Shown here piece after piece: positions 1-64,000 of a DNA stretch of 64,000 bases. The notes under the pieces were generated by a model. It was given only the letters and a program-made list of their open reading frames with translations. It did not search any database and was not told the origin of the DNA. The position numbers were made by a program, and so were the translations under genes. Source of the stretch: Marinobacter sp. SS13-12 (GTDB taxonomy: Bacteria; Pseudomonadota; Gammaproteobacteria; Pseudomonadales; Oleiphilaceae); assembly GCF_030227115.1 (NCBI RefSeq), contig NZ_JASSUA010000003.1, positions 62,001 to 126,000 on the forward strand, in the 5' to 3' direction. Numbering within the stretch: position 1 is the stretch's first letter; the number at the start of each line of letters is the position of its first letter.

Positions 1-1268
1 GCGATGTTATCAACCTGGTCTCCATGTTATTCGATTTTATCCTCGAGGATCGCCAGCTTCATCCCGTCATGAAAGCGGTCATCGGGCGTTTGCAGATTCC
101 TGTGTTGAAGGTGGCCCTGAGTGACAAGAATTTCTTCAATCGCGGCGGACACCCGGTCAGAAAGCTTCTGAACGAACTGGCCATGTCAGCGATTGGCTGG
201 ACCGAGAAAAGAGCCGGCCAGCGCGACCCCTTGCGGGAAAAAATTGAATCCGTTGTTGACCGCGTGCTGAATGAATTCACCGACAACGTGGAAATCTTCA
301 GCGAGCTGCTCAGCGACTTTGGTCATTTCATGGACCTGGACCGCCGGCGCAGGGAACTGGTGGAGCAGCGACTTCGTGACGCGGAAGAGGGTCGGGCCAA
401 ACAGGAAAGGGCTTCGAAGGCCACAGAAGCATTGCTAAGCGAGCAGATGGCCGGCCGGGACCTGCCGCCCCAGGTGGTCACGCTGCTGAATGAGGCCTGG
501 GCAAAATACCTTCAGTGGATTGTGTTGCGCGAGGGTGAAGACAGTGAACGCTGGCAGGTAGCGTCCGCACTGACCCGTCAATTGGTCTGGAGCGTTGATC
601 CACAGCCGGTCGAAGAGGGCACCCGGAGCGCACTCCTGAGGGCAATTCCCGGCATCGTGGACGGGCTGAGGTCAGCATTGCAGGAAATCGCCTGGGACCC
701 GTTCGCAACGGACGCAGCCATACGGGACCTTGAGCTTGCCCATGTGGATGTGTTCCAGCGTCTGGTGACCACTTCCCGACGCCCCACACCTGAAGAAGCG
801 CCGGTGCAGGCAAACACGACCGAAGTGGCGCCCCCTGCCATTACGCCGGAGGCCACTCAACAAACGCAATCAGAAGCTCCACCACAGGAGATCCCGGAAC
901 CGCTGCAGGCCCCTGAGCCGGCTGCACCAGTCGCAGAGGCTGCCAGTGCCGAGCCTTCTGAAGCGCCAATGGCGGACAGTGGCCCCGATAAACAATGGCT
1001 GGACCGTGCGGATAGCCTCCGTGTCGGCTCCTGGATCGAGCTGATTCGCGACGGCGGCAAGATTCGCTGTAAACTGGCCGCCTTTATCAAGGCGACGGGC
1101 AAGTACATTTTTGTCAATCGCAGTGGCGCGAAAGTGGCTGAGTACCAGCGTGAGGATCTGGCCACAGCGCTGGCAGCGGAAGAAATTACCATGCTTGACG
1201 ATGGCCTGATTTTTGACCGCGCCCTGGAGTCCATCATCGATAACCTGCGCAGCAGTCGCAAGGACTGA
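1..1268 (+). CDS. DUF1631 family protein, 3' part
   Basis: The reading frame is already open at the first base, so this is the C-terminal 422 or so residues of a longer protein; the first ATG, at base 24, is internal. DUF1631 proteins are about 700-800 residues, so roughly 40% is missing. The visible part is mostly helical and rich in Glu and Arg, then has a linker rich in Pro, Ala and Glu (about residues 255-320 from base 24), then a compact beta-rich tail that resembles a small PilZ-like domain and could bind a small ligand; that last point is inference. No catalytic motif is visible. Biochemical function of the family is unknown; the old label thymidine phosphorylase for relatives has no support here. 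Confidence 0.7.
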   Translation, partial: DVINLVSMLFDFILEDRQLHPVMKAVIGRLQIPVLKVALSDKNFFNRGGHPVRKLLNELAMSAIGWTEKRAGQRDPLREKIESVVDRVLNEFTDNVEIFSELLSDFGHFMDLDRRRRELVEQRLRDAEEGRAKQERASKATEALLSEQMAGRDLPPQVVTLLNEAWAKYLQWIVLREGEDSERWQVASALTRQLVWSVDPQPVEEGTRSALLRAIPGIVDGLRSALQEIAWDPFATDAAIRDLELAHVDVFQRLVTTSRRPTPEEAPVQANTTEVAPPAITPEATQQTQSEAPPQEIPEPLQAPEPAAPVAEAASAEPSEAPMADSGPDKQWLDRADSLRVGSWIELIRDGGKIRCKLAAFIKATGKYIFVNRSGAKVAEYQREDLATALAAEEITMLDDGLIFDRALESIIDNLRSSRKD

Positions 1269-1379
1269 CCGGCGACTGACTGGATAGCAAGGCCGGCCGC
1301 TTTGTGCTTCAATCACAGGCACAAACGTAACAAAGGCGGGTGGTTGTAGAACGTCCGCCGTCGGCTTGCTGGAAACACA

Positions 1380-2006
1380 TTGTCTGAACAAAACGCTTCC
1401 CACTGTGATATTGACCCTTCGGAAAACCCGGCCTCCAGGCTGCGCCGGACCGGGCGTATAAGCACGGCCAGGTGGTGCCCGTCACCCAATTTCGGCCCGC
1501 GACCACAAGATGCCTCCATTTCCCTGCTGGTGGTTCACAACATCAGCCTGCCGCCAGGGCAGTTTGGTGGCAATGCTATAGAGCGGTTTTTCTGCAACCA
1601 GCTCGATGCTTCACTGCACCCCTATTTTGAGACCATTGCCGGGATGAAGGTGTCGTCGCATTTGCTGATCCACCGTGATGGTTCGCCGGTGCAGTTTGTC
1701 AGCCTGTTGGACCGAGCCTGGCATGCGGGCCGGTCGTGCTTCCAGGGTGAGGACGAGTGCAACGACTTTTCGATAGGGATTGAGCTGGAGGGAGCGGACG
1801 ACATCCCCTATACCGACGCCCAATACCAGACTCTGGTGGACCTGTCGCAGAAGATTATGTCGGCCTGGCCGGAAATCACCCCGGACAGGATTACCGGCCA
1901 CAGTGATATCGCGCCGGGCCGGAAAACCGACCCGGGCCCGGCGTTTGACTGGTCCTACTACCGGCAGATGCTGGATGCCGGTCAGCAAACAGAGGGGGTT
2001 GGCTGA
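1380..2006 (+). CDS. ampD: 1,6-anhydro-N-acetylmuramyl-L-alanine amidase AmpD
   Basis: Cytoplasmic zinc amidase that removes the stem peptide from 1,6-anhydro-MurNAc during peptidoglycan recycling; in relatives with AmpR/AmpC its loss raises beta-lactamase. The 208-residue protein shows the N-acetylmuramoyl-L-alanine amidase type 2 fold: WCPSPNFGPRP, the first zinc His in LLVVHNISLPPGQFGG (about residue 52), and the second His with the Asp ligand in GHSDIAPGRKTDPGP (about 158-172). The start is a TTG preceded by a weak purine-rich site, about ten residues longer than many AmpDs, so the exact start is uncertain. The stop overlaps the ampE start (ATGA), so the two genes are translationally coupled. 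Confidence 0.95.
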   Translation: MSEQNASHCDIDPSENPASRLRRTGRISTARWCPSPNFGPRPQDASISLLVVHNISLPPGQFGGNAIERFFCNQLDASLHPYFETIAGMKVSSHLLIHRDGSPVQFVSLLDRAWHAGRSCFQGEDECNDFSIGIELEGADDIPYTDAQYQTLVDLSQKIMSAWPEITPDRITGHSDIAPGRKTDPGPAFDWSYYRQMLDAGQQTEGVG

Positions 2007-2893
2007 TGGTACTGGTGGTGTTTCTGCTCGCGTACCTGACCAGGCGCAAGCTGGATGCGGCGAACGCCTGGTCCGGGGACTTCCTCTGGCGCGCTGCTTT
2101 TGGTGCCAACAGTAAAGTGCCCGCCGGAAAGGCAGCGGTGAAATGGAGGGGGCTGCTCATAGTTGCCGTTCCGGCCGTTTTGCTTGCCGCCAGCGAGTGG
2201 TATTTGAGGGAGCTGGGCTGGAGAATGGCGGCTTACCCTCTGGAATTCGCGCTCCTGGTGATGCTGATGGGTGCGCCCGGCTGGCGCTCACCATTGGAAG
2301 CCTACAGTGCGTCCTGGGCCAGGGGTGACATGCAGGCCGCCTGGCACCATATCAAGGATAGCCTCCCTGCCCGGGATCGAGGTGCGGCCACCTCTCCCGA
2401 CGAGATGCACCTGATTCTGTCACGTTCGCTGATGGTCAATGTCTTCGAGCGATTTTTCCTGATTGCCTTCTGGTATGTGATTGGTGGCCCGGCAGCGGCA
2501 TTTTTCGCACGCGGGGTCATTGCGTTGCGCGACCACTGGCCACAGGTGACAGCAAGGCCTGACTTTGCGGCATTGGCAGAGGTGCTGAACTGGCTGCCCT
2601 CCCGTTTACTGTCGTTTACCTTCGGTGTGGCCGGGGATCTTGCCGGCTGGATGAGCGAAGGGAAGCGTGTTCTGGTCGGTGTAACACTGAAAACGGATCA
2701 GGTGTTGATGGCGGCGGCGAACGGTGCGCTGACAGGCTATGCGCTGGACCCGGGGCGATTCTCGCAAATTCACCCCGACGAGTGGGCCGATTATGGCCGC
2801 CGCAGTCTGGATGCAATCAGGGATCTGCTGAACCGCAGCATGCTGGTTTGGATCTGTGTGTTGGCTCTACTGGTGATCGCGGGGGTCGTATAA
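2006..2893 (+). CDS. ampE: Regulatory signalling modulator protein AmpE
   Basis: Inner-membrane protein of the AmpE/CobD-like family that partners AmpD; its exact role is unresolved (a sensor or transport role has been suggested for the family). The 295 residues show membrane segments near residues 1-10, 50-68, 78-95, 150-172 and 275-295, and the family's FLLAYLTRRKLD opening. It begins inside the ampD stop codon. After it come about 125 bp of AT-rich sequence before the chemoreceptor gene, with no clear terminator. Confidence 0.88.
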   Translation: MVLVVFLLAYLTRRKLDAANAWSGDFLWRAAFGANSKVPAGKAAVKWRGLLIVAVPAVLLAASEWYLRELGWRMAAYPLEFALLVMLMGAPGWRSPLEAYSASWARGDMQAAWHHIKDSLPARDRGAATSPDEMHLILSRSLMVNVFERFFLIAFWYVIGGPAAAFFARGVIALRDHWPQVTARPDFAALAEVLNWLPSRLLSFTFGVAGDLAGWMSEGKRVLVGVTLKTDQVLMAAANGALTGYALDPGRFSQIHPDEWADYGRRSLDAIRDLLNRSMLVWICVLALLVIAGVV

Positions 2894-3018
2894 GATTGAT
2901 GTGTTAATAAAATTTACATTTTTACTCCGAAAAACACTCAAGTTTGTAGTACTTTAGTCGAAAATATAAACAAATAGAATAAAGCTTCATTTTTTCGACG
3001 CCTTGCGTGGGGGTATAC

Positions 3019-5049
3019 GTGAACCAGCTTATCAAGCCTGCAGTGTCGTTGATGAACCGGCTGCCGATGTTCTACAAGTTCAGCCTGATCAGCGTTCTGT
3101 TCCTGCTGCCTATCGTTGCCCTTTCCTGGCTGGTGATCAGCGAGTTGAACCGGTCGGTAGATACCATGACCCGGGGTGTTGAAGGTCTGGAGCAGCTTGA
3201 GAAAGTGGATGCACTCCTCCAGGCCTCGCTTGATTATCGCGATTACCGGTCGCCTGGAAAGACCAAGGATGACAACGAGCTGCTCGCCAGATCGGACGAG
3301 GCCGCTGAGCGGATTGACAGACTTCTGGAAGAGTTGGCGGAAGCAGACGCACTGTTCGACACCTCCGGCAACTGGGCGGAACAGGTGGCAATGCTGCGTG
3401 AAGAGTGGCAAACGCTGAAATCAACCGACAGTTATCAGGGCAACATCGACCCCCAGTTCAAGTATTATCAGGAGTTTGTCCAGAAAGTCCGGGCCATGCT
3501 CTCCGCCACCATCGAGATCTCCGGCCTCGGCCAGGACGCGTCACGGGAAAACCTGCTGTTGCTCGGGCTTGTGCGTGAGGCACTGCCGGATGCCGAAAGC
3601 ATCATCGGGCGGGCCCGTGCTTTCGGCATTTTTGCGCTGATAGAGGGGCAGGTGGGCTATGGCCTCAGTGACGTGCTGAATGAAATTTACGATCAGCTGA
3701 CCAATCGCGCATCACTGCTTGGCCCCGCGCTCGCGGTGGCAATCGATGCATCGCCCACCCTGGCGGAAAATACCGGTAATGCCGTGCAAGGTATTGAAGA
3801 CAGCCTGACCAGCATTCGGAATGAGCTTGATAGCGATGTCATCACTCCCATGCGCCTGGAGTTGCCATGGCAGGATTTCAATAGCACGGTCGAGAGCCAG
3901 CTTGTTCATTATGAGGCTTTTACCGCCGGCATTTTCGATGTGGTCAGCGATAACCTGAATGCACGCCTGGATCGCGAGATTCAGCAGCGACAATTCATCA
4001 TTGTTGCTCTTGTGCTCGTGCTGCTGGTGGTGGTGTATCTCTATGTCGGTTTCTTCATGTCGGTACGTACCGCTATCAACCGCTTCAGTCAGGCGGCCCG
4101 CAACGTGGCTGCCGGCGACATGACGACGCACATCGAACTGGATAACCGTGATGAACTGGGGGAACTGACCACCGAGTTCAACAGCATGACGGACCGGATC
4201 GCCGAGCTGATCCGGTCCGTCAGCGGCACGACATCGGATGTTGATCGCCAGGCAACCCGGGTCAATGACACGGCAGCCGCCAATAGTGAGGCAGTGGCCC
4301 GTCAGATGGAGGAATCCGGCCAGATCAATGAAGCCATGAGCCAGATGGTGGAAGCGGTCAATGAGGTGACAGAAAGCGCCCACAGGGTATCCGACAGTGC
4401 AAGCGCTGCCGAGGGAGATACCGAGAGAGGACGCGAAGTGGTCGCCGATACCGTTGAGACCATTAATCGCCTGGCCACCGAAATTTCCGGCGCGGTGGAG
4501 GTTATCAACCGGGTAAACGGAGACAGCGACAACATCAGCCAGGTGTTGGTGGAAATCAAGGCGATTGCCCAGCAGACCAACCTGTTGGCGCTGAACGCAG
4601 CCATTGAAGCTGCCCGCGCCGGCGAGCAGGGCCGTGGGTTTGCCGTGGTTGCAGACGAGGTAAGGTCACTGTCCCAGCGCACCCACAAGTCAACGGAAGA
4701 GATCGAAGGCATGATTTCCCGCCTGCAAAGCGGTGTCAAAGAAGCGGTTGCAGCCATGACCAACAGCCACGACGTGACTGAAACCACGGTCAGGAAATCC
4801 TCGGAGGTCACCGAGGCGCTGGACCGGATTGCCCAGGGGATCTCCACCATCGTGGATATGAGTCACCAGATTGCCCAGGCGGCGGAAGAGCAGTCTGCGG
4901 TCGCGAAAAACGTCAATACCAACGTTGAGCAGATCAGCGTGTTGGGCCAGAAAACGGCGGACAACGCCGAGGAGACTCTGGCGTCCTCCCGCGAGATGTC
5001 ACAATTGACGGCCTCGTTGCAGCGCCTTGTGGAAGCCTTCAGGGTCTGA
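3019..5049 (+). CDS. Methyl-accepting chemotaxis protein
   Basis: Transmembrane chemoreceptor that passes ligand signals to CheW/CheA. Order: short cytoplasmic tail, TM1 (about residues 19-41), a periplasmic helical sensor region of nearly 290 residues, TM2 ([20 protein letters not shown]), a HAMP domain, then a long coiled-coil signalling domain with the hairpin-tip signature [20 protein letters not shown] and [17 protein letters not shown]. No C-terminal CheR-docking pentapeptide is present (it ends LVEAFRV). GTG at 3019 is preferred because GGGGG lies five bases upstream; an in-frame GTG at 3007 lacks such a site. The ligand cannot be told from sequence. Its last 11 bp overlap the convergent panE gene. 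Confidence 0.93.
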
Positions 5050-5998
5050 CAGAGGCGTGGGTCAGCTGGCGGACCTGCTCCGTCAGCATTTGATTCACTG
5101 GCACGTCAATGCCCAGCGCCTGCCCCCGGCGCGCCACATAGCCGTTGATGAAATCAATTTCGGTGGTCCGGCCCTGCTGCCGGTCGCTCAGCATCGACGA
5201 TGTGTTCTTTGCTGTGCGTCGGGCGACCGTTTCGATGCGCTCACGAATGGTGTCGGGCGCCAACGGCTGACAGCCCTCGGCTTTGAGGACAGCAGCAATC
5301 TCCACACACAAGGGTTCTATATGCTGCAGATAGAACCTGTGATCCAGAATGTCGCCGTTGCAGCAGCCGAGAATAGCGGTAAAGGCATTGATTCCGGCAT
5401 TGACCACCAGCTTGTCCCAGAGTCTCTGGTGAATGTTCGTTTCCCCGTGGACCTTAAGGCCGCTGGTGGCCAGGGCCTTCACTACCGGCGTTATAAGCGG
5501 TCTTGCACGGTCTGTGAGTGCACCAACCCAGGTTTCCCCCTTGCCGGCGTGGATCGTCTGGCCCCGCTCCGGGCGATTGGCGCCTTCGGTGGTGCTGGCG
5601 GCAAGAACAGGGCGGTGCGGCCACCGATCGGCGACAGCCTGTTGGCTGCCCATGCCGTTCTGGAACAACACAATAGGCGTGTCCGGTGGCAGATCGGGTA
5701 GTCGGGACTCAAGGGCGCCGAGGGTGTCGCCGGCTTTGGTGGTGACCAATAACAAAGAAGGTTGTCCAGCGGGGCTGGTCAACCAGGGAACGGTCACAGA
5801 CCGGGCAGAGCCGTCGAATCGCTGAAGCCTGTAGCTCAACGAATCCGCGCAGGGAACGGCGGTTTCGTTGTGACGAGGTACAAATGCCACCTTGGCGGTG
5901 GGCAGGTACCCTGCCCACAACTGGCCGAGGGAACCGGCCCCGAGAATGGCAATCAGGCCATTCCCGGGTAGCTGATGGTTGTCCCCGTGCCGGCCCAT
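5039..5998 (-). CDS. panE: 2-dehydropantoate 2-reductase family protein
   Basis: Predicted NADPH-dependent reductase converting 2-dehydropantoate to pantoate in pantothenate and CoA synthesis. The 319-residue protein has the dinucleotide-binding Gly-rich motif [17 protein letters not shown] near the N-terminus, the TTKAGDT segment, LFQNGMG, and the C-terminal domain with the family Lys and Asn in [19 protein letters not shown]. It starts five bases after the valS stop on the same strand, so it may be cotranscribed with valS. Other ketopantoate-reductase-like proteins act on different 2-ketoacids, so the substrate is likely but not proven. Confidence 0.85.
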
Positions 5999-6003
5999 TG
6001 GGT

Positions 6004-8856
6004 TTACATGGCCTCGATTGCAGTCCGCTGCTCGGTGAGACGGCTCATGCTGCCCTGGGCATCCCGGAGCTTGTCCTTCTCTTTTTCCACCACATCAGCC
6101 GGGGCCTTGGCGGTGAATTTTTCATTGCCGAGCTTGCCTTCCAGCCGGTCCACCTCTTTCTGCAGTCGCTCGAGTTCCTTGTCCAGGCGCTTGAGCTCGG
6201 CATCCTTGTCGATCAGGCCGGCCATGGGTACCAGCACTTCCATCTCGCCAACCAGTTGGGTGGCAGACATGGGGGCGTCACCGTCGGTGAACCATTCCAC
6301 GCTCTCCAGCTTGGCCAGGGATGCCAGGAACTGGCGGTTCTCGTCCAGCCGGCGCTTGTCTTCCGGGGCTTTCCCACGGAGCAGTACCGGGATGGCCTTT
6401 GCCGGGGAGATGTTCATTTCGCCACGGATATTCCGTACCGCAACAATCACGCCTTTCAGCCATTCGATATCGGCGGCAACGGCGGCGTCCTGCTTGCCCG
6501 CATCCGGCTGGGGGAAGGGCTGCAGCATGATGCTGTCACCAGTCTTGCCGGCCAGTGGTGCGATACGCTGCCAGATTTCCTCGGTAATAAACGGCATGAT
6601 CGGGTGCGCCAGGCGCAGAACTGCCTCAAGCACACGCACCAGCGTACGGCGGGTGCCACGCTTCGCCTCGGCACTGGCGTTGTCGTCGCTCAGGGCTGGC
6701 TTGGAGAGCTCCAGGTACCAGTCGCAGTATTCGTTCCAGATAAATTCGTACAGGGCGTAGGCCGCCAGGTCGAAGCGATACTGGTCCAGGTGGCGGATCA
6801 CGTCCTGCTCGCAGCTCTGGAGTTCGCTGATGATCCAGCGGTCTGCCAGGGAGAGTGCTACCGGCTCGTTGTTAACGCCGCAATCTTCGCCCTCGGTGTT
6901 CATCAACACGTAACGGGCGGCATTCCACAACTTGTTGCAGAAGTTGCGGTAGCCCTCCAGGCGCTTCATGTCCCAGTTGATGTCGCGGCCGGTGGTGGCC
7001 ATGGCGGCCAGAGTGAAGCGCAGGGCATCGGTGCCGTGGGCGGTGATGCCTTCCGGGAATTCCTTCTTTGTACGCTTGGCGATTTTCTCGGCCAGCCTGG
7101 GCTGCATCAGGTTGCCGGTGCGCTTTTCCAGCAGGTCATTCAGTTCGATGCCGTCAATCATGTCCAGCGGGTCGATGACGTTGCCCTTGGACTTGGACAT
7201 CTTGTCGCCGTGCTCGTCACGGATCAGACCTGTGACGTAGACAGTCTTGAAGGGTACCTGTGGAGTGCCGTCTTCATTCTTCATGAAGTGCATGGTCATC
7301 ATGATCATCCGGGCAACCCAGAAGAAGATGATGTCAAAACCGGTGACCAGCACATCAGTAGGGTGAAAGGTTTTCAGCCGTTCAGTGATGTCCGGCCAGC
7401 CCAGGGTGCCAAAGGTCCACAGGGCAGAGCTGAACCAGGTGTCGAGAACGTCGTCGTCCTGGTTCAGTTCCAGGTCCGCGGCAAGGCTGTGCTTATGGCG
7501 CACTTCGTCCTCACTGCGGCCAACGTAGATATTACCCTCGGCGTCGTACCAGGCGGGGATGCGGTGGCCCCACCAAAGCTGGCGGGAGATACACCAGTCC
7601 TGGATGTCGCGCATCCAGGCAAAGTACATGTTTTCGTACTGCTTGGGCACAAACTGGATACGCCCGTCTTCCACCGCTTCGATAGCAGGCTTGGCCAGGG
7701 TCTTGGCGTCAGCGAACCACTGGTCTGTGAGCATGGGTTCGATGACCAGGCCGGAACGGTCGCCTCGGGGTACGCTCAGCACGTGGTCTTCCACCGCCTC
7801 AACCAGGCCTTCGGCGTCCATGTCTGCCACGATCCGCTTGCGGGCTTCTTCGCGGGTAAGGCCGGCATAGGCAGCGGGCAGGGTGCCGTCTACGTCGGTG
7901 TTCTCGGTGCCATCGGGATTGACCACTTCGGCCACATCACGGATAGAGGCGTCCTGGGTCATGACGTTGATCATCACCAGGTTGTTGCGTTTGCCCACGG
8001 CGTAGTCGTTGAAGTCATGGGCCGGGGTGATTTTCACGCAGCCGCTGCCTTTCTCCGGGTCGGCGTGGCTATCGGCGACAATGGGAATGCGTCGGCCCAC
8101 CAAAGGCAGGTCGACGAATTTGCCAACCAGGTGTCGGTAACGCTCGTCTTCCGGGTGAACGGCCACGGCGGTGTCGCCCAGCATGGTTTCCGGGCGCGTG
8201 GTGGCGACCACCAGGTAGTCCTTGCCGCCCTGTGTTTTCTCGCCGTCGGCCAGCGGGTAGCGCAGGTGCCAGAAAAAGCCCTTTTCTTCCTTGTTCTCCA
8301 CTTCCAGATCGGAGATGGCGGTATGCAGTTTCGGGTCCCAGTTGACCAGGCGCTTGCCGCGGTAGACCAGGCCTTCGTCGTACAGGCGGATGAACACTTC
8401 CTGAACCGCCTTGTAGAAGCCGTCGTCCATGGTGAAGCGTTCGTGGTCCCAGTCCACGGAGTTGCCCAGGCGGCGCATCTGGCCGGTGATGGTGCCACCG
8501 GAGTGCTCTTTCCAGTCCCAGATGCGTTTGATGAATTCTTCCCGGCCCAGGTCATAGCGGGTTTTGTCTTCTTCCGCTGCCAGTTTGCGTTCGACCACCA
8601 TCTGGGTCGCGATGCCGGCGTGGTCGCTGCCTACCTGCCAGAGGGTATTGCGGCCCTGCATGCGTTTGAAGCGGGTAAGCGTGTCCATGATAGTGTGCTG
8701 GAACGCGTGGCCCATGTGCAGGCTGCCGGTAACGTTGGGCGGTGGGATGGCGATGCTGAACGATTCGCCTTCGCCGGAGGGACGGAAGTACCCTTTGGAT
8801 TCCCAGTTTTCGTACCACTGGCGCTCGATGTTTTCTGGCTGGTAGGTTTTTTCCAT
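6004..8856 (-). CDS. valS: Valyl-tRNA synthetase
   Basis: Class I aminoacyl-tRNA synthetase charging tRNA-Val. The 950 residues are full length for the bacterial family. The HIGH-type motif appears as [16 protein letters not shown] (about residues 38-53) and the KMSKS loop as [13 protein letters not shown] (about 555-567). Between them lies the CP1 editing domain ([19 protein letters not shown]). A C-terminal coiled coil (about 885-945, [23 protein letters not shown]) is the tRNA-binding tail typical of ValRS. The gene follows pepA and holC on the same strand after a 467-bp gap with two long palindromes. Confidence 0.98.
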
Positions 8857-8959
8857 GGGTTTCTACTGGTGACCGTTTGGTTGATTCACAAGGGAAATTC
8901 AAGATGGCCGATTATACATGCTCACCTGGGTTGCGGCGAACCTTGGGGTGCAGGGGTAC

Positions 8960-9038
8960 GGGGGTGGTTTGAATTTCAGACGAAAAAGAACTCGCTGCGC
9001 TCAGACACCTTTTCTCGCCTGAAATTCAAACCACCCCC
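8960..9038. repeat. Long palindrome with conserved 39-nt loop (copy 1)
   Basis: Perfect 20-bp arms, GGGGGTGGTTTGAATTTCAG at 8960-8979 and its complement at 9019-9038, extend outward about six more base pairs with one mismatch. The 39-nt loop (8980-9018) holds AAAAGAACTCGCTGCGCTC followed by (A)GACACCTTTTC, which can itself fold through GAAAAG/CTTTTC. The same loop occurs in opposite orientation at 9208-9247 inside a palindrome with different arms. It lies in the holC-valS gap. It could act as a terminator or mRNA-stability hairpin, but the paired copies suggest a dispersed repeat family. Confidence 0.9.
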
Positions 9039-9185
9039 ATACCCTTATGTGCTCCGAGTTGTCTCGACTGTGTTCAATGGTTTTACCTGGGTTTGATTGT
9101 TAGCCTGTTTTGCATATCCCGCTTTCAGATAAAACACAGACAGACCCTGCACAGCTCTGGAGAAATCGGATAGGCCTATAAGAGT

Positions 9186-9269
9186 GGGGTGGTGATATTT
9201 ATTTCCCGCCAGGAAAAGGTGTCCGAGCGCAGCGAGTTCTTTTCCAAGGGAAATAAATATCACCACCCC
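9186..9269. repeat. Long palindrome with conserved loop (copy 2, inverted)
   Basis: Perfect 22-bp arms at 9186-9207 and 9248-9269; the inner part of the left arm is GATATTTATTTCCC, unrelated to copy 1, while the outer eight bases GGGGTGGT are shared. The 40-nt loop is the reverse complement of the copy 1 loop over about 31 bases with one mismatch. The rest of the 8857-9323 gap (9039-9185 and 9270-9323) shows no gene or RNA signature. Confidence 0.9.
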
Positions 9270-9323
9270 GCTCCTCCTCCAAACGAACAGTCCTACAAAA
9301 GGCTTAAAATCAGGCAAAAAATC

Positions 9324-9797
9324 TCACCGCTTCCTCTGATCATGCACCCGAGGCTCAATCCCCAACGCCCTCAGTTGCTTGAAATGCGACCGCGCCTGCG
9401 CAAGAACCGACTCGTCATTATGAGCCACCAACGCCAACCGCTTGAACCGGTCCGCATCCGCCGGCAACGTGGCCGAGAGGATGATGACCGTATCCCAGTC
9501 TTCGGCGACCGGCGGGCAAAGTAATATCCCGACGGGATCGGTGCAGGTAGTGGCGGAGTCGGGGACGATGCTATGGGGTATGAATGCGTCGGGGCTGAAA
9601 TTCCAGAGCAGGTCGTCCAGTTCCTGGGCGTGCTGCATGGTGTCGCAGACGATGCCCACGCGGTCGCCCTGCTGCCGCGCCTTGGCCACCAGTTTGGCGG
9701 TGTGGAGGTTGCGGGCAGCAGGGGTGTTCTGGGCGAGGATGTGGAACCAGTAGGACTGGTTCCTTTCATCCTGGGCGCCGGGATTACTTGCCGGCAT
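9324..9797 (-). CDS. holC: DNA polymerase III subunit chi
   Basis: Chi subunit of the DNA polymerase III clamp loader, linking psi/tau to single-strand-binding protein. The 157 residues carry the family layout: YWFHILAQ near the N-terminus, [32 protein letters not shown] and the [19 protein letters not shown] core. Its start overlaps the end of pepA by 14 bp, an arrangement (pepA-holC-valS) common in gammaproteobacteria. The C-terminal extension ([18 protein letters not shown]) is basic. Confidence 0.93.
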
Positions 9798-11277
9798 GGG
9801 CCATCAGGTAGTCAACCAGCAGGGGTACCGGGCGGCCGGTGGAGCCTTTGGCTTTGCCGGAATTCCAGGCAGTGCCGGCGATGTCCAGGTGAGCCCAACG
9901 GTAGTCCTTGGCGAAGCGGGACAGGAAGCAGGCCGCGGTGATGGTGCCGGCCGGGCGGCCGCCGATGTTCTGCATGTCGGCGAAGTTGCTGTCGAGCTGG
10001 CTCTGGTACTCATCCCACAGCGGCAGGCGCCAGGCGCGGTCGCCGGCGCGTTCGCCGGCGGCCAGGAGGTCGTTGGCCAGTTCGTCGTTGTTGCTCAGCA
10101 GGCCGGTGGCGTGGCTGCCCAGTGCGATAATGCAGGCGCCGGTGAGGGTGGCCATGTCGACAACCACTTCGGGGTCGAACTTCTTGACGTAGGTGAGGGC
10201 GTCACACAGCACCAGGCGGCCTTCGGCGTCAGTGTTGAGGATCTCGATGGTCTGGCCGGACATGGAGGTAACGATATCCCCCGGGCGTGTCGCGGTGCCG
10301 CTGGGCATGTTCTCGGCGGCGGCGATGACAGCGACTACGTTGATCTTGGGCTTGGTTTCGGCAATGGTTTTCATGGCACCGAAGACAGCAGCAGCGCCGC
10401 CCATGTCGTACTTCATTTCGTCCATGCCTTCGCCGGGCTTGAGGCTGATGCCGCCGGTGTCGAAGGTGATGCCTTTACCCACCAGAACGTAGGGTTTGTC
10501 TTTCGCCTTGCCGCCCCGATATTCCATAACAATCAGTTTGGCGGGCTGGGCGCTGCCGGCAGAGACAGAAAGCAGGCTGTGCATGCCCAGTTTCTTCATC
10601 TGCTTTTCGTCCAGCACCTCGGTCTTGATAACGTCGTTTTCTTTCGCCAGCTTCTCGGCGTGCTCGGCCAGCCAGGTGGGGTGGCAGACGTTTGGCGGTG
10701 TGTTGCCCAGGTCGCGGGTGAAATTCATGCCGCGGCCGGTGGCCAGCCCCAGGTTGAAGGCGTCTTTCAGTGCCTTGCCGGCAGAGGAGGCGGTAACGGT
10801 AACTTTTGCCAGTTTGCGATCTGAAGGCTTCTCGCTCTTGAACTCGCTGAAGCGGTAGAGCTGCTCTTCCAGAGTACGGCCGATGAGGTTCAGGCGTGCC
10901 GCTTCCGAACTGGTGGCGTCATCACCGGTCACCAGGGTGTCGCCCAGGCCTACCAGTACGTGTTTCGAAGGGCCGTCCTTGATCTGGCCGGCCATGGCAA
11001 TCAATGCCTTGCGATAATTGGCGGGAGTGCGGTCTTTGTCCGCTCCGGTGCCAACCACCAGCAGGCGTGCCCAGGGCTGGCCGTCCAGGGGCATTTGCAG
11101 GGTGGTTGCGTTTTTACCGGTGGCGTCCCCGTTTTTGTGCAGGGTCTTGATCAGTCCGCCCAGGGCTTCGTTGGCCTGTGTCGTGGAGGCGGGCCAGTCG
11201 CCTTTCTCCGGCAGGGCGACAACGAGGCAGTCCGCTTTGGTATCGGAAATGGGCTTACTGCTCAGGGTAAAAGTCAT
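9784..11277 (-). CDS. pepA: Leucyl aminopeptidase (cytosol aminopeptidase)
   Basis: M17-family hexameric aminopeptidase with two metal ions, releasing N-terminal residues from peptides; in E. coli PepA also binds DNA in carAB control and Xer recombination. The 497 residues contain the metal-site signature [14 protein letters not shown], the active-site Lys region [32 protein letters not shown], and [11 protein letters not shown]. First gene of the pepA-holC-valS series. It is divergent from lptF across a 220-bp gap that must hold both promoters. Confidence 0.97.
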
Positions 11278-11497
11278 GGCAACTCCCGTTGATTGTTCTG
11301 ATGGAGGACAGACCCGGGCCCGGGTTTGCTGTCCGAATGCCTATAGCATTGGGGTTAGGGGGCAAATTATCAAGCGCTGACAGGTTGTTAACGTCTTTGT
11401 TAAACCCGTGGTCTGTCATTCGGCCCCAAGGTTACTTAGAATACGGCGAATCCCGAATTCCATCGACTCCGGTCGCATCCGGTTCTGAGAGACCGAA

Positions 11498-12601
11498 TTG
11501 AGCATCGTTTTCCGCTACCTTACCCGCCAGGTGATTATCAGCATGCTAGCCGTTTCCGGCATTCTGCTGATGGTGTTCATGAGCGGCCGGTTTATCAAGT
11601 ATCTGGCCGATGCCGCTGCCGGGGAGCTGGCCGGCGATGTACTGTTCCAGATTATGGCCTACCGCTTTCCCGGATTCCTGGAACTGATCCTTCCGCTGGG
11701 CTTTTTCATCGGCATTCTGCTGGCCTACGGGCGCATGTACCTGGAAAGTGAAATGACGGTGCTGTTCGCCTGTGGTATCAGCGACAAGCAGCTGTTGGGC
11801 AAAACCCTGGTTGGCAGTATTCCGGTGATGCTGACCGTCGGGGCCATGAGCCTTTATGTATCGCCCTGGGGCATGAAGCAGGTGGAAGCCATTTTCAATG
11901 AGCAGCGTCAGGCGACAGAGTTTGAAATGCTTGCGCCAGGGCGCTTCCAGTCGCTGTCATCCGGGGGGCGTGTTACCTATACCGAAGGGCTGAGTGACGA
12001 CAAGCGACGGCTTGAAGGCGTTTTTATTGCGGAGTACAAGCCGGAGGGCGAAGGCCTGTCGATTATTACCGCCCGTGAGGGTTCCCAACTGGTTGATGAA
12101 GAGACCGGCAGCCGGTTTCTGGTTCTCGAGGAGGGTGCCCGCTTCGAGGGTGTTCCCGGTCGCCTTGATTACGATGTGACCGGTTTTGATGCCTATGGGC
12201 TGAAAATTCGCAGTGGCAACGCCCGTGAAAAAGAGCTGGAAGAGGGGCTCAGTACCTGGGATCTGATGGCATCGGACAATCCCGAGCACCGTGCGATGCT
12301 GCACTGGCGCTTCACACTGCCACTGATCGTGCCGATCGTAACCTTGCTGGCCGTGCGGCTGAGCCGCGTGAACCCACGTCAGGGCCGGTTTTTCCACCTG
12401 CTTCCGGCAATGCTGGTTTATATCACCTATCTTGGCTTGCTGATTGTGGCTCGTGACGCCCTTGAAAACGGGAAGGTTCCTGAGTGGGTCGGCCTGCTCT
12501 GGGTGCACGCCATCTTCCTGGTGCTGGGCTTGTGGCTGCAATTTGGCCCCGCCTGGCTGTACCGGCGGCGCCTGATTCGGGAGGGGCGCTCCCATGCGTA
12601 A
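11498..12601 (+). CDS. lptF: LPS export ABC transporter permease LptF
   Basis: Inner-membrane permease that with LptG and the ATPase LptB2 extracts lipopolysaccharide and feeds it to LptC and the periplasmic bridge. The 367 residues have the typical layout: three N-terminal membrane helices (about 13-33, 55-76, 97-118), a periplasmic beta-jellyroll domain (about 125-255) and three C-terminal helices (270-290, 302-318, 332-350). Start is a TTG (MSIVFRYLTRQV), which fits the family N-terminus. It overlaps lptG by eight bases. Confidence 0.95.
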   Translation: MSIVFRYLTRQVIISMLAVSGILLMVFMSGRFIKYLADAAAGELAGDVLFQIMAYRFPGFLELILPLGFFIGILLAYGRMYLESEMTVLFACGISDKQLLGKTLVGSIPVMLTVGAMSLYVSPWGMKQVEAIFNEQRQATEFEMLAPGRFQSLSSGGRVTYTEGLSDDKRRLEGVFIAEYKPEGEGLSIITAREGSQLVDEETGSRFLVLEEGARFEGVPGRLDYDVTGFDAYGLKIRSGNAREKELEEGLSTWDLMASDNPEHRAMLHWRFTLPLIVPIVTLLAVRLSRVNPRQGRFFHLLPAMLVYITYLGLLIVARDALENGKVPEWVGLLWVHAIFLVLGLWLQFGPAWLYRRRLIREGRSHA

Positions 12602-13655
12602 GATCGACCGTTACGTGATGACTACCGTGGGTGGCGCCATGTTCCTGGTGATGCTGGTGGTGCTGTCTCTGGATCTGATCTTTGCCTTTATCGCCGAGCT
12701 GGATGACGCCAAAAACGATTACCAGATGCTGCAGGCCCTGTCGTTTGTGTTTATGACCCTGCCCCGCCGTATCTATGATTATTTGCCTCTCGGCGCATTC
12801 ATGGGGTGCCTCGTGGGGCTGGGGGCCATGGCGAGCTCTTCTGAACTGACAGTCATTCGTGCCGCCGGGGTGTCCCTGAAGCGCATCGTCTGGTCAGCCA
12901 TGAAACCGGCTCTGGTGATCGTGCTGGTCGGCGTGCTGATTGGCGAATACGTTGCGCCACCGGCTGAGCGTATGGCCCAGAGCCAGAAGGCGATTGCCCA
13001 GGGGGCGGGCGAAAATGTTGCGTCGGCATCGGGCATCTGGCACCGGGAAGGCGAGGTGTTCATGCATCTGAACGCCGTTCAGCCCAACGGGGTGCTTCAC
13101 GGAATATCGCTGTTTCGCTTTGATGATGAGCGCTGGCTGGTTTCGGTCAGTTTTGCGGAGAGAGGTATTTACCAGGGCGACCACTGGTTGCTGGAAAATG
13201 TCACCACCACCAATCTGAGTGACGATCAAACCACCCAGGAAAAGCACCGGGCGCTAAGCTGGGAAACCGGTTTGTCTCCGGATGTGCTAAGCGTGCTGAT
13301 TGTAAAGCCGGAAGACCTGTCCATCTCCGGCCTTTATACCTATGCCCGTTATTTGGGGGAGCAGGGATTGAACGCGGCGAATTACTGGCTGGCATTCTGG
13401 AAGAAAGTATTGATGCCATTGGGCACGGCGGTCATGGTGTTGGTGGCGATTTCGTTTGTGTTCGGCCCGCTGAGATCCGTCACCATGGGCTTTCGGGTGT
13501 TTACCGGCCTGATCGTGGGGTTGCTGTTCAAATACATGCAGGACCTTCTGGGGCCCATGAGCCTGGTTTTCGGTTTCAATCCCGTGCTGGCGATTGTTCT
13601 GCCGATTGCAGTCAATGCAGTGGTGGGCGCCGTACTCATGAGACGGGCAGGGTAG
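12594..13655 (+). CDS. lptG: LPS export ABC transporter permease LptG
   Basis: Second permease of the LptB2FG complex. The 353 residues start MRKIDRYVM, typical of LptG, with membrane helices around 13-35, 60-80 and 98-118, a periplasmic domain, and three helices near the C-terminus (268-350, with FGPLRSVTMGFRVFTGLIVG). The eight-base overlap with lptF indicates coupled translation. Its stop codon directly abuts the stop of the convergent RDD gene. Confidence 0.95.
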   Translation: MRKIDRYVMTTVGGAMFLVMLVVLSLDLIFAFIAELDDAKNDYQMLQALSFVFMTLPRRIYDYLPLGAFMGCLVGLGAMASSSELTVIRAAGVSLKRIVWSAMKPALVIVLVGVLIGEYVAPPAERMAQSQKAIAQGAGENVASASGIWHREGEVFMHLNAVQPNGVLHGISLFRFDDERWLVSVSFAERGIYQGDHWLLENVTTTNLSDDQTTQEKHRALSWETGLSPDVLSVLIVKPEDLSISGLYTYARYLGEQGLNAANYWLAFWKKVLMPLGTAVMVLVAISFVFGPLRSVTMGFRVFTGLIVGLLFKYMQDLLGPMSLVFGFNPVLAIVLPIAVNAVVGAVLMRRAG

Positions 13656-14192
13656 CTATTTTTTCGGCTCTTTTGGCACCGTAGCAACGATGCTGTCGGA
13701 AGCGCGGTCGGTCAGGGACAGACCGTTGATGGGGTAGAACAGCGCGACAATGGCCGGAATAGTGACGAACAGGGTGGCGGCATTCAGATAGTAGGCGCCC
13801 AGCAGGGCAACGAACAGGATTGCGGCCGCTGCGACATAGCGTTTAAGCGCCTGCGTCCAGGACACGGAAGTACCGTCCAGGTTTTCAATGCGAATGCGCC
13901 ACACCTGCATGCCCAGCGTCTGCCCGTTTCGGGTCCAGAAATAACCGAAAAACAGATACAGGGCCAGGAAGAGTACAAACGTCAGTATCGGGTCTGCTCC
14001 GATGGTGCCCGCTTCCGCCATTTCCTCATACTTGTCCCAGCCGGTCATCCAGCCTGCCACAAGGGTATACGCCCAGGTGGTCACCAACAGCACCGCAACG
14101 CTGATCAGGGCATCGTAAATCACAGCCATGAGTCGCTTGATGAACGGCGCGGGGGGTAACAGCTCCTCGGCGGTATGAAAGCGGCGGGGCAT
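13656..14192 (-). CDS. RDD family membrane protein
   Basis: A 178-residue membrane protein with the RDD domain: an Arg in FIKRLMAVIYDALI, the Asp in the same first helix (about residues 18-40), a second helix near 68-88 (ILTFVLFLALYLFFGYFW), the NGQTLGMQVWRIRI segment typical of the family, and helices near 118-155. RDD proteins have no single established role; some are linked to sodium or solute transport. It is convergent with lptG and divergent from alaS. Confidence 0.85.
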   Translation of the reverse strand: MPRRFHTAEELLPPAPFIKRLMAVIYDALISVAVLLVTTWAYTLVAGWMTGWDKYEEMAEAGTIGADPILTFVLFLALYLFFGYFWTRNGQTLGMQVWRIRIENLDGTSVSWTQALKRYVAAAAILFVALLGAYYLNAATLFVTIPAIVALFYPINGLSLTDRASDSIVATVPKEPKK

Positions 14193-14322
14193 GGTGTCTC
14201 CTGTGATGTTTCACGTTTTTCCTGTACTCGGCGTGTGCTAGAGTAGCGGATTTGCACGCGCATGTAAGTATGTGTCTTTAAACGTGGACCCGCACGGGTT
14301 TATAGAAGGGTATCAAAGGGCT

Positions 14323-16953
14323 ATGAAAACCGCAGAGTTGCGACAGGCATTTCTCGATTACTTCAAGCAGCAGGGCCACACCATCGTACCAAGCAGTTCG
14401 CTGGTGCCGGAGGACGACCCTACATTGCTGTTTACCAACGCGGGAATGAACCAGTTCAAGGACGTGTTCCTTGGCCGTGAAGAGCGCGACTACACCCGGG
14501 CGACCACCTCGCAGAAGTGCGTTCGGGCCGGCGGCAAGCACAATGATCTGGAAAATGTGGGTTACACCGCGCGCCACCACACCTTTTTCGAGATGCTGGG
14601 CAACTTCAGCTTCGGTGACTACTTCAAGCGCGAAGCCATCAATTTTGCCTGGACCTTTCTGACCGGTGACGACTGGCTGAAGCTGCCCAAAGAAAAACTG
14701 TGGGTGACCATATATGCCTCTGATGACGAAGCGTTTGATATCTGGAACCAGGAAATCGGTGTTCCGGCTGACCGCATTGTGCGCATTGGTGACAACAAGG
14801 GTGCTCCCTACGCTTCCGACAATTTCTGGCAGATGGGCGATACCGGCCCCTGCGGCCCCTGTACCGAGATCTTCTTTGACCATGGCCCGGACGTAGCGGG
14901 TGGCCCTCCCGGTAGCCCGGAAGAAGACGGTGACCGCTACATCGAGATCTGGAACGTGGTGTTCATGCAGTACAACCGACAGGCAGACGGTGAAATGCTG
15001 CCGCTGCCCAAGCCCTCGGTAGATACCGGTATGGGGCTTGAGCGCATCACCGCCGTGCTTCAGGGGGTTCACAGCAACTATGAAATCGACCTGATGCAGG
15101 ACCTGCTGAATGCAGCTTCTGACATTCTCGGTGGCGTGGACACCACTGAGGCCTCGCTACGGGTAGTGGCAGACCATATTCGCTCCTGTGCCTTCCTGAT
15201 CGCCGATGGTGTGATGCCGTCCAATGAAGGCCGGGGCTTCGTGCTGCGCAGGATCATCCGCCGGGCTGCCCGCCATGGCAACAAACTGGGGGCAACCCGG
15301 GCGTTCTTCTACAAGCTGACTGGCGCGCTGGTTGAGTTAATGGGCGACGCCTACCCGCAACTGGTCAGCAGCCGCAAACAGATTGAAAAGGTGCTGTTGC
15401 AGGAAGAAGAGCAGTTCGCCAAGACCCTGGACAAGGGTCTGCGCCTGCTGGAGCAGGATATTGCTGAACTGAAGGGTACCGAGATTCCGGGCGAAACCAT
15501 TTTCACCCTTTATGATACCTACGGTTTCCCGGTGGATCTGACCAACGACATCGCCCGCGAGCGCGGCCTGACCCTGGATTATGAAGGCTACGAAAAAGCC
15601 ATGGAGCGCCAGCGCGAGCGTGCCCGGGCCGCCAGCAAATTCGGCATCGATTACAACGCCGCCGGCCTGACTATTGAAGGTTCCACCGAGTTTACCGGTT
15701 ACGAGCATATCGATGGCCACGAAACCATTCGCACGGTGATTGTTGATGGCAATGAAAAGAATGCCCAGGCGGGCGATGAAGCCGTGGTGGTTCTGGAGCG
15801 CACGCCGTTCTATGCGGAATCCGGTGGCCAGGTGGGCGACACCGGCCTGCTGACCTGGAGCGGCGGCCGTTTCAAAGTGACCGATACTCAGAAGGAGGGC
15901 AATAACCACCTTCACATCGGCACTGTGATTGAAGGCGAACTGTTTCCCGGTCTGGAAGTGGATGCCCGTATCGATCATGTTCGCCGTGAACGGACCAAGA
16001 AAAACCATTCGGCAACGCACCTGATGCATGCTGCGCTCCGCAACGTGTTGGGTGAGCACGTTTCCCAAAAAGGCTCGCTGGTGGACCCGGACAAGCTGCG
16101 TTTCGATTTTTCTCACTTTGAACCGGTGACACCGGAACAGTTGCGGGAAATTGAGCACCAGGTCAATCAGCAGATACTGGATAACACCCCCGTACAGACG
16201 GAAATCACCGACATGGAACAGGCCCAGGCCAAGGGCGCCATAGCGCTGTTTGGTGAAAAATACGGCGACACCGTCAGGGTGCTCAGCATGGGGTCCGATG
16301 ACTACTCCGTGGAGCTTTGCGGTGGTACCCACGTGGCGCGTACCGGCGATATCGGTTTGTTCCGCATTACCTCGGAAAGCGGTATTTCTTCTGGCGTGCG
16401 CCGGATTGAAGCCGTGACCGGTTTTGGCGCCCTGGAGTGGGTAGAAGAAACCGAGCAGACACTGCGCGAGGCGGCGAAGCTGGTGAAAGGCTCCCGTGAG
16501 TCGCTGGTGGAGAAAGTTCAGCAAACCCTGGAACGCAACCGGCAGCTCGAGAAAGAGCTCAATGCGCTTCAGGCAAAACTGGCAAGCTCTGCCGGGACTG
16601 ACCTGGCCGGTTCTGCCGTGGAGGTTGGTGGCCTGAAAGTGGTTGCGTCGGAAATGGAAGGCGCGGATCGCAAGGCGCTGATGGAAACGGCAGACCAGCT
16701 CAAGAACAAGCTGGGAGAGGGTGTAGTCGTCCTCGCCAGCGTTGAAGACGGCAAGGTTACCCTGGTGGCCGGTGTGACCAAGTCTGCCACCGGCAGGATC
16801 AAAGCCGGCGACCTGATGAAGCATCTGGCTGCCCAGGTTGACGGCAAGGGTGGTGGTCGCCCCGATATGGCTCAGGGCGGGGGCAATGATCCTTCTAAGC
16901 TGGCGGAGGCCCTGGCCGGAGTTCCTGCCTGGGTTGAGAAAAATATTGCTTAG
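14323..16953 (+). CDS. alaS: Alanyl-tRNA synthetase
   Basis: Class II synthetase charging tRNA-Ala and editing Ser/Gly mischarging. From the ATG at 14323 ([19 protein letters not shown]) it is 876 residues, the usual length; an in-frame GTG at 14272 would add 17 residues not typical of the family. Catalytic core: [17 protein letters not shown] and [19 protein letters not shown]. Editing domain: [12 protein letters not shown] (zinc HxxxH) and [13 protein letters not shown]. The C-terminal domain ends with the glycine-rich [15 protein letters not shown]. Upstream of lysC and csrA, the common gammaproteobacterial order. Confidence 0.97.
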
Positions 16954-16966
16954 GTAACTGTCGCGA

Positions 16967-16998
16967 AAACGGGCAGGCGTTTATAATCCCGCCCGTTT
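16967..16998 (+). promoter_or_regulatory. Hairpin with embedded -10 box between alaS and lysC
   Basis: AAACGGGC (16967-16974) pairs with GCCCGTTT (16991-16998), a terminator-like stem without a long T run. A perfect TATAAT sits in the loop at 16982-16987, 70 bp before the lysC ATG, but the -35 position (TGTCGC) is poor. The site may attenuate alaS transcripts and launch lysC transcription. The leader is too short for a lysine riboswitch. Confidence 0.4.
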
Positions 16999-17056
16999 GA
17001 TCGTCTGAGGCAGGGCTTTGTCCTGCCATTTGTCCACGTTTGGTATCGGGAAAACA

Positions 17057-18292
17057 ATGGCGCTCTTGGTTCAGAAATTTGGTGGTACATCCGTAGGCAC
17101 CACCGAACGGATTGAAGCGGTTGCTGAGAAAGTCAGCCGCTTTCGCAAGGAAGGGCACGACGTGGTGGTTGTAGTGTCAGCCATGAGTGGCGAGACCAAT
17201 CGGCTGATCGGCCTTGCCAATGAAATCATGGACGAGCCCACTCCCCGGGAAATGGATGTGCTGATATCCACCGGTGAACAGGTGACCATAGCTCTGCTGT
17301 CCATGGCCCTGCAGAAGCGCGGATGCGATGCGCGGTCCTATACGGGCTCCCAGGTGAGGATTCTGACCGACAGCACCCACACCAAGGCGCGCATCAAGCA
17401 GATTGATGAGCAGCGCATGAAGGAGGACCTCAATGCCGGCCGGGTAGTTGTGGTTGCGGGCTTTCAGGGCATTGACGAGAATGGCAGTATCACCACTCTG
17501 GGCCGCGGTGGCTCGGATACCACAGCCGTTGCCCTTGCTGCGGCATTGAAGGCTGATGAATGTCAGATCTACACTGATGTAGACGGTGTCTATACCACCG
17601 ACCCGCGGGTGGTCGACAGCGCGCGCCGGCTTGAACGGATCACCTTTGAAGAAATGATCGAGATGGCCAGTCTTGGCTCGAAAGTTCTTCAGATTCGTGC
17701 GGTGGAATTTGCAGGTAAATACAATGTTCCTTTAAGGGTTCTTTCCAGCTTCCAGGAAGGTGAGGGCACCCTGATTACTTTTGAGGATGAAAGCGCCATG
17801 GAACAACCGCTCGTCTCCGGTATAGCCTTTAACCGTGATGAAGCCAAGCTGACGATTGCCGGGGTACCGGATACACCGGGCAGTGCATTGCGTATTCTGC
17901 AGCCGATCAGTGATGCCAATATCGAAGTGGACATGATCGTTCAGAACGTCGGTGCGGACAACCGCACGGATTTCACCTTTACCGTGCACCGGAATGATTT
18001 CAGGCGTGCCCAGGCTGTTCTCCAGAAGGTATCGGATGAGCTCAGCGCCAGGGAAGTCAGTGGTGACAGCAAGATCGCGAAGGTGAGCATTGTGGGTGTG
18101 GGGATGCGTTCCCACGCGGGTGTTGCAACTAAAATGTTTGCAGCGCTGTCTAATGAGGGCATCAATATCCTGATGATTTCCACGTCCGAGATTAAGATCT
18201 CTGTAGTGATTGACGAAAAATACCTTGAGCTGGCGGTTCGGGCACTTCATAGTGCCTTCGAACTGGACAAGCCCGTGATCGAGGAAGCTTGA
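17057..18292 (+). CDS. lysC: Aspartate kinase
   Basis: Phosphorylates aspartate, the first step to lysine, threonine, methionine and diaminopimelate. From ATG 17057 it is 411 residues, the length of the monofunctional Pseudomonas-type enzyme. N-terminal kinase domain: [11 protein letters not shown] at residues 4-14, [27 protein letters not shown] and [12 protein letters not shown]. Two C-terminal ACT domains (about 265-335 and 345-405) are the usual feedback-inhibition module for lysine and threonine. In-frame codons before 17057 lack family residues, so the later start is preferred. Confidence 0.96.
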
Positions 18293-18476
18293 TAGTTTGC
18301 GGGCAAACACACCGGTTCGCTTGGGTATTCGGTAAAAAGGGCATCATTTGCAGGCTTCTGCCTTCATAAGTGCGTATAAGTGATTATGCGTCTTTTGATC
18401 AGTAAGTGATCCCACTATAAAAGTAAGCAGTATACATTTGTCGGAACAGGTAGCTCTGGATAAGGGAGTAAAGGAC

Positions 18477-18674
18477 ATGTTGATTTTGACCCGCCGTGTA
18501 GGCGAGACCCTGATGGTCGGTGATGACATCACCGTAACCGTGCTTGGGGTGAAGGGGAACCAGGTAAGAATCGGTGTCAATGCGCCGAAAGAAGTGGCGG
18601 TACACCGCGAAGAAATCTATCAGCGCATACAGAGCGAGAAAGGCTCTGAAGAGCCGGAGCCCGGCAACAGCTGA
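18477..18674 (+). CDS. csrA: Carbon storage regulator CsrA (RsmA)
   Basis: Small dimeric RNA-binding protein that blocks or stabilises mRNAs at GGA motifs, controlling motility, biofilm and carbon use. The 65-residue protein starts [17 protein letters not shown] and has the RNA-contacting [16 protein letters not shown] segment. The ATG at 18477 follows AAGGA; an earlier in-frame start at 18438 would add 13 unrelated residues. A possible promoter (TTGATC at 18395, TATAAA at 18416, 15-bp spacing) is weak. Followed directly by a strong terminator and tRNA genes, the same order as in Pseudomonas. Confidence 0.97.
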
Positions 18675-18681
18675 GAGTGAC

Positions 18682-18717
18682 AAAAAGCCGTTCGAGGGAA
18701 ACCCGGACGGCTTTTTT
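18682..18717 (+). terminator. Rho-independent terminator after csrA
   Basis: AAAAAGCCGTTCGAG, a short loop, then CGGACGGCTTTTTT: a GC-rich stem followed by six T, eight bases after the csrA stop codon. Confidence 0.88.
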
Positions 18718-18801
18718 GTACCAGGGAGGGCGGGGTTTGAAAAAACTCGTGTCAACCCTATGAAATCAGAAAAATTATGGTAGTATACGCCCCGTTCTCA
18801 A

Positions 18802-18893
<92 letters not shown>

Positions 18894-18941
18894 TTCTTTT
18901 GGAGATGACAGAGAACAGTCTGAAGCGAGAATTTGTGATGT

Positions 18942-19018
18942 GCGGCTGTAGCTCAGCTGGATAGAGTACCTGGCTACGAACCAGGCGGTCGGAGGTTCGA
19001 ATCCTCCCAGCCGCGCCA
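18942..19018 (+). tRNA. tRNA-Arg (anticodon ACG), copy 1
   Basis: A 77-nt tRNA with encoded CCA. Acceptor GCGGCTG pairs with CAGCCGC, D-loop AGCTCAGCTGGATAGAG, anticodon stem CTGG/CCAG around CTACGAA (anticodon ACG, read as ICG), T-arm GGAGGTTCGAATCCTCC. Lies 50 bp after tRNA-Ser. Confidence 0.97.
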
Positions 19019-19045
19019 CTCTCGAACAGGCTTACAAGGTTTCAA

Positions 19046-19122
19046 GCGGCTGTAGCTCAGCTGGATAGAGTACCTGGCTACGAACCAGGCGGTCGGAGGT
19101 TCGAATCCTCCCAGCCGCGCCA
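19046..19122 (+). tRNA. tRNA-Arg (anticodon ACG), copy 2
   Basis: Sequence-identical to copy 1 over all 77 nt, 27 bp downstream of it. Its last bases plus seven downstream (19104-19128) recur at 19295-19319 and, with one change, at 20978-21002. Confidence 0.97.
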
Positions 19123-19136
19123 TATCAAGACCAAAG

Positions 19137-19173
19137 CGCCTCAGTTTGTGAACCCCACAGGCTGAGGCGTTTT
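19137..19173 (+). terminator. Terminator after the tRNA cluster
   Basis: CGCCTCAG (19137-19144) pairs with CTGAGGCG (19162-19169), followed by TTTT. Placed 14 bases after the second tRNA-Arg. Confidence 0.8.
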
Positions 19174-19183
19174 GCTATGTATA

Positions 19184-19319
19184 GCTGGGAGGATTTGAAC
19201 CGAAAGAGGTTCGACCGAAACCCACGCTGTGGGTTGAGGAACGCCGGAGCACAGCGACGGCGGCCCCGAAGGGGTGAGGGCCGTAGGCCCGAATAATCCT
19301 CCCAGCCGCGCCATATCAA
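19184..19319. repeat. tRNA-Arg 3'-end duplications around a GC-rich core
   Basis: GCTGGGAGGATTTGAACC (19184-19201) is an inverted copy of the tRNA-Arg T-arm and acceptor with one mismatch. At 19295-19319 a 25-nt direct copy of the tRNA 3' end plus trailer reappears without change. The 12-bp inverted arms GCTGGGAGGATT/AATCCTCCCAGC bracket about 100 bp that contains further small stems (CCCACGCTGTGGG, GGGCCGTAGGCCC). No tRNA can fold here. No convincing protein gene lies between 19123 and 19482; this element and the terminators fill it. Confidence 0.75.
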
Positions 19320-19326
19320 ACGAAAG

Positions 19327-19350
19327 CCCCCGCCCTCGAGCGGGGGTTTT
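19327..19350 (+). terminator. Terminator associated with tRNA-end repeat
   Basis: CCCCCGC (19327-19333), loop CCTCGA, GCGGGGG (19340-19346), then TTTTTGTTTT. A near-identical hairpin follows the third tRNA-end copy at 21011-21034, so the terminator belongs to the repeated unit. Confidence 0.82.
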
Positions 19351-19482
19351 TGTTTTCTGATCCCCCTCCATTAATTGCGTCATTTACTGATTGCTCCTAT
19401 GGTATTAATCGCTGGTTTTAGAAATACAGTTTCGCCACGCAGAACAAAAGTGCCATCAACAACAATAATCAGGAGCAAAGAT

Positions 19483-20934
19483 ATGATGTTGAGTAAAAAC
19501 CTCTTAGCAATGGCCTGTGCCACTGCAGTAGCACTTACAGCCCCGACTGTTGGCTTCGCCATGGCATCGGATCAGGGCAAGGCCCGGGGACAGGGAATAG
19601 GCAAGGGCTTGACCGAGCAAGTACGGGAGCATGACAGCCGGGTTTTCAAGGTCCAGGAAAACGCCGATCTGGCCTTCACAGCGCTCACAGGTGCGACGGC
19701 GTACTGGGGAGTGTATGAGGGCATTCAGGGACCCGCCTCCTACACCGCCGAATTCCCGCAAAACTGGAATGGCGGTGTGATCATGTACACCCATGGTTTC
19801 CGTGGCCAGGGTCAGACAGTAACGCGTGAGGTGCCCAATCTGGCGTTCCGGAATACGGCCCTGGCTCTCGGCTATGCCTGGGCGGCATCGTCTTACTCGG
19901 CCAACTATTATGACGTGCGTGCAGCCATAGAGGATACCAACCGCCTGGCGCTGGAACTGACAGACTATCTCGAGCGCGACTGGAGTGTGGGATATAGCGA
20001 CCCCGGTCAGTACCTGATTGCGGGCGTTTCAATGGGTGGTCATACGGCAGCCGCCGCCGTTGAGCGCGAAACGCTGGAAACGGCGCGTTATCCGGTTGCT
20101 TACGAGGGGGCCCTGCCGTTGTGCCAGGCGGAACAGAACCAGTTCCAGTGGCTCGGCGATTACCCCCGCGTCGTCAGGGAGCTTGGCGGGTTTGGTCACA
20201 GGCCTTATGAGGACTTCCAGCAGTACGTTGGTGAGGCGCTGTTCAACCTGTTCGAGTTCGATGGGGGTGCACCTACCTTCGTGCCAAAGAATGAGGCTGG
20301 CCAACGCCTGAAAGACATTGCGAAGAATCTGACCGGCGGAGACCGGCCGATATTCGACGAAGGCTTCCAGAACCCGACATGGCACGGCGCGGTTCTGGGT
20401 ACTGGTGGGCGAGACGGGACGGTAACCGGCATTCTGGCCAACGATATTTACGACAATACCGACCGTATTTATCGCTGGACAGACGGTCAGCGCTTTGCGG
20501 GTCAGGAACGGGCATTTACTGCGAAGGTTGGACGCTTCCATGCGGATAAGGGTGTCAACCCTGTTCGTGACGACGGCGTCCGCTGGCTACCTCTGGTTCA
20601 GGGTGACTTCGATGTCCCGGTACTGACCATGCACACGCTGGGTGATTTTTTCGTACCATTCGTGCATCAGCAGCTCTATCGTGAAGCGGCCGAGACCCAT
20701 GGCAGTGAGGATATGCTGGTGCAGCGGGCGATCCGTGATCCGAACCACTGCGGCTTCTCGGGCACCGAGTTCTCTACAGCGCTCGTGGACCTGGTGACCT
20801 GGGTGAATTCCGGTATCAAGCCCGGTGGCGACGAGGTTCTGGACCCGGAAGAAGTGGCCGATGAGCAGTATGGCTGTGCCTACACCAATGATGAGCTGTC
20901 CAGCGGGCGTGATAATCTCCCGCAGTGCGAATAA
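19483..20934 (+). CDS. Secreted alpha/beta-hydrolase
   Basis: Predicted exported serine hydrolase of unknown substrate, 483 residues from ATG 19483, which has AGGAG seven bases upstream; the frame is open further upstream but those residues do not look like a signal. A signal peptide (MMLSKNLLAMACATAVALTAPTVGFAMA) covers about 1-28. The nucleophile elbow is GVSMGG (Ser at about residue 188), preceded by an oxyanion-type segment YTHGFRG; candidate acid and His are in MHTLGDFFVPF and RDPNHCGFSG near the C-terminus. It stands alone, bounded on both sides by tRNA-Arg 3'-end repeats and terminators, which suggests acquisition as a unit. Esterase, lipase or peptidase activity are all possible. Confidence 0.75.
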   Translation: MMLSKNLLAMACATAVALTAPTVGFAMASDQGKARGQGIGKGLTEQVREHDSRVFKVQENADLAFTALTGATAYWGVYEGIQGPASYTAEFPQNWNGGVIMYTHGFRGQGQTVTREVPNLAFRNTALALGYAWAASSYSANYYDVRAAIEDTNRLALELTDYLERDWSVGYSDPGQYLIAGVSMGGHTAAAAVERETLETARYPVAYEGALPLCQAEQNQFQWLGDYPRVVRELGGFGHRPYEDFQQYVGEALFNLFEFDGGAPTFVPKNEAGQRLKDIAKNLTGGDRPIFDEGFQNPTWHGAVLGTGGRDGTVTGILANDIYDNTDRIYRWTDGQRFAGQERAFTAKVGRFHADKGVNPVRDDGVRWLPLVQGDFDVPVLTMHTLGDFFVPFVHQQLYREAAETHGSEDMLVQRAIRDPNHCGFSGTEFSTALVDLVTWVNSGIKPGGDEVLDPEEVADEQYGCAYTNDELSSGRDNLPQCE

Positions 20935-20944
20935 ACGGACAGTC

Positions 20945-21034
20945 ACCAGGGTGAGGTGAAGGGCTGTAGGCCCGCCTAATCCTCCCGGCCGCGCCATATC
21001 AAACACAGATCCCCGCCCTTGAGCGGGGTTTTTT
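20945..21034 (+). repeat. Third tRNA-Arg 3'-end copy with terminator
   Basis: The 25 nt at 20978-21002 match the tRNA-Arg 3' end and trailer with one base changed. They are preceded by GGGCTGTAGGCCCG (20961-20974; 19278-19291 reads GGGCCGTAGGCCCG) and followed by a terminator (CCCCGC 21011-21016, GCGGGG 21023-21028, then TTTTTTGTTTT). The same order of parts occurs at 19271-19350, giving a direct repeat of about 80-90 bp 1.68 kb apart. The hairpin can end transcription of the hydrolase gene. Confidence 0.75.
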
Positions 21035-21045
21035 GTTTTCAGGCC

Positions 21046-22902
21046 TCACAACCTGAAGCGGGAGACGAGGCTCTGAAGCTCACTACCAAGCCTGGCCAGC
21101 TCTTTGCTTGAGCTGGCCGTCTGATTGGAAGAGGTTGCGGACTGGTCAGTAACGTCCCGGATACGGGTGATATTCTGGCTGATTTCTTCGGCGACCGAGG
21201 TCTGTTGCTCCGCCGCGGTGGCAATCTGATTGTTGTACTGCTTGCTGTCTTCAACGGCCCTGGCAATACGCTCTATGGTTTTACCGGTTGCTGTGGCGCG
21301 TTCCAGTGTATTAGAGGCCATGGTAGTGCTTGAGCCCATTGCGGATACTGAATTGCCCGCGCTGTGCTGCAGGGCGGTAACCAGGGTTTCGATTTCCTGG
21401 GCGGATGTCTGGGTGCGCTGAGCCAGGGAGCGGACTTCATCGGCAACCACTGCGAAACCCCGGCCCTGCTCACCGGCTCTGGCGGCTTCAATGGCTGCGT
21501 TCAATGCCAGCAGGTTGGTTTGCTCGGCAACGGACTTGATGACGTCCAGGACCGTTCCGATGTTTGCTGTTTCCTTTTGCAGTCCCTCGATCGTTTCCAT
21601 GCTCTGGCTGACTTCTCTGGCGAGACTGTTGACCTGGTCGACAGTTTCCCTTACCTCGCGTTCACCATCGGTGGCCTGGCTCGCTGCGTCGGTTGCAACT
21701 TCAAGAGCCTGCTCAGCGCTTTTTGCAATTTCGGCAACGGTCGCGGTCATTTCGTTCATGGCAGTCGCGACTTGATCCGTTTCCTGTTTCTGGCGATTGA
21801 TTCCATCACTGGACTGGCTGGTGACGGTTGAAAGCTCTTCTGCCGAAGCCGCGATGTTGGACGCGCCGGCCTCTATGCTCCTGACCAGTTCCCGCAGACT
21901 CGTGACCATAGTAGCGAGGGCTGCCATCAGGCGACCGATTTCATTGGTTCCGGTAGCTTTTATATCGACGGTCAGATTGCCGGACGCAACTTCTGAGGCT
22001 GCTGCAACGGCCTGATTGATGGGGGCGACGATGGCGCGGGTAATCATATAGGCCATCAATATGCCAAGGGCCAGAGCGATACCGGTGGCACCGATGATCA
22101 GTCCGGATGCCTGCTGACGCTCGGCTTCCATTTTTTCTGACTGACGTGTTCGCAGCCGGTCTGCCGATGCGATCGCACTTCTGGCAGTACTTACCATTTC
22201 CTCCGATAGGCGGTTCCCGGACTCGGTCAGTGTCACTACCGTCTGGAAACTGTTGACGTAAGTGGTCCGTGCCTGGTTGATCCCGGCCTTTTCTTCATCA
22301 CTGATGCTGGCGGATTTCAGTGGGGCCTGTATTCTTTTTGCGTCGTCAAGGTAGGCCTTGACGCTGGCTTCGTCGCTCTCGATGAGAAACTTTCGCTCTG
22401 ACCGACGCATGTCTTCAAACATTGCTGAAGCAAAAAACAGGGAGCTATGAGCCTTCAGGGAAGAACCGAAGATGCGTGCGGCGGTCTCCAGGCGTCCCAG
22501 AGCCTCTTCCCGTTCACTGATGTTTGCCTCGACGTCTCCCATTAATCGCTGATACTGCTTCACGTCGGACTGGATGCGCTCCAGGATGTCGAGGTCCTCG
22601 GTCATGCCCAGTAGCGGTTTGATGTCATTGGTCAATTCGAGAACACGGTCACCCTGGGCCTGGGTTTTCGTGACAGCCTCAGTTTCGCCTGTCAGAAGAA
22701 AGTTCTTTTCCTCTACGCGTGCTTCTGTAAGACCGGTATTCACCTGCCCGAGCATCGCTACGATATTTGACCTCTGGCTGAAGCTGTCCAGAGCCTGATC
22801 ACCAACGACCCCCACCAAAATGGTCAGTAACAGTAAGATGGTAAAACCGCCGGCCAATCTGGCGCGGATGGTCATGTTGGTGAACAGTTCTGGAAAGTGC
22901 AT
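21046..22902 (-). CDS. Methyl-accepting chemotaxis protein
   Basis: Chemoreceptor of 618 residues from the ATG at 22902 ([16 protein letters not shown]); a start at 22953 would add 17 residues. TM1 lies at about 18-38, a long all-helical periplasmic region (40-270) contains [13 protein letters not shown] and [16 protein letters not shown], which resemble the paired four-helix (HBM-type) sensor of some Pseudomonas receptors (inference), TM2 about 275-297, then HAMP and a signalling domain with [20 protein letters not shown] and [18 protein letters not shown]. No CheR pentapeptide. The ligand is unknown; HBM receptors often sense organic acids. The 247 bp upstream contain AT-rich promoter-like sequence only. 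Confidence 0.92.
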
Positions 22903-23149
22903 TGTTAGTATTCTCTGGAGGATAGGGTTGACCGACCCCACCTTTTGATCCATGCGCTCGAGTCAAAGGCCGCGATGCGTTCCTGATACGCAGTGAAGAC
23001 CAAAGGTGGATGTTATTTGATATATATTAAGTCGGTTTACGGCCCTATATTCCAGAACTTTACAGTTACAGATGATTACTGCGTGTTTTTGACCTGATAC
23101 GGAATTGCGAGGCGCAGGGAAAGAACGCTATCAGAATGAGGTTGATTGT

Positions 23150-23686
23150 TTACCACATCAGATCATCCGGGATCTCATAGCCCGCATAGGGGTCATCGTC
23201 GCCGGCGTCGTCTTTCTTGCGGTCATGAAGCACGACTACGGCACGCTCATCCCGCTCCATGATTTTCCGCGCCACCCCTTCCGCGACAATCTCATAGGCA
23301 TCGTTCACAAACACGATGGCCAGCCGGCCCCGTGACAGCTGGTCAACCATGGTGTCGTCCACAAAGATCTTCTTGATCTTCTTGTCGTGTACGAACTGGT
23401 AGGAAGTTTCCCCCCTGGACCGGTCGAGACGGTTGGTTTCCACCAGTTGCCGGATCTGGGCCTGGATGGCCTTTTTTTCGGCTTCTTTCTGGCGCTGGAG
23501 GTTCAGTTGCCGGTCCCGCTCCGCCTTTTCTTCCCTTGCCTGGCGGGCGCGGATCTCGGCTTCATTGACCTCAACGGACCCCTTGGGTTGCTGCTTGCGC
23601 TTCTTGTGTTTCTCATTGCGGATGGCCTTGGCCTTTTTCTCATCGGCCAGGCCGGCTTTCAACAGCTGATCCTGTAGTGATGGCAT
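23150..23686 (-). CDS. DUF2058 family protein
   Basis: A 178-residue, highly charged protein like E. coli YaiL. It opens MPSLQDQLLKAGLADEKKAK, then a Lys/Arg/Glu-rich coiled stretch (about 20-85), then a compact domain with YQFVHDKKIKKIFVD and GRLAIVFVNDAYEIV, and an acidic tail (DDAGDDDPYAGYEIPDDL). No enzymatic motif; nucleic-acid association has been guessed from the basic stretch. Divergent from dbpA across 103 bp. Confidence 0.85.
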   Translation of the reverse strand: MPSLQDQLLKAGLADEKKAKAIRNEKHKKRKQQPKGSVEVNEAEIRARQAREEKAERDRQLNLQRQKEAEKKAIQAQIRQLVETNRLDRSRGETSYQFVHDKKIKKIFVDDTMVDQLSRGRLAIVFVNDAYEIVAEGVARKIMERDERAVVVLHDRKKDDAGDDDPYAGYEIPDDLMW

Positions 23687-23789
23687 TCAATGCTCCGTGA
23701 CGGTTTGCTATTTCTGATAAACTGCATCCAGTATACGCCCGGAACGCTCCCGGTCGAACCCACCCTCTATCGCTATTCCAGGAATTTTT

Positions 23790-25163
23790 ATGCCGTCATT
23801 CAGTGAGCTGGGTCTTTCCCGACCAATGCTCGAAAATCTGTCGAGACTAGGTTTTGAGAGCCCGACCCCCATTCAGATCGGCGCCTTGCCTCCTGCGCTT
23901 AAGGGCAACGACCTGATTGCCATGGCTCAGACCGGCAGTGGCAAGACGGCTGCTTTCGGGATTCCGCTGGTGGAGAAGCTGAACCCACGCAGGTTTGTGG
24001 TTCAGGGGCTGGTCCTTTGCCCGACGCGGGAGTTGGCAGATCAGGTAGCCAAATCCCTCCGGGAGCTGGCGGTGGCGCGGGATAACGTGAAAATCCTCTC
24101 CTTGTGCGGCGGTGTTTCCATTGGGCCTCAGATTGGCTCACTCAGCCATGGCGCCCATATTGTGGTGGGGACTCCAGGGCGGATTCAGGATCATCTGCGC
24201 AAGGGCACGTTAAAGCTGGACCGGCTTGAGACCCTGGTTCTGGATGAAGCCGACCGGATGCTGGACATGGGCTTCCAGGAGGCAGTAGAAGACATCATTG
24301 GTCAGGCTCCGGCGAAAAGACAGACGCTGATGTTCTCTGCCACCTGGCCCGAAAACATCCGCAAGCTCAGCGAGCAGTATCAGAACAACCCGGTGGATGT
24401 GCGAATCGACAGCCAGGCTCTTGAATCCGACATTACCGAGCGCTTCTATGAGATTGCGCCGGGGCAGCAGGTTCAGGCGCTGGCGGCGTTACTGTCGCTG
24501 CATCAGCCCGCCTCCTGTATTGCCTTCTGCACCCGCAAGCAGCAGTGCGATGAAGTGGCCAGTGAACTGAATGGCCTGGGGTTTGCGGCCCTGCCGTTGC
24601 ACGGAGACCTGGAGCAGCGGGACCGTGACAGTGTGCTCGTGCGCTTTGGCAACCAGAGCTGTTCTGTACTGGTTGCAACCGATGTTGCTGCCCGTGGCCT
24701 TGATATCAAGTCTCTGCCGTTGGTGGTCAATGTGGAGCCCGCCAGGGATCCGGAAGTGCACACCCACAGGGTTGGACGCACGGGGCGCGCGGGAGAGCAG
24801 GGGCTGGCCGTGACATTCTGCACCCCGTCGCAGGCGCACAAGATCAACCGGCTGGAGGCCGGGCGCCAACAGCCGGTGGAGTGGGGGAGCACGGCAGACC
24901 TGTTGGCCACGCCTTTGAGGCCATCCGCTCCCGCAATGAAAACCCTTTGCATCGCAGGTGGTCGAAAAGACAAGGTCAGGCCGGGGGATGTCCTGGGTGC
25001 GCTTACCGGTGAGGCCGGGCTTCCGGGCAAGGTGGTAGGGAAGATAGACCTCTTTGATTTTCAGTGTTTTGTTGCCGTGGAGAAGGAATCAGCGGCAATG
25101 GCCCTGAAACGACTGGAGCAAGGTCGCATAAAGGGCCGGAAAATGCGTGTACGCTATGTATGA
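23790..25163 (+). CDS. dbpA: ATP-dependent RNA helicase DbpA
   Basis: DEAD-box helicase acting on 23S rRNA hairpin 92 in 50S assembly. The 457 residues contain the Q motif (PTPIQIGALPPAL), AQTGSGKTAAFGIPL, PTRELADQV, TPGRIQDHL, DEADRMLDMGF, SATW and the helicase C motifs ATDVAARGLDI and HRVGRTGRAGE. The C-terminal 75 residues (KTLCIAGGRKDKVRPGDVLGALTGE onward) are the DbpA-specific RNA-binding domain, which separates it from other DEAD-box proteins. Confidence 0.95.
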   Translation: MPSFSELGLSRPMLENLSRLGFESPTPIQIGALPPALKGNDLIAMAQTGSGKTAAFGIPLVEKLNPRRFVVQGLVLCPTRELADQVAKSLRELAVARDNVKILSLCGGVSIGPQIGSLSHGAHIVVGTPGRIQDHLRKGTLKLDRLETLVLDEADRMLDMGFQEAVEDIIGQAPAKRQTLMFSATWPENIRKLSEQYQNNPVDVRIDSQALESDITERFYEIAPGQQVQALAALLSLHQPASCIAFCTRKQQCDEVASELNGLGFAALPLHGDLEQRDRDSVLVRFGNQSCSVLVATDVAARGLDIKSLPLVVNVEPARDPEVHTHRVGRTGRAGEQGLAVTFCTPSQAHKINRLEAGRQQPVEWGSTADLLATPLRPSAPAMKTLCIAGGRKDKVRPGDVLGALTGEAGLPGKVVGKIDLFDFQCFVAVEKESAAMALKRLEQGRIKGRKMRVRYV

Positions 25164-25376
25164 ATGAGAATCGATTTTACCTGCCCGAAACCCGTCAGTA
25201 TGGGCCTGGATGCTCGGAAACCACCTATTGAAACCTGCAATTAGGTTGCTCAGCGGGTCGGAAAACGGTAAATTACGCGGGATTTTGCCCCCCGAATTGC
25301 CCGGTCTGCGGATGCTCTTCGCAGATTGGCAGGCAGCTCGGGAAAATCAACAACTCGATACAGGTAGCTATTCGTT

Positions 25377-25634
25377 ATGAATGAGCTGATGTCACAAGCC
25401 ATTGATCTGATGGTCGCAGGCATGGGGTTTGTCTTCGCATTCCTGATCATATTGGTGTTTGCAACCCTGCTCATGTCAAAACTGGTGCTTCGGTATGGTC
25501 CAGCTGAGCCTGAACCTGCCGCTCCGGCCCGCAAATCACGTGCAAAGCCCTCAGCGCCGTCGCCAGTTGATCCTGACACCGCTGAAGCGATTAAGAAAGC
25601 GATTGCACAATACCGGTCGCGCCACAAGAAGTGA
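25377..25634 (+). CDS. oadG: Oxaloacetate decarboxylase gamma chain
   Basis: Small membrane subunit that holds OadA and OadB together and binds zinc in characterised enzymes. 85 residues with a single N-terminal membrane helix (about 12-36, DLMVAGMGFVFAFLIILVFATLL), a Pro/Ala linker and a C-terminal AIAQYRSRHKK tail as in the family. Start of the oadGAB operon; 42 bp before oadA. Confidence 0.88.
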   Translation: MNELMSQAIDLMVAGMGFVFAFLIILVFATLLMSKLVLRYGPAEPEPAAPARKSRAKPSAPSPVDPDTAEAIKKAIAQYRSRHKK

Positions 25635-25676
25635 CCGGGCAGACAGATTAGAACCTTTAAACAGAAGGCTGACACG

Positions 25677-27476
25677 ATGACTGACACAAAGAAACCGCTG
25701 GGGATTACGGACGTTATTCTGCGTGACGCCCACCAGTCCCTGCTGGCCACCCGCATGCGGCTTGACGATATGCTGCCCATTGCCGAGAAGCTGGACAAAG
25801 TAGGCTTCTGGTCGCTGGAATCCTGGGGTGGAGCTACCTTTGACTCCTGCATTCGCTATCTGGGCGAAGACCCGTGGGAGCGTATTCGTGAGCTGAAAAA
25901 AGCCATGCCCAATACCCAACAGCAGATGCTGCTGCGTGGCCAGAACCTCCTGGGCTATCGTCATTACGCGGATGATGTGGTAGACCGTTTCTGTGAGCGT
26001 GCCGCCGAAAATGGCGTAGATGTGTTCCGTATTTTCGATGCGATGAACGATCCCCGTAACCTGGATCGCGCCATCAAGGCCGTTCGCAAGACCGGCAAGC
26101 ATGCCCAGGGCACGATTGCCTATACCACCAGCCCGGTGCACACCATCGAGATGTGGGTAGAGCTGGCGAAGGAAGTTGCGGACATGGGTGCGGACTCCAT
26201 CGCCATCAAGGACATGGCCGGTATTCTGAAGCCTTATGTAGCTTTCGATCTGGTCAGCCGTCTGAAGAAAGAACTGGACATTCCGATTCACATGCAGTGC
26301 CACGCCACGACCGGCATGTCTACCGCAACCGCTATCAAGGCAGCGGAGGCCGGTATCGATAACGTGGATACGGCCATCTCCTCAATGAGTATGACCTATG
26401 GTCACTCGCCCACCGAGGCGGTGGTTGCGATTCTGGAAGGGACCGATCGTGACACAGGCCTCGATCTGAACCTGCTTGAAGAGATTGCCAGTTACTTCCG
26501 TGAGGTCCGTAAGAAGTACGCCAGGTTTGAAGGCAGTCTCAGGGGTACTGACTCCCGCATCCTGATTGCCCAGGTTCCGGGTGGCATGCTGACCAACATG
26601 GAAAACCAGCTGAAAGAGCAGAACGCGGCCGACAAGTTCGACCAGGTTCTGGACGAGATTCCCAAGGTTCGCGAAGACCTGGGTTTCATCCCGCTGGTTA
26701 CGCCGACTTCCCAGATTGTGGGCACCCAGGCGGTACTGAACGTGCTGACCGGCGAGCGTTACAAGTCCATCTCCAAGGAAACCTCCGCCATTCTCAAGGG
26801 CGAGTATGGTGCTGCACCGGCGCCAATGAACAAGGAATTGCAGGAGCGTGTACTGGACGGAAAAGAGCCCGTTACCTGCCGTCCAGCCGATCTGATCGAG
26901 CCGGAAATGGAGAAGCTGACCAAAGAGCTCCGGGACACCGCAAAAGAGAAGGGCATCAAGCTGGCCGAGCAGGAAGTGGACGACGTCCTCACTTATGCCC
27001 TGTTCCCCCAGATTGGTCTCAAGTTCCTTGAAAATCGTGGTAATCCGGATGCATTCGAGCCGGTACCAACCAAAGAAGACGCAGCCGCAGCATCGGCTCC
27101 GGCCAAGAAAGGTGCTGCGGAAACCTATACCGTGGAGGTTAACGGCAAGGAGTATGTGGTTGCCGTCAACGAGGGAGGTGAGATCAGCCAGATCGAAGGC
27201 AAGGACGGTTCAGGTGCATCGGCGCCTGCCGCTTCCTCGTCTGCGCCAGCTCCTGCTGGCGATGGCGAGCCGGTTCCGGCGCCCTTGGGTGGCAACATCT
27301 TCAAGGTACTGGTTTCTCCCGGTGACGCCGTTGAAGAAGGCGATGTGCTGATTATCCTCGAAGCCATGAAAATGGAAACCGAGGTGCGCGCACCCAAGGC
27401 CGGTACCATCGGCGAAGTCTTCATCAAGGTCGGTGATGCCGTCTCCGTTGATGATGAAATGCTGACAATCGCATAA
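25677..27476 (+). CDS. oadA: Oxaloacetate decarboxylase alpha chain
   Basis: Biotin-dependent carboxyltransferase that moves CO2 from oxaloacetate to biotin. The 599 residues have an N-terminal carboxyltransferase domain ([13 protein letters not shown] at about 16-28; the metal-site Asp and Lys in [11 protein letters not shown] and the His pair in [12 protein letters not shown]), a conserved carboxylase region, a Pro/Ala-rich hinge (about 505-530) and a C-terminal biotinyl domain with EAMKMETEV, Lys being the biotin site. Works with OadB to couple decarboxylation to sodium export. Confidence 0.95.
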
Positions 27477-27489
27477 GGGCCAGCATTCC

Positions 27490-28812
27490 ATGGATAAATT
27501 AATGACGTTGTGGACGGGCAGTGGCCTGTTCAACATAGAAATTGGCCAGGTGGTGATGATCGTCATCGGCCTGCTGCTTCTGTACCTTGCGATCCGCAAG
27601 AAGTTTGAGCCATTGTTGCTGGTACCGATTGGTTTCGGTGGCATTCTGGCGAATATTCCGGAGGCAGGGCTTGCCCTGTCTGCGGCGGAGAATGCCCTGC
27701 ATTTTGCCAAGCCGGAAGTTCTGGCGGCTTTGGCCAGCACACTGGACGTTGGTTACCAGGCGGGGCAGGTCGTGACCCCTGAGGTAAAGGAGGCGTTTAA
27801 ACTCGCCTTCAAGGATGCGGGCTATTCCACCGTTAGCGCGGCTAATGCCATTGCATCTGACTACGGCTATGGCAATGGCATGCTCTACAACTTCTACACC
27901 ATTGTTATTGGTAGCACCGTTGGGCCGCTGCTGATTTTCATGGGTGTAGGTGCAATGACGGACTTTGGCCCGCTGCTGGCAAACCCGAAGACATTGCTGC
28001 TGGGCGCCGCTGCCCAGTTCGGTATCTTTGGCACAGTGCTGGGTGCGGCGTTGCTGGACTGGCTGGGCATTCTTGATTTCACCATCCTGGAAGCTGCTGC
28101 CATCGGTATTATCGGTGGTGCGGATGGCCCCACGTCTATCTATGTGTCCAGCGTACTGGCACCCCACCTGATTGGTGCCATTGCGGTTTCAGCCTACGCT
28201 TACATGGCGCTGGTTCCGATGATTCAGCCGCCGATCATGAAGGCGCTGACAACGCAAAAAGAGCGGGCCATCAAGATGTCCCAGCTGCGCCCGGTGACGA
28301 AGAAAGAGAAAATCGTCTTCCCGATCGTGGTGCTGGTTGCGGTTGCACTGTTCCTGCCGGATGCCGCTCCGCTGCTGGGTATGTTCTGCTTTGGTAACCT
28401 GATGCGTGAGTGTGGCGTGGTTGAGCGTCTGAGCGACACTGCTCAGAACGCACTCATCAATATCGTGACCATTTTCCTGGGGCTGTCGGTGGGCTCCAAG
28501 CTGATGGCAGACAAGTTCCTGGATGGTCAGACTCTGGGCATCCTGGGGCTGGGTATTGTGGCCTTCGGTGTTGGTACGGCGTGTGGTGTTCTGATGGCGA
28601 AGCTGATGAATGCCTTCGTCAAAGAGCCCATCAACCCGCTGATCGGTTCTGCCGGTGTATCCGCGGTGCCAATGGCAGCACGGGTGTCCAACAAGGTTGG
28701 TCTTGAGGCCAATCCGCATAACTTCCTGCTGATGCACGCCATGGGCCCGAACGTGGCCGGCGTTATCGGCTCTGCGGTAGCTGCGGGTGTAATGATCAAG
28801 CTTCTGGGCTGA
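27490..28812 (+). CDS. oadB: Oxaloacetate decarboxylase beta chain (sodium pump)
   Basis: Polytopic membrane subunit that decarboxylates carboxybiotin and exports sodium ions. 440 residues with about ten hydrophobic segments; the functional Asp lies in [16 protein letters not shown] (about residues 204-219) and the second conserved patch in [19 protein letters not shown] (about 382-400). Thirteen bp after oadA. A sodium-extruding decarboxylase suits a marine organism, where it may support pyruvate/oxaloacetate balance and sodium gradient; that role is inference. Confidence 0.95.
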
Positions 28813-28837
28813 TCGTTTTACTGTAGTGAATAAGGAG

Positions 28838-28860
28838 ACCCCGCTTCGTGCGGGGTTTTC
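28838..28860 (+). terminator. Terminator after oadB
   Basis: ACCCCGC, loop TTCGT, GCGGGGT (28850-28856), then a T-rich run, 25 bp after the oadB stop. Confidence 0.87.
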
Positions 28861-28894
28861 TTGTTTTGGCAGTCTGTGACTTTGGGTGGTGGCA

Positions 28895-28998
28895 CCATTG
28901 CGGAGGCCCTTTCCAGGAAACGCTACGAGCACATCCATGTGCGCTTGACTCCGGCCGTCCATGGCCGGAGACATTCCTGGAAAGGGCCTCCGCAATGG
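28895..28998. repeat. Long palindrome with structured 54-nt loop
   Basis: Perfect 25-bp arms at 28895-28919 and 28974-28998 (inner half GAGGCCCTTTCCAGGAA and its complement), with imperfect pairing for some 15 more bases outward. The 54-nt loop contains two smaller stems, CACATCCATGTG and CTCCGGCC(GTCCAT)GGCCGGAG. It lies between the convergent oadB and dnaE2 genes. Too far from oadB to be its main terminator; resembles a dispersed palindromic repeat. Confidence 0.88.
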
Positions 28999-29039
28999 CG
29001 CTTCGCACCCCACAGTTACCGCTTAATACTCCCCCGTAG

Positions 29040-29067
29040 GTCGGATTAGCCAAAGGCGTAATCCGAC
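29040..29067. repeat. Small REP-like palindrome
   Basis: GTCGGATTAGCC pairs with GGC(G)TAATCCGAC around AAA. A hairpin of this sequence type is common between genes in many proteobacteria. It lies five bases from the dnaE2 stop and could serve as its terminator or 3'-end stabiliser. Confidence 0.65.
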
Positions 29068-29071
29068 AAAA

Positions 29072-32000
29072 TCAATGAAAATCCCGCGAACTAACCGGCA
29101 ACGCCTCAATCAAATGACTCAAATCCGACAACCGTCCCGCCATCACATGCACAATATCCCCCTCCCTCTCCAGCACACCCTTCACATGTAACAACCGCGC
29201 CGTGATCAACGGCTTACGCTGTCGCCGGGCTGTTTCCAGCCATACCACCACATTCACATTACCGGTTTCATCTTCCAGGGTAACGAAGGTAACTCCGGAG
29301 GCAGAGCCGGGGCGTTGGCGGCCGGTGACCAGGCCGGCAACCTGGACAGGACGACCCGGCTGGATGGCCTTGAGCTGTTCAGCACTGAGGCAGAACTTCA
29401 GGTGGCCCTGTTCACGGAGCAGGGCCAGGGGATGGCGTTGCAGGGTAAGGCCCTGGCTGGCGTAGTCGGCGAGCACGTTCTGGCCTTCCGTGGGTTCGGG
29501 CAGGTGTACGCAGGTGTTGTCCGGCAGGTATTCCGCACTTGTTTCAGCGGCAAAGAGTTCAGCGGGTTGTTCATGGCCGAGGAGTTGCCAGTAGGCCTGG
29601 TGGCGGTTGGCGGTGAAGTCGGGCATGGCGTTGGCGCCGGCCAGGAGTTCCATGTCCCGCTGGTTCAGGCCGGCGAGTCGGCGGAGCTCGCTGGAGGTTC
29701 GGTAACCCTGTTGTGGGCGATGCTGACAAAGTCTTTCGCCACCGCTGCTGGACAGGCCCTGAATCAGCCTCAGGCCCAGGCGTAGTTGGCGGCCGGGCTC
29801 CTCTAGGGTGTGGTCCCACTGGCTGTGATTCACATTCGGTGGCAGCACGGTGACGTTATGGCGGCGGGCGTCCTGAACCAGCTGGGAAGGAGAGTAGAAT
29901 CCCATGGGCTGGCTGTTGAGCAGGGCGCAGTAGAAAGCCGCCGGATGGTGACACTTGATCCATGAGGATACATACACCAGCAGCGCAAAGCTGGCGGCGT
30001 GGGATTCCGGGAAGCCGTAGCCGCCAAAGCCGCAGATCTGCAGGTACAGCCGCTCGGCAAAATCGGCATCATGGCCTCTTTCCAGCATGCCGTTGACGAG
30101 TTTTTCCCGAAAGGGGGTCAGGTCTCCGTGGGATTTCCAGGCCGCCATGGCGCGGCGGAGCTGGTCGGCTTCGCCGGCGGAGAAGCCGGCGGCCACCATG
30201 GCCAGCTTGATCACCTGTTCCTGAAAGATGGGAACGCCCAGGGTGCGCTCAAGAACCTTCCGCACGGCATCGTTGGGGTAGTCGACCGGTTCCAGGCCGT
30301 GCTTGCGTCGCAGGTAGGGGTGCACCATATCGCCCTGTATGGGGCCGGGGCGGACGATGGCAACCTCGATCACCAGGTCGTAATAGGTGCTCGGTTTCAG
30401 GCGCGGCAGCATGTTGATCTGGGCGCGGGATTCCACCTGGAAGACGCCGATGCTGTCGCCTTTCTGGAGCATGGCGTAGGTGGCCGGGTCTTCCTCGGGA
30501 ACGTCCTGCATGGTGAAGGCTGTGCCTTTTTCCTCGCTAATAAGCTCCAGGGCCTTACGGATGGCGGTCAGCATGCCCAGAGCAAGCACATCTACTTTCA
30601 TCAGGCCCAGGCTTTCCAGGTCGTCCTTGTCCCACTGGATCACGGTGCGGTCGGCCATGGCGGCGTTTTCTACCGGCACCAGCTCGGCAAGCGGCCCGGC
30701 GCTGATAACAAAACCGCCTACATGCTGGGACAGATGGCGTGGAAAGCCGAGCAGGGTATTGACCAGGGTAAAGAACTGGTCAGCCACTTTCGGGTTGCGG
30801 GTGAGGTGTTTGTCCAGAATCTGCTGGCGCCAGCTGCTGGCCTTGTCCCGCCAGTCGATGCCTTCCAGTAACTGTTCCACCATGGCCGGATCAAAACCCA
30901 GGGCCTTGCCTACATCACGAATGGCACTGCGTGGTCGGTAACGGATCACGGTGGCAGCCAGGGCCGCCCGTTCGCGACTGTAGCGCTGGTAGATGTACTG
31001 GATGACTTCTTCCCGCCGCTCATGCTCGAAGTCCACGTCGATGTCGGGCGGCTCGTTCCGGTCTTTGGAAATGAAACGCTCGAACAGTAACTCCACCCGT
31101 GCCGGATTCACCTCGGTGATGCCCAGGCAATAACACACGGCAGAATTGGCCGCGGAGCCCCGGCCCTGGCAGAGGATGCCCTGGCTACGGGCAAAGGCGA
31201 CGATGTCGTGGATGGTGAGGAAGTAGTGCTCGTACTTCATCTCCGAGATCAGTGCCAGCTCTTTGCGGATCAGCCCCTGAACGCTCAACGGTGTGCCTTC
31301 CGGGTATCGGCGGCGTTCGCCCTCGCGGGTCAGCCGTTTCAGGTAGGCCGCCGGCGATTCACCGTCCGGCACCAGGTCTGGGGGGTATTCGTAACGCAGG
31401 CTGCCAGGCTCGAAGGTGCACTGCTGGGCAATCACCAGGGTTTCCCGGAGCCAGGCATCCGGAAACAGGCGCTGCAGAACCGGCAATGGCCGCAGGTAGC
31501 GCTCCCCGTTCTGGAACAGGCAGTGGCCGGCGTTTTCCAGGCTGGTGTGATTGCGCAGGGCGGTGAGTACATCCTGCAGTGGCTGGCGATCCCGGCTGTG
31601 CATGTGTACCTCGCCGGTGGCGGCCACCGGGCAGCGCAGGTGGTCGGCCAGCCAGCGTACTCGGGCCAGTTGCAACTCCTCTCCAGGTTCAAGAGTGCGG
31701 GCGGCGGCTACCCACAGGCCCGGGTCAAACAGGCGTTGCAACCATTCACCGCAGGCCAGGGTCTGGTCCGCGTCCGCCTCGATGGGTGAGGGGGGCAGCC
31801 ACAAACACAGGCAGTCATCCAGGGTGTGAGTTTCAATGTCCCGGAAAAACAGCTGGTACTGGCCTTTTTCAGCCCGTCGTCGCCCGGTGGTGATCAGCTG
31901 GCAAAGCTGACCATAACCCTTGCGGGTACGGGCCAGGAGAATGAAGCGGGGAACCGCGGCACCGGGTGGGGCGTCGTCCAGCTCAAACCAGCTGCCGGTA

Positions 32001-32194
32001 ATCAATTTTACCGGGCTTCCCTTCAGCGCGGCCCAGGCTCGTGGAATACCGGCTACCGAACAGGCGTCGGTGATTGCCAGCGCGGAATAGCCCATCTCCA
32101 AGGCTCGCTCCGCAAGCTCCTGAGGGTGTGAAGCCCCGGTCAGAAAGGTGAAATTGCTGAAGCAGAACAGCTCTGCGTAAGTAAACTCGCTCAT
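29072..32194 (-). CDS. dnaE2: Error-prone DNA polymerase DnaE2
   Basis: C-family polymerase for translesion synthesis, working with ImuA and ImuB in SOS mutagenesis. From ATG 32194 (MSEFTYAELFCFSNFTFLTG) it is 1040 residues, typical for DnaE2 and shorter than replicative DnaE. An N-terminal PHP domain is followed by the polymerase core with the catalytic Asp pair in PDIDVDFEHERREEV, then helix-hairpin-helix and OB domains (VQVAGLVTGRQRP). The start overlaps the imuB stop as ATGA. A longer frame upstream runs through imuB in another phase and is not coding. Confidence 0.95.
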   Translation of the reverse strand: MSEFTYAELFCFSNFTFLTGASHPQELAERALEMGYSALAITDACSVAGIPRAWAALKGSPVKLITGSWFELDDAPPGAAVPRFILLARTRKGYGQLCQLITTGRRRAEKGQYQLFFRDIETHTLDDCLCLWLPPSPIEADADQTLACGEWLQRLFDPGLWVAAARTLEPGEELQLARVRWLADHLRCPVAATGEVHMHSRDRQPLQDVLTALRNHTSLENAGHCLFQNGERYLRPLPVLQRLFPDAWLRETLVIAQQCTFEPGSLRYEYPPDLVPDGESPAAYLKRLTREGERRRYPEGTPLSVQGLIRKELALISEMKYEHYFLTIHDIVAFARSQGILCQGRGSAANSAVCYCLGITEVNPARVELLFERFISKDRNEPPDIDVDFEHERREEVIQYIYQRYSRERAALAATVIRYRPRSAIRDVGKALGFDPAMVEQLLEGIDWRDKASSWRQQILDKHLTRNPKVADQFFTLVNTLLGFPRHLSQHVGGFVISAGPLAELVPVENAAMADRTVIQWDKDDLESLGLMKVDVLALGMLTAIRKALELISEEKGTAFTMQDVPEEDPATYAMLQKGDSIGVFQVESRAQINMLPRLKPSTYYDLVIEVAIVRPGPIQGDMVHPYLRRKHGLEPVDYPNDAVRKVLERTLGVPIFQEQVIKLAMVAAGFSAGEADQLRRAMAAWKSHGDLTPFREKLVNGMLERGHDADFAERLYLQICGFGGYGFPESHAASFALLVYVSSWIKCHHPAAFYCALLNSQPMGFYSPSQLVQDARRHNVTVLPPNVNHSQWDHTLEEPGRQLRLGLRLIQGLSSSGGERLCQHRPQQGYRTSSELRRLAGLNQRDMELLAGANAMPDFTANRHQAYWQLLGHEQPAELFAAETSAEYLPDNTCVHLPEPTEGQNVLADYASQGLTLQRHPLALLREQGHLKFCLSAEQLKAIQPGRPVQVAGLVTGRQRPGSASGVTFVTLEDETGNVNVVVWLETARRQRKPLITARLLHVKGVLEREGDIVHVMAGRLSDLSHLIEALPVSSRDFH

Positions 32195-33612
32195 CAGCCA
32201 AACCATCCGTGTACAAACCAGCCATCCCGCACATCCCGGAATACCCAGGCAAGTTGGCCGCTGGCCAGTTGTGCAATGTAATAATCCCTGTGTACCTGCT
32301 GGCCATCCCACCAGCCACCGCTGATGCGTTCCGGCCCTGAGAACCATAGGAGCGGAGCCTCGGTAAGCGGTTGCGGGCCCTTAAGCAGCCACAACGGGCG
32401 GCGGGGCAACTGGGTGTAATCCGGCAACCGGGTGTTACGCCCGCGCAGCACTTCAGAGGCTGACCAGGCCCGCTCCGGCCGGTGGTCCGCTTGTGGGGAT
32501 AACTGTCGCAGGGCGTTGTCACCAAGCCGCGCCTGCAGACGGCTGATCAGGGTGTGCCAGGCTTCATTCAGGTCCTGTGTTTCACCAAGAAGGTCCTGGC
32601 CAGTAGCCGCTTCCCGCCCCAGAAATCGTTTGACCGACAGCACCAGCGAGATCACCGGCGCTCTCAGCGGATGCTGCTCGAACCGCAAGCGAACCAGGTT
32701 CAGGAAGGCCTCGGCCCGGTGTTCAGGGCCTGAAGTGCGAATCCGCAGGCGGGTAGGTTCCTGGTGCCGATGCCGCAGGATCAGTAACAGGCTGTCGGTA
32801 TCCTGCTGGCGCCAGCACAGGTCTTCCTCCAGTTCAGAGAGGATGCGCTGTAGCGGAAACAGCAGACCCTGGGACTGTTCAATTTCCTGCACAAAGTCTG
32901 CCTGCTGGCGAAAATGGTGGGGTGGCTGCCAGGGTGTTCTGGGATCCGCCCGGTTGCCCTGGATTTTCTGCACATGGGCCAGGGTTTCTGGCGACAAACG
33001 GCGGGCCAGCTCATTGGGTGGTAAGGCAAGGACTTCGCCCAGGGTGTTCAGACCAATCCGTTGCAGCCGGGTACGGGTTTTATCATCAAACTCCGCAGCC
33101 AACAGGGACATCTGCCCCAGCGCTCGCAGAATATGGCCCTTGTCTGCGGTGCATTCACCTTTGCCCGTGCGGGCAATCAGCCGGGCTGCCAATGGCGTAT
33201 GACCGATGGCAACCCAGGCATTCAGCTGGCGTTCGTTCAGCCCCTGTTCCACGGTTTGCCAGACGGCTGCCAGCCCGCCATAAAGCCGCTGCAGGCTGCC
33301 CACTTCTGCCAGCAGGCCATCGGGTGGCACCAGTACGATATGGGCCGCATAGCGGTACAGCCAGCGGGCCTGGTCCTCCAGTATCCGGGCTTCCTGCTGG
33401 TGGTCTGCCCTGACCATGCCCAGCTCCGGCACCAGGCTGATGGCGGTTTTCAGACGCATACCAGCCTGCACACCCTGCGCCCGCGCTTCCGGACAGGCCT
33501 GGATGACCTTCTGGCCGGAACCTTCCACAACGGCCAGCGCCCCCTGGTTTTCACGGGAACGGCGAATATGGTCCAGCAACAGATGAGGGAAGTGCAGGTA
33601 GAGCCAGAGCAT
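32194..33612 (-). CDS. imuB: Y-family polymerase-like protein ImuB
   Basis: Inactive Y-family polymerase relative that links DnaE2 to the beta clamp in the mutasome. 472 residues from ATG 33612 (MLWLYLHFPHLLLDHI), eight bases after imuA. The catalytic acidic positions of active Y-polymerases are replaced: the N-terminal DxD-type motif reads LYLHFP, and the SxDE site reads LLAEVGS. This loss is the hallmark of ImuB. Palm and finger regions, a helix-hairpin-helix (RLQRIGLNTLGEVLALP) and a little-finger region follow. A clamp-binding motif could not be assigned with confidence. Confidence 0.92.
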   Translation of the reverse strand: MLWLYLHFPHLLLDHIRRSRENQGALAVVEGSGQKVIQACPEARAQGVQAGMRLKTAISLVPELGMVRADHQQEARILEDQARWLYRYAAHIVLVPPDGLLAEVGSLQRLYGGLAAVWQTVEQGLNERQLNAWVAIGHTPLAARLIARTGKGECTADKGHILRALGQMSLLAAEFDDKTRTRLQRIGLNTLGEVLALPPNELARRLSPETLAHVQKIQGNRADPRTPWQPPHHFRQQADFVQEIEQSQGLLFPLQRILSELEEDLCWRQQDTDSLLLILRHRHQEPTRLRIRTSGPEHRAEAFLNLVRLRFEQHPLRAPVISLVLSVKRFLGREAATGQDLLGETQDLNEAWHTLISRLQARLGDNALRQLSPQADHRPERAWSASEVLRGRNTRLPDYTQLPRRPLWLLKGPQPLTEAPLLWFSGPERISGGWWDGQQVHRDYYIAQLASGQLAWVFRDVRDGWFVHGWFG

Positions 33613-33620
33613 GATGCGCC

Positions 33621-34310
33621 TTACCCGGCCCGGCCAGACCAGGGGCCCTGAACCACCCGGGGTACTTCCCGGAAAGCCAGATCTGCCCGGTGATCCATTG
33701 CCAGTGAACAACATTGCCCGGGCCAGCTACCGCGGCGTTTCAGCACATTCACCCTGAGATCCTGCTGATCTCCGGGAACCAGTTCCAGGCGCAATGCTGC
33801 CGGGGAATTCTGTTCGGCGTAGCGGCGCTCACGGAACAGTACACACACATTGCTGCCGGCTTCTGCCGCCAGCTGCAGGCGCCGTATCTCCCGCGCGGCC
33901 AGTTTCCCGGGCCAGGCCATTACCAGACCGGTTACCGGAGAGCGCAGGCAGTTTTCCAGCGTCCACAGGAAGTCGCCCTCGTCGTCAGTGTTGATCAGTA
34001 CCACCTGGTCCAGATTGACACCTTCCCGGGCCAGGGCAGGGGCGTAAGGGGTGTGAGGTGGGTTCAGCCAGAACACGGTTTTGCCGCCCCCGGACAACCG
34101 TTGCATCAAGGGCAGCAGCAGGTGCAACTCACCAATGCCGGGTGCATCCAGCAAACACTCGCTCAGCGCCCCCCTGGGCCAGCCAATGCCACCGAGCTGG
34201 TTATCCAGAACCTGGTAACCGGTGGGTTCCGCCGACTGGGTAGTACGGACATGCTGGTGGCCCTGCCAGACACGGGCATCCTGCATCAGCGTGTTCAGAA
34301 TCTCGCTCAT
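33621..34310 (-). CDS. imuA: Translesion synthesis protein ImuA
   Basis: RecA/SulA-like accessory protein of the ImuA-ImuB-DnaE2 mutasome. 229 residues; [23 protein letters not shown] resembles the start of a RecA-fold core but the Walker A lysine motif is not intact, as in other ImuA proteins. First gene of the SOS operon; a LexA box ends 15 bp upstream of its ATG. Confidence 0.9.
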
Positions 34311-34324
34311 GGAAAACTCTCATA

Positions 34325-34344
34325 TACTGTTTAAATATACAGTA
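34325..34344 (-). promoter_or_regulatory. LexA (SOS) box of imuA-imuB-dnaE2
   Basis: TACTGTTTAAATATACAGTA is a perfect 20-bp palindrome with the CTGT-N8-ACAG consensus. It lies 15 bp before imuA and 91 bp before phhB on the other strand, so it most likely represses the mutasome operon and could also touch the phhB promoter. Confidence 0.93.
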
Positions 34345-34435
34345 TTCTGAAAGACCGATGATTTCAAGCGCCGGGTTGATAATCTGGATGAGGGAACCCA
34401 CGCTTGTAAGACAGCCATCAGCCATGGAGGTTGAG

Positions 34436-34783
34436 ATGAGTGAATTGACGAAACAGAGCTGTGAAGCCTGCAGTGCGGACGCACCCCAGGTGACTGCGGA
34501 CGAGAAACAGGCTTTGGGCAAAGACGTGCCAGAGTGGCAGGTTGTTGAACTGGACGGGGAAGAGCAGCTCCAGCGAGTGTTCAAGCTCAAGAACTTCGCC
34601 CGGGCCCAGGCCTTCACCAACAAGGTGGGCGACCTGGCCGAAGCCGAGAACCACCACCCCGCCATCCTGTTGGAATACGGCAAGGTGACGGTACGCTGGT
34701 GGACCCACAAGATCGGTGGCCTGCACAAAAACGATTACATCATGGCGGCGCGCACCGATGCAGCCTACGAGGAGATGCAGTAA
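34436..34783 (+). CDS. phhB: Pterin-4a-carbinolamine dehydratase
   Basis: Dehydrates 4a-hydroxytetrahydropterin to recycle the cofactor of phenylalanine hydroxylase. 115 residues from ATG 34436, with GGAGG five bases upstream. The family signature is clear: [18 protein letters not shown] with the two active-site His, then [19 protein letters not shown]. No phhA is in the window, so the partner must lie elsewhere. Confidence 0.93.
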
Positions 34784-34805
34784 TTCAACACACCCCTCGG
34801 GAAAG

Positions 34806-35283
34806 CTAGAAGGCATCGTCCACGGGGCTGCGTACCCCGAAGCCGCCCTTGCGCACCACGTGTGTATAGATCTCCGTGGTGCGAATGTCTGCGTGGCCCA
34901 GTAACTTCCGAATGGTCCGGATATCGCCCGGGGCTGAATACTGTTGGTAGTTTTGCGGGTTTGCGAGCGGCTTCGTAATTTAGACCTTCCAGCGGAGTTC
35001 CCAGGAACTCCCGGTAGAGGAAAATCAGCGCATTCAAGGCAACTCGCTGAGTGGCCACACTGGTGTTGGCCTGTAAAACCAAATGTGAGAGAAACGCTTC
35101 AACGTCTGCTGCGCCCATTGTTTCCGGGTGTTTCCGATCATGGAAGCGGATAAAGCGTTTGATCCAGAAGACATAGGTTTTTTCTGTTGCATAGGCAAGG
35201 CCGCGCATACGAATGAAGCCGCGAAGCCTGTCCATGAATCGGCTTGGCTGCGCCGGAATAGCGGGTGGGATGTCCGTATCCAT
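34806..35283 (-). pseudogene. intI: Integron integrase IntI, internally deleted
   Basis: Tyrosine recombinase of a chromosomal integron. From ATG 35283 the N-terminal SAM-like domain is intact for about 117 residues ([50 protein letters not shown]). At about 34930-34945 the sequence jumps, with a phase change, to the C-terminal end [20 protein letters not shown] then [20 protein letters not shown] and stop at 34806. About 160 residues (close to 500 bp), with the first catalytic Arg, the IntI-specific insertion and the HxxR box, are missing; only the LLGH box and the nucleophile Tyr remain. It cannot be active. It is divergent from the cassette array, as usual for integrons. Confidence 0.93.
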
Positions 35284-35359
35284 TATTAACGCCCTGTTAA
35301 AGCGGTGGGTTGAGTGCAAAGGTTTTCTTGCCGTTTCACCGTAGGTTATCGCCAAAATA

Positions 35360-35375
35360 CTGTATAAGTAACCAG
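35360..35375 (-). promoter_or_regulatory. Degenerate LexA-like box upstream of intI
   Basis: CTGTATAAGTAACCAG matches CTGT-N8-ACAG at seven of eight fixed positions, 77 bp upstream of the intI ATG. SOS control of integron integrases through a LexA site in this place is established for other integrons. Since the integrase is broken, drift of the site would cost nothing. Confidence 0.4.
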
Positions 35376-35427
35376 TAGTGTTTTGCGTTTGGAATCGAGT
35401 GCAAGAAAACAAATAATGCGGATCGCC

Positions 35428-35434
35428 GTTGAGC
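35428..35434 (+). other. Candidate attI core site
   Basis: GTTGAGC matches the GTTRRRY recombination core in the stretch between intI and attC-a, where the attI/first-cassette junction should be. GTTGAGT near 35305 also matches, so the choice is tentative. Confidence 0.3.
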
Positions 35435-35447
35435 GCTCTCCTTGCTA

Positions 35448-35511
35448 CCCTCAAGAGCCGGAGCAGACGGTTAAGACCCGGCTTAAACCGCTCTGCTCCG
35501 GCTCTTGAGGG
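35448..35511. repeat. Palindrome in first cassette
   Basis: CCCTCAAGAGCCGGAGCAGA (35448-35467) pairs perfectly with its complement at 35492-35511, and the 24-nt interior pairs further (GGTTAAG/CTTAAACC). The heptamer GCGGATC occurs just outside both ends (35418 and 35515). Confidence 0.85.
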
Positions 35512-35667
35512 AAAGCGGATCAATCAGCGATCGTGGTCGCCTTTGTTCCGTGCCTTCTCGTCTTGGTTGCCCGCGCTGACGATTGGCCTGATACCTTCCC
35601 AGGCTTTTCTTCTGACTGTGGAGTGGTGTGTTATTGAGAGCAGTATGACAGTCTTTCTGGACGTTCC

Positions 35668-35730
35668 GTTTAACAACACGTTGCACGCGACCTGCGCTTC
35701 GCTCCGGCACGTGAACGTATCTCGTTAAAT
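35668..35730 (+). other. attC: Integron attC site a
   Basis: Outer cores GTTTAAC (35668) and GTTAAAT (35724) flank 49 bp in which ACGTTGCACG and CACGTGAACGT pair imperfectly, as in attC hairpins. Shortest of the ten sites, 63 bp. Confidence 0.8.
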
Positions 35731-35986
35731 GCCTGGCTCCGGGGCTTTTTGGTTCGGTATTTGGGTCAGATTTTGCAGTTTTCATCGCGCAGAAAACAGT
35801 CCTCAGTCCGGCAACAGTTTTAGTGGCTAATCGGGTGTTCAGGTCGCGGGGCAATTCGGCGTAAACATCGGTCTGTTTCGGCTCATTCGGTGCTCTGGTT
35901 CCTGGCGCAATGGGTTTAGCCGGTGCAAAGTATCGGGAGTGGGCATTCGGCATTGGGTGCCGTAATAAATTGCCGGGGTTACCGGC

Positions 35987-36088
35987 ATCTAACAAGGCGC
36001 ATCAATTCGCGGCCTGCGGCCGCCGGACGCCCTTTTCGTTGCGGCTGCGCCTCCACTACAAGTGCGCCGTTGTGCGCTGGCGTTAAAT
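35987..36088 (+). other. attC: Integron attC site b
   Basis: Cores ATCTAAC (35987) and GTTAAAT (36082) bound a 102-bp imperfect palindrome rich in GCGGCC/GGCCGC pairs and containing CCGGACGCCC. Confidence 0.9.
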
Positions 36089-36100
36089 GGATTATGAGGC

Positions 36101-36808
36101 ATGGATAAACGTTGGAGTATCTATATTGATATTGAGGGATTTGGTGCGCGCTACGATCAGACCATGGCCGCATTGATTCCTCTTAATGCCTTGATGGAAG
36201 GGATCTACTTGGTAGGCAGTAAAAAATACGATGATGATGTTAATCGTCTTTTTGCTCACCAGTTTGGCGATGGCTTTGTCATTGTTAGCTGTTTCGAAGA
36301 AGAAAAATTGGACCGGGCAACCTCAATTGCGATAGCTTTGATGCGTCATGTACTTGCATCGGGAGGGCTTGCCAAAGCCTCAATATCTGAGGGTGGCTTT
36401 TCTGATATAAAAAGCTGTTACCCAAAGCCAGTTACCGATAATGAACAGGACGGTGTTGTATCCATTGGCGCAGGTTTGATGACTATTATTCCAGTAATGG
36501 GCACAGCGCTAATAAATGCTGTTTCTGTTGATAAAAGGAGTCCTTCAGGATCGCTGCTTACGATAGATTCAACCAACAAAGACCGTATATCTTCCAATTT
36601 CCAATCAAATGGAATAGAAAGTAATCTCCATTCGATTAACTGGCTAATCGGTGAGCACGACCTGGTTAATGAGATCTTGGCCGAATCAGGATTGAAAATT
36701 CAGTCTGAAGAAGAAAGAATAACAACGCTTAGAAAATACATAAAAGATAATAAACTTAAGCCAAGTTGGATAAGGACTACCTGCTTTGAACAGAACATAT
36801 CCATTTAA
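36101..36808 (+). CDS. Cassette protein with class III nucleotide-cyclase-like core
   Basis: A 235-residue cassette gene of unknown function. Near the N-terminus WSIYIDIEGFGARYDQ (residues 5-20) looks like the first metal-Asp strand of class III nucleotide cyclases (D-I-x-G-F), and 47 residues later HQFGDGFVIVS (53-63) matches the G-D turn with the second metal Asp. AKASISEGGFSDI (91-103), about 40 residues on, fits the next core strand and hairpin. No membrane helix, no HAMP or sensor domain. The DNA is visibly more AT-rich than the chromosomal neighbours, and its stop codon lies in attC-c, both typical of a captured cassette. Cyclase activity, its nucleotide and any link to phage defence are inference. 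Confidence 0.55.
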   Translation: MDKRWSIYIDIEGFGARYDQTMAALIPLNALMEGIYLVGSKKYDDDVNRLFAHQFGDGFVIVSCFEEEKLDRATSIAIALMRHVLASGGLAKASISEGGFSDIKSCYPKPVTDNEQDGVVSIGAGLMTIIPVMGTALINAVSVDKRSPSGSLLTIDSTNKDRISSNFQSNGIESNLHSINWLIGEHDLVNEILAESGLKIQSEEERITTLRKYIKDNKLKPSWIRTTCFEQNISI

Positions 36809-36886
36809 CAATCGCAGGCACGGCGACGTCTTTTCCATTGCGGCTTCGCCTCCATTCCAAAGTCGCGCATGCTGCGGGCGTTATAA
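36803..36886 (+). other. attC: Integron attC site c
   Basis: Cores ATTTAAC (36803) and GTTATAA (36880) enclose 70 bp with GCAGGC...GCGGGC-type imperfect pairing. It contains the stop codon of the cyclase-like gene. Confidence 0.9.
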
Positions 36887-36903
36887 GTCAGGAGTAATCT
36901 CCG

Positions 36904-37185
36904 GTGCATGAGCACAGGAATGCAAGCAATCAACTCACGTTTGCCTTCGATAAAATTCCGATGGGCCAATACTCCAAAGTCACCCGCCAGGTGACACAGG
37001 AGTTCAACTTGGCAGCTTGCAGCGATAAGACCAGAGGGCTGGATGAGGTATTCCAGGACTTTGGGCATGGTTCAGCTGTAATAGCCCTTGAGTGGGACAA
37101 TTGGTCGGGTTTTATAGTTTGTGCCAAATGCAAAGAATCTGAGTCGTTGGCGAGGCAAATTGCCGCGTATGTTCAAAACTTATAA
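36904..37185 (+). CDS. Cassette protein of unknown function, 93 residues
   Basis: I do not recognise this protein. It starts at a GTG with GGAG nine bases upstream. A later ATG (MGQYSKVTRQVTQEFNLA) is another possible start. It is soluble and has one pair of Cys close together (VCAKCKESE) near the end, no membrane segment and no catalytic signature. The last codons run into attC-d. Size, isolation between two attC sites and lack of relatives that I can name are typical of integron cassette proteins. Confidence 0.6.
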   Translation: MHEHRNASNQLTFAFDKIPMGQYSKVTRQVTQEFNLAACSDKTRGLDEVFQDFGHGSAVIALEWDNWSGFIVCAKCKESESLARQIAAYVQNL

Positions 37186-37261
37186 CAATGCCATTAAGTC
37201 TGTTCCGGGCCTTCGGCCCTCCACCGGACGCCCTTGTCAGGGCGCCGCTTATGGCTGGCGT
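37180..37261 (+). other. attC: Integron attC site d, interrupted by a group II intron
   Basis: Left core TTATAAC (37180) and a palindromic body (CCGGGCCTTCGGCCC, CACCGGACGCCC) end at GGCGT; the right core is completed by TAAGT at 39103-39107 once the intron is removed (GTTAAGT). Confidence 0.88.
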
Positions 37262-37681
37262 GTGTGCCGGGCATGGCACAGAACTAGGGAGGTGAAAGTC
37301 CTCCTGCCAGGTGTTCGCAGAGCCGAAGGCTAGGAGAAGGGCAAGGGCGTCATCGCGAGGTGGGGTCTGAAGGAAGCCCAATCCAAAGCGGCGGGGCGAC
37401 GAACAGGAACCCGATACGAGGTGTGGTACATCCGGGGCGAGCGGGCACGTGACCGCGAAGCCCTCCTTCTGCGACTGGGATGTGCTTTATAAATCGGGCG
37501 CCCACGCCGTGAAAGCTCTGTGCCTTACCCTGGGAGGTCTGCCACGTGTGGACGGACCCACTGAGAGACGAGCGATCGCCTCTGATCGCGTGGCAGAAAT
37601 CAGCAGAGGGCATAGTAGGTTCGCCCGTGAACCGAAGGCCCGAACAGAGACAGGAGTCGAGAGTCCGTGCAGGGAAACGGG

Positions 37682-39007
37682 ATGGCATCCGCAAAGCAGC
37701 TTTCGCTGCCCCTGGAGTCTCCAGGGGATGAACCCGTTTCCGGAAAGCGGGAGAACTCGCACTCCGTTCAACCCTCACCGTGGATGGCGCGTATATTGAG
37801 CAGGGACAACCTCAATCGCGCCCTGAAACAGGTTCGACGTAACAAGGGAGCGCCGGGCATCGATGGCATGACCGTGGATGAACTGCCGGATTATCTGCGC
37901 CAACACTGGCCGGAGATCCGGCAGCAGTTTCTCCAGCAGACCTACCGACCGAAGCCGGTCCGTCGGGTCACCATTCCCAAAGCCAACGGCGGTTCCCGCC
38001 CTCTGGGCATTCCAACGGTGCTGGATCGCTTCATCCAGCAGGCGATTGCTCAGATCCTACAGCAGAATTGGGACCCCCGCTTTCACCCACACAGCTATGG
38101 CTTCCGCCCGGGGCGCTCTGCGCATCTAGCGGTCCGATACGGACAGCGCTGCGCCCGGGAAGGTCGCGACTGGGTGGTGGATCTGGACCTCGAAGCCTTC
38201 TTTGATCGGGTAAACCATGATCGCCTGATGGCACGACTGAAACGGCACTCGCCGGACAGGCCGCTGCTCAGATTGATCAACCGGTACCTGAAGGCGGGCG
38301 TTCAGATCGACAACCGCACAGCCCCGACACCCGAAGGCGTACCGCAAGGTGGGCCACTGTCTCCGGTGTTGGCGAATGTGGTGCTGGACGAACTGGACTG
38401 GGAGCTGGAGCGGCGTGACCTGCGCTTCGCCCGCTACGCGGATGATTGCCAGATCTACGTGGGCAGTCGCCGTGCTGGTGAGCGGGTAATGGTGAGTCTG
38501 ACGCGCTTTATCGAGGACTCGCTGAGGCTCACAGTGAATACACGAAAGAGCGCGGTAGACCGACCCTGGAAGCGCAGCTTCCTGGGCTTCACCCTCAGCC
38601 GGAAAGGGCAACGCTTGAAGGTGGCTAGCAAAGCCATCACGAAGCTGAAAACCCAGATCCGAATACTGAGCCGCCGAACACGGGGTCACTCACTGGCCCA
38701 GGTGATCGCAGATCTGAAAGAGACCCTGCTTGGTTGGAAAGCGTACTTCGACGCAGCTGAAGTGCTGAGCCCGCTGCGGGACCTGGACAAGTGGATACGG
38801 CGGAGAATGAGAAGTTACGTGTGGAAGCAATGGGGCCGAAGGGGGTATCGTGAGCTGAGAAAGCGGGGTGTCTCGGTCAAACTGGCCTGGAACACCGCGA
38901 AATCGGCCCATGGCCCGTGGCGGCTGAGTCACTCGCCGGCATTACGGCACGCCTTACCGGCCAGGTTGTTCCGGAGCTATGGACTGCCGGAACTGGCAGT
39001 GCGGTAA
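37682..39007 (+). CDS. Group II intron reverse transcriptase/maturase
   Basis: Intron-encoded protein needed for splicing and retrohoming. 441 residues from ATG 37682; a GTG at 37667 would add five. Reverse transcriptase blocks: NKGAPGIDGMTVDELP, RPLGIPTVLDRFIQQAI, HSYGFRPGRSAH, DLDLEAFFDRVNHD, GVPQGGPLSPVLANVVLDEL and the catalytic FARYADDCQIYV. The maturase (X) domain follows, with LLGWKAYFDAAEV and WKQWGRRGYRELRKRG. No HNH endonuclease domain, which fits class C. The frame is intact, so the element may be active. Confidence 0.95.
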   Translation: MASAKQLSLPLESPGDEPVSGKRENSHSVQPSPWMARILSRDNLNRALKQVRRNKGAPGIDGMTVDELPDYLRQHWPEIRQQFLQQTYRPKPVRRVTIPKANGGSRPLGIPTVLDRFIQQAIAQILQQNWDPRFHPHSYGFRPGRSAHLAVRYGQRCAREGRDWVVDLDLEAFFDRVNHDRLMARLKRHSPDRPLLRLINRYLKAGVQIDNRTAPTPEGVPQGGPLSPVLANVVLDELDWELERRDLRFARYADDCQIYVGSRRAGERVMVSLTRFIEDSLRLTVNTRKSAVDRPWKRSFLGFTLSRKGQRLKVASKAITKLKTQIRILSRRTRGHSLAQVIADLKETLLGWKAYFDAAEVLSPLRDLDKWIRRRMRSYVWKQWGRRGYRELRKRGVSVKLAWNTAKSAHGPWRLSHSPALRHALPARLFRSYGLPELAVR

Positions 39008-39028
39008 CGGGTTGAATCAAGTCACTGA

Positions 39029-39062
39029 ATCGCCGTGGTACGTGATCCGTATGCCCGGTGAT
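39029..39062 (+). ncRNA. Group II intron domain V
   Basis: Exactly 34 nt. ATCGCCG pairs with CGGTGAT at the base, and GTACG pairs with CGTAT around the apical loop; the internal bulge separates them. This is the catalytic ribozyme hairpin; domain VI (GGGAGGAGGGGCA...TGCCTCCCTATCCC) follows immediately. Confidence 0.85.
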
Positions 39063-39123
39063 GTGGGAGGAGGGGCATCGTGAGGTGCCTCCCTATCCCG
39101 ATTAAGTGCCAAAGGATTGATCG

Positions 39124-39543
39124 ATGCAAGGTGAATGTCTCTGCGGAAGCGTGAAATTCGAAATTGATGGGGAGATACGGAATCTCTATCAGTGTCACTG
39201 CTCACTGTGCCGCAAAGCCACAGGGGCTGCCGCTAACGCTGCCACATTTGTGCAGGGTTCTAGTTTTCGTTGGGTCTCAGGTCAAAGCGAGATCCGGTCG
39301 TACCAAAAGCCAAGTGGTTTCCGAAGCGATTTTTGCTCAAGTTGTGGGAGTCCGGTTCCAAATAGCCTGCGGGGCACCGAGATGGTTTGGGTTCCAACCG
39401 GTTTGCTCGATGAACTCGCCGTATCGAGGGTTTCTGTTCACCTCCATACAGCATCCGCCGCGCCATGGGAGCAAGAATCCGCTGAGTGCGTTCGATTGGA
39501 GGGCGGCCCTGAGAGCCTGGAATCACTTAACAAATTGTTGTAG
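39124..39543 (+). CDS. GFA family protein (CENP-V/GFA domain)
   Basis: A 139-residue cassette protein with the zinc-binding pattern of the glutathione-dependent formaldehyde-activating (GFA) family: GECLCGSVKFE, HCSLCRKATGAA and DFCSSCGSPV, seven Cys in all at the expected positions. It is intact and begins 17 bp after the restored attC-d. Most GFA proteins in bacteria have no tested substrate, so formaldehyde activity should not be assumed. The final codons lie in attC-e. Confidence 0.88.
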   Translation: MQGECLCGSVKFEIDGEIRNLYQCHCSLCRKATGAAANAATFVQGSSFRWVSGQSEIRSYQKPSGFRSDFCSSCGSPVPNSLRGTEMVWVPTGLLDELAVSRVSVHLHTASAAPWEQESAECVRLEGGPESLESLNKLL

Positions 39544-39619
39544 TACGTTCCGGGCCTCCGGCCCTACACCGGACGCCCATTTCGCTGCGCTACATGCGCG
39601 CATGCTGCAGGCGTTATGT
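39525..39619 (+). other. attC: Integron attC site e
   Basis: Cores ACTTAAC (39525) and GTTATGT (39613) flank a 95-bp palindrome with GTTCCGGGCCTCCGGCCC and CACCGGACGCCC, close in sequence to attC-d. Confidence 0.9.
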
Positions 39620-39654
39620 GGTGAATTCCGAGCATACCAAGGAGATAGGTCTAC

Positions 39655-40050
39655 ATGGATGAAGGACAGGAACCCGCCGTAAAGGAGTTCTTCGACGATT
39701 TTGTCGCGGCATTTTCGAGCTTTGACGGTGATCGTGTGGCCACCAAGTTCAGTCTTCCTTATATGGCTAAAGGGCCGGGCGATTCTTGCAGTGTTTTCGA
39801 CTCACGGTTCCAGTTGGCAGAGTATTTTCAGTCCTACCTGGATGAATATCACTCACAAGGATGCCGTGAATGTCGTTACTAAAACCTTTCTGTAAATTGG
39901 CTTGGTTCTGAATCCGTGGTTGCCTCTGTAACCTGGAATTTGGTGGATGCGTCTGGCGTATCAGTCACCTCATGGTCAGAGTCGTACATGCTGGCCTTTG
40001 CAAACGGTAGTGCCTTAGCTTTTGCTACTGTAGACCACGTGGGGGAATAA
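39655..40050 (+). pseudogene. SnoaL/DUF4440-like cassette gene with in-frame stop
   Basis: An ATG with GGAGAT eight bases upstream opens a 131-codon frame interrupted by one TAA at 39880-39882 (after residue 75). Downstream, the same frame continues without a break as NLSVNWLGSESVVASVTWNL and ends naturally at 40050. Start FFDDFVAAFSSFDGDRVATKF and the YMLAFANGSALAF end look like a nuclear-transport-factor-2-like (SnoaL/DUF4440) fold. One base change in a codon such as AAA or CAA would produce the stop. The upstream half alone lacks half the fold and is unlikely to work. Confidence 0.75.
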
Positions 40051-40073
40051 AATATGTGCTTAGGCGCGGGCTC

Positions 40074-40188
40074 ACATAACCAGTCGTTCAAGTTCGTTAC
40101 GGCCTACGGCCTACGGCCTCCATCGGACGCCCTTTCCATGGCGCCTTTGGCACCATTCCAAGGTTGCCGCTTAACATTGGCGTTATGC
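40074..40188 (+). other. attC: Integron attC site f
   Basis: Cores ACATAAC (40074) and GTTATGC (40182) flank a 115-bp imperfect palindrome that includes a triplet-like run CGGCCTACGGCCTACGGCC and the common CATCGGACGCCC element. Confidence 0.88.
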
Positions 40189-40203
40189 ACAAATGGAGAA
40201 ACT

Positions 40204-40704
40204 ATGAACATCAAGGATGATTGGAAGAAGGTAAAGTCAGTTTTAGAGCAAGGTCAGGCTTCTACTGTTTACTGCTCGATCGCAACCGTAAACCCCGACG
40301 GCACGCCCCACATCACGCCAGTTGGCACTGTTTTCCTTCGCGATGATCAGAGCGGGTACTTTTTTGATCACTACGCCGAGGCTTTGGGTAAAAACATCGA
40401 TCAGAACCCGAATGTTTGCATCATGGCAGTCAACGCCGGTCGATTCTTTTGGCTAAGGTCTCTGCTAAAAGGCCGTTTTGTTGCTCCGCCGGGCGTGAGA
40501 CTTTACGGCAAGGTCGGACGAATGTGTGAAGCCACGCCCGAAGAAATCGAGAAGATAGAAAAACGGGTTAAGCCATCTCAGTGGATGAAGGGGGCGAGGT
40601 TGCTCTGGAGTGATTTCACCCACGTTCGAGACATTGAATTTACCCATTACAAGCCAATCACCTACCCAGTGATGATGGATGGGATGTGGCCGGAACATGC
40701 ATAA
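40204..40704 (+). CDS. Pyridoxamine 5'-phosphate oxidase family protein
   Basis: A 166-residue cassette protein with the split-barrel flavin-binding fold of the PNPOx-like superfamily: VYCSIATVNPDGTPHITPVGT and GYFFDHYAEALGKNIDQNPNVCIMAV are the usual first strands and FMN/F420 or heme site region. Start ATG 40204 has GGAG six bases upstream; an open frame from 40054 passes through attC-f and is rejected. Substrate and cofactor are unknown. Ends inside attC-g. Confidence 0.85.
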   Translation: MNIKDDWKKVKSVLEQGQASTVYCSIATVNPDGTPHITPVGTVFLRDDQSGYFFDHYAEALGKNIDQNPNVCIMAVNAGRFFWLRSLLKGRFVAPPGVRLYGKVGRMCEATPEEIEKIEKRVKPSQWMKGARLLWSDFTHVRDIEFTHYKPITYPVMMDGMWPEHA

Positions 40705-40770
40705 CCAAGTGGTCAACGGGACGCCAACTACGCTGCGCTCCGTTGTCGCCCATTACCACCGGCGTTAAGC
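40699..40770 (+). other. attC: Integron attC site g
   Basis: Cores GCATAAC (40699) and GTTAAGC (40764); 72 bp, with GGACGCCAACTACGCTGCGC in the body. Confidence 0.88.
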
Positions 40771-40774
40771 TTTA

Positions 40775-40803
40775 TTGTTGCGTGGTGCGCAACATGCTAA
40801 TAT
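40775..40803 (+). promoter_or_regulatory. higBA cassette promoter and operator
   Basis: TTGTTG (40775-40780), 17 bp, TAATAT (40798-40803). A palindrome GTTGCG-TGGTG-CGCAAC (40777-40793) overlaps the -35 and spacer and suits HigA autorepression. The -10 ends six bases before the higB ATG, and no ribosome-binding site is visible, so the transcript is probably leaderless. Confidence 0.6.
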
Positions 40804-40809
40804 TCCTTC

Positions 40810-41088
40810 ATGATTAAATCATTCCGTCACAAAGGACTGAAGCGGTTTTACTCGACCGGCCACACGTCTGGCATACAACCCGACCATGCCAAGAAGCTGC
40901 GTATGCAGCTGGCTGCTCTGGATACGGCGACTTCAGTGGAAGACATGGATATCCCTGGTTTTCGGCTTCATCCATTGAAGGGCAAAGACAAAGGCCGGTG
41001 GTCGATTAGGGTTAACGGAAATTGGCGCATGACGTTCGAATTCCAGGACGGCAACGCCTACATTCTTGATTATGAGGATTATCACTAA
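40810..41088 (+). CDS. higB: Type II toxin HigB (RelE-like mRNA interferase)
   Basis: 92-residue ribosome-dependent mRNA nuclease toxin. It opens [17 protein letters not shown] and has the HigB pattern [24 protein letters not shown] followed by YILDYEDYH. Toxin-first order and a one-base overlap with higA (TAATG) are as in classic higBA operons. Confidence 0.93.
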
Positions 41089-41381
41089 TGACTATGCATA
41101 ATCCGCCACATCCTGGTGAATTCATTCGTGAGGTGTACCTGGAGCCTTTCGGTATCAGCTCTCGTCAGCTTGCTTCCAGTCTGGGCGTTTCACCCTCCAC
41201 TTTGTCTCGGTTGCTTAAAGGGGATAGTGGCATTAGCCCTGAAATGTCTCTGCGGCTGTCCAAGGTTCTCGGGCGTACTCCTGAGAGTTGGTTGGCGATG
41301 CAAGATATGTATGATCTATGGGTGGCTCGCGGCACAGTCAATCTGGATGGTATTCATCGCCTTGACTTCGAAGCAGCTTAA
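41088..41381 (+). CDS. higA: HigA antitoxin (XRE family)
   Basis: 97-residue antitoxin and repressor. [19 protein letters not shown] is the family opening, then a helix-turn-helix ([20 protein letters not shown]) that should bind the operator upstream of higB. The stop codon lies in attC-h. Confidence 0.93.
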
Positions 41382-41446
41382 CCAGTGGCTGTTGTCGGAC
41401 GCGCCTGCGCTGGCGCTCCGGCACGCCGCAAAGCCAGGCGTTACAC
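41376..41446 (+). other. attC: Integron attC site h
   Basis: Cores GCTTAAC (41376) and GTTACAC (41440); 71 bp with GCGCCTGCGCTGGCGC in the middle. Confidence 0.85.
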
Positions 41447-41461
41447 CTCACTGATCCGGCC

Positions 41462-41490
41462 TTGATGTCTGTACGGCAACGCCGTATATT
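41462..41490 (+). promoter_or_regulatory. RelE/XRE cassette promoter and operator
   Basis: TTGATG (41462-41467), 17 bp, TATATT (41485-41490). The palindrome TACGGC-AAC-GCCGTA (41472-41486) fills the spacer and overlaps the -10. The -10 ends six bases before the toxin ATG, the same spacing as in the higBA cassette; no ribosome-binding site is visible. Confidence 0.6.
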
Positions 41491-41496
41491 TTAGCA

Positions 41497-41808
41497 ATGC
41501 TATTCATCGAAACCTCAACATTCACCAAGCTATTGCCGAACTACCTCACGGATGAGGAATACCGTGGGCTTCAAACTTACCTTCTACAGAAGCCAGATGC
41601 CGGGGACCTGATTAAAGGTTCGGGTGGTGTTCGTAAAGTTCGGTGAGCACCAGCGGGCTCTGGAAAGAGCGGTGGCATCAGAGCAATTTATTACTGGAAG
41701 AAATCTGACCACGAAATATGGATGCTCACGCTGTACAGTAAATCAGAGCGCGCCAGTATTCCTGGCCACACGCTCAAGCAGATAGCGGAGGCAATCAAAA
41801 ATGGGTGA
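41497..41808 (+). pseudogene. RelE-like toxin with in-frame TGA
   Basis: The frame MLFIETSTFTKLLPNYLTDE continues to GSGGVRKVR, then TGA at 41644-41646, then APAGSGKSGGIRAIYYWKKS and on to the natural stop at 41806. No frame change is needed. The family has Trp at the interrupted position (VRKxRW), so a TGG-to-TGA change is the simplest cause. The part after the stop holds most of the catalytic residues, so the toxin should be dead. Its last eight bases overlap the antitoxin start. Confidence 0.85.
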
Positions 41809-42088
41809 CAGGAACCTTGGGGCAGAGATTCTTGACGGTATCAATGAAATCAAGCAATTCAAGAAGGGCAAATTGGCTCTACGAACGCATGAGCTTTCAG
41901 CGCCTTCACCGCCCAAAGTTATCAGACTGAAATTGCACATGTCGCAGTCCGCATTTGCCGGTCTTATGGGCGTGAGTGTGCGAACCCTTCAGGACTGGGA
42001 ACAGGGTCGTCGCGAGCCGCAGGGTCCTGCGGTTGCGCTTCTGCGCATTGCTGAGCAACACCCGGAAGTTTTTAGTCAACTTCACTGA
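41801..42088 (+). CDS. XRE-family antitoxin (NadS/HigA2-like)
   Basis: 95 residues with a C-terminal helix-turn-helix MSQSAFAGLMGVSVRTLQDW followed by EQGRREPQGPAVALLRIAEQHPEV, typical of antitoxins paired with RelE-like toxins of the preceding type. Intact although its toxin is interrupted. Its start overlaps the toxin frame by eight bases. Confidence 0.9.
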   Translation: MGDRNLGAEILDGINEIKQFKKGKLALRTHELSAPSPPKVIRLKLHMSQSAFAGLMGVSVRTLQDWEQGRREPQGPAVALLRIAEQHPEVFSQLH

Positions 42089-42098
42089 CCAAAGTGAG

Positions 42099-42176
42099 GT
42101 GTAACCAGGCCATGCACCGGATGCCAAAACCTTCGCTTCGCTGCGGCTTTGTCACCGGTGATGGCTGGCGTTAAAT
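42099..42176 (+). other. attC: Integron attC site i
   Basis: Left core GTGTAAC (42099), the exact complement of the attC-h right core, and right core GTTAAAT (42170); 78 bp with CACCGGATGCC in the body. Confidence 0.87.
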
Positions 42177-42430
42177 CAGTAGTGATACCGAAGCTGGGCG
42201 ATAAGCAAAGCGTCATCCGTGACCTTGTAAACCATTCGGTGTTCTTCGTTGATTCGCCGAGACCAGTAACCAGCGAGGCTGTGTTTAAGGGGCTCTGGTT
42301 TACCGACACCTTCAAACGGTTCTCGCGTGGTCTCTTTGATCAGCTTATTGATTCGGTTAAGGATCTTTTTGTCAGTTTTCTGCCAGTACAGATAGTCTTC
42401 CCAGGCGTTCTCGGAGAAGATGAGTTTCAT
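42176..42430 (-). CDS. yoeB: Toxin YoeB
   Basis: 84-residue ribosome-dependent mRNA nuclease. MKLIFSENAWEDYLYWQKTD, then PFEGVGKPEPLKHSLAGYWS and RRINEEHRMVYKV carry the YoeB catalytic region (Glu, Arg, His), ending LRYHY as in the family. The module is on the strand opposite to the other cassette genes, and its stop codon touches the attC-i right core. Confidence 0.95.
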   Translation of the reverse strand: MKLIFSENAWEDYLYWQKTDKKILNRINKLIKETTREPFEGVGKPEPLKHSLAGYWSRRINEEHRMVYKVTDDALLIAQLRYHY

Positions 42431-42678
42431 TCAAGAAGTTCCTTTTCTTGACCACCGCCGTGCTCCAGCTCGGCAACGGATTCCAGCAAACGACGGGCAT
42501 TCTTTGGTGCGCGAAGGAGGTATGCGGTCTCTTGCAATGCCTCATAGTCCTCAAGAGAGATCATAACCACGGATTGCGATTTGCTCCGGGTGATGATCAC
42601 AGGAGAATGGTCTTCACAGACCTGCTCCATGGTTTTTGCTAGATTGGTTCTAGCGGCTGTGTAGCTAATGGCATCCAT
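42427..42678 (-). CDS. yefM: Antitoxin YefM
   Basis: 83-residue Phd/YefM antitoxin: MDAISYTAARTNLAKTMEQV is the DNA-binding half, VIITRSKSQSVVMISLEDYEAL the dimer core, and the acidic tail LESVAELEHGGGQEKELLE the toxin-binding segment. Overlaps yoeB by four bases (ATGA). ATG 42678 is chosen because AGGA and the operator precede it; the upstream in-frame Met codons lie in the promoter. Confidence 0.93.
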   Translation of the reverse strand: MDAISYTAARTNLAKTMEQVCEDHSPVIITRSKSQSVVMISLEDYEALQETAYLLRAPKNARRLLESVAELEHGGGQEKELLE

Positions 42679-42686
42679 AAGGCTGT

Positions 42687-42741
42687 TCCTGTACAGGATA
42701 TTGATCATGTTCATAATACCGTACGCCAAATGATTTAACAA
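42687..42741 (-). promoter_or_regulatory. yefM-yoeB promoter and TGTACA operator
   Basis: On the minus strand: TTGTTA (42741-42736), 17 bp, TATTAT (42718-42713), then the perfect palindrome TCCTGTACAGGA (42698-42687), ending nine bases before the yefM ATG. A TGTACA core is the known recognition element of YefM. The -35 box coincides with the left core of attC-j. Confidence 0.65.
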
Positions 42742-42810
42742 TCGGCTGCACAGCGACCGAGTTTCCGCCACTTCGCGGCTCCAAACCGGCGCGTGAGCCG
42801 GGCGTTATGT
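42733..42810 (+). other. attC: Integron attC site j
   Basis: Cores ATTTAAC (42733) and GTTATGT (42804); 78 bp with GCGCGTGAGCC near the right end. Last recognisable attC of the array. Confidence 0.88.
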
Positions 42811-42873
42811 TTCTTGATCGCACCTGTTAACTGGTGCTATTGATGGCACCGAATCGTTGACTAGGTAATCACC

Positions 42874-43143
42874 ATGCACGTGAAATTTTCCGAGGATGTC
42901 ATTCCTCTATCAGACCTGAAGATTAGTCCCGGAAAGGTGGTTGGTCGAGCGCAGGATACGCATCGACCAATCCTGCTTACCAGTCGTGGCCGTGGCATAG
43001 CAGTTGTTCAGGGGCTAGAGGATTATGAGCGAGCTGCAGAGGAATTGCGGTTCGTAAAGGCGGTGGCGCAGGGGCTGATGGATGTTCGCGAGGGCAACAC
43101 CGTATCGCTGGAGGACGCCAAGAAAACGTTGGGCATCAAGTAA
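42874..43143 (+). CDS. Phd/YefM-family antitoxin
   Basis: 89 residues: VIPLSDLKISPGKVVGRAQD and PILLTSRGRGIAVVQGLEDY match Phd-type antitoxins that pair with ParE/RelE toxins. A partly palindromic GGTGC-N8-GCACC (42833-42850) upstream may be its operator. The stop directly abuts the next start. Confidence 0.88.
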   Translation: MHVKFSEDVIPLSDLKISPGKVVGRAQDTHRPILLTSRGRGIAVVQGLEDYERAAEELRFVKAVAQGLMDVREGNTVSLEDAKKTLGIK

Positions 43144-43350
43144 ATGGAATTACGCATCGCACAGTCCACTCTTTGTGAGATGCTTCAAATCCACCCTGAT
43201 TCTGGTCGAGTTGTACCTGAACTTAACCTCGATCATATTCGCGAATTGATCCACGCGCCATTTCGAGTCGTCTATCTCAGGCAGGCTAAAGAAGTCGTTC
43301 TCATACGGGACTGGCGGAGCGAGAGGGAGCTCGACAGACCACCCGATTGA
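43144..43350 (+). pseudogene. RelE/ParE toxin remnant with internal deletion
   Basis: 68 codons against about 95-100 for the family. The first strand (MELRIAQSTL) is present and the C-terminal half is well kept (HPDSGRVVPELNLDHIRELI then HAPFRVVYLRQAKEVVLIRDWRSER), but the two N-terminal helices between them are missing, with the frame preserved. It could be a non-toxic remnant that still binds the antitoxin. No attC follows it before the ycaO gene. Confidence 0.65.
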
Positions 43351-43442
43351 GTGACTGACCAAGACGAAGAGCCTTAAAAACTGGATAATGGCTGCCATTC
43401 AAGGCTGCGGCCCGCCAAATTCTCCAATCCGGATACTTCGTC

Positions 43443-45626
43443 ATGGAAATCAACGTCAATTTTCTCGACAACCTCAGACTTGAAGCCAAGTTTGATGATT
43501 TCACCGTCGTTACCGACCAGCCTATCCGCTACAAGGGCGATGGGTCGGCACCCAGCCCCTTTGATTATTTTCTGGCATCCTCGGCTCTGTGTGCGGCTTA
43601 CTTTGTTCGCGTCTACTGCCTGGCACGGGATATCCCCACCGAGAATATCCGCCTGTCCCAGAACAACATCGTGGACCCTGAAAACCGCTACAACCAGATC
43701 TTCAAGATTCAGGTAGAGCTGCCCGAAGACATTTCCGACAAGGACAGGCAGGGCATCCTTCGCTCCATTGACCGCTGTACGGTCAAGAAGGTGGTGCAAA
43801 CCGGCCCGACGTTCGAGATCGAACCCGTTGAAAACCTGGGGGCGGACGCCCAGGCCTTGTTGATGATCAAACCGGAGGAGGGGGCCAGCACCTTTATTGA
43901 GGGCAAGGATCTTCCCCTGGAGCAGACCATCGCCAACATGACCCGGATCCTTGAGAATCTGGGCATGAAAATCGAGATCGCGTCCTGGCGCAACATCGTG
44001 CCCCATGTGTGGTCACTGCACATCCGCGATGCTGCCTCGCCCATGTGTTTTACCAACGGCAAGGGCGCCACAAAAGAAAGCGCGCTGTGTTCGGCTCTGG
44101 GCGAGTTCATCGAGCGGCTGAACTGCAACTTCTTTTACAACGATCAGTTTTTCGGGGAAGACATCGCCAACAGCGAGTTCGTCCATTACCCGAACGAGGA
44201 ATGGTTCAAGCCCGGCCCTGACGATGAGTTGCCCGAAGGCATTCTCGACGACCATTGCCTGGCCATCTACAACCCGGACGGCGAGCTGTTCGGCTCCAAC
44301 CTGATCGACACCAACTCCGGCAAGACCGAGCGCGGGATTGTCTCGCTGCCTTTTGTGCGCCAGTCGGATGGCGAGGTGGTTTATTTCCCCTCGAACCTGA
44401 TCGAGAACCTGTACCTCAGTAACGGTATGAGCGCCGGTAATACGCTGCACGAAGCCCAGGTGCAGTGCCTGTCGGAGATCTTCGAGCGGGCGGTGAAGAA
44501 GCAGATTATCGAAGAAGAGATTGCGCTACCGGACGTACCCCGGGAGGTGCTGGAAAAATACCCGGATATTCTGGAGGGTGTGGAAGCGCTGGAAGCGCAG
44601 GGTTTCCCGACACTGGTCAAGGACGCGTCACTGGGCGGTCAGTTTCCGGTGATGTGCGTTACCCTGATGAACCCGCGAACCGGTGGCGTCTTCGCCTCCT
44701 TTGGCGCACACCCAAGCCTGGAAGTGGCGCTGGAGCGCAGTCTTACGGAACTGCTGCAGGGGCGCAGCTTTGAGGGGCTGAACGATGTGCCGCCACCCAC
44801 GTTCAACAGTCTTGCGGTGACCGAGCCCAACAATTTCGTGGAGCACTTTATTGATTCCACCGGTGTGGTCTCCTGGCGCTTCTTTAGCGCGAAGTCTGAT
44901 TATGATTTCTGCGAGTGGGACTTTTCCGGCACCAACGCAGAAGAGGCGGCCTGCCTGTTCAACATCCTCAGTGATTTGGGCAAAGAGGCATACGTCGCGG
45001 TCTATGAAGAACTGGGAGCGCCGGTATGTCGTATTCTCGTGCCAGGGTATTCCGAGGTGTACCCCGCCGACGACCTGATCTGGGATAACACCAACAAGGC
45101 GCTGGACTACCGGGAGGACATCCTGAATCTCCATTCCCTGAGCGATGATCAGCTGGCGGATCTGGTGGAGCGCCTGGAAGAGAGCCAGATGGATGACTAC
45201 ACCGACATCATCACCCTGATCGGCATCGAGTTTGACGAGAATACGGTCTGGGGTCAGCTCACCATTCTGGAGCTCAAGCTGCTGATCTACCTGGCCCTGC
45301 AACAGCATGAGGAAGCCCTCGAAAGGGTGGAAGCCTTCATGCAGTTCAACGACAACACCGTAGAACGCAACCTGTTCTACCGGGCGGTGAATGCAGTGCT
45401 GGAGATCACCATTGATGAGGAGCTGGAGCTCGATGACTATCTGGTCAACCTCCGGCGTATGTTTGGTGAGGAGACCATGGAAGCCGTGGTAGGCTCGGTG
45501 AATGGCAGCGTTCGCTTCTACGGTCTTACCCCGACCAATATGCAGCTGGAAGGACTGGAGAAACATCTGCGCCTGGTCGAAAGTTATAAAAAGCTGCATG
45601 CGGCCCGTGCAGCGAGGCAGAACTGA
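43443..45626 (+). CDS. ycaO: OsmC/YcaO domain protein
   Basis: A 727-residue fusion. Residues 1-140 are an OsmC-like domain (VVTDQPIRYKGDGSAPSPFD, YFLASSALCAAYFVRVYCLA), followed by a full YcaO domain (ATKESALCSALGEFIERLNC and DVPREVLEKYPDILEGVEAL), with a C-terminal Pro-poor tail. YcaO domains bind ATP and activate backbone amides; the E. coli relative affects ribosomal protein S12 beta-methylthiolation with RimO. No peptide-modification partner is nearby, so a housekeeping role is more likely than natural-product synthesis. First chromosomal gene after the integron. Confidence 0.88.
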   Translation: MEINVNFLDNLRLEAKFDDFTVVTDQPIRYKGDGSAPSPFDYFLASSALCAAYFVRVYCLARDIPTENIRLSQNNIVDPENRYNQIFKIQVELPEDISDKDRQGILRSIDRCTVKKVVQTGPTFEIEPVENLGADAQALLMIKPEEGASTFIEGKDLPLEQTIANMTRILENLGMKIEIASWRNIVPHVWSLHIRDAASPMCFTNGKGATKESALCSALGEFIERLNCNFFYNDQFFGEDIANSEFVHYPNEEWFKPGPDDELPEGILDDHCLAIYNPDGELFGSNLIDTNSGKTERGIVSLPFVRQSDGEVVYFPSNLIENLYLSNGMSAGNTLHEAQVQCLSEIFERAVKKQIIEEEIALPDVPREVLEKYPDILEGVEALEAQGFPTLVKDASLGGQFPVMCVTLMNPRTGGVFASFGAHPSLEVALERSLTELLQGRSFEGLNDVPPPTFNSLAVTEPNNFVEHFIDSTGVVSWRFFSAKSDYDFCEWDFSGTNAEEAACLFNILSDLGKEAYVAVYEELGAPVCRILVPGYSEVYPADDLIWDNTNKALDYREDILNLHSLSDDQLADLVERLEESQMDDYTDIITLIGIEFDENTVWGQLTILELKLLIYLALQQHEEALERVEAFMQFNDNTVERNLFYRAVNAVLEITIDEELELDDYLVNLRRMFGEETMEAVVGSVNGSVRFYGLTPTNMQLEGLEKHLRLVESYKKLHAARAARQN

Positions 45627-45645
45627 TTCTTCGGAGTAAGTCCTT

Positions 45646-45975
45646 ATGAAGAAAACCTTTTTAGTGTTGATGCTCATGGTCGCTGCCAGCGCTAACGCCT
45701 CGGCTCAGGAGGTCGATTATGACAAGCGCAATCTGCATATTTTCTGCGCAAGCCATCTGGCGCTCCTCAGTGACTCACTTACCGAAGAGGGTGATGTCTA
45801 CAAGGCGCTGGTATTCATGTCAGACACTCATGGCGATGAGGCGCGGAAAATGGGCGCGACCGAAACGCACTTTTCCGATGTGACCCGCTACCTGAAAACC
45901 GTCCGTAATAACAACAAAGGGAAGTGGGACAGGCTGACCTCCCGCAGCAGAGACGTCTGTTTGCCCGGTTCCTGA
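45646..45975 (+). CDS. Small secreted protein of unknown function
   Basis: 109 residues with a clear signal peptide (MKKTFLVLMLMVAASANASA, cut near residue 20). The mature part of about 89 residues is charged, with Cys at FCAS and at DVCLPGS near the end that could form a disulfide. I do not recognise the family. It follows ycaO by 19 bp and precedes yghU by 42 bp, so it is probably in the same transcript. Confidence 0.7.
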   Translation: MKKTFLVLMLMVAASANASAQEVDYDKRNLHIFCASHLALLSDSLTEEGDVYKALVFMSDTHGDEARKMGATETHFSDVTRYLKTVRNNNKGKWDRLTSRSRDVCLPGS

Positions 45976-46017
45976 ATGGTTTGAAACTCGCACACCCCTA
46001 AAGGTGAGGATGATTGT

Positions 46018-46896
46018 ATGACCGACGATACCTACACGCCGCCGAAAGTCTGGAAGTGGGACGCAGAGAGCGGTGGAGCCTTCTCCAAAATCAACCGGCC
46101 CATTGCCGGGCCTACCCACGACAAGGAACTGCCAGTGGGGAAGCACCCGTTCCAGGTGTATTCCCTGGCAACCCCCAATGGCGTGAAGGCCACCATTATG
46201 TTCGAGGAATTGCTGGAGAAGGGCATCAAGGAAGCGGAATACGATGCCTGGCCGATCCGCATTAAAGAGGGTGAGCAGTTTGGCAGTGGCTTTGTAAAAG
46301 CAAATCCTAATTCCAAGATTCCGGCCATGATGGACCACACCCATCAGCCAGCCGTGCGGGTATTCGAGTCCGGGTCTATCCTGCTTTATCTGGCGGAGAA
46401 GTTTGGTGAATTCCTGCCAACGGATATCGTTGCCCGGACGGAAACCATGAACTGGTTGTTCTGGCAGATGGGCAGCGCGCCTTTCCTCGGCGGCGGGTTT
46501 GGACACTTCTACGCCTATGCGCCGGAAAAATATGAGTACCCGATTAACCGCTACACCATGGAAGTGAAACGTCAGCTGGATGTGCTGGACCGTCAGCTGG
46601 CCGATAACCGCTACGTCGCAGGGGATGAATACACTATCGCCGATATGGCTATCTGGCCCTGGTACGGAGCGCTGGTCAAGAACAAGGTCTACGAAGCAGC
46701 GGAATTCCTTGAAGCACACACCTACACAAACGTTGTGCGTTGGGCCGATGAAGTCGGTGCACGCCCGGCCGTGAAACGCGGGCTGATGGTTAACCGCACC
46801 TGGGGTGACGAGAGCAAGCAGTTGCACGAACGGCACGATGCCAGTGACTTCGAGCTGCGTACCCAGGACAAGCTGGAGCCTTCCGGAGAGAAATAA
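46018..46896 (+). CDS. yghU: Glutathione-dependent disulfide-bond oxidoreductase (YghU type)
   Basis: 292-residue glutathione transferase of the YghU/Ure2-like group: an N-terminal extension with GGAFSKINRPIAGPTHDKEL, a thioredoxin-like domain (HPFQVYSLATPNGVKATIMF, then NPNSKIPAMMDH and FESGSILLYLAEKFGEFLP) and an all-helical C-terminal domain (QLADNRYVAGDEYTIADMAI). Expected to act on glutathione disulfides or peroxides in the cytoplasm. Overlaps the next gene by one base. Confidence 0.9.
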   Translation: MTDDTYTPPKVWKWDAESGGAFSKINRPIAGPTHDKELPVGKHPFQVYSLATPNGVKATIMFEELLEKGIKEAEYDAWPIRIKEGEQFGSGFVKANPNSKIPAMMDHTHQPAVRVFESGSILLYLAEKFGEFLPTDIVARTETMNWLFWQMGSAPFLGGGFGHFYAYAPEKYEYPINRYTMEVKRQLDVLDRQLADNRYVAGDEYTIADMAIWPWYGALVKNKVYEAAEFLEAHTYTNVVRWADEVGARPAVKRGLMVNRTWGDESKQLHERHDASDFELRTQDKLEPSGEK

Positions 46897-48479
46897 TGGC
46901 AGCGCCTGGCAGCTGGTGGAAAGTGGTTCTCGCTTTTGTGATCGCGCTTGTGGTGGGCTCTGTGCTGGGTAGCCTCGTGCAGACCCACTTCAACCTTCAG
47001 GCGCTTGAAGCCCTGGGGGTTGAGATAACCATGGCAACGCAGCTGGAAACCAGTGCGCAGGATCTCGTCAATTTCGCCCCACTTTACGCCGTACTGTTTG
47101 GCATCAGTTTTCTTTGCTCACAGGGCGTTGCTGCGTTGGTAGTCAGGCTATCAAGCAACTTCAGCCGGTTGTGGTTGTACCCGCTTGCGGCGTCGGTGGG
47201 GCTTTGGGTGACACTGAAGATTGTGGATGCCCTGGCACCCATGCCCACACTCATCGCCGCGACCCGTGGCACCGGAGGTTTATTGGCCATGCTTGTGACG
47301 GCGGCGATTTCGGGCTGGCTGTTTGCTGTGCTGGTTAATCGCCCGGCTCAGCGGAGGCGAGGGTATTCAGCCGTGCCGGTGATGGCGCTTACGTTGGCTG
47401 GCAGCCTGGCCTTGCCAGAGTCGGATGCTGTAGCGGATGAACAGCCAGCCTACGAGATAGAGACAGTGGCACAGGGCCTTGAGCATCCCTGGTCGCTGGC
47501 TTTTCTGCCGGACGGGCGGATGCTGGTGACCGAGCGGCCTGGCCGGCTGCGACTGATTGCGGCGGAGGGTGAACTGCTGCCGGAATCACTTGAGGGTGTG
47601 CCGGAGGTATTTGCGTCAGCTCAGGCCGGCCTGTTCGAGGTGTTACCGGCCAGGGATTTCGAGCAGAGTCGCCAGATTTATCTGAGCTATGCCTGCGGTA
47701 CAATGGAGGCCAACCATACCTGTCTGGCCAGGGGCGAGCTTGGCGAGCAAGGCCTGGACAATGTGCGCGAAATTTTCCGGGTGCAGCCGGCAAAGGAAGG
47801 TAATGCCCATTACGGGGGGCGTCTGGCCTGGCTGCCGGACAATACGCTGGTGCTTACCCTGGGTGATGGTTTTGATTACCGGGAAGACGCCCAGCGGCGT
47901 GAAAACCACCTTGGCAGCATTGTCCGTTTGAACCCGGACGGCACGGTGCCGGAAGACAACCCGTATGCCGGCAGTGATGCCTATGAGGCGGAAATCTACA
48001 GCTACGGCCATCGCAACGTGCAGGGTCTGGTCTACGATCAGGAACAGGATCGTCTCATTGCCCATGAGCATGGTCCCCGTGGCGGCGATGAAATCAATGT
48101 GATTCGTCCGGGCGCCAACTATGGCTGGCCCATTACTACCCACGGGTTGGATTACACGGGTGCCCGGGTAAGTCCGTTTGAAGAGCGGGAGGGTATTGAG
48201 CCGCCCTTGTTGCATTGGACGCCATCCATTGCCCCCTCGGGCATGGCATTGTACACCGGCGAGCTGTTTCCCCGCTGGCAGGGTGAGCTGTTGATTGGTG
48301 CGCTGGTGACCCGGCAGGTACATCGCGTCAGGCTGGAGAACGGCAAAGCAAGGGAAGTCGGCACGCTGTTTGGTGAGTTGGATGAACGTATAAGGGCGGT
48401 GCAAACCGGCCCGGACGGCGCTATTTACCTGCTGACAGACAGCAGCGATGGGCGTGTTCTGAGGGTAAAGCCTGAATAG
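46896..48479 (+). CDS. Membrane-anchored PQQ-type sugar dehydrogenase
   Basis: A 527-residue protein in two parts. The first 170 residues contain four to five membrane helices (about 8-28, 58-82, 90-110, 122-145, 157-172). From about residue 185 a soluble glucose/sorbosone dehydrogenase beta-propeller follows (GLEHPWSLAFLPDGRMLVTE, HYGGRLAWLPDNTLVLTLGD, EIYSYGHRNVQGLVYD, AHEHGPRGGDEINVI, GANYGWPITTHG). The propeller should face the periplasm. Relatives such as E. coli YliI are exported without this membrane part. Substrate unknown; PQQ synthesis genes are not in the window. Confidence 0.85.
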   Translation: MAAPGSWWKVVLAFVIALVVGSVLGSLVQTHFNLQALEALGVEITMATQLETSAQDLVNFAPLYAVLFGISFLCSQGVAALVVRLSSNFSRLWLYPLAASVGLWVTLKIVDALAPMPTLIAATRGTGGLLAMLVTAAISGWLFAVLVNRPAQRRRGYSAVPVMALTLAGSLALPESDAVADEQPAYEIETVAQGLEHPWSLAFLPDGRMLVTERPGRLRLIAAEGELLPESLEGVPEVFASAQAGLFEVLPARDFEQSRQIYLSYACGTMEANHTCLARGELGEQGLDNVREIFRVQPAKEGNAHYGGRLAWLPDNTLVLTLGDGFDYREDAQRRENHLGSIVRLNPDGTVPEDNPYAGSDAYEAEIYSYGHRNVQGLVYDQEQDRLIAHEHGPRGGDEINVIRPGANYGWPITTHGLDYTGARVSPFEEREGIEPPLLHWTPSIAPSGMALYTGELFPRWQGELLIGALVTRQVHRVRLENGKAREVGTLFGELDERIRAVQTGPDGAIYLLTDSSDGRVLRVKPE

Positions 48480-48576
48480 GGAGGCGTTTGGCCCGGTCTT
48501 GCCAGCAGAGTCAGTGTCGGGAGGCTATAGTTAGAGGTGTGAATATCTGAAATCTGGCTCGCATGGAGGTCATCCA

Positions 48577-50538
48577 ATGACGAAGCAGACGAAGAGCCAA
48601 CCGCGTAACGTAGCCATCAAGCTGATTGAATCGCACCTGGTGTCAGGAAAGTTGAAGCCCGGCGAGGAAATCGGTCTGAGGATCGACCAGACGCTTACCC
48701 AGGATGCCACCGGAACGCTGGTTATGCTCGAACTTGAGGCCATGGGGCTTGATCAGGTGAAGACCGAGCTGTCCGCGCAGTACGTTGACCACAATCTGTT
48801 GCAGACGGACCACCGCAACCCGGACGACCATGTGTTTCTGCGCAGTGCCTGCGAAAGGTTCGGTATCTGGTTCAGCCCCGCCGGTTCCGGCGTGAGCCAT
48901 CCGGTACATATGGAGCGTTTCGGTAAACCGGGCAAGACTCTTCTGGGTTCAGACAGCCATACCTGCGCAGCCGGGTCGCTCGGCATGCTGGCAATGGGGG
49001 CGGGTGGCCTGTCTGTCGCCATGGCCATGTGCGGTGAGCCATTTTACCTGAACATGCCCAGGGTAATGGGGGTAAAACTCACAGGAAAGCTGCCTGACTG
49101 GGTGAGTGCCAAGGACGTGATTCTTGAGATGCTTCGCCGCCACGGTGTAAAGGGCGGTTCCGGGAAAATCATTGAATACTACGGCCCGGGTCTCAAAGGG
49201 CTCTCTGCCATGGATAGACATGTCATTGCCAATATGGGCCAGGAGATGGGCCATACCGCCACAGTGTTTCCGGCCGATGACGTGGTGCGTGATTTTCTCC
49301 GGCAGCAACAGCGGGAAGCTGATTTCCAGAGGCTGGAAGCCGATGCCGGGGCCACCTACGACCTGCACGATGAGATCGACCTCGGCCAACTGGAACCGTT
49401 GATTGCGTTGCCGAGCAGTCCCGACAAAGTGTTTCCGGTGCGGGAAGTGGCAGGAGAGCCCATCTATCAGGCCTACATAGGCTCTTCCGCAAATCCCGGC
49501 CTGCGCGATTTTGCGGTTCCGGCAATGATGGTTAAAGGTCGCCAGGTTCATGAACGGGTGTCATTCGACATAAATCCTACCTCCCGTCAGGTTCTGGAAA
49601 ACCTGGTAGAGCTCGGCCATCTGACGAGTTTGCTCAGTGCCGGCGCGCGCCTGCATCAGACTGGTTGCAACGGCTGCATTGGCATGGGGCAGGCACCGGC
49701 AACGGATCAGATCAGTTTGCGTACGGTGCCACGGAATTTCGCGGGTCGCTCCGGTACCAGTGAAGACAAGGTTTGCCTCTGTAGCCCCGAAACAGCCGCT
49801 GCTTCGGCGCTGACAGGTGTGATCACCGATCCCCGCGACCTGGAGATGAGTTGCCCTGTTTTCGACGAGCGCAGCACCTTTTACGTGGAAGACCGAAACA
49901 TTCGTCCTCCGGCGAAGCACCCGGAACTGACTGTGGTTGAAAAAGGCCCCAACATCAGTACTCTGCCGAGCTTTGACAGCCTTCCGGACTCGTTGGAGGC
50001 TCCGGTTCTGCTCAAGGTGGGCGACGATGTCTCCACGGACGATATCCTGCCCGCGGGCTCCAGGATATTGCCATTCCGTAGCAATATCCCGGCAATCAGT
50101 GAGTTCACCTATACCCGGCTGGACCCCAGTTTTCCGGAACGGGCAAAGCAGTACCAGACGAGTGGCTCGGTGATTGTTGGGGGTGACAACTACGGCCAGG
50201 GTTCGAGCCGGGAGCATGCGGCACTTGCCCCCCGTTATCTGGGCGTGCGGGTGGTCATTGCCAAAAGCTATTCGCGCATCCACTGGCAGAACCTTTGCAG
50301 CTTCGGCGTACTACCCCTGAGTTTTGTCGCCCCGGAAACCTTTGACAATATTGAGCAGGGTGACGAACTGGCATTCGACGGGCTGGTGGAGGCGTTGGAA
50401 GCCGGGGACAGCATCCTTGCCAGGAACAGCCGCACGGGCGAACATTATGAGTTGACTCACGATCTCAGTGACCGGCAGGTTCGCATGATTATCGCAGGTG
50501 GCTTGCTGAACATGATGCGCCAGGCACTGGCCGCGTGA
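48577..50538 (+). CDS. Aconitate hydratase (short AcnA-type)
   Basis: 653-residue iron-sulfur hydratase of the aconitase superfamily. Cluster-binding Cys are in DSHTCAAGSLGMLAMGAGGL and GCNGCIGMGQ; the C-terminal swivel domain has VSTDDILPAGSRILPFRSN and GQGSSREHAALAPRYLGVRV with the active-site Arg and Ser. It is shorter than AcnA/AcnB (about 890 residues) and matches the length of the mitochondrial-type single-chain group. Citrate-to-isocitrate conversion is likely, but related dehydratases use homocitrate or methylcitrate. It stands alone with its own leader of about 97 bp. Confidence 0.85.
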   Translation: MTKQTKSQPRNVAIKLIESHLVSGKLKPGEEIGLRIDQTLTQDATGTLVMLELEAMGLDQVKTELSAQYVDHNLLQTDHRNPDDHVFLRSACERFGIWFSPAGSGVSHPVHMERFGKPGKTLLGSDSHTCAAGSLGMLAMGAGGLSVAMAMCGEPFYLNMPRVMGVKLTGKLPDWVSAKDVILEMLRRHGVKGGSGKIIEYYGPGLKGLSAMDRHVIANMGQEMGHTATVFPADDVVRDFLRQQQREADFQRLEADAGATYDLHDEIDLGQLEPLIALPSSPDKVFPVREVAGEPIYQAYIGSSANPGLRDFAVPAMMVKGRQVHERVSFDINPTSRQVLENLVELGHLTSLLSAGARLHQTGCNGCIGMGQAPATDQISLRTVPRNFAGRSGTSEDKVCLCSPETAAASALTGVITDPRDLEMSCPVFDERSTFYVEDRNIRPPAKHPELTVVEKGPNISTLPSFDSLPDSLEAPVLLKVGDDVSTDDILPAGSRILPFRSNIPAISEFTYTRLDPSFPERAKQYQTSGSVIVGGDNYGQGSSREHAALAPRYLGVRVVIAKSYSRIHWQNLCSFGVLPLSFVAPETFDNIEQGDELAFDGLVEALEAGDSILARNSRTGEHYELTHDLSDRQVRMIIAGGLLNMMRQALAA

Positions 50539-50569
50539 CGCGTTGTCGTGACCCACACCAAGGAACCTC

Positions 50570-50941
50570 ATGTCTGACCTGAAAGACCCAAGAGTTCTGT
50601 TTGCCGCCGAACGCACCCTGCTGGCCTGGAACCGAACCAGCCTGTCATTCATTGCATTCGGCTTTCTGATTGAGCGCGCGGGCCTGCTTCTGCATGTGCT
50701 GGCGCCAGAAAGCGTAGGCGTGATGAATGCCATGCTGGGGTTCTGGATTGGCATCCTGTTTATATTGCTTGGGGCCTTTGCCGCGGTGTGGTCCTCGCGT
50801 CAGTTCCGCGCCCTGTTACGCACTTTGAGCCCGGCCGAATTTCCCACCGGCTACGGATTCCGCTGGGGGCTCGCGGTTAACATGGTTGTGGCCTTCCTGG
50901 GTCTCGTGCTGGTCGGTGCGCTGTTTATCGGCCGCGGGTAG
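50570..50941 (+). CDS. DUF202 family membrane protein (YidH-like)
   Basis: 123 residues with the DUF202 pattern: RVLFAAERTLLAWNRTSLSF, then three membrane helices (about 25-45, 54-78, 98-120). Function unknown in the family; found near the inner membrane in many bacteria. Its stop codon is inside a 12-bp hairpin. Confidence 0.85.
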   Translation: MSDLKDPRVLFAAERTLLAWNRTSLSFIAFGFLIERAGLLLHVLAPESVGVMNAMLGFWIGILFILLGAFAAVWSSRQFRALLRTLSPAEFPTGYGFRWGLAVNMVVAFLGLVLVGALFIGRG

Positions 50942-50965
50942 GTAGGGCGGGCGCTACCCGCGGCC
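50930..50965. terminator. Perfect 12-bp hairpin between convergent genes
   Basis: GGCCGCGGGTAG (50930-50941) pairs with CTACCCGCGGCC (50954-50965). No T run follows on either strand, but its place over the DUF202 stop and just before the convergent gene end suggests a bidirectional transcript end. Confidence 0.5.
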
Positions 50966-50972
50966 TGGTCTG

Positions 50973-51221
50973 CTACCGTGGCCTGCGGTCACCTTCCATG
51001 ATCTTGGCCACAAACACCGCTTTGCCGTACTCCTCGAACGACCACTTCATGGTGTCTGAAAGCACCCGCATCACCTCATCATACTCACCGAACATTTCCG
51101 TGCTCATGCGGCCGGGATAGATTTCCAGGCCACTTTTCTCCAGCCGTTCAACAACCGCGCGGATGGGTGGTTTATAGTCATCGGCGAGTGGATAGCAACT
51201 CAATTGCACTGATAAATACAT
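50973..51221 (-). CDS. YkoF/thiamine-binding-like small protein
   Basis: 82 residues (MYLSVQLSCYPLADDYKPPI, then VVERLEKSGLEIYPGRMSTE and MFGEYDEVMRVLSDTMKWSF) match the MTH1187/YkoF ferredoxin-like group, some of which bind thiamine or its pyrimidine. The ATG at 51221 is chosen because upstream in-frame codons overlap ggt and do not fit the family. Thirteen bases after ggt, so likely cotranscribed. Confidence 0.75.
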   Translation of the reverse strand: MYLSVQLSCYPLADDYKPPIRAVVERLEKSGLEIYPGRMSTEMFGEYDEVMRVLSDTMKWSFEEYGKAVFVAKIMEGDRRPR

Positions 51222-51234
51222 AAAACCTCCCGGG

Positions 51235-52998
51235 TCAGTAACCCATGGCTGACGATGTGCTGCGGCGCGGGTCCGCACCGCCGTACAGGGTTCCGTCACT
51301 GTCGATCAGTATGCTCTGGATGGCACCCATGGCGCTACCTGTCACCACCTTGTGGCCCATCTTTTCCAGTAGCCGCACGGTGTCAGGGCTGATTCCCTGT
51401 TCGATACGGATTTCGTCTGGCAGCCACTGGTGGTGAACCCTCGGCGCACTGACCGCAGACTGTATGTTCATATTATGGTCAATCACATTGAGCAGCACTT
51501 GCAAGGTGGTCGTGATAATCCGCGAGCCACCGGGGCTGCCGGTGACCAGATAATTGCGGCCATCGCGCCTGACAATGGTCGGTGACATGGAGCTCAGCAT
51601 GCGTTTGCCGGGCTCGACCTTATTGGCTTCGCCACCGATCAGTCCGTAGGCGTTGGGTTCGCCCGGTTTGGCGCTGAAATCGTCCATCTCATTATTCAGC
51701 AGGAATCCTGCACCGCTAACGGTGATGCCGGAGCCGTAGCTGAAGTTGATGGTGTAGGTATTGGAAACGGCATTGCCCCAGCGGTCGACAATGGAAAAGT
51801 GAGTGGTTTCCGGGCTTTCATGGGCGCCCGGGTTGCCGGCGCGGATGTCGGATGACGGCCGCGCCTTGTCCGGGTCGATGGTTTTGCGTAAAGCCTCACC
51901 ATAGTCCTTGCTGGTCAGGCCCTTCAGGGGCACATCCACGAAGTCGGTATCGCCCAGGAACTCGGCACGGTCTGCATAGGCCAGCTTCATGGCTTCGGCC
52001 ATATGGTGAATGCTGGCGGCGGAATTGTGACCAAAATCAGCGAGGGGATAGCCCTCGAGGATATTGAGAATCTGTACGATGTGGGTGCCGCCGGAGGAGG
52101 GCGGTGACATGGAATAGATGTCGTGCCCCCGATAGCTGCCATGAACGGGCTCGCGGATTTTCGGCTGGTAGTTTTTCAGGTCGTCCAGGGTGATCAGGCC
52201 GTCGTGGCGTTGCATTTCCTCCACGATCAGTTGCGCGGTCTGGCCTTCGTAGAATCCTTCAATGCCCTGGTCGGCAATCCGCTGGAGTGTGTCGGCCAGT
52301 TCCGGTTGCCGGAAGCGTTCGCCGGGTTGCCACGCGGAACCGTCTTCTTTATAGAAGGTTTCCAGGGTTGCAGGCCAGCGCTGTAGCCGGTCCCGGGCCT
52401 CCTCCAGGCCTTCGGTAAAGCGGCCTGGTACGATAAAGCCTTCCCGCGCCAGCTTTATCGCCGGCGCCAGTGCCTCTTTCAGGGGCAGGGTGCCGTGCCG
52501 CTTCAGCGCCAGGGCAAGACCAGCCACGGTACCGGGTACCCCGGCGGCCTTATGGGTGAACCGGCTGCGGTTCTGTACCACGTTGCCTTCCTCATCCTGG
52601 AACATCGTTTCCGTGGCTGCGGCCGGCGCTTTCTCCCGGTAATCGATGGCTTCCACGGCTTCACCGCTGCCGGGCGCATAAAGCATGAAACCACCCCCGC
52701 CAATATTGCCCGAGCGGGGCTGGGTGACTGCCAGGGCAAACCCGGCTGTGACCGCTGCATCCATGGCGTTGCCGCCGTTTTCCAGAACCTTCAGCGCCAC
52801 TTCGGTTGCCAGTGTATGGCTGGTGGCGACCATCCCGTTCATCGCCTTGACCGGGTGGTGGCGTTCGCCCTCGAGAATAGCGTCGGGCATAGCCGGTTGC
52901 AGTGGCAGGAGTAATGCGATGGTAATGATCAGTTTTGTGGCCAGTGAGTGGCCCGGCACGGCTTTTTTGTTACGTACCTGTAGGGGGTGTCTATCCAT
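51235..52998 (-). CDS. ggt: Gamma-glutamyltransferase
   Basis: Periplasmic N-terminal-nucleophile enzyme that cleaves glutathione and transfers its gamma-glutamyl group. 587 residues with a hydrophobic export signal (about 19-38, LATKLIITIALLLPLQPA). The self-cleavage Thr is in ESPETTHFSIVDRWGNAVS (about residue 398), giving large and small subunits; PRSGNIGGGGFML and GSPGGSRIITTTLQV are further family signatures. The catalytic residues look intact. Confidence 0.94.
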   Translation of the reverse strand: MDRHPLQVRNKKAVPGHSLATKLIITIALLLPLQPAMPDAILEGERHHPVKAMNGMVATSHTLATEVALKVLENGGNAMDAAVTAGFALAVTQPRSGNIGGGGFMLYAPGSGEAVEAIDYREKAPAAATETMFQDEEGNVVQNRSRFTHKAAGVPGTVAGLALALKRHGTLPLKEALAPAIKLAREGFIVPGRFTEGLEEARDRLQRWPATLETFYKEDGSAWQPGERFRQPELADTLQRIADQGIEGFYEGQTAQLIVEEMQRHDGLITLDDLKNYQPKIREPVHGSYRGHDIYSMSPPSSGGTHIVQILNILEGYPLADFGHNSAASIHHMAEAMKLAYADRAEFLGDTDFVDVPLKGLTSKDYGEALRKTIDPDKARPSSDIRAGNPGAHESPETTHFSIVDRWGNAVSNTYTINFSYGSGITVSGAGFLLNNEMDDFSAKPGEPNAYGLIGGEANKVEPGKRMLSSMSPTIVRRDGRNYLVTGSPGGSRIITTTLQVLLNVIDHNMNIQSAVSAPRVHHQWLPDEIRIEQGISPDTVRLLEKMGHKVVTGSAMGAIQSILIDSDGTLYGGADPRRSTSSAMGY

Positions 52999-53106
52999 GT
53001 CAGTGCGCCTCGTTTCTGATGCTCAGATAGGCTATCATAGTCGGTCATTTTTAAGGGTGTGAACCTGCACACCCGCTTTCCCGGATCAAATTAAGGAAAG
53101 GCTTCC

Positions 53107-53961
53107 ATGGAGCATACCTATCGTCTTGTGATTTCCTGCCCCGACCGGGTGGGAATCGTTGCCAAGGTCAGTAACTTTCTGTCGACCTACAATGGCTGGA
53201 TTACCGAGGCGAGCCACCACTCGGATACCCAGGCAGGCAGGTTCTTCATGCGGCACGAAATCAAGGCCGACTCGATTCCGTTCGGCCTTGAGCAGTTCCG
53301 CATTGCCTTTGAGCCCATTGCCCGCGAGTTTGATATGGACTGGCATATTGCTGATTCGGCCCGGCCCAAGAAAGTCATCCTCATGTGCAGCAAGGAATCC
53401 CATTGCGTGGCAGACCTGCTTCACCGCTGGCACAGCAAGGAAATCAACGCCGAGATCGTTGCCGTTATCTCCAACCATGAGGACCTCAGGCGCATGGTTG
53501 AATGGCACGAAATACCCTACCACTACATCCCGGTGAACAAGAACAACCGCGACGAAGCCTTCGGTGAAGTGGACGGCCTGATCGAAGGGTACGAGGCCGA
53601 TGTGGTTGTTCTGGCCCGGTATATGCAAATTCTGCCCGGCAGCCTTTGTGAAAAATACTCGGGCAAGGTGATCAACATCCATCACAGCTTCCTGCCGTCC
53701 TTTGCCGGCGCGCGGCCTTACCATCAGGCGTATAGCCGGGGTGTAAAGCTTATCGGCGCCACCTGCCACTACGTGACGCAGGATCTGGATGAAGGTCCCA
53801 TTATCGAGCAGGATGTGATCCGCATCAGCCACAGTGACTCGATCGAGGACATGGTGCGACTGGGTAAGGATGTGGAGAAAAATGCCCTGTCCCGTGGGTT
53901 GAGGGCACACATTGAAGACCGTGTGATCACCTACGAAAACAAGACCGTGGTTTTTGACTGA
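53107..53961 (+). CDS. purU: Formyltetrahydrofolate deformylase
   Basis: Hydrolyses 10-formyl-THF to formate and THF, balancing one-carbon pools. 284 residues: an N-terminal ACT domain (YRLVISCPDRVGIVAKVSNF) and a formyltransferase-fold hydrolase domain with the Asn-His-Asp catalytic set in KVINIHHSFLPSFAGARPYH and TQDLDEGPIIEQDV. Starts after a GGAAAGG ribosome-binding site. Confidence 0.96.
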   Translation: MEHTYRLVISCPDRVGIVAKVSNFLSTYNGWITEASHHSDTQAGRFFMRHEIKADSIPFGLEQFRIAFEPIAREFDMDWHIADSARPKKVILMCSKESHCVADLLHRWHSKEINAEIVAVISNHEDLRRMVEWHEIPYHYIPVNKNNRDEAFGEVDGLIEGYEADVVVLARYMQILPGSLCEKYSGKVINIHHSFLPSFAGARPYHQAYSRGVKLIGATCHYVTQDLDEGPIIEQDVIRISHSDSIEDMVRLGKDVEKNALSRGLRAHIEDRVITYENKTVVFD

Positions 53962-54088
53962 CGGGCACTGCCAATTGCCCCGCTAAAGGGTTGAATGTGG
54001 TAGTATTGGCCGCTTGTTAAAGAATAACTATGGGGCGCTCTGAAAGGCCCTGAAACGACTTCCAGCAAATGCAAAGGAACCTTTCTCG

Positions 54089-56689
54089 ATGGGTGAGTTA
54101 GCCAAAGAGATCCTGCCGGTAAATATTGAAGACGAGCTGAAACAGTCCTACCTCGATTACGCCATGAGCGTTATCGTTGGTCGTGCACTTCCGGACGTGC
54201 GGGACGGCCTCAAGCCGGTGCATCGCCGCGTATTGTTCGCCATGTCCGAGCTGAACAACGACTGGAACAAGTCTTACAAGAAATCCGCCCGTGTGGTGGG
54301 TGACGTTATCGGTAAATACCATCCCCATGGTGATTCCGCTGTTTACGACACCATTGTCCGTATGGCCCAGCCGTTTTCTCTGCGGTATCCGCTGGTGGAT
54401 GGCCAGGGTAACTTCGGTTCCATCGATGGCGACAACGCGGCTGCCATGCGTTATACCGAAATCCGCATGGAGAAAATTGCCCACTCCCTGCTGGCGGATC
54501 TGGAAAAGGAAACGGTGGACTTCGTCCCCAACTACGACGGCACCGAGCAGATCCCGGAAGTGCTGCCCACCCGGGTACCGAACCTGCTGGTCAACGGCTC
54601 ATCCGGTATTGCCGTGGGTATGGCAACCAATATTCCGCCCCATAACCTCACGGAAATCGTGAACGGCTGCCTGGCGCTGATCGACAACCCGGACATGACC
54701 GTTGATGAGCTCATGGAGCATATTCCGGGGCCGGACTTCCCCACCGAGGGTATTATCAACGGCCGCGCCGGCATTGTTGAAGCCTATCGCACCGGGCGTG
54801 GACGCATCTATATTCGTGCCCGCCATGAAATCGAGCACGACAAGAAAACCAACCGCGACGCCATCATTATTACCGAGCTGCCTTACCAGCTGAACAAGGC
54901 CCGGCTGATTGAAAAGATTGCGGAACTGGTTAAAGAGAAGCGCCTGGAAGGCATTACCGAGCTGCGGGATGAATCCAACAAGGAAGGCATCCGGGTGGTG
55001 ATAGAGCTGCGTCGCGGGGAAAACCCGGACGTGATCGTCAACAACCTGTTTACGCATACCCAGCTGCAGACGGTATTCGGCATCAACATGGTTGCCCTGA
55101 TCAACGGCGAGCCGAAGATCCTCAACCTGAAGCAGATGCTGGATGCATTTGTGCGCCACCGTCGGGAAGTGGTTACCCGCCGAACCATCTTCGAGCTGCG
55201 CAAGGCTCGCGAACGTGGCCATATCCTGGAAGGTCTGACGGTTGCGCTGGCAAACATCGATGAGATTATTGCCCTGATCAAGGCATCTCCGGGCTCTGCC
55301 GAGGCAAAAGAGAAACTGATGGCACAGGGCTGGGCGCCCGGTGACGTTCTGGCGATGCTCGAGCGGGCAGGTGAAGATGCCTGCCGTCCGGACGACCTGC
55401 CGGAGATATTTGGCCTGCGCAATGGTCTGTATCATCTGTCGCCGGAACAGGCCCAGGCTATCCTGGACCTTCGTCTGCATCGCCTGACCGGTCTTGAGAC
55501 CGAAAAGCTGCAAAACGAGTACAAGGATATTCTGGAGAAAATTGCCGGTCTGCTGGAGATTCTGGCGGATCCGGACCGTTTGATGCAGGTTATCCGCGAA
55601 GAGCTGGAAGCCATTGTTACCGAGTTTGGCGACGAGCGTCGTACTGAAATTACCAGCTCCAAGCGTGACCTGACCATTGCCGACCTGATTGACGAGGAAG
55701 ACCTGGTGGTGACCATCTCCCATGGTGGCTACGCCAAGACCCAGGCGGTCGAAGACTATCAGGCTCAGCGCCGCGGTGGCCGTGGCAAGGCTGCGACGTC
55801 CATGAAGGACGAGGATTTTGTCGAGAAGCTGCTGGTTGCCAACTCCCACGACACCATCCTGTGCTTCTCCAACCGTGGCAAGGTGTACTGGTTGCGGGTC
55901 TTCGAGATTCCACGTGCCAGCCGCGCCTCCCGCGGCCGTCCAATGGTGAATATCCTGCCACTGGACGAGGGTGAGCGTATCACCACCTTCCTGCCGGTAC
56001 GTGATTACCCGGAAGACCAGTATGTACTGATGGCAACGTCCGCCGGTGTGGTCAAGAAAACGCCACTACCGAACTTCTCCCGCCCACGCAGCAGTGGCCT
56101 GATCGCGCTGTCGCTGGACGAAGGTGACACCCTGATCGGCGCAGCCATCACCAAGGGTGATGCAGAAGTCATGCTGTTCTCCACAGCGGGCAAGGCCGTT
56201 CGTTTTAATGAAGAAGCGGTACGCCCGATGAGCCGGACCGCCCGTGGTGTGCGTGGTATCAAGATGCCGGGAGGGCATCATGTGGTGTCGCTGATCATTC
56301 CCCAGGAAGGCGCCGTGCTGCTGACAGCCAGTGAAAACGGCTACGGCAAGCGCACCACCTTCGACGAGTTCCCGACATACAGCAGGGGCAGTCAGGGCGT
56401 CATCGCCATGCAGTGTTCCGAGCGTAACGGTAACCTGGTCACGGCGTTGCAGCTGTTCGAAGGCGACGAAATGATGCTGATCTCGGACAAGGGCACGCTG
56501 GTACGTACCCGCACCGACGAAGTATCGGTTCTGAGCCGTAACACCCAGGGTGTTCGCCTGATCAAGCTGAGCCAGGAAGATGAGCGTCTTGTGGGCGTTG
56601 AGCGAATCGCTGAAACCGATGCAGAAGACGAGACCGTTGTCGATGGTGAGGCCAGTGTAGATGGTGAGGACGATGACCAGGGCGTATAA
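54089..56689 (+). CDS. gyrA: DNA gyrase subunit A
   Basis: 866-residue ATP-dependent topoisomerase subunit. The active-site Tyr is in [13 protein letters not shown] (about residue 122). The quinolone-determining region reads [17 protein letters not shown], with the wild-type Ser and Asp at the two main resistance positions. C-terminal beta-pinwheel repeats include QRRGGRGK, the GyrA box needed for DNA wrapping, and the protein ends in an acidic tail ([20 protein letters not shown]). Its end overlaps serC by 17 bases. Confidence 0.97.
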
Positions 56690-57755
56690 CTTTTGTGCAG
56701 GCCCGGCAACCCTGCCGGAGCCCGTGCTGCAACAGGCGCGGGAAGAAATGCTGGACTGGCGCGGCACCGGTATGTCGGTGATGGAGATGAGCCATCGCGG
56801 TGATGAGTTTGTGGAAATCGCCGAAACAGCGGAGAAAGACCTACGGGAATTGGCCGGTGTTTCAGAGGATTACGCCGTACTCTTCATGCAGGGTGGAGCC
56901 TCCAGCCAGTTCGCGACCATTCCGCTGAACCTGCTGGGCGACAAGACCTCTGCGGATTACATCAACACCGGCATCTGGTCGAAGAAGGCCATCGCCGAGG
57001 CGAGCCGGTATGCACAGGTCAACGTGGCGGCCAGCAGCGAAGCCGATGGGTTTACCAGCGTTCCCGACCAGGACAACTGGAATACCCGTGCGGACGCGGC
57101 CTACCTGCACTACACGCCCAACGAAACCATCGGGGGGCTGGAGTTTGATTTCGTACCCGAGAGCGGTTCCGTGCCACTGGTGGCGGACATGTCGTCCACC
57201 CTGCTGTCACGCCCGCTGGATGTATCGAAGTTCGGCCTGATCTACGCCGGTGCCCAGAAGAACATTGGCCCGTCCGGCCTGGTGGTGCTTATGGTCCGCA
57301 AGGATCTGCTGGGAAAGGCCCTCAAAGTCACGCCGACGATGATGAACTACCAGGTGATCGCGGATAACGACTCCATGTACAACACGCCGGCGACCTATTC
57401 CTGGTACCTGGCCGGCCTGGTGTTCAAGTGGCTGAAAGGGCAGGGCGGCGTTACGGCCATGGGCGAGGTCAACCGTCGCAAGGCCAGTAAGCTCTATGGC
57501 TTTATCGACGAGAATGATTTCTACGCCAACCCGATCTCACCGCGCTTTCGCTCCTGGATGAACATACCTTTCACCCTGGCGGATGAGGCGCTAAATGATG
57601 CCTTCCTTAAAGGTGCGAACGAGCGTGGCCTGCTGAACCTCAAGGGCCATCGCTCCGTTGGTGGGATGCGGGCCAGCATCTACAACGCGATGCCTGAAGC
57701 CGGTGTTGATGCGTTGATTGACTATATGACCGTGTTTGCAAAGGAGCGGGGCTGA
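56673..57755 (+). CDS. serC: Phosphoserine aminotransferase
   Basis: PLP enzyme for serine and pyridoxine biosynthesis. 360 residues from ATG 56673 ([20 protein letters not shown]); an ATG at 56661 would add four. PLP-binding Lys in [20 protein letters not shown] (about 198), and the [14 protein letters not shown] phosphate region near residue 75. Lies in the gyrA-serC-pheA-hisC run; the overlap with gyrA indicates shared transcription. Confidence 0.96.
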
Positions 57756-57757
57756 TC

Positions 57758-58858
57758 ATGAGCAGTGATGAGCAGGCCCGTCTGGGGCAGTTAAGGGACG
57801 AGATTGACCGGGTCGACCGGGAAATCATGGACCTGATCAGCAAGCGGGCTGAATGTGCCCAGGAAGTGGCGCGGGTCAAGATGGAAGCCCATCCGGGGGA
57901 GGATGTGTTCTTCTACCGCCCGGAGCGGGAAGCCCAGGTGTTGCGGCGTATCAAGGAGAGCAATCCCGGCCCCCTGTCCGGTGAAGAGATGGCGCGGTTG
58001 TTCCGGGAAATCATGTCCGCCTGCCTGGCGCTGGAAAAGCCCATGCACATCGCTTTCCTGGGGCCGTTGGGTACCTTTACCCAGGCGGCGGCGCTCAAGC
58101 ATTTTGGTCACTCCGTGGTCAGCGTTCCACTTCCGGCCATTGATGCGGTTTTCCGTGAAGTGGAATCCGGCGCTGCTCACTACGGCGTGGTACCTGTGGA
58201 AAACTCCACCGAGGGTATGATCAATCATACCCTGGACATGTTCATGTCCTCGCCGCTGAAAATCTGTGGTGAGGTTCAGTTGCGGATCCATCATCACCTG
58301 ATGGTGTCGCCAAAGCACAAGGATGAGGAAATCATCCGCATCTATTCCCACCAGCAGTCGTTTGCCCAGTGTCGGCAATGGCTGGATACCCATCGTTATG
58401 GCATTGAGCGGGTCACCGTCAGCAGTAATGCAGAGGCGGCAAGGCGTGCAGCGGAGGAGCCGGGTACGGCCGCCATCGCCGGTGATATGGCGGCGGAGCT
58501 CTATGGCCTGGAAGTGCTGGCCACCAGCATTGAAGACCGGCCGGACAACACCACGCGCTTCCTGATCATCGGGCGTGAGGAAGTGCCGGCCAGCGGCAAT
58601 GACAAATCTTCTATCCTGGTCTCCATGCGCAACAAGCCCGGGGCGCTGTACCAGTTGCTGGAGCCTTTCCACAAGCATGGCCTGAGCCTGACCCGAATCG
58701 AGACCCGGCCGTCTCCCAGCGGCACCTGGGCTTACGTGTTCTATATTGATTTTGAAGGCCATGTTGAGGATGAACAGGTCAGCAGGGTGCTCTCCGAGAT
58801 TGATGAAGAGGCGGTGGAGCTGAAGCGCCTTGGTTCCTACCCCATCGGGGTTCTGTAA
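57758..58858 (+). CDS. pheA: Bifunctional chorismate mutase/prephenate dehydratase
   Basis: P-protein that makes phenylpyruvate from chorismate. 366 residues: AroQ-type mutase helices (about 8-95, LRDEIDRVDREIMDLISKRA), prephenate dehydratase (FLGPLGTFTQAAALKHFG and YGVVPVENSTEGMINHTLDM) and a C-terminal ACT domain (SILVSMRNKPGALYQLLEPF, then SLTRIETRPS) for phenylalanine feedback. Two bases after serC. Confidence 0.96.
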   Translation: MSSDEQARLGQLRDEIDRVDREIMDLISKRAECAQEVARVKMEAHPGEDVFFYRPEREAQVLRRIKESNPGPLSGEEMARLFREIMSACLALEKPMHIAFLGPLGTFTQAAALKHFGHSVVSVPLPAIDAVFREVESGAAHYGVVPVENSTEGMINHTLDMFMSSPLKICGEVQLRIHHHLMVSPKHKDEEIIRIYSHQQSFAQCRQWLDTHRYGIERVTVSSNAEAARRAAEEPGTAAIAGDMAAELYGLEVLATSIEDRPDNTTRFLIIGREEVPASGNDKSSILVSMRNKPGALYQLLEPFHKHGLSLTRIETRPSPSGTWAYVFYIDFEGHVEDEQVSRVLSEIDEEAVELKRLGSYPIGVL

Positions 58859-58887
58859 CGAAATACGAATTGCTGAGGAAGGGTTCA

Positions 58888-60027
58888 ATGTCGATTGATT
58901 ACCAAAGCCTGGCGGTCAAAGGTGTGCAGGCGTTATCCCCCTACCAGCCGGGCAAGCCCATTGATGAGCTGTCCCGGGAACTGGGTCTCAACCCGGACAG
59001 CATCATCAAGCTGGCCAGCAACGAGAACCCGCTTGGGCCCAGTTCCAAAGCGCTGGCGGCGGTCAGGGACGTGCTGGATGAGCTTTGTCGTTACCCGGAT
59101 GGCAATGGTTTCGATCTCAAGCAGGCGTTGGCTGCACGCTATGGTGTCAAGCCGTCCCAGATTACCCTGGGCAACGGTTCCAATGATGTCCTGGAAGTGA
59201 TTGCCCGGTGCTTTGCCGACCCGACGTCGGAAGTGGTGTTTTCCCAGTATGCCTTTGCCGTTTATCCGCTGGTCACCCAGGCGATCGGTGCCACTGGCGT
59301 GTCGGTTCCTGCCAAGGATTACGGTCATGATCTGGAGGCCATGGCTGGCGCCGTTACCGAGCGTACGAAACTGGTGTTCGTCGCCAACCCGAACAACCCC
59401 ACGGGTACGGTTCATGGCGCAGAGGCCATCAAGGCATTTCTTGACCGTATCCCGGCACGGGTGCTGGTTGTTCTGGACGAAGCTTACTGCGAGTACCTCC
59501 AGGGCGACGGTTATGTGGACGGCCTGTCGCTGCTGGAGCGTTACCCCAATCTGATCGTCACCCGTACCTTCTCCAAGGCCTGGGGGCTGGCATCATTGCG
59601 GGCAGGTTACAGCATTAGCTCTCCTGAAATTGCGAATATTCTCAACAGGGTACGGCAGCCTTTTAATGTCGATACTCTGGCGTTGGCCGCTGCTACCGCT
59701 GTGTTGAGTGATGAGCAATACCTGCAGCGCTCCCGTGAGGTGAATGCCCAGGGCATGAAGCAGCTTGAGACCGCTTTCAATGAACTGGGGCTGGACTATA
59801 TCCCTTCTGCCGGTAATTTCATTGCGGTGGATGTAGGCGAGCAGGCAGCCGAAATCAACCAGTTATTGCTTGAGCAGGGCGTGATTGTCAGGCCGATTGC
59901 CGGCTACGGCATGCCCGGGCACCTGCGGGTTTCCATCGGCCTGCCCGAGGAGAATGATCGCTTTATTGAATCCCTCGCCCGCGCCCTGGACACTCTGGCA
60001 GCCGCCGAACCCGGCAAGGGAGCGTAA
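58888..60027 (+). CDS. hisC: Histidinol-phosphate aminotransferase
   Basis: PLP aminotransferase of histidine synthesis, also able to act on aromatic substrates in related species. 379 residues from ATG 58888 (MSIDYQSLAVKGVQALSPYQ). LASNENPLGPS, NPNNPTGTVHGAE and the PLP Lys in TRTFSKAWGLASLRAGYSIS are clear. Position between pheA and tyrA fits an aromatic-pathway role as in Pseudomonas (HisC2). One base before the next gene. Confidence 0.95.
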   Translation: MSIDYQSLAVKGVQALSPYQPGKPIDELSRELGLNPDSIIKLASNENPLGPSSKALAAVRDVLDELCRYPDGNGFDLKQALAARYGVKPSQITLGNGSNDVLEVIARCFADPTSEVVFSQYAFAVYPLVTQAIGATGVSVPAKDYGHDLEAMAGAVTERTKLVFVANPNNPTGTVHGAEAIKAFLDRIPARVLVVLDEAYCEYLQGDGYVDGLSLLERYPNLIVTRTFSKAWGLASLRAGYSISSPEIANILNRVRQPFNVDTLALAAATAVLSDEQYLQRSREVNAQGMKQLETAFNELGLDYIPSAGNFIAVDVGEQAAEINQLLLEQGVIVRPIAGYGMPGHLRVSIGLPEENDRFIESLARALDTLAAAEPGKGA

Positions 60028-60028
60028 G

Positions 60029-62257
60029 GTGTCTGACGTCCAGCCACTGTTTCAGCGCGTTGCCGTTATTGGTCTGGGCCTGATCGGTGGGTCACTGGCC
60101 AGGGCCATCCGTGACAACGGCCTCGCCGTAACGGTTGTTGGTGCCGACAAGCGCGGGGAAGAGTTGGCGCTGGGCAGGGAGCTGGGCATTATTGATGAGG
60201 CCGCGGGTTCCATCGCCGAGGCGGTGACCGGTAGCGATCTGGTCGTTCTGGCGGTGCCTGTGAAAGCAACACGAACCGTGTTGGAAGAAATCCGGCCCCA
60301 TCTGGGTGATGCCACGGTGCTTACCGATGTTGGCAGCACCAAGACCAGTTTCGTGAATGACGTTCGTGAGGTGTTTGGCGAACTGCCCGCCAAGGTCATC
60401 CCGGGCCACCCCATTGCCGGATCCGAAAAGAGCGGTATCCGGGCGGCCGACCCTGGATTGTTTGCCAATCACAAGGTAATCCTGACCCCGGCGGACAATG
60501 TCAGTACGCCGGACCTGGAGAAGCTTAAGGCCCTCTGGGAAGGTTGCGGCGCCACGGTGCTGACCATGTCCGTGGCCTATCATGACGAAGTGCTGGCAGC
60601 CACAAGCCACCTTCCGCACCTGATTGCTTTTTCGCTGGTGGACACCCTGGCGGGCGAAGACGAGAATCTGGATATATTCCGATACGCGGCAGGCGGTTTC
60701 AGGGACTTCACCCGAATCGCGGCCAGTGATCCGGTGATGTGGCACGATATTTTTCTCTCCAACCGTGATGCGGTGCTGAGGGTGATTGATCATTTCACCC
60801 ATGACCTCGACCAGCTCCGGACCGCTATTGCCGATCAGGACAGTGCAACCCTGTTACGGGTTTTCAGTCGTGCCAAAGCGGCGCGGGAACATTTTTCAAA
60901 AATGCTTTCAGGAAAGGCTTACGTGACAAATAACAGTCAGAAGCAGGTAACGTTCCGTCTTCAACCCGGTGGCCGGATTTCCGGAGAAATCCGTGTGCCT
61001 GGCGACAAATCCGTTTCCCATCGGTCCATCATGCTGGGCGCCCTTGCCGACGGTATCACCGAAGTGAAAGGTTTCCTGGAAGGGGAGGATAGCCTGGCCA
61101 CCCTTCAGGCCTTCCGCGATATGGGCGTAACCATTGAAGGACCGGAGGACGGTTTTGTCCGCATCCATGGTGTCGGTATCAATGGTCTTCAGGCACCGCG
61201 CGGCCCTCTCTATCTGGGCAATTCCGGTACCGCCATGCGTCTGTTTTCGGGTTTGCTGGCGGCGCAGCCGTTTGATTCCGAGCTGACGGGCGACGAGAGC
61301 CTTTCCAAGCGCCCCATGGGGCGTGTAGCAGACCCACTGCGGGCCATGGGCGCAGTGATCGATACCGCCGAGGGCGGCCGGCCGCCGCTGAAGATCCGGG
61401 GCGGCCACGCTCTGACGGGAATTCATTATGAAATGCCGGTGGCCAGTGCTCAGGTCAAGTCCTGCCTGTTGCTCGCCGGGCTCTATGCCGAAGGGGTTAC
61501 CTCGGTGACTGAGCCGGCGCCAACCCGGGATCATACCGAGCGCATGCTGGAAGGCTTCGGCTATCACGTCCACCGCGACATGGCCACAGCCAGCGTTACC
61601 GGGGGTGGGCGTCTGACTGCCACCGCAATTGACGTGCCGGCGGATATTTCCTCGGCTGCGTTTTTCCTGGTAGCGGCCAGTATTGCACCGGATTCCGACC
61701 TGACTATCCGCCACGTTGGAATGAACCCGACCCGGGTCGGCGTGATCAATATCCTGCGCATGATGGGGGCCAATATTGAAGTGCTTGAGGAGCGGGTGAT
61801 TGGTGGCGAGCCGGTTGCAGACCTGCGTGTTCGTTCTGCCGATCTCAAGGGTATCGACATTCCCGAAGACCAGGTGCCCCTGGCCATCGACGAATTCCCG
61901 GTGCTGTTTATCGCCGCCGTATGCGCGGAGGGCAGAACCGTCCTGCGTGGGGCCGAGGAGCTCCGCGTCAAGGAGAGCGACCGCATCCAGGTGATGGCCG
62001 ATGGCCTGACCGCTCTGGGTGTGGAAACCACGGTCACACCGGATGGCATTATTATCGACGGCGGCCAGACCATGGGTGGCGGGACGATCAACAGTCATGG
62101 CGACCACCGTATTGCCATGGCGTTTTCGGTGGCCTCCCTGCGAGCCAGCGGAAACATCGAAGTCACCGATTGCGCCAACGTGGCGACGTCTTTCCCGGAC
62201 TTTGTCGGGCTGGCGAAGCGCACCGGGATCAATATCTCGGCCGAAGGAGCTGAATAA
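60029..62257 (+). CDS. tyrA-aroA: Fused prephenate dehydrogenase/EPSP synthase
   Basis: 742-residue bifunctional protein starting at GTG 60029; codons before it lie in hisC in another frame. Residues 1-295 are TyrA ([20 protein letters not shown], then [15 protein letters not shown]). Residues from about 308 are AroA ([76 protein letters not shown]). The two make tyrosine precursor and 5-enolpyruvylshikimate-3-phosphate. This fusion is established in Pseudomonas and relatives. Overlaps cmk by one base. Confidence 0.96.
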
Positions 62258-62937
62258 TGGTTGAAGGCAAGGCACCCGTGATCACTGTGGATGGCCCGGG
62301 CGGTTCCGGCAAGGGTACTATCACCCAGATGCTGGCCCGCAAACTGGGCTGGCATCTGCTCGATAGCGGCGCGCTTTACCGTCTTACCGCACTGGCCGCC
62401 GAGCGCCAGGGTGTTTCGCTGGATGATGAGCCCGCATTGGTGGAGCTTGCCGCTAACCTGGATGTGGCCTTTGAGCCGACACCCCCGGGCGAGCCGGCAA
62501 AGGTATTGATGGGCGGCACCGATGTGACCGCAGATATACGTACGGAAACCTGTGGCGACAACGCCTCGAAGGTCGCGGTAATGCAGCCCGTTCGCGATGC
62601 ACTGCTTCAGCGCCAGCGTGATTTCCGCAAGCCTCCGGGGCTGGTGGCAGACGGTCGCGATATGGGCACGGTGGTGTTTCCGGAGGCGCCGGTGAAGATC
62701 TTTTTGACCGCCAGCGCTGAAGAGCGTGCGCAAAGACGTTACAGCCAGTTGAAGGACGCAGGGGTCGATGTTAATATTGACGCCCTTTTAGAGGAGATAC
62801 GGGTGCGCGATGAGCGGGACATGAACCGCGCCGCCGCCCCGCTCAAGCCTGCGGATGATGCGCAAGTCATTGATTCGACAGGTTTGAGTATAGAAGAGGT
62901 GCTAGTCAGGGTTATGGCCGCAGCAGGTCAGGCCTGA
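62257..62937 (+). CDS. cmk: Cytidylate kinase
   Basis: Phosphorylates CMP and dCMP. 226 residues with the P-loop [20 protein letters not shown], the [10 protein letters not shown] acceptor region and [20 protein letters not shown]. The usual neighbour of rpsA in proteobacteria. Confidence 0.97.
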
Positions 62938-63068
62938 CTACACCTTTTTGTCGTTGAAATTCCGGGTTCGGCGTTATCGGCCAGCCACTGGCTGAATCCG
63001 GATTGAAACTAACAGACCGTGTTGCTGGTAGCACGGAGTAAACTTGCGTTGATCACATAGGACACATA

Positions 63069-64000
63069 ATGAGCGAGAGCTTTGCGGATCTTTTTGAAGA
63101 AAGCCTAAAAGAAATTGACATGCAACCGGGGTCCATTGTTCAGGGAACCGTAGTTGATGTTGATAACGACTGGGTCACCGTTAACGCCGGACTGAAGTCC
63201 GAAGGCGTTATCCCCGCCTCCCAGTTCCTCAATGAAAAAGGCGAGTTGGAAGTTGCTATTGGCGACGTTGTTGACGTAGCTCTCGACGCTGTTGAAGACG
63301 GCTTCGGCGAAACCCGTCTGTCCCGTGAGAAAGCCAAGCGCGCAGAAGCCTGGAAGGTACTCGAGAAGTCCTTCGAAGCCGAGGAAGTGGTTAAGGGTAT
63401 TATCAATGGCAAGGTCAAAGGCGGTTTTACTGTCGATCTGGCCGGTATCCGTGCCTTCCTGCCGGGTTCTCTGGTAGACGTTCGTCCGGTTCGCGACACC
63501 GCGCACCTGGAGAACAAGGAACTCGAATTCAAGGTTATCAAGCTCGACCAGAAGCGTAACAACGTGGTTGTTTCCCGCCGCGCCGTTCTGGAAGCTGAAA
63601 ACAGCGCCGAGCGTGAAGCTCTGCTCGAAACCCTGACCGAAGGGATGGAAATCAAAGGTATCGTCAAGAACCTGACCGACTACGGCGCGTTCGTGGATCT
63701 GGGTGGTGTTGACGGCCTGCTGCACATTACCGATATGGCCTGGAAGCGCATCAAGCATCCAAGCGAAATCGTCAATGTGGGCGATGAGATCAGCGTCAAG
63801 GTCCTGAAGTTTGATCGCGAGCGTAACCGCGTATCACTGGGCCTGAAGCAGCTGGGTGAAGATCCCTGGGTTGATATCAAGGGTCGTTATCCGGAAGGCA
63901 CCAAGGTTACTGCACGTGTAACCAACCTGACTGACTACGGCTGCTTTGCCGAGCTGGAAGAAGGTGTTGAAGGTCTGGTTCACGTTTCCGAAATGGATTG
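63069..64000 (+). CDS. rpsA: 30S ribosomal protein S1, 5' part
   Basis: ATG 63069 starts [20 protein letters not shown]; the frame runs off the window after about 310 of some 560 residues. Three S1 RNA-binding repeats and part of a fourth can be seen: [60 protein letters not shown] and [21 protein letters not shown]1 brings mRNA to the ribosome. Its leader (62938-63068) is separate from cmk and may hold a promoter and the S1 autoregulatory site. Confidence 0.97.

What the first reader, a model, noticed from the sequence alone, without database searches (positions are those of the whole stretch)
8960..9269. Two palindromes with the same loop but different arms, in inverted orientation
Seen directly: both elements have perfect arms of 20 and 22 bp, yet the inner arm sequences are unrelated. 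The loops (39 and 40 nt) are the same over about 31 bases with one mismatch when one is reverse-complemented. In ordinary REP or terminator repeats the stem is conserved and the loop drifts; here it is the reverse. Each arm matches only its own partner, so some process must copy one arm from the other, for example template switching during replication or conversion around a conserved mobile cap. The outer GGGGTGGT is shared. This may be an undescribed class of short palindromic element.
Basis: partly seen in the sequence, partly recalled or inferred. Interest (0 to 1): 0.72.

Follow-up and report, generated by a model that had tools for sequence, protein, structure and literature searches.

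The report
Capped hairpin pairs with free stems
A repeated DNA element in the sea bacterium Marinobacter and some related bacteria keeps the tip of its hairpin nearly unchanged while the two sides of the stem change together, which suggests that something in the cell reads the tip and only needs the stem to stay paired.

Summary
A 20-base cap, GTGTCTGAGCGNAGCGAGTT (strand R), has 30 matches in this genome (28 of 29 places checked are palindromes) and occurs in 113 of 124 Marinobacter genomes; it also occurs in a minority of other Gammaproteobacteria, with quite different stems. In Marinobacter the element is a stem of about 32 pairs, free in sequence, between the cap and short end motifs at fixed distances. 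It often forms an inverted pair; the window's pair (8947-9301) has a diverged copy at another site in the same genome, aligned over its whole length. Orthologous copies show coupled changes on both arms, including indels, while the cap hardly changes (3.7% against 13% for arms and 24-32% for outer flanks). Stem mismatches are mostly G-U on one strand (151 against 17), pointing to selection on that strand folded alone, as RNA or single-stranded DNA. A second, unrelated cap (B) occurs in similar elements, also in relatives' holC-valS gaps. Close RAYT transposases are too rare to explain the family. Arms copied around a mobile cap at each insertion are not supported; coupled drift is. No Rfam family matched, and my paper searches found no description. 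Function is unproven.

The parts
8947..9301 (.). Whole inverted-pair unit (hairpin F, spacer, hairpin R) in the holC-valS gap
   Evidence: Aligns over its whole length (66%, 375 columns, E 4e-40) with own-genome copy L029 (C1:537 kb); the alignment stops at the unit's ends
8954..9044 (-). Hairpin 1: arms 8954-8987 and 9011-9044. Reads as F on the + strand; the R strand, which tolerates G-U, is the - strand
8989..9008 (-). Cap of hairpin 1 (R reading GTGTCTGAGCGCAGCGAGTT on the - strand)
9058..9065 (-). Inner end motif of hairpin 1, diverged form of GCGATAAC
   Evidence: Position rule; sequence; weak match here
9066..9159 (.). Spacer of the pair, alignable with the spacer of the copy L029
9160..9167 (+). 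Inner end motif of hairpin 2, diverged form of GCGATAAC/GCGATATC
   Evidence: Position rule; sequence; weak match here
9182..9273 (+). Hairpin 2: arms 9182-9207 and 9248-9273; R reading on the + strand
9219..9238 (+). Cap of hairpin 2 (R reading, one base off the consensus)
9288..9296 (+). Outer end motif CAGTCCTAC of hairpin 2

Best explanation
A dispersed, non-coding hairpin-pair repeat that works like an oversized REPIN or MITE. The unit is two capped hairpins in inverted orientation with a spacer. Shown: the unit has been copied as a whole; the hairpin has a conserved cap and end motifs at fixed distances and a stem whose sequence is free but which stays paired; stem mismatches are tolerated mainly as G-U on one strand (R); in the window's gap, species with one hairpin look like deletion products of the pair. 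Inferred: the R strand acts when folded by itself, as RNA or as single-stranded DNA; an unknown factor reads the structured cap (tip GC-GNA-GC) and needs only a long helix below it. In Marinobacter most sampled copies now pass vertically at gene 3' ends, held by selection on cap and helix; template switching may help to mend the arms. What the factor is, and whether the host profits, is not known.
For: Family: cap in 113 of 124 Marinobacter genomes, 30 matches in this one; 28 of 29 places here are palindromes. Unit: window 8947-9301 aligns end to end with L029; pair spacers fall into homology groups (42 pairs). Orientation: 50 of 51 neighbours less than 600 bp apart lie F then R, as do 17 of 17 close pairs outside Marinobacter. 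Frame: in 147 non-redundant elements the 3' motif is found in 98 (82 of them 47-53 nt after the cap) against 7 to 14 in three control stretches; the 5' motif in 28 (25 of them 56-58 nt before the cap) against 3 to 12. Coupled arms: 52 compensated pairs in 1945 along 95 nearest-relative comparisons; 104 distinct compensated events, and indels scored as compensated in 16 ortholog groups. Cap 3.7% divergent, arms 12.7 and 13.9%, outer flanks 24.2 and 31.7% (94 comparisons). Strand: isolated stem mismatches G-U on R against G-U on F are 151:17 in Marinobacter (208 elements), 27:11 outside (77) and 14:3 for cap B (23). Deletion products: seven species compared. The same cap with unrelated arms in other families.
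Against: No partner protein was found and no transcription data exist here. RNAfold gives the R strand the lower energy in only 78 of 208 Marinobacter elements (66 of 77 outside). F-strand G-U pairs (17) are rarer even than transversion mismatches (137), which selection for R folding alone does not explain. Within gaps between genes on one strand there is no bias of R to the mRNA strand (17 against 15 groups). Pair polarity is the opposite in genome G1246 (15 of 15 pairs 303-512 bp apart), and some pairs 316-394 bp apart in family f49 are also reversed. The 5' motif is seen in only 28 of 147. For cap B the 3' motif is found downstream in 9 of 28 but also upstream in 8 of 28. Orthologs are not independent, so the p-values are too small.
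Confidence: 0.55

Rival explanations
1. A host RNA element: the R hairpin in transcripts stabilises or processes mRNA 3' ends or limits read-through between convergent genes. Past mobility is incidental.
For: By majority context of 73 ortholog groups, 36 lie in convergent gaps and 3 in divergent ones, against 16 and 65 of 149 element-free gaps. Long retention at the same loci with coupled changes. G-U skew.
Against: No preference for R on the mRNA strand in tandem gaps (17 F, 15 R groups). No terminator-like site in 8800-9400. At holC-valS 17 of 29 readable gaps lack cap A. Gene calls were my own crude ORF calls.
Confidence: 0.25
2. A giant GTAG-type REP moved by a RAYT (REP-associated tyrosine transposase).
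For: The outer end reads GTAG on strand F in 61 of the 137 flanks that hold the motif, out of 218 distinct flanks. Cap A lies within the fetched stretch around 7 of 12 close RAYT genes. Pairs, inverted order and solo remnants as in REPINs (PMC3116915, passages).
Against: Close RAYT relatives (E below 1e-50) are in 12 of 124 Marinobacter genomes, cap A in 113; G098 with 36 cap matches has only a distant hit. 11 of 12 RAYT genes have ordinary GTAGG-type REPs nearby. In L132 the same locus holds a cap-A pair only 508 bp apart, too close to hold the RAYT. The G-U-tolerant strand is the one opposite to GTAG.
Confidence: 0.12
3. One reading: template switching or conversion makes one arm from the other, and this alone keeps the arms paired without function.
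For: Transversion-type double changes equal transition-type ones (26 and 26; 52 and 52); compensated indels. A study of rRNA stems proposes this mechanism, with 61% of instantaneous double changes of the transition type (PMC8794818, abstract and one section).
Against: It does not explain the slow cap (3.7%) or the one-strand G-U skew. Adjacent double changes are not clustered (p = 0.098). The compensated-indel count depends on alignment and at least one example sits at the stem end of identical arms.
Confidence: 0.06
4. Ordinary intrinsic terminators.
For: Strong hairpins at gene 3' ends.
Against: No T run and no terminator-like site in 8800-9400, where shuffles average 0.7; terminators have no conserved 20-nt loop.
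Confidence: 0.02

Closest known systems
REPINs (Pseudomonas fluorescens SBW25; PMC3116915, passages read)
   Same: Inverted doublets as the spreading unit, singlets as remnants, compensatory changes in the hairpin, extragenic sites.
   Different: There the short REP ends are conserved and the middle pairs; here each end is itself a hairpin of about 32 bp with a conserved cap and free arms, spacing is 150-600 bp in Marinobacter, and close RAYTs are in 12 of 124 genomes.
GTAG-tagged REPs and TnpA-REP (PMC3733652 and PMC8266576, passages read)
   Same: Strand-specific recognition of a folded single strand; GTAG at one end in part of the copies.
   Different: REPs are 20-40 bp with the stem conserved; here GTAG is not general and the G-U-tolerant strand is the other one.
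RNA stems maintained by template switching (PMC8794818, abstract and section 8 read)
   Same: Multi-base compensatory changes with a stable loop.
   Different: rRNA genes; here dispersed repeats. The skew and the slow cap call for selection as well.
Stem-loop repeat families found by systematic search of 40 bacterial genomes (PMC2267715, passages read)
   Same: Multi-copy intergenic structured repeats, some with a double hairpin.
   Different: The passages I saw name neither Marinobacter nor a conserved-loop, free-stem family.

Membership tests
GTAG-REP / RAYT system | Terminal GTAG on the folded strand | tested here: not met
   GTAG lies on F, at 61 of 137 motif-bearing flanks (218 distinct flanks); G-U tolerance is on R
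GTAG-REP / RAYT system | Cognate RAYT in the genome | tested here: not met
   Close RAYT in 12 of 124 genomes against cap A in 113. A different mover was not excluded.
REPIN | Inverted doublet as the unit of spread | tested here: met
REPIN | Highly conserved REP ends | tested here: not met
   End motif in 98 of 147, arms free
MITE | Dispersed non-coding unit with terminal inverted repeats | tested here: met
   Pair as inverted unit copied to a second site
MITE | Target-site duplication and parent transposon | tested here: inconclusive
   A few shorter gaps were compared by eye; no clean duplication or parent seen
Known RNA family (Rfam 15) | Match at the curated threshold | tested here: not met
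   No match on the elements (at gathering on 19 sources; with E-value limits on part of the loci)
Intrinsic terminator | GC-rich hairpin followed by a T run | tested here: not met
   0 sites in 8800-9400; window element only
Structured RNA | Transcribed and folded in the cell | not testable with these tools
   No expression data

The most novel reading that the evidence does not exclude
An undescribed superfamily of Gammaproteobacterial elements in which a dedicated factor reads a structured cap (GNA-tipped cap A, or the two-hairpin cap B) on one strand of a long helix of any sequence. The caps are interchangeable modules in a common frame, and the paired unit is a replicating or regulatory particle, larger than a REPIN and independent of RAYTs.
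Probability: 0.3. Interest if true: 0.82.

Novelty: new variant of a known kind. Interest (0 to 1): 0.62.

Why it matters
Bacterial palindromic repeats are mostly defined by conserved stems. Here the cap is the identity and the stem is a free helix, with hundreds of natural replicates at orthologous sites. That makes two open questions testable: how long perfect stems stay paired over evolution (selection or template switching), and which strand and which nucleic acid an intergenic palindrome works in. A conserved cap shared by distant Gammaproteobacteria also implies an unknown reader.

Tried and rejected
RAYT mobilisation: rejected as general cause, though 7 of 12 close RAYT loci have cap A nearby. 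Intrinsic terminators: no site. Kissing of the two complementary loops in a pair: the free base N agrees in 64% of 42 pairs against 51% expected, so not required. Kink-turn reading of the loop: considered from memory, does not fit. Full-length autonomous element in G1246: the three 1.7-kb units hold transposase-like ORFs of two kinds that look like insertions into the unit; judged by eye, no family search run. Contig-end copies in G257 taken at first for recent amplification: the sequence beside them looks like 5S rRNA by eye, so rRNA repeats explain the breaks. Plasmids: no match. Viral contigs: 1 contig. Literature: searches gave no description; one search listed 20 of 130 papers, and one search was badly worded and found 0.

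Full report
What is there. The window holds two long palindromes between valS (6004-8856, minus) and holC (9324-9797, minus; gene names from the finding and from position, ORFs). Hairpin 1 has arms 8954-8987 and 9011-9044, hairpin 2 arms 9182-9207 and 9248-9273. I call F the strand reading GAACTCGCTKCGCTCAGACACC and R its complement, cap GTGTCTGAGCGNAGCGAGTT. The pair reads F, spacer, R on both strands.

It is a family. A second pattern with up to 1 mismatch gives 30 in this genome, and a match in 113 of 124 Marinobacter genomes.

Anatomy. Over 217 stems the median is 32 paired bases; one stem, at a contig end, is under 20. Read along R, the motif CAGGCTA or CAGTCCTA (one mismatch allowed) lies in the 3' stretch of 98 of 147 non-redundant elements, 82 of them 47-53 nt after the cap, against 14, 14 and 7 in control stretches. 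GCGATAAC or GCGATATC lies in the 5' stretch of 28, 25 of them at 56-58 nt before the cap, against 12, 3 and 3. The R cap ends in GCGNAGC; in 220 cap matches N as read on F is T in 137, G in 78, A in 3 and C in 2. That d(GCGNAGC) forms a very stable small hairpin is recalled, not tested.

Pairs. Of 51 neighbouring caps less than 600 bp apart, 50 lie F then R and 1 otherwise. Spacers of 42 close pairs fall into homology groups, one of them joining two loci. The window's pair aligns at 66% over 375 columns (E 4e-40) with the pair at C1:537 kb (L029), from 8947 to 9301, and the match ends at the unit's ends. So the unit, not the cap, was copied.

The window's gap in relatives. Seven gaps were aligned: the window, L147 and L149 hold the pair; L077 and L091 only the left hairpin; L113 only the right; L156 one hairpin with left arms and the right outer flank, joined at a CCACC repeat. 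This looks like loss from a pair. Among the 30 loci returned of 120 genomes with holC, one could not be read; of 29, 6 hold the pair, 6 one hairpin and 17 no cap A; four of the 17 have a gap of 83 bp. At least eight of the 17 hold a different long palindrome, cap B, by inspection (a ninth, L180). Without a tree I cannot say which state is older.

Arms change together. Between orthologs, 236 close comparisons over 4757 stem pairs show 222 compensated changes and 271 with one mismatch. At group level there are 104 distinct compensated events, 52 transition-type and 52 transversion-type, and 135 uncompensated (86 G-U on R, 8 G-U on F, 41 other); indels scored as compensated occur in 16 groups, uncompensated ones (27) in 9. 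The indel count is an upper bound, since at least one case is at the stem end of identical arms. Along 95 nearest-relative comparisons in 32 groups there are 52 compensated (26 and 26), 61 R-wobble, 3 F-wobble and 35 other in 1945 pairs; comparisons with arm difference above 0.25 were dropped, and adjacency is not significant. Without that filter, but with gene flanks at most 25% diverged, the mean divergence over 94 comparisons is 12.7 and 13.9% for arms, 3.7% for the cap, 24.2 and 31.7% for outer flanks and 13.0% for gene flanks. Transition-type changes are 50% here; a study of rRNA stems gives 61% for instantaneous changes (PMC8794818, section 8), so this share alone is not unusual.

Strand. 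Isolated stem mismatches are G-U on R 148 times and G-U on F 12 times (217 stems; 41 and 11 distinct contexts). A second method gives 151 and 17 in Marinobacter, 27 and 11 in 77 elements outside, and 14 and 3 for 23 cap-B elements in the matching orientation. The counts are not independent, but three sets agree. This says that R folded alone is what matters; it does not tell RNA from single-stranded DNA. Against it: predicted energies favour R in only 78 of 208 Marinobacter elements, and F-type G-U is rarer even than transversion mismatches.

Place. 189 elements fall into 73 ortholog groups: 36 in convergent gaps, 17 tandem with F in the mRNA, 15 tandem with R, 3 divergent, 2 unclear; element-free gaps of 120-700 bp in the same loci are 16 convergent, 68 tandem, 65 divergent. 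Gene calls were crude.

Beyond Marinobacter. In an order sample 13 of 293 genomes match: 11 of 12 Marinobacter, and G257 and G243. In a class sample 7 of 369 match, this genome and six others, control 0; about 0.01 would be expected by chance (my estimate). In one family 43 of 57 and in another 6 of 79 match. In a phylum sample 12 of 398 match, all labelled genus, order or class; by my count of the list, 261 genomes of other classes have none. 65 distinct elements outside Marinobacter have other arms and another frame; 17 of 17 close pairs lie F then R. G1246 has 44 matches with up to 1 mismatch (one control match), in the opposite order (15 pairs 303-512 bp apart and three of about 1.7 kb), with near-identical long copies, for example 96.6% over 534 bp. 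So recent copies share arms and old ones have diverged arms.

Cap B. The own genome has 17 matches, control 0, three of the listed pairs in the same orientation. It has a three-way shape by prediction and seems to share the end motifs: the 3' motif lies at 42-45 nt after the core in 9 of 9 finds of 28 stretches, but an upstream control also finds it in 8 of 28, and the 28 include a few that look like coding sequence. So the common frame of A and B is likely, not proven.

Mover. RAYT relatives with E below 1e-50 occur in 12 of 124 genomes. Ordinary REPs lie near 11 of the 12 and cap A near 7. In L132 the orthologous gap has a cap-A pair 508 bp apart, too close for the RAYT, so in the own genome the RAYT probably entered between. 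I found no other candidate.

Verdict. A new variant of bacterial intergenic palindromic repeats, working like an oversized REPIN with cap identity and a free stem. It is not filed as a REP or REPIN because tested features fail. The most likely mechanism is a factor that reads the cap on folded R; that step is inferred.

Noticed in passing
window 28921-28945 (-) and G000 L209-L221: Cap B family: long free-arm palindrome with a two-hairpin cap (AGCGCACATGGATGTGCTCGTAGCG core); 17 matches in this genome.
   Followed up: partly
L157 1748-2323 (-): RAYT gene (Y1 transposase) with GTAGGTCGGATTAG-type REPs on both sides, probably inserted between two cap-A elements.
   Followed up: partly
L234-L238 (G257): Cap-A pairs at contig ends; in L238 the cap lies beside what looks like a 5S rRNA gene, in a genus outside Marinobacter.
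   Followed up: partly
L345-L347 (G1246): Cap-A units that carry transposase-like ORFs of two kinds between the hairpins.
   Followed up: partly
window 37349-37640: Group II intron domain matches (Rfam RF02001 and RF01998).
   Followed up: no
window 35447: Another 20-bp palindrome with a 24-nt loop, of neither cap.
   Followed up: no
L041 2529 and L089 about 1690: Long palindromes at orthologous or similar places in which the cap seems to have been deleted, leaving a short loop.
   Followed up: no
L068: Stretch of long G runs with N, probably an assembly fault.
   Followed up: no
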